Source: Bolinopsis microptera
Lineage: Eukaryota; Ctenophora; Tentaculata; Lobata; Bolinopsidae
Assembly: GCF_026151205.1 (NCBI RefSeq)
Contig: NC_087074.1
Span: forward strand, 18,799,240 to 18,863,239
Direction: 5' to 3'
Length of the DNA: 64,000 nt
Positions 1 through 64,000 of this stretch are shown here, piece after piece (positions within the stretch are counted from its first letter, which is position 1; every line of letters begins with the position of its first letter). A program made the position numbers and the translations under genes. Under the pieces are notes generated by a model, which saw nothing but the letters and a program-made list of their open reading frames with translations, was not told where the DNA came from and ran no database searches.

Positions 1-64
1 GTAACTCAAGCATTTGGGAACTGTGTGCTTTGTCCTGTAACTCAAGCATTTGGGAACTGTGTGC
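1..64. repeat. 36-bp tandem duplication (1.8 copies)
   Basis: The unit at 1-36 starts GTAACTCAAGCATTTGGGAA and begins again at 37, continuing to 64. The array is cut by the window edge, so more copies may lie upstream. Confidence 0.85.
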
Positions 65-3059
65 AATACCCGCTGTTCTGTCTAGATCAGGGCACTTATG
101 TGATTTTTCATAAATATTATCTTCAGTGTTTCTCATGTGCCATATAAATCTCCTTCTACGGACCCCAGCTGGGGCCGGGGGGGAGGTAGTACTTTGGCGA
201 TAAGGATAGTGTACCCTCCATCCCACTGCTCATTTTATTTATAATACTGAGACCCTCAATTGTCGCACAGTAATGTTTACTAACAAGTAAACCCCTAACA
301 ACAGCACTTTAACACGGAACTCTCCCTACCCCACCGCAGCAGCACCGACCTGTTAACCTGGAATAGTTGAACTTGTTAACCTGTTACTCGCGGCAGTATG
401 CACCTCGCACCTCCGTCTCTTTACATAGTGCAGCAACTGTCTGTACCCTGCTGGCCGGATCAGGAATTCCAACTACGCACAGTGCATACCTGTAGCTGGT
501 AACCTTGGGAATCTATCCTTGGTAACCGTGGGGACCTACCCTTACGACTGTCTGCCAAACTATTCTTCAATTCTACTTCCTACTTTAATACGTCGAGTGT
601 TAAAATCACTTTATTTTGGCTTGTAGATTTTTAATTACTGCCAAAGAGCTTCCCGCCTTTTCCCGCCTTTTCTCACTTTTCCTCCTTTCTTCTGCTCCGA
701 CTGTTGATCGTTAAAACCTCTCCATTCTTAAAGTTTCAACATTCCCATCGGGAACTGTCAAAGGCTAAATAAATTGCATATCTTAGTTTGTATACCGTTT
801 TCCCTGTCAACCTTACAATTAAAACGCGTTGTACGATATACGTAACATTTATTTAGTTCTTAGCAGCTTAGCTGTCGCACCGACAAGTTTCATAATTGAG
901 TGACTTTTTTAACTTAAACTTTAACCTTCTATATTTTTACGTTAAATCCCGACCATATTCCAGAGGTCCTGTTTTTACCAGTTGTTCCTGGTACACCCTG
1001 GCATTTTACGGACACCATCTACAATATCCTTCTGAAAGTAGTGCATTCTTTCCTTAACTTTTCGACGAATATAAATTCCCGCGTTAAGATCGAATATCAC
1101 TTCTCCTCAATTCATGCGACACAAGTTGGCAAATTGTACGCCAGGACCACTGCAGAGACCGACTGTTTAACACCAACTTCTCATAAACGAGCCCGCTTCT
1201 TCCACCACGTGTTATGACGTCACACCACGTGTTATGACGTCACACCACGTGACTGGGGTTCCTGGAAACAGCAGTACATTCCCCTATCTTTACAGGTCAC
1301 AGGAAGGTGACTTCCACTCAGCTTCCAGGCTCGCAGTTAAAAGTTGTACCCTGGAATTATCGCTCGATTTCTGTTATAATAGTTAGCTCGCATTCGATGA
1401 TATTATTATAATATCTGCTGACTTGTTTGTCTAGTTGTGCGTATTTAAATGCCTTGTTAGTTATACTTAGATTTGTATTTACTTACGCACTGTGAAACAT
1501 CAAGTTCTTAATACTAAGGCAGGCTAGTCGATTGAAGCCACGTCAATGCAATACGATAAGTGAGACGAATGTTTGATTTTAGTAGCTCGAGTTCCTGGAA
1601 CTAGAGCGTACTTTCATCGTTTGTTCGAGCCGAAAAAGTATAAACTCTGCCGATGACACTTTCCAGCATGCTCTTCGTGTTTACTGAGAATCACCATGAC
1701 AGAAACCCAATTTAGTAGAATAATTTGCGTAATTTAAAAGTGTATTAAAGAATAATTTACTTTAAACGAGTTTGATTAGAATACAGAATAGTTTGCTTAA
1801 TTTAAGTCTGTTTTACAAAGAATCAGTTTGTTAAAATAGTTTGCTTAATTTAAGTCTGTATTACGACAGAGTTTACTTTAACCGAGTCTGTTTTACTCAC
1901 ATTGCTCGTCTGCGTGTTTATGACACTTTTTTATAAATAATGGTTTGGTGACTGGTCGTTCGTCCCGAAATTCTTTTTTTTTAATAATTTAAATCCACTG
2001 TTGGTATTAATAAACTTTTAGTGCCACATAGTCTGCAGTTATATCAAATTTTCTGGAAAAAGCTATTTTCCAGATATATAATATCCATTTTTCTAGAAAG
2101 GCAGTTTTCCAGATATTTCAACCTTCTCCAGAATAGTTGGCAGGTATTTGGTCCATTCACGTTTATTAGTTTATATATGGACAACCTGTTGCAACGTGAA
2201 ATCTGTCAACATCGGTGTAAAATCTCAGATATGACCTAATAGCCAGGCGGGAAAACGATGGTTTGCAAAATCGCTGATAACTAATTTAACAGTTGTACCA
2301 ATTGATAGTTCTATAGTTGTATCAACATTGATGCAGATACACGCTGCTATATGTGGACAGCGTCGTGAATCTGGGACTGAATTTATCTTAATTGAACGTG
2401 TTAATTCTGATAAACAAACTTGGTATCAACTGGCAACGATTTGATGATTCGCAGTTAAAAATTGGCAAAGAACAATGAGCTTTCAATCCGATTATGACCA
2501 GGGCTATTTAATCTTGCTTTTCCTTGTAATTCGGAAGAGCTGGCCGATCTGGCGGCACATGCTGCACTTATATCAAAACATTTATACTTTGTAATAAATG
2601 ATGAATGATCGCTGGCTACTGTTCTGGTATTTGGTTTCAGTCAATGCTTGCCACACAAGATTTACCCTCGCACTATTACCCGCCTACCTGCGTCGTATCT
2701 CTAAGCAGAACATTTTAAACCCGGCAATTATGATGACATAACTAGGATCGCAGAGCCAATTACACCCCACACGGTTTAATTACACTCGCCTCATTGTTGT
2801 AATTACAAACTTGTTAACAAGCAGTCGAGCAGTTTGTCTTGGTTAATGTTCATCCTTCTTCCTTTTTATCCCATCTCCCGCTCTATTTACCCGCTGCTTC
2901 AGCTGGTATCCCCCTACTTGCAGACATGTGTTATAATTGCTGCTCACGTTTCTTCTGACCCGGTCACGTGACTCACCCCGTGAATGGGATCTTCCTGACA
3001 TAATCGATTGTTAACTATTATTGTTATTTTATTCTGCTTTTCTTACGTTAACCCTAAAG
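65..3059. other. Non-coding region upstream of the repeat-motif protein gene
   Basis: No open frame here looks like coding sequence. The region is AT-rich. It holds the CRE/E-box repeat at 1203-1251 and a degenerate tandem repeat around 1725-1880, in which a 24-bp string starting ATAGTTTGCTTAATTTAAG occurs twice. A palindromic GTCACGTGAC lies at about 2963, some 95 bp before the ATG of the next gene, and could be a promoter element. Confidence 0.5.
1203..1251. promoter_or_regulatory. 20-bp repeat with alternating CACGTG and TGACGTCA sites
   Basis: A 20-bp unit, CACCACGTGTTATGACGTCA, is repeated 2.4 times. It places E-boxes (CACGTG) at 1206, 1226 and 1246 and perfect palindromic CRE sites (TGACGTCA) at 1215 and 1235. 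CACGTG is bound by bHLH-ZIP factors such as USF, MITF and MYC, and TGACGTCA by CREB/ATF bZIP factors. The regular 20-bp spacing puts like sites on nearly the same helix face. Function is inferred; the nearest gene starts at 3060. Confidence 0.45.
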
Positions 3060-4763
3060 ATGAATTCACCAGGCGGATGTAGCGAGTTACAACACAGTGT
3101 CAGTGCTCTTCTGTGCAAGAATCTGAGTGATGTAGCCCTAGCTCCTTTACTATCACCCACAACTTCATGTGATACTTTCTCCTCTCTTTTTAACGACTCT
3201 GAATACTCCGACACCACACTGGAGGAATACAATCCCAACTCAACCTGCCCTCCACTGTTTGCCCGGAACAATAACGGTTACCGCTCTCCTCCGCCGTTAC
3301 CTCCCAGGTTCCCGGCTGCACAGGACAGCGGGTTCAACAGTTACGAGGAGGACCAAAAGGAGGATAACAGGGAGGTGAGACTGGTTACTTCATCAACTAG
3401 TCTCCCTGCAGTTAATAGTGAGCAGTCCCGTACCAGGAGTAATGAACCCTCTCGAAAATCATCATATTCGAATGGCTCTCATCATGAAGAACTTCGTAGA
3501 CTCTCATCATCGACAGATCTAGAAGAGCTGGCAACGCTTGCTAAAATCACAGATCTAAAGGAGCTACGCAGATTGACTTCCTCAGCTAACCTAAGAGAAA
3601 AAGCTGATTCTGAGAAGAATATTGCTAAGATGGTTACTGTGCGCACCGCCTCTTCCACATCCTCATCCTCGGGAGAGTTCTGGTCCTCTGACTCCACCTC
3701 AGAGGGAGGAACCACCACTGTTAGGTTTCAGACTATGCACAGCTACCCTGGCGAGGAAAATAATTCTGACTTCAGACGACGCAGGAAGTGTTCCATTGAT
3801 GTGAAATATAAGAGAAAACCTAAAGTTGCAAACGTTCTGTTCTCAGCTGCGAATGTAGCAGTGAAACTAAACTCTCCAGTTCCTGTTGAAACTAAGTTGG
3901 TTAAAAAGAAGAAAGATAAGCCCCCCAAGAAGGGCTCCAAACTGAGATCCGCTCTCGTGAACCCTCTGAATGTAGCAGTTAACGTTAACACTCCAGATAA
4001 CGCTAACATCAACTTTGACGCTTTCCAGGACTATGCTAGAGATATTCACCCTGATCTACCCAGATCCCGTCAACAAACAATTGTTAAATCAGCACTCATC
4101 GCTCCTCTCAATGTAGCTGTTAATGTCAACACACCTGCTTACGTAAAATACCCCATCAATAAAGCTTCTATACCCAAAAAACGCCGTTCATCAGTTACCA
4201 GACCACTACCATTCGAGAGCAATCCTATGCATAACCCGGTGTACCAGAGATTAGAATCTGGCACCGGAAGCTCGACCAACGGTGAAGATCGGTCCCCACA
4301 TAGCTCTGATTCCAGCACTCCCAAAGTAATGGCCAGAACATTGACCAGATCCTCAGTTGGATCAAAAAATGACGATCCGCTCAAGAAAAGGGTGTTTGGA
4401 AGAGAAGGTTCCGTTTTAACTCTCTCCGGTTGCTCGGAGTCCAGTTGTTCCAGTATTGATGACATCTCTGATACTGACGACCTTGACAATAAACAGACCA
4501 TCAAGCCGATGGCAGCGTACGGGGTGCGGAAGTCCAAGTCAGGCACCCTAACCAGCATAAAGTCAGTGAAGAGTAACATGAGCGCAAGAGTTGGTAGTTT
4601 AAAGAAGAATAACAGGGATAGTAGAAGGCCGAGTATATGTGATGGCTTGATGGGGGTTATGGGAGTTGCTATCAAGGTCAACACGCCTGCAGATGCTAGA
4701 AAGGTATGCTCAATTTTACATTCTTCTTCAGACTATGATATAACCATAATTTTTAAAATTTAG
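3060..4763 (+). CDS. Ser-rich basic protein with four NVAVxVNTP motifs (unknown family)
   Basis: I do not recognise this protein. The frame is open upstream of 3060, but 3060 is the first ATG (context TAAAGATGA). The 567-residue product is rich in Ser, Lys and Arg and looks largely disordered, with a Pro-rich patch near residue 77. Leu/Arg-rich segments (ELRRLSSSTDLEEL, ELRRLTSSANLREK) repeat near residues 145-190. Its hallmark is a hydrophobic motif repeated four times: ANVAVKLNSP (about residue 263), LNVAVNVNTP (303 and 349) and MGVAIKVNTP (534), each set in basic sequence. The codon after the last copy is followed by a good splice donor (AAG|GTATGC, intron from 4704), and the 19 residues beyond it look like intron read-through. 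I infer that the gene continues in unseen exons. Tool-free reading cannot say whether it is nuclear or cytoskeletal. Confidence 0.7.
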   Translation: MNSPGGCSELQHSVSALLCKNLSDVALAPLLSPTTSCDTFSSLFNDSEYSDTTLEEYNPNSTCPPLFARNNNGYRSPPPLPPRFPAAQDSGFNSYEEDQKEDNREVRLVTSSTSLPAVNSEQSRTRSNEPSRKSSYSNGSHHEELRRLSSSTDLEELATLAKITDLKELRRLTSSANLREKADSEKNIAKMVTVRTASSTSSSSGEFWSSDSTSEGGTTTVRFQTMHSYPGEENNSDFRRRRKCSIDVKYKRKPKVANVLFSAANVAVKLNSPVPVETKLVKKKKDKPPKKGSKLRSALVNPLNVAVNVNTPDNANINFDAFQDYARDIHPDLPRSRQQTIVKSALIAPLNVAVNVNTPAYVKYPINKASIPKKRRSSVTRPLPFESNPMHNPVYQRLESGTGSSTNGEDRSPHSSDSSTPKVMARTLTRSSVGSKNDDPLKKRVFGREGSVLTLSGCSESSCSSIDDISDTDDLDNKQTIKPMAAYGVRKSKSGTLTSIKSVKSNMSARVGSLKKNNRDSRRPSICDGLMGVMGVAIKVNTPADARKVCSILHSSSDYDITIIFKI

Positions 4764-7083
4764 ATAGTGCTATGAAATTTTTGAAATACGTAATGAAGCT
4801 GATGGGATTATAATAATTGCCAAGAGAGGCAAAGCGTTGCTAAGCGTTGCTAAGCGTTTGGTTAGCCCAACCCCCAAAACCAGCTAAATGGTCTACGTGT
4901 TTTTTTGCCTGTCTAAATTTAATGACGACGTGCCATTATATTTGTGCGTCATCAACGTTCGTTGTGGATTGACTTAACTAGGCACTAGGTCATTTTGTTG
5001 CCGTGTCTGGGTCCTTATATGTCTAAAATCTTAGTAGTTTATCAAGAAAGGAAAATGAAACATGGTATTTACTACAAGGTGCACAGAGTGGTTACCATGG
5101 AAACTCGCGGACGTGAAGATAAATTAATCGATTAAAGTATTTTGTTAATAAATTTTCTATAATTCGCGCGGGTTGACGTATGTGGGATGAATATTATAAA
5201 CAGGACGATATTTAAAAGTAACCAGGTTACTTAACTGACGCGGACTTATAATCATTTTTGAGAAACCAAACATTTCAAAAATTACCTAAATTTGGGTGTC
5301 CCAGTAAATCCCCTTTTAAATTACACCACTGTTTAGCCATTCAAGGTGGTCTTATATCGCACTGCTGGATTTAAATCACCGTATCCAATCGAATAAAGGT
5401 CGAGATGCAAATTTTCAAAATTAATATCATTTGAACTGCACTGTGAACTTTGCGGTTACAGCTCTGTGAAAAGCAGCCTTTGTGATTCGTCAATACCCAG
5501 CTGTTATTGAACACGCCAGCTCTTTAGTTTTGATATTCTGGCTTTAATTTTAAATAATTCTGGTGCATTTGACAAATGATTTATTACATGCTGAGTCAAA
5601 AAGAGCGTTCTAATTTGTTAAATGATGAGGGAGCAAATGAAGAAATATGAGTTGCTATTAGTTCATAAACGTTATACATTTCGTTTGTGCTTCTAATGTG
5701 ATCCTGAATCATAATTTGGTCGATTTTTGGCTAGTTTCCCAAAAATTTGCAATTTCGTCTCTATTGGGTTCTTTAAAGAAGACGAAATGTAGTATAATAT
5801 GCAAAATGGATTAATTATTCATTGGTCTCAGAAATAAAGGCTATTTAAAAACACGACACTATTTTAGACTCACCACACCCTGTATATCAAATAATTTAAG
5901 GATATTAATATTATATCATTGTAGTACGGGTTACGTAACATTGAAACATTGACTTTTCACCGTACAAAGCTTATTTATCTCGAGATCGCAACAATGCATG
6001 AATGAGTAATTTAGTGATCACATAACATTAAATTGTTGTCATTTCCTCCCTTGTCATTTACAACCTGCGCGCATCCATTCTGTCTACTTCCCCGAATCGT
6101 AATTTATGATATTATGCCAAATATCGATCGGGCGCCGAGCGGTTAATTACAAAACTGTCAATATATTATCAGCCACTTCTGGTCGGATCTGTAGCCGCCC
6201 ACGATAAGATCCAATGGTCCCAATGGTGGCATGAAAATGGGAACTTGACAAGTGTCAATACGCGATGTGTCAAGAAACGCAATCAGGTGCTCAATAAAGC
6301 TGATTAAATTACCAGTTAGATTTCGCGTTCTCTCATAAACGTTTATAGCTTAGCTAGGCGCGGCCCGCGATGGCTCTTTTTTGAGGAGAAGATAAATTTT
6401 AATAAAGCCAAAGTATTTGGTTTATCCCTAAGATTTGAATGATAGATTGATTGAATGATCTTTGGAACACAGCAGGGATCTAGGACTTAGGAGCTGGGGT
6501 GTTTCCTGGTATTAGGACCGGGGATGACGTACCCCCTGGTGTTAAAGTAGACAAATTGGAGAGAATAGTATTATTATCTGCTAGATCTGTAAAAAACTTT
6601 CAAATAATTAGTGCCGTGTACATTGTTGACGTAGTTGATAATCACAATGCTGGCAAGCATTACCGTTGCCCTTATATTCACAACACTATTTACCCCCTAT
6701 ACTATTATATCCCCTTTATTGTTTTCCAGGCATTAAGACTCATCGAAAGTAGTTCAGCAGGTATATTTAAGTTCAAAACATTCTAATTTAATGTTAAAGA
6801 TGACAGGAATAAGAAATAGTTATGTGGAGGTTTTTAAGAAATTTGCGCAAAATACGCGCCAGCATGTTATACGAAATTAGGTAAAAACCCCAAAATCGCC
6901 ATATTCAGGTGCCTTAAAAACCATGATCAAATTGAGTTAGAGATCTGAAACTTTCCAGGGCGTCTAGACCTTGTCCAAATCGACTGTAAAAAAAATTTCA
7001 TGTTTCAGGAGTATCGGGAAGTGGGTTTTCTGGAACCCCTGTTTTACAACAGATTGTCGTGAAGTATATATATATATATATAT
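4764..7083. other. Non-coding region, probably intron or intergenic
   Basis: I see no supportable gene. A 10-bp repeat of GCGTTGCTAA lies near 4835-4860, and a TA dinucleotide run ends at about 7083, where the next repeat begins. If the gene at 3060 is spliced after 4703, part of this is its intron, but I found no convincing next exon. Confidence 0.4.
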
Positions 7084-8138
7084 TATGATTGGCTACTGGG
7101 ACACGTCATACACACGGTTGGATTGTTAATTCGGTTGAAGTACCTTTACATCCATTATCACCATAATCTGAACATGATTTATTAAAAATTTGCAATATTG
7201 AAAACGAAAAATCTGAATAAACTGAAAATTTTGAAACTGAAAACTGCACTCAAATGATAGAAGGCAAAAATTTACTCATAACTGGCATGGTAAAAACTAC
7301 AAATGAACAGCAGATTTATAAATCTGCTGATAAAAATTAGATAAAAGACATGGTAACTGATAAGAGTTTGAAGTTACACGTAAGCAGATAAATTGTCTAA
7401 AATTTCTGTCGCAAATCAAGTTTATAGTGCATCATGAATTTAGGCCTATTCGATCAAAGTTATATTAGGAGATATTAGGAAAATAGTTCGGTCGGCCGGA
7501 AGGGAGTCCAGACTGAGTGTGGTGTGGAGGCAGGATCACCGAGAGACTCGAGATGCTTGTGAGAGTAGTGTACTCATCTAACCGCCATCCAGTAGGTGCC
7601 ACCGGTAGAAATACATATATTATGATTGGCTACTGGGACACGTCATACACACGGTTGGATTGTTAATTCGGTTGAAGTACCTTTACATCCATTATCACCA
7701 TAATCTGAACATGATTTATTAAAAATTTGCAATATTGAAAACGAAAAATCTGAATAAACTGAAAATTTTGAAACTGAAAACTGCACTCAAATGATAGAAG
7801 GCAAAAATTTACTCATAACTGGCATGGTAAAAACTACAAATGAACAGCAGATTTATAAATCTGCTGATAAAAATTAGATAAAAGACATGGTAACTGATAA
7901 GAGTTTGAAGTTACACGTAAGCAGATAAATTGTCTAAAATTTCTGTCGCAAATCAAGTTTATAGTGCATCATGAATTTAGGCCTATTCGATCAAAGTTAT
8001 ATTAGGAGATATTAGGAAAATAGTTCGGTCGGCCGGAAGGGAGTCCAGACTGAGTGTGGTGTGGAGGCAGGATCACCGAGAGACTCGAGATGCTTGTGAG
8101 AGTAGTGTACTCATCTAACCGCCATCCAGTAGGTGCCA
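7084..8138. repeat. 537-bp direct duplication in a TA-rich site, MITE-like
   Basis: Bases 7084-7601 recur at 7621-8138, and I saw no mismatch between them. A 19-bp linker (7602-7620) separates the copies. Both outer edges are TA runs (before 7084 and after 8138). The left edge carries TGGCTACTGG and the right edge, read in reverse, TGGCACCTACTGG, a weak terminal inverted repeat. This fits a small non-autonomous DNA element that inserted into TA repeats and was then tandemly duplicated. No protein is encoded. Confidence 0.75.
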
Positions 8139-9132
8139 TATATATATATATAGACGCTTTTGCAGTCAATTATAGCCTACATTTAAGTGTCCGTAGATTC
8201 AAAAGTATAAAAGATACAGTCATTTCGAACCACAGGTCTTGAAGATAATCGTTTACACTCCAGTTTCCATTATATCAAAAAATAATTTAACGTCATCATC
8301 ATCACTTGATGACGTCATCAAGTTAAGTGTTTTTAAAACTTGGTTTTTAACAAAATAACAACTTTTCAAATCGATTTTAAACCATTAAGGAGTAATTTTA
8401 TTCAAAATCTGAGGACATTTTCATCTTAGATAATTGTTCAAGCATTCTGAAAATCTACCGGAAAATGTTCCTACCTTGCTCCTTCATAAAGATATTCGCT
8501 ATTGAAGTTAGTGCTTTTTTGAAGAATAATTTTATAAAAATACAAAAGTTGTGAATTAGTATTCTCTGGTGTTGGGCCATCCCTTGGGTTGTGGAGCTCG
8601 ATTGTGCTTCCTAAAGGTCTAAATTGTGTTATAGGCTAGTTTTAAAGTTGAAAATCGAAAAGTTGCACACGTGGGGACACGCCCAAATTGATAGAAAATT
8701 GCTAAAATTACTGAAAATTGCTGTTTTCACCATTTTTATCAACTTTGGAGTCCCGTTGTGATCCAAGTTCTATATGAAATCTTCTGAAACTTTGCATGCT
8801 TATTAAATTATATATAAAATACTGCTATGCAAAAATTTACGGTGATTCAATATTGTATGCGCACGCAACGTCCGATCAGAGTTTGCACGTGCGAAAGGTG
8901 AGAATTTTGCTCATTCGTGATTTCGAATAAATTCTGCTTTCCCGCGATATTTAAATGGAATTATATATGAATTTAATGCCAACTTGAATGAGTAAAAAGT
9001 GCCATATTCAGTCAGGTAAAATTTCGAAATCGATGAAATTACCTCCTAATTATTAATATAAATATTAATGAAGTTATGAGTTTACATTTCGGCTTTGTAA
9101 ATTATTCTGACATTATAATCAAAAAGAGATGA
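8139..9132. other. Non-coding AT-rich region
   Basis: No gene is visible. The stretch holds a TA run at its left edge, a short ATCATCATC/TGACGTCATCA segment near 8290-8320, and scattered CACGTG sites near 8670 and 8885. Confidence 0.4.
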
Positions 9133-9470
9133 TATTTGACCAAAACCCATAATCATGGGTAGAGTGTACCGCTGCCAGTGTCTCTCTTTTCCAAACAAAA
9201 GGAAATGATATTAATTTGAATAACCGTCCGCAAATGCAAATTGGTACCGAGAATGAAATCGGTCGCTCGCTTTTTCCATTCGATCACGGCTTACGAATTG
9301 TAATTGGTAATAAAGCTTATTTATTAGAAAAAGCGAGCGACCGATTTCATTCTCGGTACCAATTTGCATTTGCGGACGGTTATTCAAATTAATATCATTT
9401 CCTTTTGTTTGGAAAAGAGAGACACTGGCAGCGGTACACTCTACCCATGATTATGGGTTTTGGTCAAATA
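9133..9470. repeat. Perfect inverted repeat, 144-bp arms, 50-bp spacer
   Basis: Arm one (9133-9276) and the reverse complement of arm two (9327-9470) match at every base I compared. The spacer is 9277-9326. A transcript would form a 144-bp perfect hairpin, a Dicer-type substrate. DNA of this shape can also extrude a cruciform. There is no ORF of note and no recognised transposon terminus. Perfect arms imply recent origin or active gene conversion. Confidence 0.93.
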
Positions 9471-10057
9471 CCCACTACAAAATACTTCTTGGACTTGATA
9501 CAATTATTCAGGATCACAGCCTTGTTTTACTCGATCAAGTTTCCAGATTGTACGCGTTACACTTCGTCGGAACAAGTTGTGAGCTTTTGCTCAACATAAT
9601 AAGCAGAAACTTTAGCGCAGTTTGTTGATTTCGATGAAGATTTGTCTTGCTATTTTGTTAAAAAAACAAAAGTAAATTTGATTCATGGGAAAACTATTTA
9701 CAATTTAATTATCCCATTTTGAGGGCTACTTTTGCAAAAGGTTTTATGTCAACTTTCTTTATTCCTCGGAACTGCAGAATGAGGAGCGTATTTGTCATAT
9801 TTAATATCCATAAAACTTGTGACTTGTTGGTTCATGACACTAGGTATCAGTTTTACCTCTAATTTGTAGAATTGCTCATCTTTTTATCTTAAAAGCCACA
9901 TAACCTGTTATGTATACAGCTTGAGATCTGGTCTCCTCACCATTATGTCACAACAGTTCTTAGCTGCAAGATATCAAAGCTTATACTAATCATCCATTGA
10001 AGCTACTAATCTGTCCCGGAGAACAGATTAGTCACGTGGTTAAGTTTTGAGCAGGTG
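9471..10057. other. Non-coding region
   Basis: I see no gene, repeat array or RNA gene here. A segment near 9825-9880 (GACACTAGGTATCAG..., TTGTAGAATTGCTC) is echoed near 10475-10520, suggesting an old dispersed repeat on either side of the minisatellite. Confidence 0.35.
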
Positions 10058-10358
10058 ACTAGTGGACTCCTTAGTAACCTTAGTAACCAAACTAGTGGAC
10101 TCCTTAGTAACCAAACTAGTGGACTCCTTAGTAACCTTAGTAACCAAACTAGTGGACTCCTTAGTAACCAAACTAGTGGACTCCTTAGTAACCTCATTAA
10201 CCAAACTAGTGGCCTCCTTAGTTACCAAACTAGTGGACTCCTTAGTAACCAAACTAGTGGACTCCTTAGTAACCAAACTAGTGGACTCCTTAGTAACCTC
10301 AGTAACCAAACTAGTGGCCTCCGTAGTTACCAAACTAGTGGACTCATTAGTAACCAAA
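10058..10358. repeat. 24/33-bp minisatellite (ACTAGTGGACTCCTTAGTAACC unit)
   Basis: About eleven units of 24 bp, some lengthened to 33 bp by an added CCTTAGTAA. Both lengths are multiples of three, so several frames on both strands stay open for over 100 codons. On the - strand the frame reads as repeated LVTKESTS. I treat these frames as a by-product of unit length, not as genes. Confidence 0.9.
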
Positions 10359-12487
10359 GCCATCTCAACCGTCTCTAGAATAATAGTATAAAGGGATTAG
10401 AGTAAATTCTACTTTAGTTGAAATACATAATCAAGTTCAATATTTATAAGCCCTTGAGTGGCTTGTGTTGTCATGACACTAGGTATCTGCTCTTCCTCTA
10501 CTTGGTAGAATTGCTCCTCCTTTAACCTTAATAGCTGCATATGAGCCGTTCAAATTATGTGAACAAAAACATAGGTGTGTCGGGTACTGGAGATCTGAGT
10601 CTAATTGTATTGTTCTTCAGGGCTGTTTGTGTGCAGGGTTCAGTTTAATGGTTAATGGTCGTCTCATGAAACTATCCTTGTTACCGTGAGACCTTTTTGC
10701 GAACTTACACGTCTTGAGGATGTGATTAACTCGTATATCTCCATTTTTTAGCTTAGTTGACTTCATGAACTGTGATGAAATGTTCCCGGATCCAGATTAG
10801 GATAAGCCAGGTTCCGGGCCTGGAATCATGTAATCGTACATGTGATTCTAACCTGCTTTTAAAGCTAACACATAAAAATTTGTCATAATTAACCAGTCAG
10901 GCAGCTTGGTTTAAGTTACTTACCACTTAGTTTATAAGTTTATAAGTCACCCTGAAACTTCGTATGAACCAACTATAGTTTAAGTGCTACTTGAGCTGCA
11001 GCTTGAACAGCTGAAGATAGTGAAAGTTAAAGTGCTACACCTCAACAACACTGTTGTGATTGAAGTTCGTTTGATGGCCTCTTGGTTCCTATAAATATCA
11101 GAAGTATTTGCCACTTAACTTAAAATCTTAATATAATGAAGAAACTGCTTATAACTTAAGGATGAGGTATTTCTGTGGTAGGTCGGACTACAGTGCACAT
11201 TAGTTCACGTAAATTTAGTTGAGGGCTAAAATCTCCGCCCTAAATGCGTCCTGATTATGAAATCCCTGACTGCGTATTAGTCAGTTCCAGCCAGGAATGT
11301 TCCTTGACGCTACATTAATATCCTCTACTCCCGCCATTGTGATTAGTTACTTCCATGGAATAGTATCTTTATATTGTTAGATAGCTAAAGACAAATAACA
11401 CATGTTATTTGAAAGCTTCTAAAAATCCTGTCAACCTTTAATTGTAGAAATCTCCCCCAGTTGATCTCGTATACCCCATAAAGCCATAAACACATTTGAT
11501 TAAGACAAATTACCGACCTGAGGAAATGGTCATGGTTACCAACGAATATTCTGTCGAATTTTCATTACCAGAAATCTTAGCCAATCTGCCAGATATCAAA
11601 TATGAATCTAGTTGCTCCATGATCTAATGATCCTGCTGGCTTTTTAAGAAAAGGGGTCGGCCACCAGGGTATTACCTAAACGGTACTTCGTGGTGCATTT
11701 TATTTTACCGTCATTTCACTTCTTTTGATTAATATTCGCGATCTCTTAACGGCAATACTCTCATAGTTCCACAAAAGTAATGAATTGTGCTGGACAGTCA
11801 TTTATTATAGCAAAAATACAACTGTTTAATGTTTATTTTATCTCATTATGAAAAAGACCCCATCACAATGCATGAAATGGACGTTTAGTGGTACAGTGTG
11901 TACCACCCTGTAGTCTGTACCAGGTACAGAGGAATTAATCACACAAAAGCCACCCTCTCTGTTGGTGAGTGCTGGTATCTGGGGAGCTCGTCCAAATGTC
12001 AATACCAGACTCTTCGGGACTACTGCCGAGACCAGAATGTGGCCTCCCGGGTTCCAGCCCCCAACCTGTTGAGGTTCCAGTCCTGATCTGACTCGTTAAA
12101 TTTAAACATGTTCGTCAAAGCAGGGTCAGAAGGAATGTCTCGAATAATCTGCAGTGCATTATAAGATTATACTACCATTTAATTGTGCACCGTGGCTCTG
12201 TCTATTTGTCGATACCCACATTTTTATAGGGTTCATTCATTATACCAAATGGCTTAGGACCCCATAAGGGGTTAAATCTTATTGAAGATCGCTTCAAGCT
12301 CCAGAGGTTTTATAGAGCAATGAGCATAAGAATCTTCATTCTGATTGGTTGGAACCCCAAGAAGTGCAACTTTCTACGTTAAGCTCAACTTCTAATGTTA
12401 GAATTAGTTGCGTTGTGGACAGTCAGAATAAATGAACGCTACTTCGCAGTGGAACTTCTGGCAAGCAATCTTATCACCTAAACCCTT
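10359..12487. other. Non-coding region
   Basis: No gene is supportable. A 62-codon frame at 11898-12086 (+) has some protein-like sequence but no recognisable domain and no clear splice sites, so I leave it out. Confidence 0.35.
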
Positions 12488-12539
12488 GACATGTTCCTTC
12501 ACCGTTATCCGTGACATGTTCCTTCGGGGGAACATGTTT
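12488..12539. promoter_or_regulatory. Cluster of three p53-family-like half-sites
   Basis: GACATGTTCC occurs at 12488-12497 and again at 12513-12522, and GAACATGTTT at 12530-12539. All three fit the half-site RRRCWWGYYY. The last two are separated by 7 bp, inside the 0-13 bp range accepted for p53/p63/p73 elements. ACATGTTCC and GGAACATGT also form a small hairpin. The site sits just before the GGTAACCAG minisatellite. Regulatory use is inferred. Confidence 0.3.
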
Positions 12540-12600
12540 TAATAAATTAACAGGAGCAGTTGAAGAATTTGCAGGCACTTGACGGATGTTCATATCTCGG

Positions 12601-12998
12601 CTGGTAACCAGGGTAACCAGGGTAACCAGGGTAACCAGGGTAACCAGGGTAACCAGGGTAACCAGGGTAACCAGGGTTACCAGGGTAACCATGGTAACCA
12701 GGGTAACCACTAACCAGGGTAGCCAGGGTAACCAGGGTAACCAGGGTAACCACTAACCAGGGTAACCAGGGTAACCAGTGTAACCAGGGTAACCAGGGTA
12801 ACCATGGTAACCAGGGTAACCAAGGTAACCAGGGTAACCAGGGTAACCAGGATAACCATGGTAACCAGGGTAACCATGGTAACCAGGGTAACCAAGGTAA
12901 CCATGGTAACCAGGGTAACCAGGGTAACCAGGGTAACCAGGGTAACTAGGGTAACCAGGGTAACCAGGGTAACCAGGGTAACCAGGGTAACCAGGGTA
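12601..12998. repeat. 9-bp minisatellite, GGTAACCAG
   Basis: About 44 copies of GGTAACCAG, with variants such as GGTAACCAT, GGTAACCAA and short ACCACTAACC interruptions. The unit contains the palindrome GGTAACC. The 9-bp length keeps frames open on both strands (MVTLVTLVT..., GYPGYPGYP...); these are artefacts of the repeat. Confidence 0.95.
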
Positions 12999-14944
12999 CC
13001 CTAATCACTGTCACCCCTGAACCTCCAGGCTGACAAGTTCTCCTATTCTCAGCCACCAACCTTCACCTAGTGTGATGTCCGCCCTACCTCAGCTTTCTCT
13101 CATCTCAACAATCATTGTGTATAAATCAGAGTGCCCTGTCCTTCATTTGTCTGTGTAAGTCTTGGCGGTGATAGCTCTAATCATACTCTGATATTGACAG
13201 TAATCACACACGCTCTGATACCCATCCCACCTAACGTATAGTGAGATCAGTAACAGTGGTCCGCTGTAACCTGGTAATAATCTGCATTTTTGTAGAATAG
13301 TCCTTCCTCCTCAGACAATTATTTTCATCATTTGACAATTCTTTTCATTATTTCTCCCTTGTGTCATTAAATGGCGATGGCGCAGGGTATTCTAAAAATA
13401 ATTCGTCGTTTATTTCATTTCAACAGACAATAATCATGTCAAATAATTGCGTGGCCTATGATTTTTCGACATTTTCGTATTCAAGAATTTGATTAGATGC
13501 CGCTAATCTGTACGTATAGTCGAGAATCGAGATCGATACCTCGACAATGAACTCTTAAAATCCAGATCTGCTGTCGTCAAACTCTCTTAATACCAGTAAA
13601 AGGTCACGTACTTCTTCGGGATGGCATTCTTTCAAAATTAAATTCCTAGTTGTCATGCTGGAGACACAATTGGAGCGTTGTAAGGCTGGCTGGACATAAG
13701 TAATGCATCCAAGTTCTGTGCGTAAATTGTGCTCTAAGTTTAAGTGATCGTTTTTGGCCCAAAGCGATCCTTAAACGACCCTTGGCCTTGGTGGATTATA
13801 TTTAATGTTCGCGTTGTTTTCAGTACATGGCTAAAAATGAAAGATGAATAGTTCTTTAACTTGGTATTTGTTTACTCTCGAAGTTTGTTCATTTCAACAT
13901 ACAAAGATACAAGCCCGGTTATTATCAGCGCTGCTTCTCTAAGTTGAGGATCCAAAGAACATTTAACATTCTCTTTACATGAGCATTTATGAAATATTAG
14001 CTCTGTGAAATAATAACATTGAACCAAGTTTAGGCATCTTTAATGAAACAAGGAGTTATTTTAAAGCCTTTTTTCCTTCAACTCGTTTATTGGGAGGTTA
14101 ATTTTAAATCTTTACCCGAAGAAGTACTTTACGGTACGAAGAAGGACTTAATCGGTAATTTACGAAATATCGTAACCCCATATTATATACATCAGCGTTG
14201 TTGCATAATTTCTCTAGTTAACCAAACTACTCGGCCACTTTCAAGTTTTGTTGTTTTGTGGTTGTTACGAAACCCAAAACTCAGGTTCTACCATCCTCCA
14301 AAAGTAGCAAGATGTTTTTTAAGCCTGTCACATGATCTGCAATGTACGTGTTTTAAAATCCAGCACCTTGCCCTCCTAATGCAATGAACTAGGTATTCGG
14401 GCTGATACCTACCCAGTTCTTATTAGAATTGCAGCTTGGCAGCTTGAATATTTTAACCGTCAAACTACCCCCTAGGTTATTCATAAATATATTTATCAGC
14501 TTTGTAGCCGATTGAATTTCTGCTTCTAGGGGGTTATCGTGGCAGAGAGGAAGTTGCTGAGACTTACGTGTTATCATGAACAGTTTCATATTGATACAAT
14601 CAGACTCGACTGATGATACTATTGCTCTCCGAGCTGGCCCTAGAATCATGAGTTTAACTAGATATTAGCTCGTGATTGGAGATGACGTTTACCCGAGCTT
14701 GTGGTTGGCTATGAGGTAAACCGTAGGTTTGATTTATCATTCGAGGACGGAGGTCTGACGAATGTTCGTGCGCAAACAATTGATATCTGATTAATCCAAA
14801 TTCGATGTCTTTTCTTGGTATTGGTGCTTGGTATTGCTGTATTGGTGCTTTGAACTAAGTGATCGAAGAAATGATCTTATGATTTTTGGAAAATTCTGCT
14901 GCCTTTAGTGAAGTCATAGTCCTATTTGAGCAATGATCTAATTC
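12999..14944. other. Non-coding region
   Basis: I see no gene with domain or splice support. The 114-codon frame at 14043-14387 has no recognisable motif and I do not call it. Confidence 0.35.
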
Positions 14945-15030
14945 CCTGGTAGACTACTCGCCATCGAGGTGGTCAAAAATCGGATGACCCTTCCTACTAC
15001 GAGGATAAACACAACCAAAGTAACCAAAGT
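14945..15030 (+). mobile_element. Short LINE 3'-end remnant
   Basis: GACTACTCGCCATC(G)AGGTGGTCA at about 14952 matches, with few changes, the 3' end of the LINE fragment on the other strand at about 20235. Both copies then run into a short tandem tail (here ACCAAAGTA repeated). It is a severely 5'-truncated copy with no coding capacity. Confidence 0.55.
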
Positions 15031-15749
15031 AAGTATCTCTTTAGCCTACGTCAGTCGATAAACAAACACGGCCCACTCTTTGCTTTTAGTTCTAATCGAT
15101 TTCCCATTAACTATAAAATAAAGTAAGATCATCAAAGAGCAAGGTATTCAATTCTTGTTACGGTTCAAAGTGAGCATCCTTGGGTTAGCGTACTTCCCCG
15201 AACTCTGTTGAGAGGAAAAACTCAAAAACTGCTGCTTAATTTTGTAATTGTCCTGTCAACTGTAAGCTACCCTGGATTGTGGATCTGAAGATTAGATTGT
15301 AAAATCAATAAGTCGACGATTGCATTTTAGTGAGTAAAAATTAATTTAGGCTCCTCTAGTTTTATTCGCTGGTTCCTTCCATCAATCATGGGCATAATCT
15401 TCATAATTCTTTATGAATTTCGTATTATAAGCTTGTAAAGCAACTTTAAAGTTCTTAAATCTGGACCTTCACCTAACATTAACATTATTAAACATGATTG
15501 GGATCATTAAACTGCTTAATACGTGTCCGATTTCCTACCCACCCTGTCGCAATTAAATTATTCTTGATTTTGTCTAGACGGAAGTTAGCACGTGTTAAAC
15601 TAACAGATAGCTGCTCCAGGATCATATCTTGTAAATATATAATTTTTAATAGGATGCGATGTTTACTTCTTGATTTTACTGTTCCTAACGAAATATTTTC
15701 TCCACATGACTAGGTGATCTCCTGTAACAACTACATCCATCCAACCGAT
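15031..15749. other. Region upstream of the GPCR gene
   Basis: No separate gene is seen. The GPCR frame is already open from 15714, directly after an acceptor-like TGACTAG at 15708-15713, so an upstream 5' exon is possible. Confidence 0.35.
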
Positions 15750-16832
15750 ATGGATCTAGAGACCCTGAACACTCTCTCCCCAGCTTCGGACATCGCCCCT
15801 CCCGAATACCACCCCATCTACTGGGCGGACATCCTGCTGTGTGCTGCCTACATCTTGTGTCTAGTGGTTGGGGTTCCTGGTAACTTGGTAGCAATCAATT
15901 ATTTTATAAAGGAGGGAAGGATGACCAGCTACCTGTTCTTATCCACTGCAGTGGTGGATTTATTGGCCCTGGCCGTCAAGAGTATCCCTATAAGTATCAG
16001 CCTTATCTTCCACCGGAAACCTTCCATTTACACGAGCGAGATTGCGTGTTATGTTCTGGGAATGTTCCAGAATGGAACCATCATGGCTTCCGTGTTCATA
16101 GTGGCAGTCCTCAGTTCAACTCGCACATACTCCCTAGTCTTCCCTTTAAAGATAGTGAAAAGGAGGGCAGTGGGTCTGTTCATGGTCACCTTCTTCCTAA
16201 TCCTCACAGCACACGAGGTGCTGCCGGTCCTGTTCCACAAGCTCGAGTTTACCTACAGTGAGGAGGATGTCATATGCTGGGATGCTGGGGACTGGTCTAT
16301 GTATGATGACATGGTGGACAGCCTCTTTCTAGCACTTCCTATCATTCCTATAGCTATCTGCTGCATCGTCTCCTGTCACCAAGTCTACTTCTCCTCCAAG
16401 AACGCCATCTCCCAGAGCAGGCTGAAGAGCAGTGCCACCATCACCATCATCCTCTACACCATCACCTACATCATCTTCAACACCCCCAACTTTGTGAACT
16501 ACGTGCTGTGGAATATCACCAGTATCGCGTACGAGTGGCCCGGACGGTTCTACAGCTCCCTGTTTATGCAGTACTACAGTTGGAACATCTCCGGGGAGCT
16601 GTGTTTGGTAATGAACAGCGCCGTGAACCCTCTCATATATCTGTTCAGGATACAGAGGTACAGGGACTGGGTCAGGGAGGGAAGGGGACCCAAGATCAGG
16701 GGTCCCACTAAAATGTCGCTAGTTATCGGGAATGAACAATCACTGAGAAGATGCACTTCCACAGATCTCAAGGCTAACAATAGATTTTCAACCGCTGTAA
16801 CCAATACGGGCGTGGGGTGTCATTCGGTGTAA
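15750..16832 (+). CDS. Class A (rhodopsin-like) G protein-coupled receptor
   Basis: Intact, intronless 360-residue seven-transmembrane receptor. TM1 holds the GN signature (GVPGNLVAINY, about residue 45). TM2 is present with the conserved Asp (TAVVDLLAL). TM3 starts near a Cys (ACYVLG) that can bridge to ECL2 (VICWD). TM6 lacks a clear CWxP and reads TIILYTITYIIFNTP. TM7 ends in the canonical NSAVNPLIYLF. In place of DRY at the end of TM3 there is STRTYSLVFP, keeping only an Arg nearby. The tail is short (about 55 residues), with Ser/Thr sites. The start is the first Met of a frame open from 15714; a GTG at 15714 is not a likely start. Ligand unknown. It sits alone, with no paralogue beside it. 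It is a plasma-membrane receptor expected to signal through heterotrimeric G proteins. Confidence 0.88.
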   Translation: MDLETLNTLSPASDIAPPEYHPIYWADILLCAAYILCLVVGVPGNLVAINYFIKEGRMTSYLFLSTAVVDLLALAVKSIPISISLIFHRKPSIYTSEIACYVLGMFQNGTIMASVFIVAVLSSTRTYSLVFPLKIVKRRAVGLFMVTFFLILTAHEVLPVLFHKLEFTYSEEDVICWDAGDWSMYDDMVDSLFLALPIIPIAICCIVSCHQVYFSSKNAISQSRLKSSATITIILYTITYIIFNTPNFVNYVLWNITSIAYEWPGRFYSSLFMQYYSWNISGELCLVMNSAVNPLIYLFRIQRYRDWVREGRGPKIRGPTKMSLVIGNEQSLRRCTSTDLKANNRFSTAVTNTGVGCHSV

Positions 16833-19800
16833 GAAATAATGTAATATCAGACTATCAATAACTAGAATATATTAAACTATAGTTCTGTAGGGACCCATAT
16901 CAGTGTTCACCGAGTCGCAGCAGCAGACCTCCAGAGTGTAAGTCTTGTTATTTATTTTACACCACTCGGCGTTTTCAACACCTTCCCTGTAATTTGTTTT
17001 CTAATTTGAATTTCTTATATATATATACTTTTATCCCAGTAGTGGGATGTATTTGTTTATTGCTATTGTATCGCTGCTGATGCTGCTGGCCATTCTATTA
17101 TCAGGAGTCACAATTATTCCTGGGATTGAGTTTTGAAAAATAGTTAATATAATCGCATTTCCCAGTTATATATAATATCTATTTGTAGTTAAACAAATTT
17201 CAACCTTTCGTTTCTTTTATTTTTCAGAATAAAGCTGCCTGAACTATCGGAACTCTTAACTTAAAGTTACTTAATCATTGGGGATATGTAAAAAGAAAGG
17301 AGCTTCATTCCCGAACAGAAATGCTGGTAACCCTGATTTTAATCAAATTTAACTCATAGACCCACTTCAGTAGTTTATGATGCCCTTGTAAGGCGTAATA
17401 GATCTTAACCGCCATTTGTTAGCTGTCGTTCAGATCATCACATTACTAGAACATTCTCTGATATCCCATACGGCTGGGTTATCTGGTTTCCGCTCTATTC
17501 GGTCCAATGATCAGGGGTTGGGTGGCCTCGGTATTTTCTCTCGACGCTGTTTAAATAGAGCTCAAAGACATTAAATTCATATAAATTCATATAAACTTTA
17601 TATTGAAATATTACAACTTAAGATGAAGATTCGAGTAGACAACTTCCTGCGTAAATGAAAACTCCCTCCATTTGATAAATTGGCGCATTAAAAATAAACA
17701 GCTCGCCTGTCAAAACTTTGCAAGATTCTCCAGAATATTTAACTTCAGTAGTTGAGGCATTTTGAAATCAGTCAGGGTACCTGCCCACTACATTAAAGGG
17801 ATCACTAGAATATATTAACTAGAATATGGAATCATATTTTATAGTCTTTTATAGTCAAATCATCATGATAAATTGCAATATTCTTGAAATATCAGTGGGG
17901 GAAATTATGAGCTCCAAGAAATCAGAAAAATGCATATATTTTATAAATGTTTTGTAAACTACGCTGTCAAGTTCACTAAAACTACAAATAAAATAACAAC
18001 ACTTGTCGTTATGTAATAGCCCAGAATAATCTAATAAATATTGGAATTCCTCCGATATGCTCTGTCAAAAAACAGTCATTGCAAAGCCATTGAAAGGAAG
18101 ACTGAAGACTATAACACGACAATTTACTAATACTGAACTTTCAGTAATTAGTAAACTAATACTGCAATTAGTTATTAACAGTTCCCGGAGTGCATGCCGT
18201 GCGAGAGTACACCTACACAACATATCCAGCACAGTATTTTATAGAGGGAGGAGGAGGGGTACTAATTAATTATAAACTAGTACACACTTTAATACAGTGC
18301 AGTAAAGATGAGCATCCTCTTTACTTGTTACACAGTTGTATTTTATCAGGTTCGGTTCTAGGATCGGTCAATAACCGTGTGATTTCTGGAACCTTGTGTT
18401 CCCACTGAACCTAAAATCGGTTCGTCCTTGTTAGTCGAAAGCAGTGATTGAGAAGTTGTGACAGTGACTGCTTGTTTGTTTATAGAACCCGTCCCCAATC
18501 TCGTATTGGAAAATACTAAACTCAATTATGAGTGTGAATACGGGTGAAACTGGAATCTGCAAGTGCAGGGGTATTTATTAAACATTTTGAGTTCTGTAAA
18601 ACTGCAGTTAGAATTGTGCTAGAGTATTTTTAGTATTTACGATCGATATCAGATCTCGATCCTTACATACTTCCAAAATTGAAATCTCCAACTTTCTGCA
18701 CAATGTACTGGAATGTTTTTTTAAAGTGAAGTGATATAGAAATAAAATCAACGATTTAATTTTAGGAAAGTAAAATTAATTCCCTGGTTTCTTCAGTCAG
18801 CTTTAAAGTCGGAAAATCTAAGTATTTAACGTCGATACCAAACCGATTATTGAGCGATGATAGCTAAGTAGTTGATTCCTGGGTTGCAGAGTCCTCCCGA
18901 TTCCTCAGTCTTTGAATGTGGTTTTTGTTCTTGTTCAGTTCTGTCCATATTTCCTCGTGTTATGTTCAAGGTTTTGTAGTATCATGTTGTCCTCAAATTA
19001 TTTGTTCGGATTGCGACTTATGTTGGTTCAGAAAGGAACACTTGACTGGCAACTGTTCTCAAATATTGACAATAGAATGACAGCATGGTAACAGAAACAC
19101 TTTGGTGATAAAGAAAAACATTTAGGATAATATTAATATGCGAAAAACACTTTCTTTTTTTTAAATATTCATTATCAGGCCATAAACATCAATCATTGTC
19201 ATGTTGATAATGCATTCTGAGCTGATATCAACTCTCATTGTTCGCGCACTTTAAAGCGACTTTTATTCATTTGACTGTGATATTATATATTATTATATAT
19301 ATAGTAGAGATAAGTTTGTTTGATCGCTACAAGTGTTGTCTTGTGTGGACTAGGGCATTTGTCGGGGACCAGAGATAAAGAGTATTTCGTAAGAGATAAA
19401 GGAGCATTTCCTAAGAGATAGTAGATACTGATAAAGGAGCATTTCGTAAGAGATGGCGTGTCTTATTGTACGCGCTACAATGATACTCCTGAGTGCCCCG
19501 TCGCGGTGCCCTCGTCCCTCAATGACCTTATGCGTACTAATTGCTTTTAAATGTTCCCTCATGCCGATTCTTTTATTGCTTATCTTTAAGTCAACTGTTT
19601 ACATTTTACATAAATTTTGAATCATATCCAAAGGGCTCTCTCAAATTAAATTCTAACGATTTGTTGTTTCATTTTAGCGATTTGATCTCGTCGTGCAGTC
19701 CTAAAACGGAGCTTTTAACTGATATTTTGAGAATATGAGCATCCCTCATATTACTTCTGATTATTTTTAGTGGTGCATGATTATTAGTACAGACAGATCC

Positions 19801-20189
19801 GTTTGAAACGTCGATTTACCGACACAACGAGCTCTCAAAGCTAGTTGTCCTTATAGCTGTAAGCTGATCAACTTTATGGCTGACCAACTTTTCCACTTGT
19901 CTTCAGGCCACTTTTTGCTTTTATTTTTTGTCAAATATCTTTAGTAGTGAACATCATAGAAGGCTGCGAATTCAACACAGGAAATTTCCTAAAATCTGTA
20001 CGTCAGATGATCAGTTAATTGGCTAATACAAATAAAATTAGCTAATTTAAAAAATCTTTAAAACTTTCGATCGGCTCAAAATGATTGAAATTGCATAAAA
20101 CGAGTAGAAACATAGTTTTTAGAAAAATTTCTCCCTTTTAAATTAAAACTGGGAAAAAGTTACGTTCGGGAATACTAAAATCAGTTACT
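16833..20189. other. Non-coding region downstream of the GPCR
   Basis: No gene is supportable. Short TA runs occur near 17018 and 19285. At 19370-19460 the string AGATAAAGGAGCATTTC(C/G)TAAGAGAT is repeated about three times. The same 27-bp string recurs on the other strand at about 20518, inside the LINE fragment, so this patch is probably also LINE-derived. Confidence 0.4.
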
Positions 20190-20530
20190 TACTTCGTTAC
20201 TTCGTTGAGTTCATCCGTGGAGCCGGAAGGGGCATCAGATATCTGACCACCTGGATGGCGAGTAGTCAACCAGTGAGTTGGACCAACTGCAGCTGTAGCC
20301 GGAGACCGGAGGGTTGTCCGGTATCAAAGCAAGAAAGTTCGACAAACTACACTTAAACATGTCAAAGGATGTATCAGCCTTTACTGTGTGAGGCACTATG
20401 TTCCACAGCTTCAGTCCTTGGACTGCAAAAGACCTGTCGTACAGTGACTGGTTGCGTACGGAACTTGACTTGGACAATGAGGGTATGACAGCTACATCAC
20501 TGTGTCTGTATTATATCTCTTAGGAAATGC
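20190..20530 (-). pseudogene. 5'-truncated LINE fragment (ORF2 C-terminus and 3' tail)
   Basis: On the - strand, codons at 20477-20235 read LYDRSFAVQGLKLWNIVP, then FDMFKCSLSNFL. This is the conserved C-terminal segment that follows the reverse transcriptase in many APE-type LINE ORF2 proteins (RSF...G..LWN.LP...). The frame starts without a Met and lacks the rest of the enzyme. The 3' end (about 20190-20215) carries a short tandem tail, AACGAAGT-like. It is a dead copy of a family different from the full-length LINE at 52-57 kb. Confidence 0.7.
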
Positions 20531-21810
20531 TCCTTTATCTCAAATTGTGAAGGCTTGTTGAAGTGGAGTTATAAATATCAATACTGACTGATCTGCGTCG
20601 AGTACAGTATTTCATCATGCGATTGTGCAACAAATCTATTATCCTCGAACTTTGCATCACGTCTCATCGCTCTGATAGTGCATAGCCCTTCTGTAGTACC
20701 ACCATAATCGGTCTTCTTAAGAAACTAAGTTATTTGCAACCTTCAGCTGCTCCGTAATATTGGGAGTTTTTAATGGTGCTCTGAATATGGCAGTTATCCC
20801 CGAACCCACTGCTATTCTTCTGCTGTAAATTAATAAACGAGGTTTTCATCACTTCAACATCCCTCCTTTTGGCCGTCTTTTAATAGACCTACCGCTGAAA
20901 GGTCAACCTGGTGAATGTTTTCACCAACACCCCTAACTTCCGGTATGTAGACTGTTGAGTCTCACGGTTGGAAATACACGCATATTTTGATTTTGGCTTA
21001 CAAGTTATTGCTATTATTCATCAGTTTTACTATCTCCGAATCTGATTTCTTGATTTCCACGTACTAGGGTGCCAGTCTAATATTGAACATATTGTTTCCT
21101 GGCTGGCTGTTAACACTTGATCTTGTCGGCAGACAGTATGAATAACATTAACAAATGGAGAGACAGGAATTTAATGTCTGTCACCGGCTCATGGTTAGCG
21201 TTTGTCTGAGTTTCGCTAATATTTGGCTTATTTAAAGTTAACTAAAACTTTTCCTAAAAACTCACGACACTCTATTAGCATACTTATTCTACTGTCGTCT
21301 GTCACACATAGACGTTACAAAGAAAAGTACCTCGGCCTGACTGCCTCTAACTCACTCTCCCACAGACGTACCACTGCACAACAACATAACCGTCCCCCCC
21401 CCTCCTATCGGTCGCAGGTTCATGTTGTTATACCGTGGAGGGTCCCTGCCAATAACTGCCATCCCCCTAACCCTACATTTCCGGGAATAAGAGAAGCACT
21501 GCAGCACATAACGTTAAACAGTCCTTGAAGCCTTCTTTGTCTATGTCCAGTAGATTGGCCCGGAGCCAGGTCCCAGCTCTCTGAATATGAAGTTATCACA
21601 GCACCAACTAATAACTTAATAAGCGCCGGTGATGGATGTAGAACCATGGTGTAGCTGCCGACATTGCTCCGTTTATTAGCGTCTGCCCCACCACCGTATC
21701 CCGGTATAAATATCTAGTTTTAAAATGCTCTAAAACTTGAGATATCCGAGGATGTGCCTTGGTTCTCCAATCAGTTGATTGAAACCACATTCTAGTTCAT
21801 TTAACTTCCA
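20531..21810. other. Non-coding region
   Basis: I see no gene. Part of 20531-20760 may extend the LINE fragment, but I could not read conserved protein sequence in it. Frames near 21223-21647 on either strand have no recognisable motif. Confidence 0.35.
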
Positions 21811-22212
21811 CCACATACCCGGGTTAGTGGGCGCTGCCTTCGTTAGGAACTGTCTTAAAATAGTTGTAACTAGGTGGTAACTAGGTGGTAACTAGGTGGT
21901 AACTAGGTGGTAACTAGGTGGTAACTAACACCACATACCCGGGTTAGTGGGCGCTGCCTTCGTTAGGAACTGTCTTAAAATAGTTGTAACTAGGTGGTAA
22001 CTAGGTGGTAACTAGGTGGTAACTAGGTGGTAACTAGGTGGTAACTAGGTGGTAACTAGGTGGTAACTAACACCACATACCCGGGTTAGTGGGCGCTGCC
22101 TTCGTTAGGAACTGTCTTAAAATAGTTGTAGCTAGGTGGTAACTAGGTGGTAACCACATACCCGGGTTAGTGGGCGCTGCCTTCGTTAGGAACTGTCTTA
22201 AAACAGTTCTAG
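21811..22212. repeat. Nested minisatellite: four core units with variable TAACTAGGTGG arrays
   Basis: A core of about 57 bp starting CCACATACCCGGGTTAGTGG occurs at 21811, 21931, 22073 and 22154. After each core comes an array of the 11-bp unit TAACTAGGTGG with 5, 7, 2 and 0 copies. The array ends by re-entering the next core through TAACTAACA or TAACCACATA. This is a higher-order repeat with copy-number decay toward the right end. Confidence 0.92.
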
Positions 22213-25051
22213 TGCTGGTTCTAATGTGGGTAGTACCTGCTGGTGATGATTCCTTTTATTGATTGAGCACTATCTAACTGTCTTGTCTATTGTGGCTCTG
22301 AGAGTCTGACAGCTCTGTGAATATAATGTAATCTCCTCTCTGTACGCTCTTGTGAAACCCCCAAACCGTAATATTGTAATTGTATTGCCGTATTTTCCAT
22401 AGCACGACAATTAATGACTGATATTGTTGCTTGGAACACGACAAAAGGCAGCATTATATCCTCGCTATACTGCCAACATGTTAGTCTATCAGCAGCACGG
22501 CCTGATTAATTGGACTGGAACCAACAGATGTTTCAGTTTAATCTCTAGCTGAAGCGGTGTCGCTTGGTTAGGCGAGAATAGAAGGCTGCCGAACAAATCA
22601 TAGCCGGTTATTGGATTCACAATGTCCGTTTCAGTGCGTAGTGGTTTTATAGTTGTGAGGTTTGTGTGTAGAATGGTTTGGTTTTGAGCGGTTATGGGTC
22701 CGGGAGTCTAGGGCGTGAGACTTTAGGGCGGCGCCTTACGAAACAGGACTGTAGGGCGTGAAGACGCGTTTAAGAATGACTACAAGGCGGTGGCAAAACA
22801 TTACGGGGCTGTTTTACACCAATCTTAATTAATTAATTGTCCCCGGTTTTTCTGCTTCATTAGATTTTTCGCTGTGAGTTAATTTTTTGATATTTCTCTG
22901 GAACTGAATGTGGCAATTTAAGATGCGTGTTCACTGTTCACTTCTTAAATTGTTCACTTTTAAGATAAAGAGGAATGACGCAATTTTGGCGGGACAAGTG
23001 CGAGATTTGTGGCTGTGTAGTTTCCTTGTGGTTTCGTGTTGGAATAATTCAGTTTACAGCAACCGTTTTCGTCTGAATGTCGCAACTTTTTGGCGTTTTC
23101 ATTCCGATCTGCCCTATTTCATGTTGGAATGTTAGATTATATGACGTAGCATTCTTCTCCCTTTCAAGTCTCACGAACCTAAAATATGTTGGGATTTACA
23201 TACCTTACTAATTGCGAGTACAGCTTCCCGTAGCACTGTAACTGAAGAATAAGATCACCTCTGTCTCACAGTCAAATGTTTTTACATAGCTGAAACGTTA
23301 ACATGCCTGTAACACTGTAAACAACTAACGATAACATAGCTGGAGGTCTGTCAACAACACATAGTTTATTATACCAGAATCTACAACTTCAAGCATTATA
23401 GTGTTTACTGTTTACACTACTAGCCACTACTGAGTAACACGTGTTTCACTGTACATGTTCGGGACAAGAGCACGTGTGCCATTGTCCGGGACAATAGCAA
23501 TATAAATTTTAAATAGCTGTACTCCCATGAAACGGGGGAAGCCCTAACCCTAACCCCGTTATTTGGCATTCCTGATTCCCGGTAACGGTAATGAAACTCT
23601 CAAAACTAGAGCGCTTAAATAGTATCTCTGTCTTGATGCTTGACACTTATGTTAAATTTGTTGTGTAGAGAGTATGAACATTTTTGTGTAATTCAGTGTT
23701 TGGTTCATGTGTGGAATATTTGGCTGGATGTTTTGTGGTGGAAGTCATTTTTGTCACTAATACAGTAAAAATGTCTCTTTTTAACAGTAATTTGACGATT
23801 TGCCAGGAAAAAAATAACTATGAACATCGAACAATCGGGCCTATTATCCTATTATTCAGTCACGTCTTTCAAAATGAAGAAGAAGAACTCATCAACACCT
23901 TCATGTCTAGACTTAAATTAAGTATCAAAAGTGGATGATATTGTTTGAAGTTTACAATCTGATGAGTAAACTGCTGGTGTTAAATAAATTTCTGGCGTCT
24001 GGTGAATGTATTTTCTGTTGATGGTGTATAAATGTCCCGATAAGTCCAAGAACGATTGAAAATATAAAAAGTGTACGGCACATTTTCTCTAGACCAGAAC
24101 ACAACACCATCCTTAAATCCTGATCGTGATGTTTTAACCAACTGTAAAACTTCGAACTAGAGATGCACTAAATATTATTCATCCTAAATATCCTGAGAGT
24201 GTCTCAGAGAATATCTTTTGTTGAGGATTGTTCAGTGAGATTTAGTGAGTCACACTTTATTCTCACAGCATTCTCCTCAATCCTCACAGCATTCTCCTGC
24301 GATACTTTGTTCCGATGTCAGTATTGCTTTTTACTCTCCATTGCTGGCACTCTCGCTAAGACACACCGCAAGATGTGACACTACACAAATGGAACGCCAG
24401 GAACGCGCACTGTTGACTGTCTCGCCGTCTCGCCTGCCTCCTCTCTCTTTTGTCAAATATTCTTGTAGTTCCGGCTGAGGGTTGTTGAAATTGTTAGGGA
24501 TTAGTTTGTGGATAAAATGAAGCGTTGTTCCACCTCTGATCATTGTAATATATTATACAGTGGGGTGCCATATTATGTAGTTACATTACATTACCTGCAT
24601 TCACTGCACAGTGCACAGTTATAGTAACTTGTAGACGCACAGCTACTCGACATTCAATTTCGTTTTAAATTCGAATTAAAGTTCTAATATCACTGCCACT
24701 ACCACATACCTTTTTATTGAATACCTATACCACTTTTTATTGAATACCTATACCACTTCCTCGGAACCTTATGATAGTTTGCCCCCGCCATAACCTTTCC
24801 GAAGAAGGCGTAATTTCATTTTGCCCCTTTATTTTGCGTAGGTAGTAGGTACGTGCGTTGGATTGTGACGTGTTGCTGTTGTATTCCGTCCCACTTCTAA
24901 CGTTTTTATTTTCATCTTGACATTTTTATTACGTTTATTTTGAAAAGCAGGTGAACTAACCTACTTTTAATTTGCCTGAAGTAGCGGTTTTGAAACTGAA
25001 AATCTATATCGCTGAGAACTGAGAGTGCGGGTTTAAGCGGATCTGTTGAAG
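22213..25051. other. Non-coding region upstream of the intersectin-like gene
   Basis: No gene is seen. Short tandem duplications lie at about 24262-24300 (CCTCACAGCATTCTCCT) and 24712-24757 (ATTGAATACCTATACCACTT). A CCCTAACCCTAACCCC string lies near 23555. If the gene at 25052 has earlier exons (EH domains, more SH3s), they would be here or to the left, but I could not find them. Confidence 0.4.
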
Positions 25052-28000
25052 ATGGAGAAGCTGCTCTCCGCTCACCTGATATCAGTGGCGGAGACCTTTG
25101 CCAATAGCTGCAATGTCTCTATCGTGGAGTTTCAGTTGGACGAGGAGAATAAACAGGTCCTGGAATGTTAAACATTTCACCGGAAATAAGCATTTCACGA
25201 GAAATAAACATTTCACAAATATCACTGCAGTTTACGTGTTTATTATTCAAGGGTACATGAGATTCCTTGAAAAGATACCACCAATAATTTGTGATAAAGC
25301 TAAGCTTTGTTTTTACACGCTTGCAATTGTATATAAAATATGGCTGGCAAGAGACAATCGTAACATCTCACTAACGAAACTATTTACCGGAACATTACAC
25401 AGCTGAATTTACACGATGAGAAAATTCCAAAAATCATAGATATATAACTGACTGGATAAGCCCTTTTGTTCACTCATTTTTTGTAACCAAGGAAGAAGCT
25501 TACTGATTGCAGGATTACTTTCAGTCTATAAACTGTAGATAAGCAAATTCCGATGAGTTATGCACTTAAAATTTGGTTCAGGCCAAAAATAGAAGCAAAT
25601 ATCTCGATACAGTTCTCTGTGTAAAATTGCGGGGTAAAAATACTGTAATATTACGAGAATTTTATGTTTTAATAACGATATTAGACAACTTAAATATAAA
25701 TTTCAAGTTGCATTTTTCGCGTCCCGCGCAATCAAGACAAAAGTTATTTTCGTCGAGTATCAGTCGATTATACCCATTATAGAACCCCCCCCCCCCTCTC
25801 TCCTCTCCTCGGGTAGAGGGTTGGTACTTGTGTTAATTAACTCTATTATAATTACTCCCCTGTACTCTAACAGTATATCCTCTCCAGGGAGCTGACAGGA
25901 TCCCAGCCTCACTGCACTGCTACTCTCTCTACCCCTACTCAGCACAGAACAACGACGAACTCTCCCTTAAGAGAGACGATATTATCACTATCACCGAGCA
26001 GAGTGATCCTCACTGGTGGATAGGCCGGGTAAGTTGGTCACTAAATGGTCACTAAATGGTCACAGTAGTGGTCACTTTTACTGTGTTCAATCGTTGTTCC
26101 ATATATTATACGGAATTTGTAGCTAAAAGTTGCTAGTCGTGATCTACAGAAACTATCGCAACTTATAGATATATATAATGTAGTTACCACGACTATTTAT
26201 AACTAGTCAATAATCGTGGCAAAATGTTCGCATTCCTTATAATTTACTGTATGTGCTATCATCACATGAAACAGTTAGTTAGCCACGGTAGGTATGAAGT
26301 ATGAACGGAACCTAGTGTGGTCTATTTGAGATAAATTAGTATTATCAGAACCGACAACAATAATCCCGCCAGTCAGTTAATCTGAGGTTAATCAATTAAA
26401 CCATCTATCAACAGAAACACTAACACTGCATCTGATTTCAGTTAGGAGCAGAAGTGGGAGTACTACCTGCCAACTACGTTCAGCAAATCAACGACCAAGA
26501 CGCCTGGGAAACTGTAAAAGGTGTGTAATGTTCCTTATCTTGCTCAATGAAAATGTTAAATATCTCTTTACAATTTTCATACCTTTTCTAAAACAGGATC
26601 ATTAACATCAGTTTATGGTTTATGTAGTGACTATCTGTGTACATGCGTTTATCAGCTATGCTACTTTCTATTACTGAAGTACCTATATATTGTATGACCT
26701 TCGTTGCTAGAGATACAACAAAAACGTTCGTTACGTGACGAAATGTATAGAGCCGTATACATGATAGTATAATCCTGTGAAGATAATACAATTCTGTGTA
26801 CACAGTGATAATTCCACAAGAGGGAATTTGATGAGAGGATATTGTTGATTAATTAATGGAACGTAAAGTTGCATGATGACTACAAACCACTTCATTTACT
26901 AAATAATACATCACAACATGTACTAATACTTGTGCACATAAATGTACAATATTTTGTGATAAAGCTTGTTCCTGCTGGAATGTAGATGGTATATTGAGAT
27001 TGTTGCTTAATCAACTTTGTCTGAAAGTAGACGAAGCTTTTGTGCCCTATAACCGTGAAAGGTATGCGTGTTTGCTGTCTATGTGACCTGTCTTGGAACC
27101 TTTCTTAAACTATTCGACATCCTGGTCAGATATAAAGGTTGCTAGTATTTTACTACTGCTTGAAAATATCCAATGAATATTTTACTCCTTCTTGCCCAGT
27201 GCTTTTACTCCCTTAACTCCGACTGATACAGATTATCAATTTGTATTGTATCAAATTCCTAATGAAATACCCGCCAACTTCCCACCACGTGACCGCATTA
27301 TAACACCACGTGACCGCATTATAAGTTGCAGTGTATCTTGTCGCGTTCCTGACTGTATCTCCCTGACTGTTGACAGATTTTCCTCTCCCTACCGTATTAG
27401 ATGGTATATTTGCCTCTAAATTTGTTTCATGTCCTTAGTTTTTGGGTTTTGGCAGATAAGATTTGCATGAGATCACAAAAATGTTGCCACGTGATGCCAG
27501 TTTGTTCAATTTGTATTCTTCGTGCATTTCTTGCATTCTATCACAATCTATTGATAATTTACGAAAATACGTTCTACAGTGTCAAATATGTGACTGTGCA
27601 GACTGAAGTGTGTACCCTTCCTTAGATCATCAACCTAGATCCAGGGTTTACATTTGCCTATTACAGAGTAGCTAAACGAAGGAACTAATAACATAGATAC
27701 TACTCACTAATCAGACGTAATACTATTGTGTTCAAGATGTTGGACAGTATCCAACTGGTTCGTGCTACTACAGAAATGATTAGATCAGTTGATTTTGTGC
27801 TACAGAAATTCCGTCTCCATTTTTAGCTGAAGGTTTTAACAAAAGTTTCAAGCTACAGGGTTTAACGTAACTAACATCTATTATCTAGATAGGTTGGTGA
27901 GCCCCAACGACAGTAGCTGGTGGTTACTGGGCAGAATTTGTTAGCGCGTTAGTCGTTACACCCGGGTCCTACTCTTACCTTTATCCAACTGCTGTGTCAC

Positions 28001-31000
28001 GTGATGTTGTGTCACGTGGTAGCTAATGGCACGTGATGTTGTGTCACGTGGTAGCTAATGGCACGTGGTGCTCAGCTGGTTTGTCGGCTGGTTTTATGAT
28101 TGGATCAAGATGCTGGCCAATGGCCACCGCTTTCTGAAACGAGTTTTTTGTATCCTTAAATCATAATATCTAGTATCTACCGTTATTGTTATCGATTTTG
28201 CATGAAAATCTGAAAATTTCTTAACCACTTGAAAGGTCGACGTTTTACTTTTCAACTGTGAGTAGATTAGGTTATTATCTACACAGTTGATACTAATTAT
28301 TACTAATTTCTAATCATCATTATTAGTACCTCGTGATTGAGATTATTAGTTGGTGAGAGATTTAGATTATCATTCTTTGAAAGAATCCTCTTCTTTTGAT
28401 ACAATTCTAACGATATACACAATACTTAATACGTATGCAAACTATGCATGGTATTCAGTACTCGATATAATTGTCCATCAAGCATACATCATAGCCCTCA
28501 TAGTCATACGCTACACATACAAATCAATAACATACTCCTTTCCTCAGAAATATTCTCATGGTCGCACGTGTGGCTTTTACTCAAATTTCTTTTCAGTCTC
28601 GCCGTTTAGTTTATTCAACACGCCGAGTTAGCTCTCTATCTCTCTATGGCTGCTGCCAAAAAAGTCGTTATCACAATCACTTTGAGTCAGCTATTTACCT
28701 AAAATGTCAACGGCTGATTCTCTCACCAACTGATGTTGATGCTTTGCGCTTACAGCAGCGTATGTATTTTCGTGTTCTCGCTCGTTTCTTGTGTCTCTGA
28801 CGAACCAATAACATTTCCTACTTCTCTAATCTGTATTTCTAGCTGGAGGTAAATATATGTATATCGTAGATTCGAGGTCATGTTGACGTTGCTAACAGTG
28901 TTGTGACTGATTTGTTCTGACAAAGTTGTTGATCGCTGGTGATGAGAGGCTGTCCAGTTGTATTGGTTCTGATTTAAGTGCTTGCTCGGACATGTTCTAT
29001 TGGTTCTGATTCATGTGCTTGGTCGAACTGGTTGTGATGTTGACCTACACTGCCCACTGCCCGGCGCCTCTAGTGGTAGTTACAAAACAGCTGCAGTCTC
29101 CACTTACTGTCGTACATTTTTCTGATTAAGTAATTATCCTTCGGTAATTAGGTAATTAAGTAATTATCCTTCGGTGTACTTCTGACTCGTAATTCTGAGA
29201 AGTTCATTAAACTATAATTTGCGCACCAGTTTAACCCAATAACCTAGCTCCGGGCTTTTATTTACTTGACAGCGGTGGTTCATTGATTAATGATTTCACT
29301 GACCCTATTCCCCCGCGAGTGAGACCTATCTCAAAGCTCAGTATTTCGTAGCTCACAGATCACATTAATGTGTAAAGCTCCAGAAACCAACTCCCGCTGC
29401 CACCTGGTACCACAAGATAAGATATAGAGTTAATAAAAATCCTATTATTTTTCCTGCCGACCTTTGAGCTCTCTCTCTTGGTCGTGTTGTGCGTGGCTCA
29501 ATGTCTGTGAAATGTTGAAGTGCAGGGAAACGGAGACAGACGTTTAGCGCCTCGTTAAGTTAAAAGCCTTAATTAGATTCAGGGTTTCTCTTTTTAATTA
29601 GTTTCGGCGTATCTATCTTTCTATCTTTTAGATAACCTTAACAGAGTGATTAATTTTGCACGCAGTTGCATTATTTTTTATTTGTGTGGCTTTAAATACT
29701 GTAGAATATTAAAAATAGAAGCTGCTCATCAGCTGCAGAACATTTATTTTACTAAATTCTTTGCAGAACATTTAATTTACGTTTTGTTAAATTCGTCTCC
29801 AGCATTCCTCAGCTCACACTGAGGAAATAAAATAAAACAACAGGTACTGTGAGTCACAGTACCTGTTGTTTTATTTTATTTCCTTTCAATTTCCTTTCTA
29901 TATCCCACAATCCAGATTCCGATCATTGATTTGATCAAGTTGATGTTATTATCTGTACTCTACACATCATTTACAGCAGCTTACAGTGATCATAGAGTTA
30001 TAATATCGAATCTGTCAAAAAAAAACACTATATACATTATCTATGATATCATGAATCGCTTACTTACTGTTAAATAGACGGGCATTGCCCCCCCCCCCCC
30101 CTCATTTACATCACCAATTCTCTCCTTTTACAAGCCGGATATATTCAGCAAATCTGCTGCTTCATTTTACTTTATTTAGGTTGCCTTATAACGAGGTCTT
30201 GTTACCGCTGCTGTTTATATGCATCATAAACTCGCTCTAAACGTTATAAAATGAAGCCATGTCTTGAGGATTGGCTGGGATATAATACATGTATAGTACA
30301 TGTATTATGCAAAACATTTAGCTTCATAATTGTGTGACTTGACGGTGTAATTGCTGTTAAATTACGTCTTTTATTGGGTTCTGTTTTACTAAAGTTTGTA
30401 AATTGGATACAATTGGTCAGCTTATGCTATATCGTGGACGTCTTGAAAAACGGCTTGTGGGGCCATGCGAGTTGCTAGAAGTTTCCTAGTTTTGGTAACT
30501 TGCGACACGCGTCAGACGACCAAACTCGCTCTATCTTAGTTAAGTTTCGTACGGGACATTATTGATTACTAATTATTTAATTACCATTTTCCGGCTCCTA
30601 TATGTATTCCCATGTTGTCATGGTACCGTATCCGCCTTATTTTAGCAGGAGGAATTACTCTGTCACTTTCTGTCTTTTATAAATAACGATTTTTCGTCAT
30701 TTTATTATTGTAATGGCTTCTCTATCAAGGCTTGGCAATTCTGTTACTCTTCCTTCTTCCCCCAATTTCTTTTCTTTTTTCCCTTTCCTCTTCTTTTTCT
30801 CGTTGTCCATCTCATAATGTATCACAATAACAATAGTCGTAAGGTCGGTTCTAAATATGAAGCCAGTACAATGAGAGAGTTCATCAAGACCGGACTGGCT
30901 AACATTGCACAGTGATATTTAGTATATATATATTTAGCTGCATATTATTCTTTTACCACATGTACTCTATATCTGTTCATTACTATGTTTGACCGCTTTG

Positions 31001-34000
31001 TTTTATGTTGATTGTGTCTAAACTCCTTAATTAGTCGTGCTAATTTTACGAAGACCCATCTTCTAAACATATTTATCAACATTAAATTTTACTTTACACA
31101 ATACCTTTTTGTTTTGTTCGTTGTTCAAGTCTCTTACTCCGTCCCTTCACATAATTATATTGATAACATTCTGTTTAATTAAATATTTTAATTGCTTTAA
31201 TAAGTTTAATGAAGTAATGACCCGATAGTTTGCTTGCTATTACCCTGCCCCGTGCTTAGCTTACTGCTACGTAAGATACCATACCTGTCTGCATCACACA
31301 CTATTCAGCAAAATATTATACATTAGTATTAGTATCTTAGTTATGATGACTTGCAGCCTTTACAGTACCTTTCTATTTTTGTGAGCTTGTTTCTCTTTCC
31401 ATTGTATGGCAGACATATCTCCATCTGTAAGATCAGAGCTTAATGGGAGCAGGTAATTCCCTACAACAGCAACTGGAAACTGGTAGGTTTTATAACACGT
31501 TCAAATCCACGTGCGTGTTGCGCGCGTGGTGTTTTATCACATCACAACACTTTCACCCGATGTTTCCAACACATCACGTGATATTCTGCAGAAAGCTCTC
31601 TCTCTCTCCCTCCCTTGTTGTATTTATTTTAAAACAAAGTATGGAAGTAAGGAATGTTAATATATGAGTGCCGGTCCGTAGTGTTGACATATTCTGTTAG
31701 TAGTGTCAAATACTATATAACATGACCAAGAGATAGAGAGAGCAGCTGGGGAGGTGTGAGGCTTGCTGGTCTCCGAGAGCAGCTGGTCTAGTGGCATGTG
31801 TTGTCGGGAGTACAAGCTCAGGAGACAGTCTGTCCTATTCTTACTGGTCACAACACTTTCTCATTTGTTACTTATCCAACTGTAGTTTTAGAGAAATAAA
31901 CGATTTTATAAAACAAGCCCGATACTTAAGTCTGGTTAGGATCTACTACTAAAGATTCCTTCATTATGAACGCGGCCGGACAGAAGTACGCGGACTTATA
32001 GAAGTTGTCGTGTAAGGATTCGGTCTTGAGCCGCATTTGTCTTGTATTCGGTCTCTGAAAACTAGATCAGTTCTGTTCAGGCTCGTTCCCCTTGGTGATC
32101 CTTCTCGGAACCTGACAGCTTAATCGAGTTTTGTCTGTTAACCATCCTTTTTTGCTGTCCTATTTTCCATGTCATTACTCATTCTGCCACGATCAGAACA
32201 ACTTCTGGAACTTTTTTGTCGGTTTATTTATTGTTCCCTAATGTCATTTCATTTGAATTTCAACTTTGAGATTCAATTGATATATTGTACTCACTACACA
32301 GTCACAACGAAATTTCCATGGGAACTTTTGTGATATTTCTGTCTCTGCAAATATTCTCCATTTTTATATCTTTTAATACCAATAACCTTTTAAATCCCTA
32401 ACCTAATTTTGACGATTATTTTCCGTGTTTTTATTCTCTGTCACGAGGTTAATATAACCGCCATCAAACAAATATATAAGTCTTTGAAGATGTTATCTGG
32501 TCACAATTTTAGTGATTCTTTCCCGTGATTCTCATATATATAATATATATAATAATATATAATATATATTCTCATAATCTTTTTAAAGATATGTGGATAT
32601 CCCCTGTCAAAGTTATTTATTTCAATATTCTCGGTCTAAGTTATTTCCATCGTCCCGTAACTCCAGTAAGGTAATATTTTCCAATAACTGTAAACAACCA
32701 CACTGTAGTCAGTACTGTGTATATAACACAGACCATGTCATTAATCTATAAACCATATCGGAACTGTCTAGTGACACGCACTAACTAGCACGTAACAGTG
32801 TACATTTACACTGGAACAGCTACTTTAGTAGCGACACTTCAATACTCCCCCATCTCCTCTCCGCCCTATACCGCCAACTTCCCCCTCCACCAATCACAGT
32901 GCAGTATGGAAGTGAGCAGCCAATCAGATCACCGGAGATGTCCTACTACTCACTCCCAGGATTGTCAGACACTCGTACAAGTGCGGTATTGTCCAATCAC
33001 AGCCCTCCATCTGTGGTGTTGTCCAACAAAAAGGGACTATCAAGTCACGTGATATTTGGAGACGAAGACCACGTTGTGTCTTATCTGGAAATAGTTTTTG
33101 CTGTGTCAACGTGACATTCTACTGATTGTCATTTCTAAGATATTTACCCTATGTGTACCATGAAACATTTTCACCAGTTCTGACGGTTTACTTTTTCGTT
33201 TGTGAGTTTGTCCGGTAGTTTAAAGAGGAGAAGAAGGAGAAGAAGAAAAGCTGGCGTACAGACGGCAGGCCTCCGTCAAGAAGGGGAACAATAGGAGTAG
33301 GCAGAGCCTTCTGTTGTGGGCTGCTAAAGATGAGCTGATGCAGGCTGGGTACCACTACATTGACTTCATCCCCTACCGTGAGTTCATCCTACATCATTGA
33401 TTGTCAATTAGCAGAGTTCGTTCCATTCCTTTCCTGTTCTTATTTCCTGTTTATTTTCAATACTTTAACCTACGTTGCGCTTTCATGTTACTTTTTCTGC
33501 TATTACAAACTCGAAATAATTTATTTATTATTTAAGTATTCTGTGGAACAGTGGAATGTATTATATTCATAACCTGTCCTATAGTGGACCTCGATTCATA
33601 ACTTTCTATTTTAGCTCAACAATTATTATTAGTACTCAGGAACACGCTTTTGTATGTTTGTTGTTCTGACAATTGTTAATTAAATACAGAATATTAATTA
33701 TCAGTGTGGCTTCGCAAATATGTTTGATATGCCGTTAAAAGTTAGCTCACCTTATGGAACACTCGTGCCTTGCTGAAACCTCCACAAGCCGCCAAAGCTT
33801 TCCACTACATCCTACCCTCGCTTGTTTATGTGACAGCCAGTTTTCACGTAAAGCTAAGTCTCCAAGGAGTCTCGAACGTCTTTCACCTGACACCGAGGAC
33901 ACCGTCACTCACGTTCATTAAAATATCACTCACGTTCATTAAAATCCGACTTCCACCTAAACACTAAACAGTCTATTACTGGTAATTAATTCAAGTATTT

Positions 34001-37000
34001 CCAATAAAGCCGGGCAATAGCAGTACAGAGTCCCGATAAAGCCTCACGTAGTAGACTAGATTCACAGCTTTCTGTCAGAAATTAGACAAGGTGAAGATAT
34101 GTAGAACTGGAATGTGATTTGTTGTAAAGTGGTCGTTACAGATACCACCTGACCTCAGCCACGGTGGCTTCACCATCGCCAGAGAGGTGACAACAGCTTA
34201 TAGCATACAGTGTCAGAATATACATCAATACTGATACTGGGCGTGGACACTGTCCAATCTGAAATATTTCATTCAGTTGTAGTTGCTGGGTGGCAATAAG
34301 GAAGCTTGCAATCTTCTTATATTCTCCGTTGAAAGGGAGGTTTTGACCTTTTGTAATTCAAATGCCTGTTCGCATCCGGTGAGCCGTGTCAACTGTTTTA
34401 TACGGGGCGTTTCAGTTACCTGCGTTATTTTCCTGCCACCTCTCTTTCCCGCTTATTGTACAAGTTTATTTCTGGCTACTGTTTTTGTCACCTTTCCGTA
34501 CTTAACAGCTGTAGAGTGTGATCTTTCTTATGGAAACTCAAGAAATTTGCTTATGATAATAGAAATTATGACACAACAACTTAGGAAGTAACGAAACCGC
34601 GCGTAACCATGTCAACAGCCAGTGATCGGCCAATCTCCGCTCTCTTTCCTCGGAAACGCGGCATCAGCCGGGGACCCTCCGACCCGGCGGCACCACCACC
34701 AATACCGCCGGAGACGATAGTGAGTGTCCTGGAGACGTACCTGACTCTGCAGGAGGAGAGGAGACGGTTACCAGGCTACTTCAGTACTATTGGAGAGCAC
34801 GAGAAGAGGTGGCCCGCCTTGAGGCACACAATACCTGCCCGGTCTCAGGACCTCGTTCCCGCTGATCTCCCTCCTAAAAATAAAGTCAAACAGATCGTGT
34901 TTGAGCCGCTAGTCTCGTGTTCTGATGATCTGAATATGATTTATAACGAAGAGTATCTGTCTCAGCTGGCTCACATTCCCAAGTCACCTAAAACTACAAG
35001 TTGGAGAGCCAAGAGGGATGAGAGAAAGAAGAGTGTTATACTTAGGAATGTGCCGTTTAGTCCCATAGCTGATAAACGCATAAACACGGTAGATTTAATT
35101 CACGTTAGAACCGACTTAGCAAATGCTAATAGATTCCTCTCAGCCTGGAACGCCAATCTGTCAGCTGCTGAAGATGAGAGAACCCGACAAGTGAGTAATT
35201 GTTTGTTTGTTTGTTTGTTTGTTTGTTTGTTTGTTTGTTTGTTTGTTTGTTTGTTTGTTTGTTTGTTTGTTTGTTTGTTTGTTTGTTTGTTTGTTTGTTT
35301 GTTTGTTTGTTTGTTTGTTTGTTTGTTTGTTTGTTTGTTTTCTGAAATCCTAATTTTACATGTCATATTTTGTATAATGTAAAGTAAACTCGTAGGATAG
35401 TTTGTCTGCAGTTTTGCCCGGTTTTAACTTTAAAACTTTTTGTTTGATATGACAGTATTAACATGTTGATTTAGTAGCCTTTGGGCGGTATTGCTGTAAA
35501 CGCTCTGTATTTTTATAACGTGCTGGCCTGATACAACATACCGTCTTTATCACGTGATCATACCTTACTCTACAATATCCTGACTTGTCTGGGCTTGTCT
35601 TGAAGACAAAACAAGGTTCAACCTGGTGACACCAGATAGACGTACCTCCGGCCTCCGTTAAATGTTAACGGTTAACACCGAGCTCCTGCCATTGCAACAC
35701 TCCGGCTAACACCCCAACATTTAAACCACCAGCCAGTGTCAGAAACTAGTGTAACATGTTGTAACTTGTCAGTTATCACTGTAACTCATGTTAACGTGTA
35801 TGTGACTGTATCACTTGTTGTATTCCCAACTGTCAGCTGCTACTCCTCCCTCACCTCTGACTCCCTCTAACACCCTCTAACACCCTCTAACACCCTCTAA
35901 CTCTCCCTCTAACTCTCCCTCTAACTCTCCCCCTCTCTCTCTCAGGAGGCTATACATGAGCTCATATCCACGGAGAAGACCTACATTGATGACCTGCTCT
36001 TAGTTGTAGAGGTATGTTCCCCTCTTTCAACCTTCAGCACTCTATCCTACCATTGACACTCCACTTGTTACTCATTATTGGTTTCAAACATTGAGCTGTA
36101 AATGTGTTAAAACTGTTCTCTCTCTGCTGCTGCAAGCGTTAATTACACGTTGGTGGTGTTAGTTGCAGAGGTGTGTGACACATAGTCACGTGTTAGTGGG
36201 AATATGATCACGTGGTCTCAAGAATACAACACGTGACACAATTAATATAACACGTGTTCTCTCAGGTGTTCTACAACCCCCTCTGCTCGGTTGCTACTGA
36301 CGACGAACTAACCAGCGTCTTTGTGAACTGGCAACAACTAATCCTCTGTAATGCCCGTCTCTTTAGGGCTCTATACAATAACAGTGATATTAACAGCTTT
36401 GAGAGTGTTGGATCTGTATTTCTGGAAGAGGTAAGGCGGAATCAGAGCGTATAAATTCAGTGTTTCTAAGTTAAAGTTATCGAACTAAACTGACGTCTGA
36501 TATCAGACGTTATGTAATCTAAACCTAATTTATTTGATTTGATTACATATTTAGGTTACATTTTCTTAATTGTGCTCCCTCACAGATCGATAGTCTGATA
36601 GGGCCGTACACGAAGTTCTGTTCGGCCCAGAGACAAGCTATGATAACGTTACAAGAGGGTGTGTCTCACGACTTCAAAGTCAAGGAAAAGGAATGTGCTG
36701 GCTCTCCCAAAGTCGGGAAACTGCCTCTCTCCACCTTCCTGTTGAAGCCAATGCAGCGGATCACCAAATACCCTCTCCTTATCAAGAAGATCTTGCAACA
36801 TACCAGGGATACTCATCCTGACTATCAGAGCCTCAAAGACTCGCTGACTCGGACGGAGCACCTGTTAACAAGTGTCAATGAGGCCGTGAGGGCCACAACC
36901 CGGCTCGAGTCTCTTCAAAGAGTCTTTGATAAGTGTTGCGATGATTTGGGAGAGAAGGTCCGATTAAACTCTAACACCAACTGTTTGGGAGCCAGGAAAC

Positions 37001-38169
37001 TCATTCATTTCGGTTCGGTTTTCAAGAATAAGGGAAGCAAGGAACTTTTTGCTATTTTGTTCACGGACACGTTATGGATAACGAGAGTCGATAAGGGTCG
37101 CTATGGTAACAAACCCATCGATATTGACGCTCGCGATTTCGATTCAATCAAATTTGAAACTTATAGAGACCCATTTTTACTGAACAACGTGTTTCCAACG
37201 GAAAGCAACAAAAACTCAGCTGACTTAGCATTTTCATTTTCGTACAACGACAGAAACTATTCATTTACTTGTCAAACTGCGAAGGAAGCTTCAGATTGGG
37301 TCGACCATTTGAACGATGGGATCAGAAATGCCACCTTGCTGTACCACTCACATTATAAAACTAGTTTACCTGACCCAACCATTGCTGGCCAAGCTACTAT
37401 CACTCTCAGAATCGTAAGTTTTTATCAACTTTCAACCGTTTGGGGTATTTTATAAATATAAGATTGATTTTTGTTATGAAAATTAATCAAACTTGATTTG
37501 TTGATATTCTCGAGCGAGCTAGCAATAAAATTTGAACATCTTTTAACAGAACCCATATCAATTTCCCCGGTCCTCCTCATTTTATAACCACCTAACATGA
37601 CGCCCAATTGCAGGTGGAAGGGTTGGAACTAGCACTGCCTCCTGACGAGAAGCCCAACTCCCTGTTCGTCCAAGCTTCCCTGCTCAGCCATGTTCAGAAA
37701 ACACCTACTGGGGCTCCTAAATGGGACCACACCATTCACTTCGTTGTTGGAGATGTCTCAACGGACAAGATCAACATTACAGTCTTCAAGGAGAACTCAT
37801 TTTCGCCCAACGGTATGTTTTAATCCGTTAAAAAGTTATATAAACGGCACCAAAATGTATATTTTCCGAAGAATGTGTCAAGGTAATAGTAGTTAATGTT
37901 ACCTGGGGACCTCAGGCTATTATATTTATGTTCATAATCATAGAGATTAGGCCGAATAGAGATTAGGCGGAATGACAGGCTGAGCGCCGCCCAGTAATAA
38001 TTAATAATAACCAATATTTTCAGTGTCGTTAGGGAAGTTCGATCTCAGTATCCAGAAGCTGCTGAAAACTGGCGGTCCGGGCCCATGGAACAAGCGACTC
38101 ATTCTTACGGACACTAATAGCGGCATGGTAAACGTGTGTATTATGTTGCGTTACCATGGCAACAGATGA
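25052..38169 (+). CDS. ITSN: Intersectin-like RhoGEF (SH3-DH-PH-C2), about ten exons
   Basis: Exons I support: 25052-25156, 25888-26028, 26442-26520, (33226 or 33228)-33377, 34589-35190, 35946-36011, 36266-36430, 36586-37413, 37614-37812 and 38024-38169. Their intron phases agree, and all introns start GT and end AG. A possible 31-nt microexon at 27031-27061 also fits. Intersectins are endocytic scaffolds whose long isoform activates Cdc42. The product has one SH3 domain (YSLYPY, HWWIG, LPANYV), a long unfamiliar linker, a DH domain (IHELISTEKTYIDDL, LLKPMQRITKYPLL), a PH domain preceded by the intersectin-typical TNCLGxRK stretch, and a C2 domain (PKWDHTIHF, FKENSFSPN). The EH domains and the first four SH3s of full intersectins are missing from the window. 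Either the gene is short here or they lie unseen upstream. The first exon and the 33.2-kb exon are the least certain. Cytoplasmic, at membranes. Confidence 0.75.
25888..26520 (+). CDS. ITSN: SH3-domain exon pair of the intersectin-like gene
   Basis: Exons 25888-26028 and 26442-26520 join in phase 0 and together encode one complete SH3 domain. The first gives the RT loop and n-Src strand (YPYSAQNNDELSL, SDPHWWIG); the second gives the 3-10 helix motif GVLPANYVQQI. The donor after CGG is GTAAGT and the acceptor is TTTCAG. The second exon ends in phase 1 (AAAG|GTGTGT). The domain best fits the last SH3 of intersectins, which sits just before the DH domain and is known to restrain its exchange activity. 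The intron holds a short GGTCACTAAAT repeat at about 26035-26070. Confidence 0.75.
27031..27061 (+). other. Possible 31-nt microexon
   Basis: GAAAGTAG precedes a 31-nt segment followed by AG|GTATGC. Joined to the SH3 exon (phase 1) it encodes DEAFVPYNRER and leaves phase 2, which exactly fits the first acceptor of the 33.2-kb exon (33226). Phase agreement is suggestive only. Confidence 0.25.
27282..27324. repeat. 21-bp duplication with two CACGTG sites
   Basis: CCACGTGACCGCATTATAA is present twice in tandem, each copy with one E-box. It lies in the large intron of the intersectin-like gene. Confidence 0.8.
27998..28067. promoter_or_regulatory. 32-bp tandem duplication carrying five CACGTG E-boxes
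   Basis: CACGTG lies at 27998, 28013, 28030, 28045 and 28062, within two 32-bp units (28001-28032 and 28033-28064). Intervals alternate near 15 and 17 bp. The cluster is inside the 6.7-kb intron of the intersectin-like gene and could be an intronic enhancer for bHLH-ZIP factors. That role is inferred from site density alone. Confidence 0.4.
29823..29883. repeat. Perfect 30-bp-arm palindrome with a 1-nt spacer
   Basis: Arms 29823-29852 and 29854-29883 are exact reverse complements around a single G at 29853. The arm runs from GGAAATAAAATAAAAC to GGTACTGTGA. It could extrude as a cruciform or, if transcribed, fold as a hairpin. No flanking transposon signature was found. Confidence 0.93.
33226..33377 (+). 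CDS. ITSN: Candidate linker exon of the intersectin-like gene
   Basis: A frame reading LAYRRQASVKKG, then LLLWAAKDELMQAGYHYIDF, is bounded by acceptor-like AGs in a GA-rich run (33225, 33227) and an excellent donor (TACC|GTGAGT at 33378). It joins the DH exon in phase if the latter starts at 34589. I do not recognise the sequence as a standard intersectin segment, so it may be lineage-specific linker or may belong to another gene. Confidence 0.45.
35199..35340. repeat. (GTTT)n microsatellite beside a splice donor
   Basis: About 35 copies of GTTT begin 8 nt inside the intron that starts at 35191 (CAA|GTGAGT). Read through, it would encode repeated CLFV, but the strong donor marks it as intron. 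It is pure, so probably length-variable. Confidence 0.95.
37899..38005. repeat. Copy of a dispersed element tail (GGCGGAATGACAGGCTGAG)
   Basis: The segment ACCTGGGGACCTCAGGCTAT ... AGGCGGAATGACAGGCTGAG ... CGCCCAGTAA recurs with small changes at about 39519-39602 and 43630-43716. It lies in the last intron of the intersectin-like gene. The family is unidentified. Confidence 0.7.
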
Positions 38170-39034
38170 CCTAGATAAAAAAGATTTTTATTCCGTCAGA
38201 GCTAAACAATTGTTTGTACATTAATGAGATGGTTTGGTGAAAGCTGTTTTGTTACGTGATATTAAGGGATGATAGATAAATGGTTATATGTGGTGGTTGA
38301 AAGTTAAAACCACTATTCCATATCCACGCTGAATAAATGTGAACAAACCAAGTTTTGGTGGGGGTGAGAAATAGGCCTCTATCCGTTATCCGAAAGTTTT
38401 ATTTTGCTCCTTTACATCATTTCTTGGCAAGAATTCGTTTTAAACTAAATCTTTCTCAAAGATTCTGCTTTTTATCTGTTCTGTATTTGATTGAGTTTCG
38501 ACTTGATGAAATGGTTTTTATTTTAGGTTAATCTTTATTGCTTTGTATCGTATTTATGTTTTTTGCTGAAGTTTGACTTGCATTTTAAGATTAATCAATA
38601 AAGAATTTTTCTCGTTAAGATGTAAGATGAAATAAAAGGTTGAAATTTAATTATTTTGTACTCGAAAATGAAATTATGTCGTCTATCTCATATCTTCTAG
38701 TTATACCGATGATTGTTGACTGTAAGAATAATATAAGATATATGTGAGTGTGTAGCAATACCGATATATATTTGAGTAGAGGGCTGTATTATACAATCAA
38801 TCTAGTAAAACCCAAGACACGCTGTGTTTAGATTTTGAAAACTGTTTTTACATTTCTGTTTTATGTATTTTATTTGCATACCAACATACGGTGCTTTGAT
38901 TTTACCAACGCGCTGTTCTCCAAACTGATAATATTGATAATATACACAACAGTCACACAGCACACTCACATTGATTATCATACAAATTTATGAATACTAA
39001 ATAATAGGGCTCTTATTAATTCGCTCGCCAAAAA
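38170..39034. other. 3' flank of the intersectin-like gene
   Basis: No gene is visible. AATAAA hexamers near 38331 and 38597 are candidate polyadenylation signals for the intersectin-like transcript, whose stop is at 38167-38169. Confidence 0.4.
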
Positions 39035-40140
39035 TTATCACGTGACTTTGGTTTTTATGGTTTTGCAGCCGAACAAAACGGTTTCACATAATCCCAACCC
39101 TAACCATACACCGTAACCCCGAAGCTATCTATCCATTAGCCTTAACTACAACCCTGCCTGAACCTAACCCGAGCCCTAAACAATCGAATTCGTGTTTAAC
39201 TAGCCTGTCACGTGACCAAAACAGTTTTTTGCCCATAACTCTCCAGGGAAGCATTTTTACCCTACGTCATGGGAAGTGATTCGGAATCAGCGTCCAAAAA
39301 TACACCGATTTGAGATTACTTTGAGCATACCCTCAGGGCCTTTTCACAAGAATTTTCCTAAAATTTGGGCATGCGATTGAGTGGGAGCGAAATAATATGT
39401 ATAAATAGCCACCTGATAAACCCTTACCTGGGGACCCCTTGTAGGTTTACAACCTACCAGGACGCGCGCCGAGTTGGACTCGTCGACGGAACAGATATTT
39501 TACGAGTATCACCCGTTATGGGACCCCAGGCTATTTATATATTATTTATATAATCAGAATGGAGATTTGGTGGAATGACAGGCTGAGTGCCGCCCAGTAA
39601 TTTTGAGTCTAGTTATTGGTTGACATACGTTGCATGCCACTTTTTGCGCGCTATTAATTGACGGATGTTACTCGTCTAAATTTCTTCGAAGTAGCGCGCG
39701 CCGCTTTCTTCTCGAAAGCAAGTGCTACGAAGTAGCGCGCGCCGGGCCAGATCATTAACAATGGTCAAGCTATTAAGCGCGAGTCACCGAAGGCGGAAAA
39801 ATAAATATAAACAAATAATATCTTAATTGATGTTTGGGATACACATTACGCAACATGTATGAACAATCAAGTTATTGGTTAGGGTTAAGTTAGGGTTGTC
39901 CGATGTTAATGTACTAGCCCGGGGCGCGCAAGGGGCCATCTACTTAGGTTCGGTTAGGACTTCCGCCAAAATCGCAGATTTCCAGACCTCCCCCTGTCTT
40001 GTCATACGTTGTATGACCCGCCGCGCACGGGTGTGCGGCTCCCCGGCCCTGTATCGTAAGACTAAGAACGATACAGTGGAACGATACTAGCGAAACGACC
40101 GTGGGGGTCACGACCGTGGGGGTCACGGCGTGATACAACC
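39035..40140. repeat. CpG-rich dispersed element, copy 1
   Basis: The segments of this patch match parts of 41930-43780. They include a TCACGTGAC-bounded block with CCCTAACC strings, GTGATTCGGAATCAGCGTCC (39278), GACGGATGTTACTCGTCTAA (39659), GTGCTACGAAGTAGCGCGCG (39721) and the GGCGGAATGACAGGCTGAG-type tail. Order and orientation differ between the copies, so one or both are rearranged. It is markedly richer in CpG and GCGC than the flanks. No transposase was read in any frame; small frames here are chance. Confidence 0.65.
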
Positions 40141-41929
40141 CTTGTAGTTGTTGTTAAGTGGCGTACTCGGATTTCAGCACGACAACTTACTTAACGGCCT
40201 ATTTGCTGCTCCAATTTTCCATGACTTCTAGAGATTATTTATTTATTATATTTCATTAAATTGTGATGGTATTAATTTAACTACGTATAATGGGCTCCTT
40301 TTAACTAGAGTATGGATATTCAGGTTCCGATATTATGGAATACCTCCCGGTTTGAGACTCACTCAGGGCATAGTTCAAACCCAAACTCTCAGTGTACGAT
40401 GGTAGATTTATGACAGGAATTTATGTTATAATTATGGACTTCGAACCTTTAGGTTAATTTATATCTAGAGTTTTAACTTCGAACTTTTAGATGGATTTAT
40501 ATCTGGAAGATAACCAATTAAAACAAGTGAATAAGTAAAGGATTGTAAAATAATGCAAGACCAATCCAATCGTACATAAAATAAGTGTTCAATCTCATGG
40601 TAAAGTCCGTTACCCTAAATCAGTTGGGTAGCTGGGTGATCAATGGGAACTGGTGTGTATTATAACGGGCTGGCTGACTCTCTCTCTGGACGATGGACAG
40701 GTAGCTGCTATATCATGGCTACGTTCCTTCAATGCTGCCAACGAGGGCAGAATCCGTGGGAGGGGAATGTCCTAGAAAGGGACAAATTATTAGCAAATGA
40801 CGGATTAATTAAAGACAATAATATACTAACTAGGATAAAATTAAACATGATAAAGTTAAATTAGAGTGAACTGTAGAATACGAAATATGTAAGAACTTAT
40901 CAATAAATGCTCAAATGACTTACGAGGTAATAATGTAGGTGCTGCTAAGGTTAGGACAAGCAAACAGGTAGGATAGGGTCACCACAATATTACCTAGGAA
41001 ATGTATAAACCTATTAGAATTTAATTACTAACCTATCGGGAATGACTCTAGTATTACGAACAATGTGAATCAATAAATGGGAAATAACATTGCAATGAAC
41101 AACATCTAATTAATGGTTTAATAATTATGAAAGCTATACCTCGAGGAACAAACTTCCTAGCCTATCAGGAATTCAACAGAAGCGACGGGAACCAATTACA
41201 ATGATCTGGCATGACGTTAGGAAAATCTGGTGAAAATAACGGATAAGTATTTTACCAGCATATTATGATACTTGCACAGAACTTGAACTCACGGATTTAA
41301 TCTTAACCTAATTATGCATGATATTGATACAGTCTTAGGAACAAAATACTAAGGTCAATGATTTAAAATAAAGGACTACAAACCTATTTATGAAACTGGT
41401 GACGTGGGAGAGAGCGCAGCATACTAACATCCCGGGCCGTGTAGAGAAAACCAATCATAGGAGAGGCGTTCGGGAAAAGGCTAAAGGCTAACGGCAGTGA
41501 GAATCTTGTGTGTTCATCTTTTGTAGTCTAGGTGTTCTGTGGAAGAGGAGCTCCAGTGGAAGAGGCAGTCCACGCGTTATCCAGGAGAGTTGCAAACAAA
41601 CAGGTTATTGCAAACAGGTTATTGCAAACAAACAGGTTTAATAATACAAATACAGGTTTTTTAAAACTGGTTAAAATATTGTTCCACTAATTGATGAATT
41701 CAATAACACTATTAATCCAATAATTTCTTTGTAAATAATTCTAATAACACTAAATGTCCTTTCTGACCAATGGCTGCATTGCTCTGCAAACCTATCCAAT
41801 CGGATCTTAATCATATAAGTTATCACTTGATTCATCTTTATGAAACCTTATGCCAAGGAATTAAACTGGAATTAAACGCAGCATACTGGGGTTCAACTTA
41901 ACTTCTAGTTCTGAGGTAATACACACGTA
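40141..41929. other. Non-coding region between element copies
   Basis: I see no gene. Short direct repeats occur near 40440-40510 (ACTTCGAAC...TTTATATCT twice) and 41592-41645 (AACAGGTTATTGCAAACA repeated). Confidence 0.35.
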
Positions 41930-41973
41930 CCTAACAGTTGTCCGGTTGCTTACGCTACACGATGTATACCTCT

Positions 41974-41994
41974 CGTGCACGCGAAGCGTGCACG
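41974..41994. other. 9-bp hairpin with GAA loop
   Basis: CGTGCACGC, GAA, GCGTGCACG: a perfect 9-bp stem with a 3-nt loop. The tip GCGAAGC is the well-known unusually stable DNA mini-hairpin. It is followed by a GCCGGCCGGCGCGC tract. Confidence 0.8.
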
Positions 41995-42174
41995 CCGGCC
42001 GGCGCGCTCAAAAGGGGTTACAGCGTGTCCGGGTGTGTCCGAATTTTCAAAACCTCCCCCGGATTTCCAGCTACTTTCAAGGATGATGATTAATCACTTT
42101 CAACTCTACACTCGACTGTCACGTGACTTTTTTGTTTTTCAACCCGTTCTCTAGCTGGCCCTGAACGACTATTC

Positions 42175-42262
42175 GAAACCCTAACCCTCTAGTCTGATAC
42201 CAACCCTAACCCTAACCCAATCCTTAACAAAAGAATATGCTGAAACCCTAACCCTAACGAGA
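42175..42262. repeat. Short interstitial CCCTAA strings
   Basis: Broken runs of AACCCTAACCCTAA occur at about 42178, 42208 and 42246. They are too short and broken to be a telomere end and sit inside the CpG-rich element. Confidence 0.7.
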
Positions 42263-43195
42263 GTTAGACTAACTTCCTTATACGGTCATATCACGTGATC
42301 GAGACAGTTTTTCACCAATATCTCGTCGGGGGGAGCATTTTAACCCTATGTCATGGGGGGTGATTCGGAATCAGCGTCCGAAAATACATCGATTGAAGTT
42401 GGTTTCAGCTGTCGGGGGCCCTTTTAGAACAATCTCGAAGATCGACTGTAGAGTGTCAAAGTCATTTAACACGCTCGTACTTTCAAAAGTACAAGTTGAA
42501 TGTTGATTCACGATGTCAATCCTTCGCATCTCGCCGATCTGCATACCACATACGTTGTTGCGAGTTAAAATGCGCGGCGCGACGCAGTAGTGCATCGCGC
42601 TACAAGAATACAAGTAAAACCAATTCAAATTCATTAAGTAATTAGTGTCAAAAAGTTGAAATTAATGCATAATGGTTTTTCGTTACTTCTGCCAAAATTT
42701 CCGGACGTCCAGATTTTCAAAAACCACCCCACTCCCGGCCCCCTGTTATGTTGACATACTGCATACGTTGCATGCCAATTTTCTCTGATATTGGGATACG
42801 AAACATGTATCAACTGTTTATGTCATGTCCGGATATGTCCGAAATTCCAAAACCACCCCCTCCTTATTTGCCGGACGTCCTAAGTGCTAAGTAGATGGTC
42901 TCCTAGCCTGTAGCCGCTACTCCGTAGCATTCGCCATGCCTCGGGCTAATATTTCGAGAAGAAAGTGCGAGCGGCGCGCGCCACTTCGGTGAAATTTAGA
43001 CGAGTAACAATTGACAATGTAACATCCGTCCGCGTCAAAATCAGGTTTAGGAAATCAAAGTAACGGGTCTTATTTGAAGTGGGATAGATTGAATTTGATG
43101 TATGGGCTCGCTAGCTAATCACTAATGGCGCCTTGGAGGACTTCGCCGCTTCGACGCGCCGCGCGAACTAGCATTCTTGCTTCGCATCGGTCGAC

Positions 43196-43226
43196 GATCG
43201 TTGCTCTGCTTCGCAGAGCAACGATC
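43196..43226. other. 14-bp hairpin with TTC loop
   Basis: A perfect 14-bp stem (GATCGTTGCTCTGC with its complement 43213-43226) around TTC. On the - strand the tip is again GCGAAGC, as at 41974. Confidence 0.88.
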
Positions 43227-43780
43227 TCGACGGATTGACATCGTCAATCAAATGGCGCCCTATTATATTACACTAATTTAATAAAGAGTATAGAGTAATG
43301 GAGTATTTCATGCCTCATGTTGTGGACCCGCCGCGCACGAGTGCAGGGTCATATCGTGGCTTTCGTCACGGTACTAAAATGACGATGAGGCGAGGATTGA
43401 CGGATGTTACTCGTCTAAATTTCTTCGAAGTAGCGCGCGCCGCTTACTTTTCGAAATGTTATGGCCCGATGGCAATTGTAGGTTTACAACCTACCAGGAC
43501 GCGCGCCGAGTATGGAACAGATATTTTACGAGTATCACCCGTTAAGATGGCAAGTGCTACGAAGTAGCGCGCGCCGGGCCAGACCATTAGCAATGGTCAA
43601 GGCGAGGACCAATATCATGATCATGACTTACCTGAGGACCCCAGGCTATAATGTTCATAAATAGAGATTCGGCGGAATGTGGAATGACAGGCTGAGCGGC
43701 GAGTGCCACTCAGTAAATCACGTCGTGACCCCCATTGTCGTTTCACTAAGTTTCACTAGTTAGTACTAGTAGTATGATCG

Positions 43781-44854
43781 TGGCGAAAGCCACGATACAG
43801 CCTAGCCGCGCACTCTTGCGCGGCAGGTCTACAACTTGTGACAAGAAGTATCATTCGTCAAGTCAAACGAGTCCAGCTCATAATTATGCAAATTGAAGCT
43901 GAAGTAAGAAGTTACCTAGCTTGCCAATACATGTTGCCTGTACTGTGCGCGGCGCTCTTTTCTAGCTGTTTTACAAATTTAGGTAGAAACAGAGCGAGGA
44001 AGCAGAGAACATGACACACAGATAGGAGAGAAGACAAGCTTATTGAGAAAGACATTGGCCGTACTGCGATTTATATATTTTGATACTATCAAACAATAAA
44101 AATGATGTCAACCTTTTCTCTTTTCACTAATACATTGTATCTAACTTATCTATAGTTGACTATTCAATGTGAAGAAAAAAAACTAGTAAAACAGCAATGT
44201 TGATGTAATATTCTAATTTGAAGTTAAACAATTAAAATGAAAATCCTTAAATGGAACGAAATACCAATATGAAGTAGCAATAGTAAGGTGTCCTCCTAAA
44301 CGCCAAATAAACAACTTATTCCATTTCCAATGTCTGATGATTGTCATGACTGTGTCTGTAATACTCTACTTTCTTATTTAGATTTGAGTTCAACATTAGA
44401 CTGTTTAAAGAATTTGAAATAAACGGTTTTGGGTCATTTTCAATGATTAACTTTTCGAAGGTTACTGAAAAACTTTTAAGGTCAGGACTTAGGAAGACGG
44501 GTAATCGTGAAAGAGGAGAGTATTGTGAGAGATTGAATTAGATTCATAGGTCATGTCATAATGTGGTAAGCTCAGACATTTCACATCAGGATGGTGGTAC
44601 ATGATTTACAAATCATGAACAACTAGGTCATTATGCTCGTTAAACCCGACAAAAAGTCGGAACAAAAGCTCCATAACACTTCAATAGTCAGTGGGTCAAA
44701 TCAAAATAAACAAAAACAGCTTTCTTGAGCTTATTAAAGATTATCAACTTCAAATACCATGCGTCAAATTCTACGCAATATTAGTATCGTCCAAGTTTGG
44801 TTCGGATGAAGCTAGAATATTCCTATCAATCTTGTTTAGTCCATTACATTTCAG
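43781..44854. other. Non-coding region
   Basis: I see no gene or repeat array with support here. Confidence 0.35.
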
Positions 44855-45054
44855 GAGATGTTCATGACTGATTTATGTCCTGGGCTTTTAAACATAATAT
44901 TACGAACTGCGGACGAAATGGAAAGCCGTGTTTCCACTTGCACTGCAGTGATATCCGATGGTGTAGTGATCAATAGGTCACCTGGGATTAACCACGTACC
45001 ATACGCGCCTCTTACAAGCTGGGACCTGCATACCGGGAAGGCTTGTTATCTCCG
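44855..45054 (+). CDS. Candidate internal exon (unknown gene)
   Basis: A 200-nt stretch open only in this frame, with a good acceptor (TTACATTTCAG) before it and a consensus donor (CTCCG|GTAAGT) after it. It reads EMFMTDLCPGLLNIIL, then SWDLHTGKACYLR, which I do not recognise. It would end in phase 2. A second frame at about 45690-45870, after GTCTCGTCAAG (FTCCPPAGFVLDNLQSYVPF...), looks protein-like but starts in phase 1, so it does not join directly. No partner exons are certain. Confidence 0.3.
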
Positions 45055-45201
45055 GTAAGTCCTTCTCTTCAACTCTCAATTTGGACACCAAACTTTGAAG
45101 ACGGCAGCATATTACCAACATCTGGTTTCAACATATCAATTTCATCCTAGAGGTCGTTGCGCCTGATATCTGATAGGGTAGGGGTTGTACAAATGTAATC
45201 C

Positions 45202-45327
45202 TAAGGGTTGCTGCGCTTGAAATCTGATGATCTGATAGGCAGGTGTTGAGAAAAGTGAATCACGTGGTGCTCCACGTGCTGCTTCTCACGCATCATCTTA
45301 CGTTCGAGCTCTTCCTTAGCCCAGCGC
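45202..45327 (-). CDS. Candidate terminal exon (unknown gene)
   Basis: On the - strand a strong acceptor (CTTTTTTCATTCAG) is followed by a frame reading RWAKEELERKMMREKQHVEH, a charged helical stretch, to a TAG stop at 45204-45202. The acceptor requires a phase-2 upstream exon. A 58-bp imperfect repeat continues downstream of the stop. Confidence 0.35.
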
Positions 45328-46562
45328 CTGAATGAAAAAAGTGTAAAATCCAGGTAAATTGTTACCGTTAACTGTGCTTTTGGATGCGATAGCGATACAA
45401 TTTATAGCGTATGTAGAATTCAAGGGACAGAATGGTAAGATGTTGACCCTAAATCATCAACTATTTAAAAAGTGCTTGATTAGTGTTATTCTCAACCTCG
45501 TCCGCGTCAATAATCACGAACTAGTGTGCAATGATAAATGAAATGCTTACAGGGGGCTGCATTTGACGATGTCGCTAAAACTACTGTATTAGCACTCCAC
45601 AAGTCAAGGTTACAAAACTCCTCCGCATACAATCACAAGTTATGAAATAAGGCTGGACTTTTAAAATCAGTTTAGTTTATCTCTTTTTGTCTCGTCAAGG
45701 CTTCACATGTTGTCCACCGGCGGGATTTGTGCTGGATAACTTACAGTCTTATGTACCATTTTATGACATAAGGGTAGCTACTAGCTATGGCTCAGCGTAC
45801 ACTCTTTCATGGGATGCCACACGATTTCATCCATTTCTCATGATATATTTCAAAGTGGAATTTTCGTAAATTTTGTTTTGTTTCAACGTATGCTAGAGGT
45901 TCTTTTAGATGGAGTATGTACTTTAAACAAGAATACAGAGTCTGATGAAAACTGTTTCAATAAACATATACATTATACAGTGTATGTGTATACCATACAC
46001 ATAATTTTACTTTTATTCTACAAACGCTATAAAGGATTTGATGATTTGGGAAAACAAATTTCTATTTCTAAAGTTTAAAGTTTCTCGTTGGCAAACTTTG
46101 TCAGGAATAATTACGCTCAAAACGACTTACAAATGCGAAAAATTCCTTAGAAAACAGTAAACACCTGTAAAATGCTGAGTCTACAGTTTGGTAAAATGTT
46201 TGATATTTTAGTAATTGTTTCTTAAAAATTTCAGTTGATTTCCGACTAGTTAGATTATCTGCTTCTCCAAAGGCGATTGTCCAGGTATACACTCTTGTCG
46301 TATAGGATAGTATCAGCGGAGTCTATATCTAACGGTACGTTAGAAGACGATACTAAATTACCAAGGTACCGTATAATCGGTATATCAACTATAATAATAG
46401 TAAAATATAATAGCAGTACGATAGTAATATAATAACACAGCGCTGCAGTTGGCTAGCAAATAGCCTACATTTTAATGAGCACTATAACTTAACTTCGGTA
46501 TTCTATATTCTATAAATTTAGTAAACATTCCAGAAATAGTATAAGACACGTACTAAACAAAC

Positions 46563-46747
46563 CTTGGACCCCAGTAATCCAGACCCGGCCAGGTTTGGTA
46601 AACACGTTCTCTGTGATAGTGGGGGTCTTGGTGGGGGATGTGCCGTGCTCTTGGTAGTCTCCGTCAACAACTAGTCTGTTATCTGTATCTACCACTGCTA
46701 ACCTGCTTCCTGAAACAGTCACCATTAACAAGCGGCAAAAGCGGCCA
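46563..46747 (-). CDS. Candidate internal exon (unknown gene)
   Basis: A 185-nt - strand segment between an acceptor (ACTGTAG) and a donor (CCAAG|GTTTGT). It reads LMVTVSGSRLAVVDTDNRLV, then TITENVFTKPGRVWITGVQ, with alternating hydrophobic residues like a beta-rich or propeller fold. It ends in phase 1, so it does not join the 45327 exon directly; a middle exon would be needed. It could belong to the same - strand gene. Confidence 0.35.
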
Positions 46748-47101
46748 CTACAGTATGTGATCCATGTGAAACACGCCTGGACTCGGATCGGAATAATGAA
46801 CTATTTAAAGCTGTTCTCTGAACAAATATTTCACATTTTCATATCATGTTGGGGCAGCTCGAGCGAAGAGACGGTCTCTGAATACAACCACATGATGTAT
46901 ATATTATACATGATAATAGGTCATTGGTCCTCATCACAAAGTAACGTAGCCAATGACCAGAGAACTGGAGCTCGCGTCTCTCTCCGAGCCATACTATTTA
47001 CAACTGAAGTGCTAACTGCTTTGTGCATGCTGTACCATGTAGATTGTTCAATTATAATTGCCTCATTTGCAACTTTTACATCTTAATAATAATAATAATA
47101 A

Positions 47102-47224
47102 GGCCCCCGCTCAGAACACCAGAGCTAGTGAGTAGTGGGTCCGAGGCTGATACTCGTGGTCAGCACCCCCGGGGTCGGTAACGGCAGCAGTCCATTGGAT
47201 GGCTGCCGGCTAGAGCTACTCACT
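47102..47224 (+). ncRNA. Candidate HDV-like self-cleaving ribozyme at the LINE 5' end
   Basis: Pairings found by eye, in order. P1: GGCCCC 47102-47107 with GGGGTC 47171-47176, with a G-U at 47103/47175. P2: AGTGAGTAG 47127-47135 with CTACTCACT 47216-47224. P3: GGGT/ACCC and GCTGA 47146-47150 with TCAGC 47160-47164. P4: CGGCAGC 47182-47188 with GCTGCCG 47202-47208. J4/2 is GCTAGAG, which contains a C. The order P1-P2-P3-P1'-P4-P2' is the nested double pseudoknot of HDV-like ribozymes, which are known at the 5' ends of R2 and related LINEs. Cleavage would fall at 47101/47102 or 47102/47103, the element start. The fold is inferred; no activity is shown. Confidence 0.55.
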
Positions 47225-48044
47225 CCCTGGCATTGCCAGATGTCTTCTTCCTGAGGTTCAGTTATAGCACAAAGTTTAAACTATTAACACTGTTAGTTCC
47301 CCCGTTACTAGTCCAAGTAACGGGCTAGAACTTGATCAAACAGCTGGTGAAACACCTGTAGACCACCAGAACCTCAGGCTCTTATGTCCCTTCTCAACAT
47401 CACTTAATGTTTTCATGAGATTTTGTACTTGCTTAATATTCATGTTTAGGAGGGAAAAAAGAAAAGAAAATTACAAAAAAAGTTAAAAAGAAAAAAAAAA
47501 GAAAAAAAAAAGCACAAAATGGAAAAACCAAGAAAAATATCTGTAACTGAGAAAGCAGTATTTTAAGATAATATATCCCCTGATTTTTATTCCATATCAT
47601 AGCAGCACAGACTGCTGGTACTGAAAGAATATCATTCCTTTGGAAATATTACTATCTATAATGTTACTATACTCGAGTAATTATAACATTGTAATCATTT
47701 TATATTTCATTGTATTGTTTGTTAATTGTCCCCCGGTTAATTCCCTTTCTTGCCTCTCGTTGGTTAAATTCTTGTATCCTTCTGCTCTAGCTCTTGGTTT
47801 GTTGACTAGGTGCAATTGACACCTAGTGGTTTTCTTATCGGGCATGGACTGACCCGCAGAAGTCCCCCAATCTTAAGTTGTGGACTCGTGACAAAAGGAT
47901 GCGTGGCCATGGGTTAAATGGTTACTAACGGGTCTACTACCCAGGAGGTAGCTACCTGGGGAGCTGGGCGACGCGGGGCAACGCTCAGTGCTCTGTTTTC
48001 CCTGCCAACTCTCTAGGGGGTATACTAAGTCCCCCAGTTATGAT

Positions 48045-51000
48045 ATGAATTCTCTCTCAAATTTTTCAAACTCTCCTACTCTCCCTACTAATGGGTCAGA
48101 GCAGGATCAACAACCTAACATCATCCCTCCAGCTCGACGTGAGAGGAAGGCTCGCACGGAGACTTCCACTCGGCACACGTGGAGCAAGGAGGACAACATA
48201 CAGCTCATGACGCTGTATTACCAGAGCCAACCATCCCGCTCTGGTTACAGGAGAAGACTCCGATCACTGTGGGATGATGCCGGACTCTTCACTTGTACGG
48301 AACAAAGATTGGCAGACCAAGCAAGGTCAATCAGAAATAATAATCTCCTTTCAGACATAGAACTACTGGAGATTCGAGGTACTCTTCCACCTAGCGTAGT
48401 GGAAGAGGCTCCAACAACGACAACTCAAGCTTTACCCACAGTCTCCCAAGCAATCAGGACGTTGAGGGATGCAACTATCCCAACTGTCGCCGCCGAAGAA
48501 CTCACCCCCACCACAACGGTACCTGATTTTGACAAGGAGGCAATCATTGAACGGCTAAAAAGGCTCCTAGAAGACCCTTCAGTGATAGAAACCAAGCCCC
48601 TGAGACATGTGAACAGAAAGAAGCTTATGGAGGAAACATCTCTCATCAACTCATGTATAGCAGAGATTCCAACTTCTTCAATCACTGAAATCAACACCCT
48701 ATTGCTTGCAGGGGCACATTTAGTCAGCGAAAGACTTGGTGAAAAACCTGCAAATAAGAATACAGGGAAACGGAATACTCCACTATGGAAAAGAAGAATC
48801 GAAGATAAGATTACCCAGGTTAGGAAAGACATCTCCTACCTTGAGGAGAAGAAGAAAGGTACTACCCTTAAACAAAAAATACTAGAAGGGCTCAACAGAC
48901 GTCACCCTCTGTTGAAGAAAAAGGGTATACCATGCATCATTGAGGAGCTCAAGCAACGTCTTCGCGCAAAAGCAGCTAAGATAAAGAGATTTAATAAAAG
49001 ATGCGAACGATACCACCAGAACAAGTTGTTTGGAAACAACCAGAGGCAGTTCTACAGAAACCTTCAAACAAACCCTGAAGAACAGGATATCTCCCACCCT
49101 GAGGCTGACAAGGATTCTTGTCTGAAGTTCTGGAAGAGCATATGGGAGCAGCCGGTTGAACACAACAGTGATGCTGAATGGTTACCGGATGTCAGAACAG
49201 CACTAGCCTCAGCAGATGAACAGAGACAGTTTGTTATAACTAACACCCTGGTTGCAGATAGAGTGAAGAAAATGACTAATTGGTCCTCTCCTGGTACAGA
49301 CGGACTGCATGCTTATTGGATAAAGCACTTTAAAGAACTCCACAATAGGATTGCAGATCAACTTATGAATTGCCTAACCAACGCTGATATCCCAGACTGG
49401 ATGACATTGGGACGCACGTACCTGCTCATCAAGGACCACTCGAAAGGACCCATCCCAGGCAATTTCAGACCGATTACTTGCTTATCAGCTATGTGGAAAC
49501 TGTTCACTGGTCTAATCTCAGATTCCATTTACCACCATTTAGACCAGCAAAAGCTCCTCCCCCCTGAGCAGAAAGGGTGCAAGAAGAAGAGTAGAGGATG
49601 TAAAGAACAGTTAATGATAGACAAACTCATCCTGAAGAACTGTAAACGAAGGAAGCGGAACCTGAACATGACGTTTATAGACTACAAGAAGGCGTATGAT
49701 AGCGTCCCACACTCCTGGATTCTATCTTGTTTGACCATGTGTGGCATCTCTTCATGCATCATAGACCTGTTTGAAGCCTCCTTCAAACAATCGTATGTTA
49801 ACCTGATGCTTGGTAAAGTTTCCCTTGGGAGAATTAAAATTAATAGAGGTCTATTCCAAGGAGACTCAGTCTCACCTATCCACTTTATCATTAGTCTTAT
49901 ACCCCTGTCCATTCTTTTGAATAAGCATGACATAGGATACTCTCTGGAGAGAGGAGGTCAACCGAAAGTGTCGCATAGGCTATATATGGACGACCTCAAG
50001 TTGTATGCCGAGAGTGAAGACGAAATGCAGACACTGGTTAATACCACAGCAGAGTTCAGCAGTGACATAAAAATGGAATTTGGGCTAGAGAAATGTGCCG
50101 TGGTGAAGGTGAAGAAGGGAGCAAGAGCCGTTTTTGAAGGCATCTCCCTACCCACAGGTGAACAGATCCATGAGTTGGAGGACGACGGCTATAAGTATCT
50201 CGGAATACTAGAAGCTAATGATATACTACACAAAGAGATGAAAGCACTGGTTACAAAAGAGTATATCAGAAGAGTTAAAAAGGTTTTGAAATCCCAGCTT
50301 CATGGCAGGAATAGTATACAAGCGATTAACACCTGGGCTGTACCTGTGATAAGATATGGAGCTGGAATTCTCTCATGGAATGCTGGGGAGACCAAAGCCT
50401 TAGATGTCAAGACCCGGAAACTGATGAGGATACATGGAGCTCACCACCCCCAAGGAGATGTTGATCGGTTATACGTCAGCCGTCAACTGGGTGGCCGTGG
50501 GCTACATAGTATAGAGGAAGTTGTTAAGAGAGAGGAGAATGCACTCACCACTTATGTGGTGAGAAGTAGAGACCCAGAACTGATTGCTCTGAAGGACTAC
50601 TTTGTCAAAGACAAGATACTCTTGGGTGAAGAGATAGAGAAAGATATTGACCGAACACAACGCGAGGAAATCCGCAAGGAGAAATGGACTGCTAAAGTGA
50701 TGCACGGACAGTTCCCAAGGCAGATGATGGGTACAGCAGACCCGTTAACCTCTTGGAACTGGCTCACCCAACAAGATTTGAAGAAGGAGACAGAAGGATT
50801 GTTGATAGCAGCCCAAGACCAAGCACTTAGGACTAATTACGTGAAGCACAGGATTGACAAAACACCTGGCTCTTCTCCCCTCTGCAGACTCTGCAGAAAT
50901 CATTACGAGACAATAGACCACATACTGAATGGGTGCCCAAAACTTTCACAGACAGAATATAAGTGTCGGCATGACAAAGTAGCTGCCGCATTGCACTGGA

Positions 51001-51452
51001 GTCTGTGCAAGGAATACGGCTTCCCACGCAGTAAAAGGTGGTACGAACACCGGGCAGAGAAGGTGCTGGAGAACGGACAAGTCAAGATATTGTGGGACTT
51101 CCATGTCCAGTCGGACCACGTTATCGAACACTGTAGACCGGATCTCCTCCTGGTAGACAAGGTAACCAACGCAGCAACCATCATTGACGTTGCAGTCCCA
51201 GGAGATACCCGGATCTTGGATAGAGAACAAGAAAAGATTCTGAAATATCAAGACCTGAAAAGAGAAATTAAGAAGAACTGGAATTTACGAAAGGTCACAA
51301 TCGTCCCTGTGGTGATAGGCGCATTAGGAACTATCACCATAAACTTTCGTAAACACCTCGACGCAGTCCACTGCAATCTGAGCATCTCTAATCTCCAGAA
51401 GACAGCTCTGCTTGGATCAGCCAGGATTCTCAGGATGGTCTTAGACATATAA
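48045..51452 (+). CDS. R2/R4-type LINE polyprotein (Myb - RT - zinc finger - REL endonuclease)
   Basis: The uninterrupted frame is open from 47952. The first ATG is 48045, giving 1135 residues. R2-type proteins often lack a normal start, so the N-terminus is uncertain. Domains, numbered from that Met: a Myb-like DNA-binding segment at about 43-106 (TWSKEDNIQLMTLYY, LWDDAGLFTCTEQRLADQAR); then reverse transcriptase with FRPITCLSAMWKLFTG, motif A DYKKAYDSV (about 545), motif B GLFQGDSVSPIHF, motif C YMDD (about 646) and YKYLGI; then a Cys/His segment CRLCRNHYETIDHILNGC (about 946); and last a PD-(D/E)XK restriction-like endonuclease with RPDLLLVD, IDVAVPGD and KYQDLKREIKK (about 1030-1075). It nicks target DNA and copies its own RNA by target-primed reverse transcription. 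All catalytic motifs are present and I see no stop or frameshift, so the copy may be active. Confidence 0.92.
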   Translation: MNSLSNFSNSPTLPTNGSEQDQQPNIIPPARRERKARTETSTRHTWSKEDNIQLMTLYYQSQPSRSGYRRRLRSLWDDAGLFTCTEQRLADQARSIRNNNLLSDIELLEIRGTLPPSVVEEAPTTTTQALPTVSQAIRTLRDATIPTVAAEELTPTTTVPDFDKEAIIERLKRLLEDPSVIETKPLRHVNRKKLMEETSLINSCIAEIPTSSITEINTLLLAGAHLVSERLGEKPANKNTGKRNTPLWKRRIEDKITQVRKDISYLEEKKKGTTLKQKILEGLNRRHPLLKKKGIPCIIEELKQRLRAKAAKIKRFNKRCERYHQNKLFGNNQRQFYRNLQTNPEEQDISHPEADKDSCLKFWKSIWEQPVEHNSDAEWLPDVRTALASADEQRQFVITNTLVADRVKKMTNWSSPGTDGLHAYWIKHFKELHNRIADQLMNCLTNADIPDWMTLGRTYLLIKDHSKGPIPGNFRPITCLSAMWKLFTGLISDSIYHHLDQQKLLPPEQKGCKKKSRGCKEQLMIDKLILKNCKRRKRNLNMTFIDYKKAYDSVPHSWILSCLTMCGISSCIIDLFEASFKQSYVNLMLGKVSLGRIKINRGLFQGDSVSPIHFIISLIPLSILLNKHDIGYSLERGGQPKVSHRLYMDDLKLYAESEDEMQTLVNTTAEFSSDIKMEFGLEKCAVVKVKKGARAVFEGISLPTGEQIHELEDDGYKYLGILEANDILHKEMKALVTKEYIRRVKKVLKSQLHGRNSIQAINTWAVPVIRYGAGILSWNAGETKALDVKTRKLMRIHGAHHPQGDVDRLYVSRQLGGRGLHSIEEVVKREENALTTYVVRSRDPELIALKDYFVKDKILLGEEIEKDIDRTQREEIRKEKWTAKVMHGQFPRQMMGTADPLTSWNWLTQQDLKKETEGLLIAAQDQALRTNYVKHRIDKTPGSSPLCRLCRNHYETIDHILNGCPKLSQTEYKCRHDKVAAALHWSLCKEYGFPRSKRWYEHRAEKVLENGQVKILWDFHVQSDHVIEHCRPDLLLVDKVTNAATIIDVAVPGDTRILDREQEKILKYQDLKREIKKNWNLRKVTIVPVVIGALGTITINFRKHLDAVHCNLSISNLQKTALLGSARILRMVLDI

Positions 51453-51556
51453 TATATTTGAGTGTATAATACACTGTAAATACTCTTTTTTTTTAGTTTA
51501 ATTTTCACTGGGTACTCTAATAAACACTTTTTACCTGGTCCTCTTATTTTTCTTCC

Positions 51557-52090
51557 CTTGCTATGCAAGCCCTGTCTCTTGTTTATACAATTTTTAACTC
51601 GTATATTGGGTAGATTGAGTATTTATTATGGATTTTATATTGTTGTTAGCCCTGCTGATTTGTGTATTAGTAATGATTACCTATCTGATGGACTACGGTA
51701 TATACAGTTGATGGTAGTTTTCTCTTATTTTTCCTCTCTTGCTCTGCAAGCCCTGATTCTTGTATAAACATATTGTTTGATATAATATTGTATATTTTTG
51801 TATTGATTGTGGTATTTTGTGTGCCAGATTCAGCAATGGGTTCTTGCTGAATCACTGTATATTACACTCTGTGACTAGTCCCTTTGATCCATCTCTTGCC
51901 CTGCAAGCCCTGTTTCTTGTCTATACAGCATATAATTATCATGTATCACATTGTAGTATGTAATAAACATTTGTAGTAGTGTAGGATTGTTTGAATTTCT
52001 TTTTGCTATGTTTTATAATATTTATTTGTATAATTTGTGAGTGTTTCTCCCGCTTTTCTTCCCTTGCGCAGCAAGCCCTGTCTCTTGTAA
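51557..52090 (+). repeat. Four spaced hairpin boxes, CTTGC-NNN-GCAAG-CCCTG
   Basis: Boxes lie at 51557, 51738, 51895 and 52063 (spacing 181, 157 and 168). Each is a 5-bp stem CTTGC/GCAAG with a changing 3-nt loop (TAT, TCT, CCT, GCA). Each is followed by CCCTG and then (C/T/A)TCTTGT, and preceded by a T/C-rich run. The sequence between boxes is not conserved, so stem and tail are what is kept. Confidence 0.85.
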
Positions 52091-52154
52091 AAACAACCTT
52101 GAAAGTTTTGTAGATACATATAGTTTCTACACCTTTATCCTCTGGTCCCTAGGG

Positions 52155-52370
52155 TCAGCTGATCCCGGGCCAGAGGAAAACTACCGACTGCCAAGGTCTG
52201 ACGCCTAGGCAGTCGAGACCTCTTATTGAGACCCTTTATAATAATAAGTAGGAATTTATACATCAGCTGATCCCGGGCCAGAGGAAAACTACCGACTGCC
52301 AAGGTCTGACGCCTAGGCAGTCGAGACCTCTTATTGAGACCCTTTATAATAATAAGTAGGAATTTATACA
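52155..52370 (-). repeat. 108-bp tandem duplication in the LINE 3' tail
   Basis: 52155-52262 and 52263-52370 are direct copies that begin TCAGCTGATCCCGGGCCAGA and end in an AATTTATA stretch. I saw no mismatch. They contain the hairpin-forming CTGCC(AAGG...CCTAG)GCAG. This is the 3' end that the element's reverse transcriptase would recognise. Confidence 0.92.
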
Positions 52371-52507
52371 TCGCTTTATATATAGCCATAAAGAACTCAA
52401 AACCCAAAGATTCAGTTCAAACCATCTAAAGCGACTCATGAGTAACATGTACATAAGAACTTATTTTTATGAAGTATGGATTTTATGAGAGAGGTAATAC
52501 ATGATAC

Positions 52508-55444
52508 TTATACAAATACGTTTTCAAAGAGATGAGTTTTTAGTTTCTTTTTAAATAAGACGATATCAGTTAGTGTTCTCAATTGATAAGGAAGCTGATT
52601 CCAAACAGAGGGTCCGCAGTAGCTGAAACTTCTCTCGGTTTTACTATAGTTTGAAATAGGAGGAACATTTAGGAGGAAATAGTCTTCTTCAGTTCTTAGT
52701 ACACGTACAGGTTGACTCTTGATGTCAATACATTTGGTGATATACTCCGGCGCTATGTTGTTGACGCATTTGAACACGGTTAGAGCAATCTTATACTCTA
52801 TTCGTTGTCGTATTGGAAGAAAATGGGCTTTTTTCAGGAATGGAGTGATACTGTCCAATTTTTTGATAGCTTTCCAACCAAACAAGAATCGAACACAGGA
52901 ATTTTGTACCTTCTGGAGTTTCTTTATGAGAAGATCGGGTAAACCGTATAAGAGTCCATTGCAGTAGTCTAGTTTTGAAAAGATCAGGCAGTGAATGAGC
53001 TGTCTTTTTAGATCATAGTTAAGCTTTGAGCCTATAACTCGAAGGTTCCTCAGATGGATGTTGCAGCAACTGATAATTGAATTTATTTGATCTTCAAATG
53101 TTAGGAATTGATCAAAAAGGACACCTAAACTTTTCACTGTGCGGGATGCATCCACAGGGTCAGCTGCATTGTCAAGTTGTATTGAATCGACTGGACATGA
53201 AGAGTAACTGTTCTTGGTCTGTACTACAAGAGCTTCTGTTTTGTTTTGGTTCAGTTTGAGTTTATTTTGGGTCATCCAGGTTTTAATATCTTCAAAACAA
53301 TTTGTTATTCTCTCTTCGATTGTTGACAGATCTCGAAATAGTGGGTTAAACTCAATGTACAGTTGAGTGTCATCTGCGTACATATGGATGTTAAATCCAT
53401 GTCTCTTTGAGATCTGATTGAGCTCCTTTGTGTAAAGTATAAACAGAATTGGACCTAGAATTGAACCTTGCGGGACTCCAATTCTAAGGAAGCATCTCTT
53501 TGATCTTGATTTATCAATAGTTACTGTGAAGGATCTGTTATTAAGGTATGATGTAAACCATTCGAGAACAGTACCTTCAAAACCAAAGTCCTTTTTTAGT
53601 TTTTTTAGGAGCAAGTGATGATTTACAGTATCAAAAGCAGCACTGAGGTCCAAAAGGAGGAGGATAACCTTGCTTTTCATGTCACTGATACAAAGAAGAT
53701 CATTGTAGATGGTAAGGGTTGCAGTTTCGCAGCTATGATTTGACCTATAACCACTTTGATGCTCAGCATGAAGATTGTGATAGTCAAGATGTTTGGTCAT
53801 CTGTTTCTGGACACTCTTTTCAATGAGTTTCGAGAGGAAAGGTAAGTTACTAATCGGTCTATAGTTGTTGAAGCTATTGATATCTCCTTTATCATCTTTG
53901 ATGGCTGGTCTGACAAGAGCACTCTTTAAGACTGACGGAAATTTTCCAGTGACAAGTGAGTCATTGATAATAAATGACACAATTGGTTTAACTTCATTAA
54001 AACACTGCATTAGAAGTTTTAGAGGGATGGGGTCCTCTTCACATTCTTTTTTGTTAAGGTCAGAAAGAATCTTTTTGAGATCATTGTCGCTTATGGTTTC
54101 AAATTGGCTCCAGGCTTCACCTTGAAATGGTTCTGAGTGGTCAAGTAGAATGTCAGCTGCAGTATCATTGTCAATGGCAGAGTAAATCTTTTCCACTTTA
54201 TCATTGAAAAACTCTTTCATCTCCTCACATAGAGTTTCAGCAGGTTTGTTATTAGGCTTCAAGTTTTTAGATATGTCCCGATCCATTAGCTGATTGACTA
54301 TTTTGTAGGTATCTTTTTTATTGTCCTCACAGCTTTGCAGACGATTTTCATAGTATAGCTGTCTAGTGGTGTTTATAACTGCCTCAGCATGCTTAACAGC
54401 TTTTTTATAGTCCAATATTGAATCTGCAGTTTGTAGTCTCCTGTTGTCACGTTCAGCTTTTCTTCGTTTCCTTCTGGCAGTTTGACATTTTGTGTCCACC
54501 CACTTGCTTTGATCAGGATTAATGCTAAAACAGATAAGGGGAGCATGTTTATCAAGAATTCTGCGAAGTTCTTTGTTATAGAGTTCTGTGGCAGAGTTGC
54601 AGTCAATAAACTTGTTGGGGTCATTTATGTCAGATAGCAACAGATCCTCTTTGAAAAGATTCATGTCTATATCTGATATCTTTCTGCCCACCATATCTTC
54701 TTTGTTGCTTCCTTTGTGGTGAGGAAAGGCAATAGAGAAATTTACGAAGTAGTGATCTGATGTTGTTACTGTTTTAGCTACATTTATATCTTTTATGTTC
54801 AACATATCACACGCATTGCTTCTAGTAAGAACAAGGTCTAAGATTCCACCCCCAATGTGTGTTGAACTGGAAATATGCTGGATGAGGCCATAGTTTGATA
54901 TGAGATGGGTAAAATTTATCGTATCAGGATCAGTGAGGTCTTCGACATGGATATTGAAGTCTCCAGCAATGATCAGTCTACCTGGAAGGTGAGTTAGACT
55001 GTCAAGATATTCATCAAATTCCCGTAAAAAGTCTGTCATTTTGGACATTTTAGCCGTACAAGATCGATAGACACAGCAGAAACGAAGAAGGTCATTGGAA
55101 CTTGACTTCAGCACACACTCAACATGTTCGAAGGATTTATGGGTCTTTGTAGGGCGTTTATTGAAGCTAAGATCTTTCTTAAAGGCAATAGCGACACCAC
55201 CTCCTCTACCAGCTCTAGATTGGTGAACAATATTATAACCTAGGTCTTTAATTTCCGCTATTTTTGACGTATCTCCCTTACGTAGCCAAGTTTCTGTCAG
55301 GAAACAGGCATTAATATTGGAGTCAGACAGTTGCTCAAATACTTGTGCAGTTTTATTACATAGTGACCTCGTGTTAAACAGTCCGACATTTAAGAGATTT
55401 GGTTGGGGAGGCGGGTTATCGTTGTGAAGTACTGTACTACTCAC
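52508..55444 (-). CDS. CR1/L2-like LINE ORF2: APE endonuclease and reverse transcriptase
   Basis: About 978 residues with no internal stop. The N-terminal 230 residues are an APE-type endonuclease (GLFNTRSL, FLTETWL, GDFNIHV, TSDHYFV). The reverse transcriptase follows, with NNYRPISNLPFLSKLIEK, motif A AAFDTVNHHLL (about 600), motif B GVPQGSILGPILFILYTKEL and motif C YADD (about 690). The C-terminus has the usual RSFSYCGPSVWNQLP segment. The frame opens at 55465 and has no ATG before about residue 130. The coordinate given is a GTG, so the true start is unknown: either re-initiation, frameshift from ORF1, or damage at the ORF1/ORF2 junction, which carries a partial duplication. It copies LINE RNA at a nicked genomic site. 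Confidence 0.92.
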   Translation of the reverse strand: MSSTVLHNDNPPPQPNLLNVGLFNTRSLCNKTAQVFEQLSDSNINACFLTETWLRKGDTSKIAEIKDLGYNIVHQSRAGRGGGVAIAFKKDLSFNKRPTKTHKSFEHVECVLKSSSNDLLRFCCVYRSCTAKMSKMTDFLREFDEYLDSLTHLPGRLIIAGDFNIHVEDLTDPDTINFTHLISNYGLIQHISSSTHIGGGILDLVLTRSNACDMLNIKDINVAKTVTTSDHYFVNFSIAFPHHKGSNKEDMVGRKISDIDMNLFKEDLLLSDINDPNKFIDCNSATELYNKELRRILDKHAPLICFSINPDQSKWVDTKCQTARRKRRKAERDNRRLQTADSILDYKKAVKHAEAVINTTRQLYYENRLQSCEDNKKDTYKIVNQLMDRDISKNLKPNNKPAETLCEEMKEFFNDKVEKIYSAIDNDTAADILLDHSEPFQGEAWSQFETISDNDLKKILSDLNKKECEEDPIPLKLLMQCFNEVKPIVSFIINDSLVTGKFPSVLKSALVRPAIKDDKGDINSFNNYRPISNLPFLSKLIEKSVQKQMTKHLDYHNLHAEHQSGYRSNHSCETATLTIYNDLLCISDMKSKVILLLLDLSAAFDTVNHHLLLKKLKKDFGFEGTVLEWFTSYLNNRSFTVTIDKSRSKRCFLRIGVPQGSILGPILFILYTKELNQISKRHGFNIHMYADDTQLYIEFNPLFRDLSTIEERITNCFEDIKTWMTQNKLKLNQNKTEALVVQTKNSYSSCPVDSIQLDNAADPVDASRTVKSLGVLFDQFLTFEDQINSIISCCNIHLRNLRVIGSKLNYDLKRQLIHCLIFSKLDYCNGLLYGLPDLLIKKLQKVQNSCVRFLFGWKAIKKLDSITPFLKKAHFLPIRQRIEYKIALTVFKCVNNIAPEYITKCIDIKSQPVRVLRTEEDYFLLNVPPISNYSKTERSFSYCGPSVWNQLPYQLRTLTDIVLFKKKLKTHLFENVFV

Positions 55445-55506
55445 GAAGTACTGTACACGATGTTTTCAACCCACGAGTCCGACATTTAGGTTGAGAAGCG
55501 TAGTCT

Positions 55507-57387
55507 TTACATGTTTTTTGAGTACTCTGTTCTTTGTCGAAGACTCTCTTTCTCCAGCATTATGATGGGACAGTTTTCAGCACCAGAGTGATGGGTGTTA
55601 CAAGATTCTCTGTATGATTCATAAGTGGAGTGTGAGCAGTTGGTGCATCTGTGACTTCTTCTGACCTCTTTGTAGGGACAAGCCCGGGTTATGTGTGATG
55701 CACTACAATACATACAAATAACATCAGTTTCCTGGCACTGAGATGAAATGTGTCCCAGTTTCTGACATCGGAAGCACTGCTTAAGATCAAATCTATCAAC
55801 TACTTTACATCTGGAATTTCCTATGTAAATGGACTGATTGTTTAACAGGAAATGCCTTATATCAGGAGACACTTTAATCCCAACAGTAGTGTAGTCTCTT
55901 CCATAATTGACATACACAACTTTAAATGTTCTATCATGCTTGGTCACCAAATCTTTAACATATTGATTCTTTTGCAGAAGCTTCACTTCCATGAAGGTTT
56001 TAACCTTCTCTCGAAATTCAGGAACTGATAGATTTTCAGAGACAATGTGGGAGATTAAGTTGTTTGGAATATTCGTAACTGTGACTTTCGGGAACATTTT
56101 CTTTGCATCATTAACAGTGATTTTGGACGAAGTTACAGCTAATGAGTTTGCAAGGGCTATTTTCCCGTCCTCTCTATCTTTTTCTGAAGGGAAGGAGATA
56201 ACAATTTTGCCTGTCTTTGGTTTAGGGGTCAAGAAGATCATGGGTATTGTACCAAGGGCTTTGCTAGCTAGCTTTCCTGCTTCTTCAAGATTAATATTAC
56301 TAGCTTCTACATTGAGGACGATAACATGATTATCAGGAGCATTATTATGGATATTGTCAGAGGGAAGTTTTTGCATAGGAGTTTCCTTCTTGGTTAGTTC
56401 TATGTAGTTCTCAGTAGCAGTACTAGTCGGGCTATCTATAGCCGATTCAGGAGACAACGCAACACTGTAGCTCTTTGAAGATGAAAGTGAACTGGTAGAC
56501 TTCATTGGACAAGCACTTAAAGAACTAGATGTTTGCAGGGCTAGGGCTGATGCACTACTAGGGATAGATGATGCACTACTAGGGGTGCTGGATCTTTGTG
56601 TAAGATTTGGTACTTCTGTGAGCAGAGAATCTATGTGTGATTTAAGTTTGATGGAAATAAGTTCTTCTACACTTGACAGTAAACTTACTTTAAAATTGCT
56701 CAAAGTTTCAATCAATGTCTTCTCATCTCCATTGCTGGAAGTTGTATCAGTGGTGATACTAGCCCCACTTTCAGTGCTAGCCACACTTTCAGTGCTAGCC
56801 ACACTCTCAGTGCTAGCCACACTCTTGGTGCTATCCATGCTTGTATTACAAGTTGAGTCCGCAGTTTTAACAGCAGTTTTTGCAAGGAGAGCTTTCTTAC
56901 AGTTAGGACATGTCCAGCCAAAGTCACCATATCTTTGGGAATATGTATTACCGTATTTGTGAATAACTGGCAAAATATTCGTCAGGAAAGTCCGTGCACA
57001 AATAGACGTGGGCATAAGTGTGCCAGCCTTATCCTTACAACATGCGTGGAAAACGTCTTTACAAATCTGACAAGAAATGGACTCATAGGCCATGTTATCA
57101 CTTTTACAGCGACAACACAGCCCTTTGGGATTAAACTTGGGGACTGCTTTTGGGTTAATGGCATTTTTCTTTGGAGGGGCTTTAGAATCTTTAGAAAAAT
57201 CTTTAGAAAAATCTTTAGAAACATCTTTAGAAACATCTTTAGAAACATCTTTAATCTTTAGTATAGGTTTTTTTGATTTAACAGTACCTTTTTCTGAGAG
57301 CTTCTTTCTCTTTTTCTCTGCTTCTTCACTGCTGGGCGTTTGGCCTGCAGCCTTGTCATTTGTCATAGCTTTGAGGCTCGGGATCAT
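55507..57387 (-). CDS. LINE ORF1: PHD-like finger and CCHC knuckles (RNA-binding)
   Basis: 626 residues from an ATG at 57387. A Lys-rich N-terminus contains tandem DVSK/DFSK repeats (about 48-70). A PHD-like Cys/His finger follows (CCRCKSDN, CQICKDVFHACC, WTCPNCKK; about 90-165). Next comes a Ser/Thr-rich linker with VASTES repeats (about 190-215). Near the C-terminus are three gag-like zinc knuckles (CFRCQKLGHISSQC at about 535, CMYCSASHITRAC, CTNCSHS). ORF1 proteins of CR1-group LINEs bind element RNA and form the RNP. PHD-type fingers are known in some CR1/L2 ORF1s. The stop is 63 bp before the ORF2 coordinate. Cytoplasmic then nuclear. Confidence 0.88.
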   Translation of the reverse strand: MIPSLKAMTNDKAAGQTPSSEEAEKKRKKLSEKGTVKSKKPILKIKDVSKDVSKDVSKDFSKDFSKDSKAPPKKNAINPKAVPKFNPKGLCCRCKSDNMAYESISCQICKDVFHACCKDKAGTLMPTSICARTFLTNILPVIHKYGNTYSQRYGDFGWTCPNCKKALLAKTAVKTADSTCNTSMDSTKSVASTESVASTESVASTESGASITTDTTSSNGDEKTLIETLSNFKVSLLSSVEELISIKLKSHIDSLLTEVPNLTQRSSTPSSASSIPSSASALALQTSSSLSACPMKSTSSLSSSKSYSVALSPESAIDSPTSTATENYIELTKKETPMQKLPSDNIHNNAPDNHVIVLNVEASNINLEEAGKLASKALGTIPMIFLTPKPKTGKIVISFPSEKDREDGKIALANSLAVTSSKITVNDAKKMFPKVTVTNIPNNLISHIVSENLSVPEFREKVKTFMEVKLLQKNQYVKDLVTKHDRTFKVVYVNYGRDYTTVGIKVSPDIRHFLLNNQSIYIGNSRCKVVDRFDLKQCFRCQKLGHISSQCQETDVICMYCSASHITRACPYKEVRRSHRCTNCSHSTYESYRESCNTHHSGAENCPIIMLEKESLRQRTEYSKNM

Positions 57388-57420
57388 ACCTCAATAAATG
57401 TAATAGATTTGTAGTGTTGT

Positions 57421-57542
57421 AATTAGTTTAAAACTCTTAAATCTAGTGTAGTGGACATAAGATTACAGTTATAGTTTTAATGCTTGTAATGGTTGTATTG
57501 TTAGAAAGTTTTAAACGCTTTAATATTTTGTAGAGGTGGAGG
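57421..57542 (+). promoter_or_regulatory. Leader of the IRE1-like gene, possibly with a 5' intron
   Basis: TAATATTTTGTAG at 57521-57533 is an acceptor-like sequence just 9 nt before the ATG at 57543. A 5' UTR intron could therefore hold one or both LINEs. Inferred only. Confidence 0.25.
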
Positions 57543-58457
57543 ATGCCACGAGATGTAAAGATAGAGCATGTTCTGAAATTGGGAGATTTGATCGGAACGG
57601 GTCCTCTGAAAACCAAAGTTTACAAGGGAACTTACGGTGTGAGCTCAAAAATATTCGAAAGCTCCAAGAACACTACTAAAAGAAAGCCGAAGGAAGTTCT
57701 GATAAAAGTTATAAAATCAAAAATTCTGTCAAACTCAATCGACTGGGAGACGTTGCAGACTCTAAACCATCCCAATATTTCTACATATATTGTCGTTCAG
57801 GAGGCAGGTTTATTCGACCCGGTCACGTATGTGGTACAAGACCAGTATTTAAACACCTTGGTGGAGTTTGCGGAGAGAACAGGCGACATGATGGCATCCT
57901 CTGTTAAGAGAGCTGTTAAACATATATCAAGTGGCCTGCAGTACCTTCACAGGAATACCCCCACGCCCATTATACACAAGAACTTGAAACCCTCCAATGT
58001 TCTGGTGAAATGTCCGCTGTTGAACCCTAGTGGATTTGTCTTGACGGACTTTTGGTACAGTGAGCAAACTGGCATCCCTCCGACAACGTCAATGCGCGAT
58101 TTGTCGTGTAAAAACCATGGAATGGATTGTCACGACATCGTCTGTTGGATGGCACCAGAACTTGTAGCAAATAAACAAGCTCAACCTACCCCTATGATGG
58201 ACACGTTCTCTTTTGGTTTAACTTTAAAATATTTACTATCTTCCTCGGATGAGCTGCCGTTTGATGAGTTGGAGGAAATATTGTTCCAGCAACTTGTAGA
58301 GGAGATGATTGAGGAGGAACCGTCCTACAGAATTACTTGTGATGGAGTAGAAAACCATCCACTTCTGGCAATTAATCCCTCGGGGAACGCCAGTGAAAAC
58401 GAGAGGCAAGGATTGGTTACATCAAGAAATCATACGACGAATAGTAACCATGGATGA
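57543..58457 (+). CDS. IRE1/RNase L-like pseudokinase
   Basis: 304 residues from ATG 57543. The kinase fold can be followed: glycine loop LIGTGPLKTKVYKG, ATP-site Lys in VLIKVIK (about 56), catalytic loop HKNLKPSNVLV (about 146), metal loop LTDFWYS (about 169), and CWMAPELV in the place of the APE motif. HRD has become HKN, losing the catalytic Asp, and DFG has become DFW. It should therefore not phosphorylate, though nucleotide binding is possible. The order and the following ORF fit the kinase-KEN pair of IRE1 and RNase L, whose kinase part acts mainly as a nucleotide-gated dimeriser. There is no sensor, ankyrin or membrane segment in front. The frame ends at TGA 58455-58457, inside ATGGATGA, where the next ORF begins. 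I see no sign of introns. Confidence 0.7.
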   Translation: MPRDVKIEHVLKLGDLIGTGPLKTKVYKGTYGVSSKIFESSKNTTKRKPKEVLIKVIKSKILSNSIDWETLQTLNHPNISTYIVVQEAGLFDPVTYVVQDQYLNTLVEFAERTGDMMASSVKRAVKHISSGLQYLHRNTPTPIIHKNLKPSNVLVKCPLLNPSGFVLTDFWYSEQTGIPPTTSMRDLSCKNHGMDCHDIVCWMAPELVANKQAQPTPMMDTFSFGLTLKYLLSSSDELPFDELEEILFQQLVEEMIEEEPSYRITCDGVENHPLLAINPSGNASENERQGLVTSRNHTTNSNHG

Positions 58458-58896
58458 GGATAAAAACAGAAATGTAAGCGAACAAGTTGAAAAAGTAACG
58501 CATCTGTTGGCAAGCGAGGTGTTTCCTTGGGGCGGTGAGAATATTGAGGATTCATTTAGCCGACGAATTTATCTACAACTGAACCTCTGTGCAGAGAAGC
58601 CGTATAATCCGGATTCGTTTATGGACTTATTGAGGCTCGTCAAGGACAGTAAGGAATTACTTACCCCTGGAGAGCTTGAATTTAACAGATTGCGACAGGA
58701 AATAGCTGAAGACGCGCTCAGCAAAAGTTTCCCTTTTATCATTCCCCTAATTTACATAAGCATGTCAACACTTGAATCAGTGAAGGAGCAGACCTCCAAG
58801 GATAAGTATAAGAGTCATCGCTATTCCATAGCATCGGTTCACTATCCTTCAATCGAGAGGAAAAATAAACGCAATAAAGCTATGATTCACGAGTGA
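58450..58896 (+). CDS. KEN-like (IRE1/RNase L RNase-fold) ORF, probably degenerate
   Basis: The frame is open from 58393, overlapping the pseudokinase by 65 nt. The first ATG is 58450, in a strong context, overlapping the upstream TGA as ATGGATGA. The product from that ATG is 148 residues. The segment PDSFMDLLRLVKDSKELL and the later LSKSFPFIIPLIYISM align with the KEN domain (xSVxDLLRxxRNKxxHxxEL and SRFPxLLxHxYxxM). The Tyr and Met are kept, but the conserved Arg and the His of the RNase site are replaced, so RNase activity is unlikely. It could be made by re-initiation, by +1 frameshift as a fusion with the pseudokinase, or be the tail of a frameshifted pseudogene. The absence of stops in both halves argues against old decay. 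Confidence 0.55.
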   Translation: MDEDKNRNVSEQVEKVTHLLASEVFPWGGENIEDSFSRRIYLQLNLCAEKPYNPDSFMDLLRLVKDSKELLTPGELEFNRLRQEIAEDALSKSFPFIIPLIYISMSTLESVKEQTSKDKYKSHRYSIASVHYPSIERKNKRNKAMIHE

Positions 58897-59642
58897 TAGT
58901 CGTGAGCCGACCAAATGTTAAAGGAGAATTAACTCAATCTTAAGAAATTTAAATGAATCTAGTAGAGATTAAACTTTTGGCGGACTGTTTCTAAGTTGGC
59001 CATTGAACACGATGGAACTAAGTCAGACTGTGTCAAACGATTTTATCATTTACGCTAATTCAATCTACCTCGTTATTAGCTGAGGATGAATTCGATTTGA
59101 AACACTTCGAAAGTAAACACCCCCACAGATTGGATTACCATTTTCAAGATTCCAGTGCATGCTAAGTGTTTACGGGAACTGCACACGTACTGACAGATCA
59201 GTTCCCTGGAATGTAGCTCCCTCTCACCCTCAAAGGATTGCGCCCAATTATTCCATATTTGGGTACCACCGAGCTTAATAACACACTCCACAGATTCAGT
59301 TGATTTGGTTATATTACCCTTTATATTTCTGTTCCTAATATTAGTGTTCCGTGTTTTCTTAACGTTTGGTAGCCACTAGCCCCGCGTTTTCTCTGGTTTA
59401 CATTCTGCCCTGATCCTTTCTTCAATCTTGATGGATGCACAAACACAGTCTTCTCCAACTTTAAAGGAGCAGTTTGGCATAAAACCTAGCGCTGATTGAT
59501 CGTATGCGAGTTCTATACTCTATGGTGATTGTATAAATATAGGATTATCCATTTTTCTTCAACTTCCATTTTTCTCATATTACTCGACTCGAAAGTATTA
59601 ATATAGTTTTTGCGTATCTGCCGCTGGATAAACCCCCTAGAG
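58897..59642. other. Non-coding region
   Basis: I see no gene. The 71-codon - strand frame at 59076-59291 has no recognisable motif. Confidence 0.35.
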
Positions 59643-59736
59643 GCTAGACCCTAACTAGACCCTAACTAGACCCTAACTAGACCCTAACTAGACCCTAACT
59701 AGACCCTAACTAGACCCTAACTAGACCCTAACTAGA
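59643..59736. repeat. 11-bp minisatellite, TAGACCCTAAC
   Basis: Eight copies of an 11-bp unit that embeds CCCTAA but is not a telomere repeat. Its end overlaps the CTAGACGGCACG arm of the next inverted repeat. Confidence 0.92.
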
Positions 59737-59877
59737 CGGCACGTAACGCGTCACGTTATCGATTACAAGATGCGTTACGTGCCGTCTAGCTAGGACGAAA
59801 GAAGAAGAAAGTGACGTCTAACTAGACCGAAGACTCCATCTCGTAATCGATAACATGACGCGTTTCGTGCTGTCTAG
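59732..59877. repeat. Compound inverted repeat (three arms)
   Basis: CTAGACGGCACGTAACGC at 59732-59749 is exactly inverted at 59772-59789. A longer 41-nt version, 59732-59772, is inverted with about four changes at 59837-59877. Two alternative stem-loops therefore share the left arm. It looks like an ancient small inverted-repeat element whose right end has been duplicated. Confidence 0.85.
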
Positions 59878-60438
59878 CTGGGGTCTTATATATATTAGTC
59901 TTGTGTATTATAACAATAATGTAACATTGTAACTTTAGAGAACTAGAAGAACTCATCATTTAATCATTATGTCATAAAAGTTAAAACTAGAATATTCAAC
60001 ATTTTGCGTCATCATTATATCGTTAATACATATTTTCTTCATAATCGTGTTTAGTTCTAAGATGAAATTTGCTGTTTCTGAGAAATTCCTTTCAGGTAGA
60101 GTGTGTGTAGTCATGTATATGTTATAGAGTATAGTATACACTGTATAGAGTAGTAGGGAGAATTAAGTGAAGTATGAGATATGCGTTAACATCTATTAAT
60201 GAGTTTTTCTCAGATTCGAAACAATGAACACCAATCCTAAATTCTGAGTTTTTCAATCCGTTTGATGTAATTTGATAAATCTGTAATCTGTATGATTTGC
60301 GATAACATCAATAAATTTGGGTAAAACAGTAACATCCCAACAGGAGTATTGAATGAACAGAACCCTTGTAGCTTCTGAAGAATTCCGGTGAACTCGTCTC
60401 CATCATTACACAAAGATCTTACAAAACATGAAACAGAG
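59878..60438. other. Upstream region of the zinc-finger gene
   Basis: AT-rich, no gene seen. The zinc-finger frame is open from 60388, but the first in-frame ATG is 60439. Confidence 0.4.
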
Positions 60439-61572
60439 ATGAATGTGACAGAAGTTGTTGGATCAGATATAATTGTGACTGAGATTAATGGAACACATTT
60501 GAAGGGAACTGAGAAGATTAACATCGAAAATGCTCAGGTAAAGACGGAGGTGATTGAAAAAGCAGAGCTCGTACCAATGAAACAAGAGTCAGATGATGAA
60601 ACAACAGATTTTGTGTGTCCAATTTGCACGATGTGGTTATCTTCTGACGAAACTTTCATAGCTCATGTTAGAAATCATCACATGTCAAACACTGTGGCCG
60701 TTCAAACGAGGTTTCAAGCTAAACAGAAGCGGAGAGAGTTACCAGGACGACCACAATTCCAGGCCCTCCTCTGCCCAATGTGCACGGAAAGCCTTACATC
60801 TCAGGAAGAATTTTTAGAGCACATTGAAGAACACGAACGACTCACAACTGATCACAATCTTTATCAATGTTCAGAATGTTCTTACACCTCCTCCGTTCGG
60901 AATCATCTAGACATGCACTACAACAGGAGACATGAGAAAAAGACACTGAAATGTTCAGAATGTCCGTACAAAACCTCAGTTAAATACGACTTAGCTAAGC
61001 ACCGTCAGAGGCACTCCCAAGCTGGTTCATTCAAATGTACCACGTGCTCTTTTGCTACCTTCAGAAAAGATAATCTGGTAAACCATCTTAGAAGGCACAC
61101 GGGTGAACGACCTTTCAAATGTACTGAGTGCACGCACGCTACAACCACAAAACAATTACTCAAAAGGCACATGAAGCACCATACTGAAGAGGAAAAGGGT
61201 TTTCACTGTGAACACTGCACCTACGCTGCCTACACTGAAAGGGAAGTAAGAAGGCACGAGCTGCTGCACTTGAAAGAGAGGCCCTTTAAATGTTCAGAGT
61301 GCCCAGTTGCTTTCCACTACAGTGGTGGTCTTGCACGACACAAGAAAACTCACACCGGTGAAAAGCCTTATTCATGCCTGGATTGCGAGTATACCTCCGC
61401 AAGCAATTACAACCTCAAGGTTCATCAGAGAATTCATACTGGAGACAAGCCCTTCAAATGCAAATACTGCCAGTACGCCGCAACTCAGAAGCATGCAGTC
61501 CGACAGCATCAGAGAAACCGACACGGGGAGGAGGAAGCAAATGAAGCAGTTTTAGTTGAGTTGCTGATTTAA
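60439..61572 (+). CDS. C2H2 zinc-finger protein, ten fingers
   Basis: 377 residues, intronless in this stretch. After an acidic start of about 60 residues come ten C2H2 fingers to about residue 365. Two divergent fingers (CPICTMWLSSDETFIAHVRNHH, CPMCTESLTS...) are followed by an almost regular array (YQCSECSYTS..., FKCTTCSFAT..., FKCTECTHAT..., FHCEHCTYAA..., FKCSECPVAF..., YSCLDCEYTS..., FKCKYCQYAA...). Linkers are TGE(R/K)PF/Y in only some places (HTGERPF, HTGEKPY, HTGDKPF). The CxxCxY(A/T) pattern with hydrophobic residues resembles REST/ZFY/CTCF-like polydactyl proteins. No KRAB, BTB or SCAN domain is visible. It is a nuclear DNA-binding regulator, with targets unknown. The ATG at 60439 is the first in frame; upstream exons are possible. 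An AATAAA lies near 61820. Confidence 0.85.
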   Translation: MNVTEVVGSDIIVTEINGTHLKGTEKINIENAQVKTEVIEKAELVPMKQESDDETTDFVCPICTMWLSSDETFIAHVRNHHMSNTVAVQTRFQAKQKRRELPGRPQFQALLCPMCTESLTSQEEFLEHIEEHERLTTDHNLYQCSECSYTSSVRNHLDMHYNRRHEKKTLKCSECPYKTSVKYDLAKHRQRHSQAGSFKCTTCSFATFRKDNLVNHLRRHTGERPFKCTECTHATTTKQLLKRHMKHHTEEEKGFHCEHCTYAAYTEREVRRHELLHLKERPFKCSECPVAFHYSGGLARHKKTHTGEKPYSCLDCEYTSASNYNLKVHQRIHTGDKPFKCKYCQYAATQKHAVRQHQRNRHGEEEANEAVLVELLI

Positions 61573-61900
61573 AATAACCAATGTTAATTGCGACTCAAGA
61601 GTAATGCATCTGCAAATTACAAAAATTTTTGATATTTTTAATGACCCTCATTTCAAAATGAGAGTCACTAAGTTTTTAAACAATTTTTAACGGTGTATTA
61701 ATTTATGAACAGTAGTTAACCTGGCCCTCATTTTGTGTGTTTTACCCCATACTTTCTGTGTTTTACCCCGTCTACGACCCAAACCTAAATTTTGTTACAT
61801 ACAATACTTTAATTTGATAAAATAAATGATATCCCGTATAATAGTTTAATGTGGAAGATTAAATATTTGAAAATATTACACGGACAACCACTTAACTCAT
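61573..61900. other. Intergenic region between converging genes
   Basis: Contains an inverted pair, GACCCTCATTTCAAAATGAGAGTC (61642), a small hairpin. The zinc-finger gene (+) and the GPCR (-) converge here. Confidence 0.5.
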
Positions 61901-62878
61901 TTAAAAACTTTCTGAACGCCCAAAACTAGGAAAACGTGTCAAACGCTGGTAATGATAATACAATGCCCTCCTTACGAATAACCTAAAACTAGTTATAGAA
62001 CCATAATAAATAAATATATTAGATATCCCATTAACGAGAGTAACATTAAACACAAACTTATAAACTGTAACATCAAAGAAACGTTGCGCTGCTGGCGACA
62101 TGAAAGTCAGATAAGTTCCGTTATTCAGATTAAATGTCACGTACAGCGCCACGGGAAGGAAAGCAATAAGGTAGACTGAGCCTACGTAGAGTGCAGTTAC
62201 AATGCCCTGTCTATTAACCCTCCCAGTGGCTTTCTTTACCACGCTCAACAGAGCTACGGTGGTGCAAAGCACCAGAAGGTTGGGGATTATAATGAATATA
62301 AAACCTTTGACGGGTAATAACCACTTCATTATGGGGGCTGTAGCTGAGAAGCAGCACTTGTAAGTCTTGTAGTTAAAGTAGAAGCTTTGTTTGTCCACTA
62401 TGATATTTGTGATGGGAGAAACAGCAGAGAGGAGCCAGATAGAAATACTGATCCGATGTCCAGATCTAGTGGTTCGTCCGATGGAATGTAGAGGGTAGAG
62501 AAGAGAAAGGAGCTTGCTGATGTGCATGGCACATACCAGTAGGATACCAGAGATAGCACACAAATTACCAAGGCTAGCAAACATGCTGCACAGGAATGTG
62601 CCATACGGCCACTTGTCCCAGATAAGGGACACGAGGGTTGGATGCACTGCAAAAACTGCCAGCAGAATGTCACTAACAGCAATGTTCTTGATGAGGAGGA
62701 CGCTGACTCTGTCCAGTCTGATGGCTCTGTAACGGATTGTGGAGAGAAGGATGATAGAGTTCCCTGCTAGGTTCATCACAAGGACGAGGACACACCATCC
62801 GATCAAGATATACCGTTCTGCTTTTGTCTTTTCTTCGTACTCTAGGAGGTCTAAAGCAGACGAGTTTTTGGAAATCAT
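61901..62878 (-). CDS. Class A (rhodopsin-like) G protein-coupled receptor
   Basis: 325 residues with seven hydrophobic segments. TM1 has LAGNSIILL. TM2 has the conserved Asp (IAVSDILLAV). TM3 starts FLCSMFA, with an extracellular Cys pairing to YKCCFSA in ECL2. The end of TM3 reads HISKLLSLLYPL, with no DRY. TM6 holds IAFLPVALYV. TM7 reads NGISNIFIYY instead of NPxxY. The cytoplasmic tail is short and basic. The ATG follows an acceptor-like ACCCCATAG, so exon 1 may lie upstream (see 63079-63394). Plasma-membrane receptor; ligand unknown. The weak DRY and NPxxY are as seen in many lineage-specific receptors of early-branching animals (inference). Confidence 0.85.
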   Translation of the reverse strand: MISKNSSALDLLEYEEKTKAERYILIGWCVLVLVMNLAGNSIILLSTIRYRAIRLDRVSVLLIKNIAVSDILLAVFAVHPTLVSLIWDKWPYGTFLCSMFASLGNLCAISGILLVCAMHISKLLSLLYPLHSIGRTTRSGHRISISIWLLSAVSPITNIIVDKQSFYFNYKTYKCCFSATAPIMKWLLPVKGFIFIIIPNLLVLCTTVALLSVVKKATGRVNRQGIVTALYVGSVYLIAFLPVALYVTFNLNNGTYLTFMSPAAQRFFDVTVYKFVFNVTLVNGISNIFIYYGSITSFRLFVRRALYYHYQRLTRFPSFGRSESF

Positions 62879-63069
62879 CTATGGGGTTGTGAAAAGTGAA
62901 AATAGAGAAGAGAGAGTTTGCCATCTTATGCATGTTATAATATTAATCATGAGCATTCTTAAAAGATGGTTAATTTAGCATTAAAGATTCTAACTAGCAA
63001 TTCTGTATCATGTTCTTGAAAAAAATATATTCAGCGGCATTTCTGGAAGTTGACGTATTGATTGGACTA

Positions 63070-63394
63070 TTAAAATACGTTGATGACAATAGTCCTATTA
63101 ATTACGGAGTTGAACTCGTAAGCCCGGAAGGTAAATGGCCGCTCAAGTACTCGTGAAATGACCCTAAATGAGCCTGAAAACGTCACGGAACACTCAGACA
63201 TGTCAAAAGCTCTGTTCCCAAACCTCATACGGTTATTCCCTATGTTGTAAGGACAACTACAGACAATATTATTATTGACAAGTGACAGCGATTTAGGGTT
63301 ATGATGGTTAATGCAGCTGTAACATGATTGGTAAATTGCAGTCACGAGTTTTGGTACGCCTCCAGATTTGTAGGTACGTAAGAAAACCAGCAGC
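63070..63394 (-). CDS. Candidate upstream Cys-rich exon of the GPCR gene
   Basis: On the - strand, after CCTTTTAG, an open frame reads TAIYQSCYSCINHH, then NNIVCSCPYNIGNN and DMSECSVTF, with five Cys. It closes at TAA 63072-63070. A donor (ATCAAC|GTATTT at 63078) in phase 0 would join it across a 200-bp intron to the GPCR ATG exon (62878), also phase 0. It would then be the extracellular N-terminus of the receptor. Without splicing it is an isolated short ORF. Confidence 0.4.
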
Positions 63395-64000
63395 CTAAAA
63401 GGTTTTATTGATCATATCAATAAAAGGTGGTAAATCTAAACTTTTGTTATCTAAAATTTATTAAAGGTGGTTATTTAACATTTGATGTACTCAGATATTA
63501 AATGATGAAGCTATAATTATAATTTATTGTATTAATTGTACTAATAAAAGTCAAACAACGAACGTATTTTCGTTGAAATTACGGTTAAAAATAAAATCAG
63601 CAGCTGAAAAACATCACTACCAGTCAGTGAAATATTACTCACTGTTATAAATATAATTAAACTATGATATAATTGATACATATTATGTACTGTTTTTCAC
63701 TGCATCAAAAATCTGGACCAAGATGCACACCAATGCACCAATGCACCACCGCACGGTGTACCGATGAATCAAAAAATATAGAATCAGTATTGAATATGTA
63801 TCAGACAGATCCCACAGTTTTTGTTTATTTAGATTACGCCAACTATAACTCAAGAGTATAGTTACTATTAAGTTCAAATAATTGAATATGTATAATCAAA
63901 TACAAAAAATGCTTAATATTCAATTTGTATAGGCACAGTATTGAATATACATCGGACAGATCCCACAGTTTTAGATTACGCCTACTGACTACTGACTACT
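63395..64000. other. Non-coding AT-rich end with a short duplication
   Basis: A segment TATTGAATATGTATCAGACA...CCCACAGTTTTTG at about 63787 recurs with changes at about 63941 (GTATTGAATATACATCGGAC). The window ends in a GACTACT repeat. No gene. Confidence 0.5.

What the first reader, a model, noticed from the sequence alone, without database searches (positions are those of the whole stretch)
47102..47224. HDV-like ribozyme pseudoknot at the 5' end of an R2/R4-type LINE
All five helices of the HDV-like fold can be drawn in the right order (P1, P2, P3, P1', P4, P2'), and P1 begins at the exact point where the TAA-rich flank stops. P2 (9 bp) and P4 (7 bp) are perfect. HDV-like ribozymes are known for R2 and some relatives; this would be another lineage, and a P1 with an internal G-U would place the cut at 47102 or 47103.
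Basis: partly seen in the sequence, partly recalled or inferred. Interest (0 to 1): 0.8.

Follow-up and report, generated by a model that had tools for sequence, protein, structure and literature searches.

The report
Self-cleaving ribozyme starting a Dong-type LINE
A jumping gene that inserts itself into TAA repeats begins with an RNA sequence that very probably folds into a known kind of self-cutting RNA and trims the element's transcript at its exact first base; such cutters are already known from close relatives, but this one carries an unusual extra hairpin and sits next to a second conserved folded RNA piece.

Summary
At 47102-47224 the HDV-like helices can be drawn in order: P1 6 bp, P2 9 bp, P3 3 bp, P1.1 2 bp, P4 7 bp, and a C in J4/2. 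Copies in the same genome fix the boundary: 32 of 38 distinct 5' junctions begin at base 47102, 21 of them as exact TAA|GG. The element is an R2-like LINE (RT, CCHC, PD..D) between TAA repeats, matching Dong of the R4 clade. Bombyx Dong and Ascaris R4 already have reported HDV-like ribozymes, and Dong RNA cut in vitro exactly after its TAA repeats (PMC3774820). So the kind is right, but 'another lineage' is not supported. Differences: the L3 core UCCGAG is followed by a 19-nt hairpin, so short-L3 descriptors miss it, and Rfam shows no HDV family. A conserved 5' module runs to about 47380 and ends with a second strongly folded domain (47225-47382: z -4.7). Covariation is thin: two compensated P2 pairs, none in P1. 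Catalysis was not tested.

The parts
47084..47101 (+). 5' flanking TAA repeats (six units; target), ending exactly at the element
   Evidence: sequence; TAA arrays end at the junction in 30 of 38 distinct junctions by my pattern
47102..47107 (+). P1 5' strand GGCCCC; first base of the element; predicted cut before 47102
   Evidence: 32 of 38 distinct 5' junctions start at this base
47108..47126 (+). J1/2 (19 nt); the minimum-energy fold draws a 4-bp hairpin GCUC/GAGC, both arms hit by changes in L038
47127..47135 (+). P2 5' strand
   Evidence: two compensated pairs
47137..47139 (+). P3 5' strand GGG
47140..47145 (+). L3 core UCCGAG; its CC is the 5' strand of P1.1
   Evidence: U-to-G spacing as in the HDV L3 (recalled)
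47146..47164 (+). Hairpin inserted in L3: GCUGA-UACUCGUGG-UCAGC
   Evidence: one of its five pairs (position 48) is broken in 4 of 13 aligned copies
47168..47170 (+). P3 3' strand CCC
   Evidence: register uncertain by up to 2 nt
47171..47176 (+). P1 3' strand GGGGUC
47177..47178 (+). P1.1 3' strand GG
47182..47208 (+). P4 hairpin (7 bp)
47209..47215 (+). J4/2 GC[U/A]AGAG; C47210 is the predicted catalytic C
   Evidence: C present in 11 of 13 aligned copies, the two exceptions (L043, L044) being decayed C12 array copies
47216..47224 (+). P2 3' strand
47227..47239 (+). Small hairpin CUGGCA/UGCCAG between ribozyme and domain 2
47250..47378 (+). Second folded RNA domain closed by a perfect 10-bp helix (47250-47259/47369-47378); its end matches the end of the conserved 5' module
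   Evidence: the stretch 47225-47382 folds with z -4.68, 0 of 200 shuffles; covariation not decisive
47988..51452 (+). Single ORF of the element (1154 aa from GTG; first ATG 48045): RT with YMDD, CCHC, restriction-like endonuclease motif
52155..52372 (+). 3' end ...GAGACCCTTTA followed by TAATAATAA, in two 108-bp tandem copies

Best explanation
The first 123 nt of the element encode an HDV-like self-cleaving ribozyme. The element sits in scattered TAA repeats and is read as part of a longer transcript. The nascent RNA folds into the double pseudoknot, and C47210 in J4/2 helps to cut the phosphodiester just before G47102. This leaves an element RNA with a defined 5'-OH end free of flanking sequence. 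That RNA is translated and copied by target-primed reverse transcription into another TAA repeat, so full-length copies start with GG. Shown here: the fold can be drawn, the 5' end is uniform, the 5' module is strongly conserved, and short deletion derivatives keep it. Inferred: co-transcription, cleavage, the role of C47210, and the clade. Most likely the inserted L3 hairpin is a peripheral stabiliser and domain 2 a protein-binding or translation element; these last two are guesses.
For: Helices in order with a UCC..G L3 core, GG for P1.1 and C in J4/2. 5' ends: 32 of 38 distinct junctions start at base 47102, 21 as exact TAA|GG and 7 after a TAA array plus 1-3 extra nt. Two compensated P2 pairs: L039 G-C to A-U and L044 (a decayed array copy) U-A to G-C. 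Bases 1-126 show 0.0% column difference from the window in 10 of 13 copies compared, although bases 281-400 differ by 6.7 to 16.7% in 6 of those 10. Internally deleted derivatives of 561-836 bp (L020, L021, L033, L035, L037; the last three share flanks and may be one insertion) keep the 5' module and the 3' end, like the ribozyme-carrying SIDEs of R2 (PMC3774820, Introduction). Bombyx Dong, in TAA repeats, has an HDV-like ribozyme that cut after 7 TAA in vitro (PMC3774820).
Against: L3 is 27-28 nt; with L3 limited to 20 nt or less the descriptor finds nothing. No Rfam HDV family matches, even at E up to 10 on 46900-47500. P1 has no compensatory change; its changes break pairs, apart from one-sided changes in the larger set. 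The pseudoknot-free fold of the ribozyme stretch is not clearly more stable than shuffles (z -0.84, 34 of 200 at least as good). Conservation runs on to about base 280, so it does not single out the ribozyme. L024 and L030 are 1.3% apart in the ORF but 3.2-4.7% apart in the module, so module exchange may explain part of the identity. The fourth base of the J4/2 motif C-U-A-G is G where the HDV antigenomic ribozyme has A (recalled). The single both-side change counted in P4 lies in a row with local deletions and may be misaligned. On the larger alignment two slid controls give more both-side changes (8 and 6) than the true structure (5).
Confidence: 0.88

Rival explanations
1. The 5' module is a structured RNA that is not catalytic: a protein-binding, end-protecting or translation element. 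Its uniform 5' end comes from a promoter that starts at 47102.
For: Conservation and folding extend to about 47380, well past the ribozyme. R2 papers discuss stability and other roles for the 5' fold (PMC12222951 and PMC11331408, passages seen).
Against: A non-catalytic element has no reason to show the HDV-specific core (UCC..G, P1.1 GG, C in J4/2) with P1 at the first base. The closest named relative cleaves in vitro.
Confidence: 0.08
2. Chance: a G+C-rich 5' end that happens to allow HDV-like pairing.
For: The descriptor finds sites in 83 of 120 random copies of the window, and P1 shows no covariation.
Against: At the independently fixed element boundary only 1 of 40,000 local shuffles fits. 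P2 has two compensated pairs.
Confidence: 0.04
3. A decayed ribozyme: once active, now kept only for the fold. (Overlaps with the first rival, so the odds given do not add to 1.)
For: L3 is abnormally long, P1 is only 6 bp, and the P3 register is ambiguous. Some R2 ribozymes with core changes do not cleave (PMC3774820, section 12).
Against: The first 145 bases are identical in 18 of the copies aligned, nearly all with different flanks, and 10 of 42 protein matches cover 1-1154 without a stop, so the family looks recently active.
Confidence: 0.1

Closest known systems
Bombyx mori Dong (R4 clade) 5' HDV-like ribozyme (PMC3774820, passages)
   Same: LINE in TAA repeats; HDV-like ribozyme at the very 5' end; cut between the last TAA and the element; the published primer shows TAA followed by GCTCCC, here TAA followed by GGCCCC.
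   Different: Host and sequence. Whether Dong has a hairpin in L3 or a second 5' domain could not be seen; figures are not held.
Ascaris R4 HDV-like ribozyme (Ruminski 2011, cited in PMC3774820; paper not held)
   Same: R4 clade, cut at the element's 5' end.
   Different: [quoted passage not shown] the structure was not seen.
R2 ribozymes and SIDEs (PMC3774820)
   Same: Fold, role in releasing the element from a co-transcript, and short deletion derivatives that keep ribozyme plus 3' end.
   Different: R2 sits in 28S rDNA, and in most species tested the R2 ribozyme cuts 9-36 nt upstream inside 28S. R2 P1 is typically 6-7 bp, as here. L3 spacing deviates in Nasonia R2 too.
drz-Agam-2 large HDV-like ribozymes (PMC4908430, abstract and passages)
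   Same: Extra helix outside the core.
   Different: There the helix is in J1/2 (P1.2); here the clear extra hairpin is in L3.

Membership tests
HDV-like ribozyme fold | P1 of 6-7 bp whose first base is the cut site | tested here: met
   6 bp from 47102; copies start there. The cut itself was not assayed.
HDV-like ribozyme fold | P2 forming the pseudoknot, order P1-P2-P3-P1'-P4-P2' | tested here: met
   9 bp, two compensated pairs
HDV-like ribozyme fold | P1 supported by covariation | tested here: inconclusive
   No compensatory change; copies too alike
HDV-like ribozyme fold | P3 of 3 bp abutting P1', with P1.1 (CC with GG) | tested here: met
   P3 register ambiguous by energy
HDV-like ribozyme fold | Short L3 with conserved U and G | tested here: inconclusive
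   UCCGAG core present, but L3 is 27-28 nt because of a hairpin
HDV-like ribozyme fold | Catalytic C in J4/2 | tested here: met
   C47210; 11 of 13 aligned copies
HDV-like ribozyme fold | Self-cleavage with 5'-OH product | not testable with these tools
   needs an in vitro assay
Rfam curated HDV families (profile sense) | Match to a covariance model | tested here: not met
   no family at gathering score in the window, no HDV family at E up to 10 on 46900-47500; not filed there
Dong / R4 clade | Single-ORF LINE with RT, CCHC and restriction-like endonuclease | tested here: met
   aligned to R2 proteins over residues 399-1115, E 1.2e-28; motifs
Dong / R4 clade | Insertion in TAA repeats (Dong) | tested here: met
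   TAA at the 5' junction in 30 of 38 and after the 3' end in most copies shown
Dong / R4 clade | RT phylogeny groups with Dong and R4 | not testable with these tools
   no Dong or R4 protein sequence at hand
R2 clade | Insertion in 28S rDNA and N-terminal C2H2 finger(s) | tested here: not met
   TAA target in the copies seen; no C2H2 pattern found in the ORF

The most novel reading that the evidence does not exclude
A structural variant of the HDV-like ribozyme in which the active-site loop L3 carries an inserted hairpin right after the UCCNNG core, coupled to an adjacent conserved multibranch RNA domain. Together they form a 5' module of about 280 nt that is exchanged and inherited as a unit between subfamilies and non-autonomous derivatives.
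Probability: 0.4. Interest if true: 0.5.

Novelty: new member of a known kind. Interest (0 to 1): 0.36.

Why it matters
It adds another member to the known R4/Dong ribozymes. If the L3 hairpin is real, descriptors and covariance models built on a short L3 miss such ribozymes. The second conserved domain gives a concrete, testable candidate for what the rest of a Dong 5' UTR does.

Tried and rejected
Diverged families: a search with 352 N-terminal residues scored 52 of 52 candidates and found one family plus relics at C1:23160858 and C10:4259492; a family with an unlike N-terminus would be missed. The full-protein search scored only 40 of 4615 candidates. The C1 relic shows no recognisable 5' module in the 1.6 kb fetched (L050), a chimeric copy at C10:4293115 has none in the 1.8 kb fetched (L049), and the C10:4259492 relic was not fetched. 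Reading the terminal loop UACUCGU as the active L3 was considered, since it resembles the HDV L3 (recalled); it was dropped because it would sit 8 bp and an internal loop away from P1. A J1/2 hairpin (GCUC/GAGC) was considered and left open because L038 changes break it. Covariation for domain 2 was counted and is not decisive. A claim of a wholly new lineage was rejected on PMC3774820.

Full report
What was checked. The stretch 47102-47224 was read directly. With 1 = 47102, the helices are: P1 1-6/70-75 (G-C, G-U, four C-G), P2 26-34/115-123 (9 bp, perfect), P3 36-38/67-69, P1.1 40-41/76-77, P4 81-87/101-107 (7 bp, perfect), with J4/2 GCUAGAG at 108-114. The order is that of the HDV fold.

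Is it more than chance? A descriptor with a long L3 allowed finds, on the + strand of the window, only the start at 47102; on the - strand it finds three overlapping starts at 21568-21595. But 120 order-2 Markov copies of one strand give 1.78 sites each on average; 83 of 120 have at least one and 23 of 120 have one with P2 of 9 bp or more. So the pairing alone proves nothing in a blind scan. At the element's boundary the test is stricter: of 40,000 dinucleotide shuffles of the 129-nt stretch, 38 fit anywhere and 1 fits with P1 at the first base (all). The descriptor was written after the sequence was seen.

The boundary comes from copies, not from the fold. The window lies in a held genome of 264.7 Mb, where 41 matches to 47080-47300 were found, the window's own included. 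I fetched 39 stretches around the other 40 matches, two of which are pieces of one copy, and one further C12 stretch without a match. Of 38 distinct 5' junctions, 32 align from base 1: 21 as exact TAA|GG, 7 with a TAA array and 1-3 extra bases, 4 without a clean array by my pattern. Six align from bases 2 to 14. Judged by eye on 60 bases, most upstream flanks are unlike each other apart from TAA. Exceptions: L018, L020 and L036 share a flank repeat; L025 and L047 both follow the element's own 3' end; L021 resembles the C12 array; L033, L035 and L037 are alike and were counted once. The 3' end is GAGACCCTTTA (or GAGACCCGATA in one subfamily), usually followed by TAATAA. Fourteen copies, the window's included, are about full length (5126-5487 bp).

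What the element is. The ORF 47988-51452 (first ATG 48045) matches RVT_1 and aligns with R2 proteins of solved structure from residue 399 to 1115 (E 1.2e-28). It has YMDD at 666-669, a CCHC pattern at 966-983 and PD..D at 1050-1069; no C2H2 pattern was found. Insertion in TAA repeats and this architecture fit Dong of the R4 clade. I could not place it on a tree, because no Dong or R4 protein was at hand.

What is known. PMC3774820 (I read the abstract, sections 3, 12, 15, 16, 17 and the passages with 'Dong') reports HDV-like ribozymes in R4 and Dong. It states that Dong self-cleavage was confirmed in co-transcription assays with a 21-nt product of 7 TAA repeats, and describes SIDEs that keep only the R2 ribozyme and 3' UTR sequence. 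So the kind is known, and this is a new member. Seven text searches of the held library were answered., which combined Dong or R4 terms with TAA terms, each listed only PMC3774820; some searches showed only the top of longer lists, and some listed papers that hold 'Dong' were not opened. A search for L3 loop insertions in HDV-like ribozymes listed no paper; that is one narrow phrase search, so I make no claim that such an insertion is unpublished.

What differs. The L3 core UCCGAG follows P3 directly, with the U-to-G spacing of HDV (recalled). Before the 3' strand of P3 comes a 19-nt hairpin, GCUGA-UACUCGUGG-UCAGC. With L3 limited to 8, 12 or 20 nt, no hit remains; with 40 nt the hit appears with L3 of 27-28 nt (P1 6 bp, P2 at least 7 bp, GG after P1'). 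Rfam gives no family in the window at gathering score and no HDV family on 46900-47500 at E up to 10. Energies of three alternative P3 registers differ by at most 1.6 kcal/mol. PMC3774820 notes that L3 spacing also deviates in Nasonia R2, so an odd L3 is not without parallel.

Covariation is weak. Across 13 distinct copies P2 has two compensated pairs (L039 G-C to A-U; L044, an array copy, U-A to G-C), P4 has one (in a row with local deletions, possibly misaligned) and P1 has none; 91.5% of cells pair. There the true structure has 3 pairs with both-side changes against 0.8 in shuffles and at most 2 in slid controls. On 19 longer rows it has 5 against 1.6 in shuffles, but two slid controls have 8 and 6. 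Several rows come from the C12 array, whose copies are decayed and full of small indels; this adds noise. In the L3 hairpin the pair at position 48 is broken in 4 of 13 copies.

Conservation points to a larger unit. Thirteen copies were compared with the window (12 of the 13 other full-length copies, L023 left out, plus L039, which has an internal deletion). Bases 1-126 show 0.0% difference in 10 of 13, by columns of the reference (an 8-nt insertion within P2 of L029 is not counted); L030 has 3.2%, L039 6.3%, and L031, which lacks the first ten bases, 7.9%. Bases 281-400 differ by 14-18% in 8 of 13. L024 and L013 have identical bases 1-275 yet differ by 19.1% in bases 281-943 and by 7.0% in the ORF. 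The block ends near base 280, and there the closing strand of a second domain ends: 47250-47259 pairs with 47369-47378 over 10 perfect base pairs. The stretch 47225-47382 folds far better than shuffles (z -4.68, 0 of 200), whereas the ribozyme stretch without its pseudoknot does not (z -0.84, 34 of 200). Rfam has no match there at E up to 1. Part of the identity may come from exchange of 5' modules: L024 and L030 are 1.3% apart in the ORF but 3.2-4.7% apart in the module. The copies fall into few subfamilies, so these are not many independent observations.

Short derivatives. L020 (836 bp), L021 (561 or 777 bp, as it has two 3' ends), and L033, L035 and L037 (567 bp each, shared flanks) keep roughly the first 350-490 bases and the last 200-300. 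Similar short copies, with 5'-to-3' distances of 544-951 bp where measurable, lie in an array on C12 with a period of 5.55-5.73 kb. This is the architecture of R2 SIDEs and argues that the 5' module matters for mobility.

Mechanism. Most likely the element is co-transcribed with its neighbourhood. The ribozyme cuts before G47102 and releases an RNA with a clean 5' end, which is then reverse-transcribed into another TAA repeat. The uniform GG start and the short extra bases at some junctions fit the pattern PMC3774820 describes for ribozymes that cut exactly at the element's 5' end. Cleavage, co-transcription and the role of C47210 are inferred. The functions of the L3 hairpin and of domain 2 are guesses.

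Verdict. Real, very probably an active HDV-like ribozyme, of a kind already known in R4/Dong elements. The structural variant and the second domain are the parts most likely to interest a specialist.

Noticed in passing
window 47250-47378: Second conserved, strongly folded RNA domain next to the ribozyme, closed by a perfect 10-bp helix; no Rfam match at E up to 1.
   Followed up: partly
G000 C12:11.42-11.457 Mb (L032, L034, L041, L043-L046): Array with a period of 5.55-5.73 kb in which several units carry a short derivative of the element; a related single stretch is on C8 (L021).
   Followed up: partly
L025 and L047, just upstream of the 5' end: The element sits head-to-tail directly after the TAA tail of another copy's 3' end.
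   Followed up: no
L036, upstream of position 502: The first 20-odd bases of the element are duplicated in tandem at the 5' junction.
   Followed up: no
3' flanks of window/L017/L027, of L013/L029/L039, and of L015/L023/L030: Three different flanking sequences recur after the 3' TAA, as if the element often lands in TAA tracts of other repeat families.
   Followed up: no
window 52155-52372: The last ~90 bases of the element and its 3' flank are present as two perfect 108-bp tandem copies.
   Followed up: partly
window 52508-57387, minus strand: Two neighbouring ORFs that look like a second LINE: RT plus exo/endonuclease domain (978 aa) and a CCHC hit just under Pfam's cut-off (626 aa).
   Followed up: no
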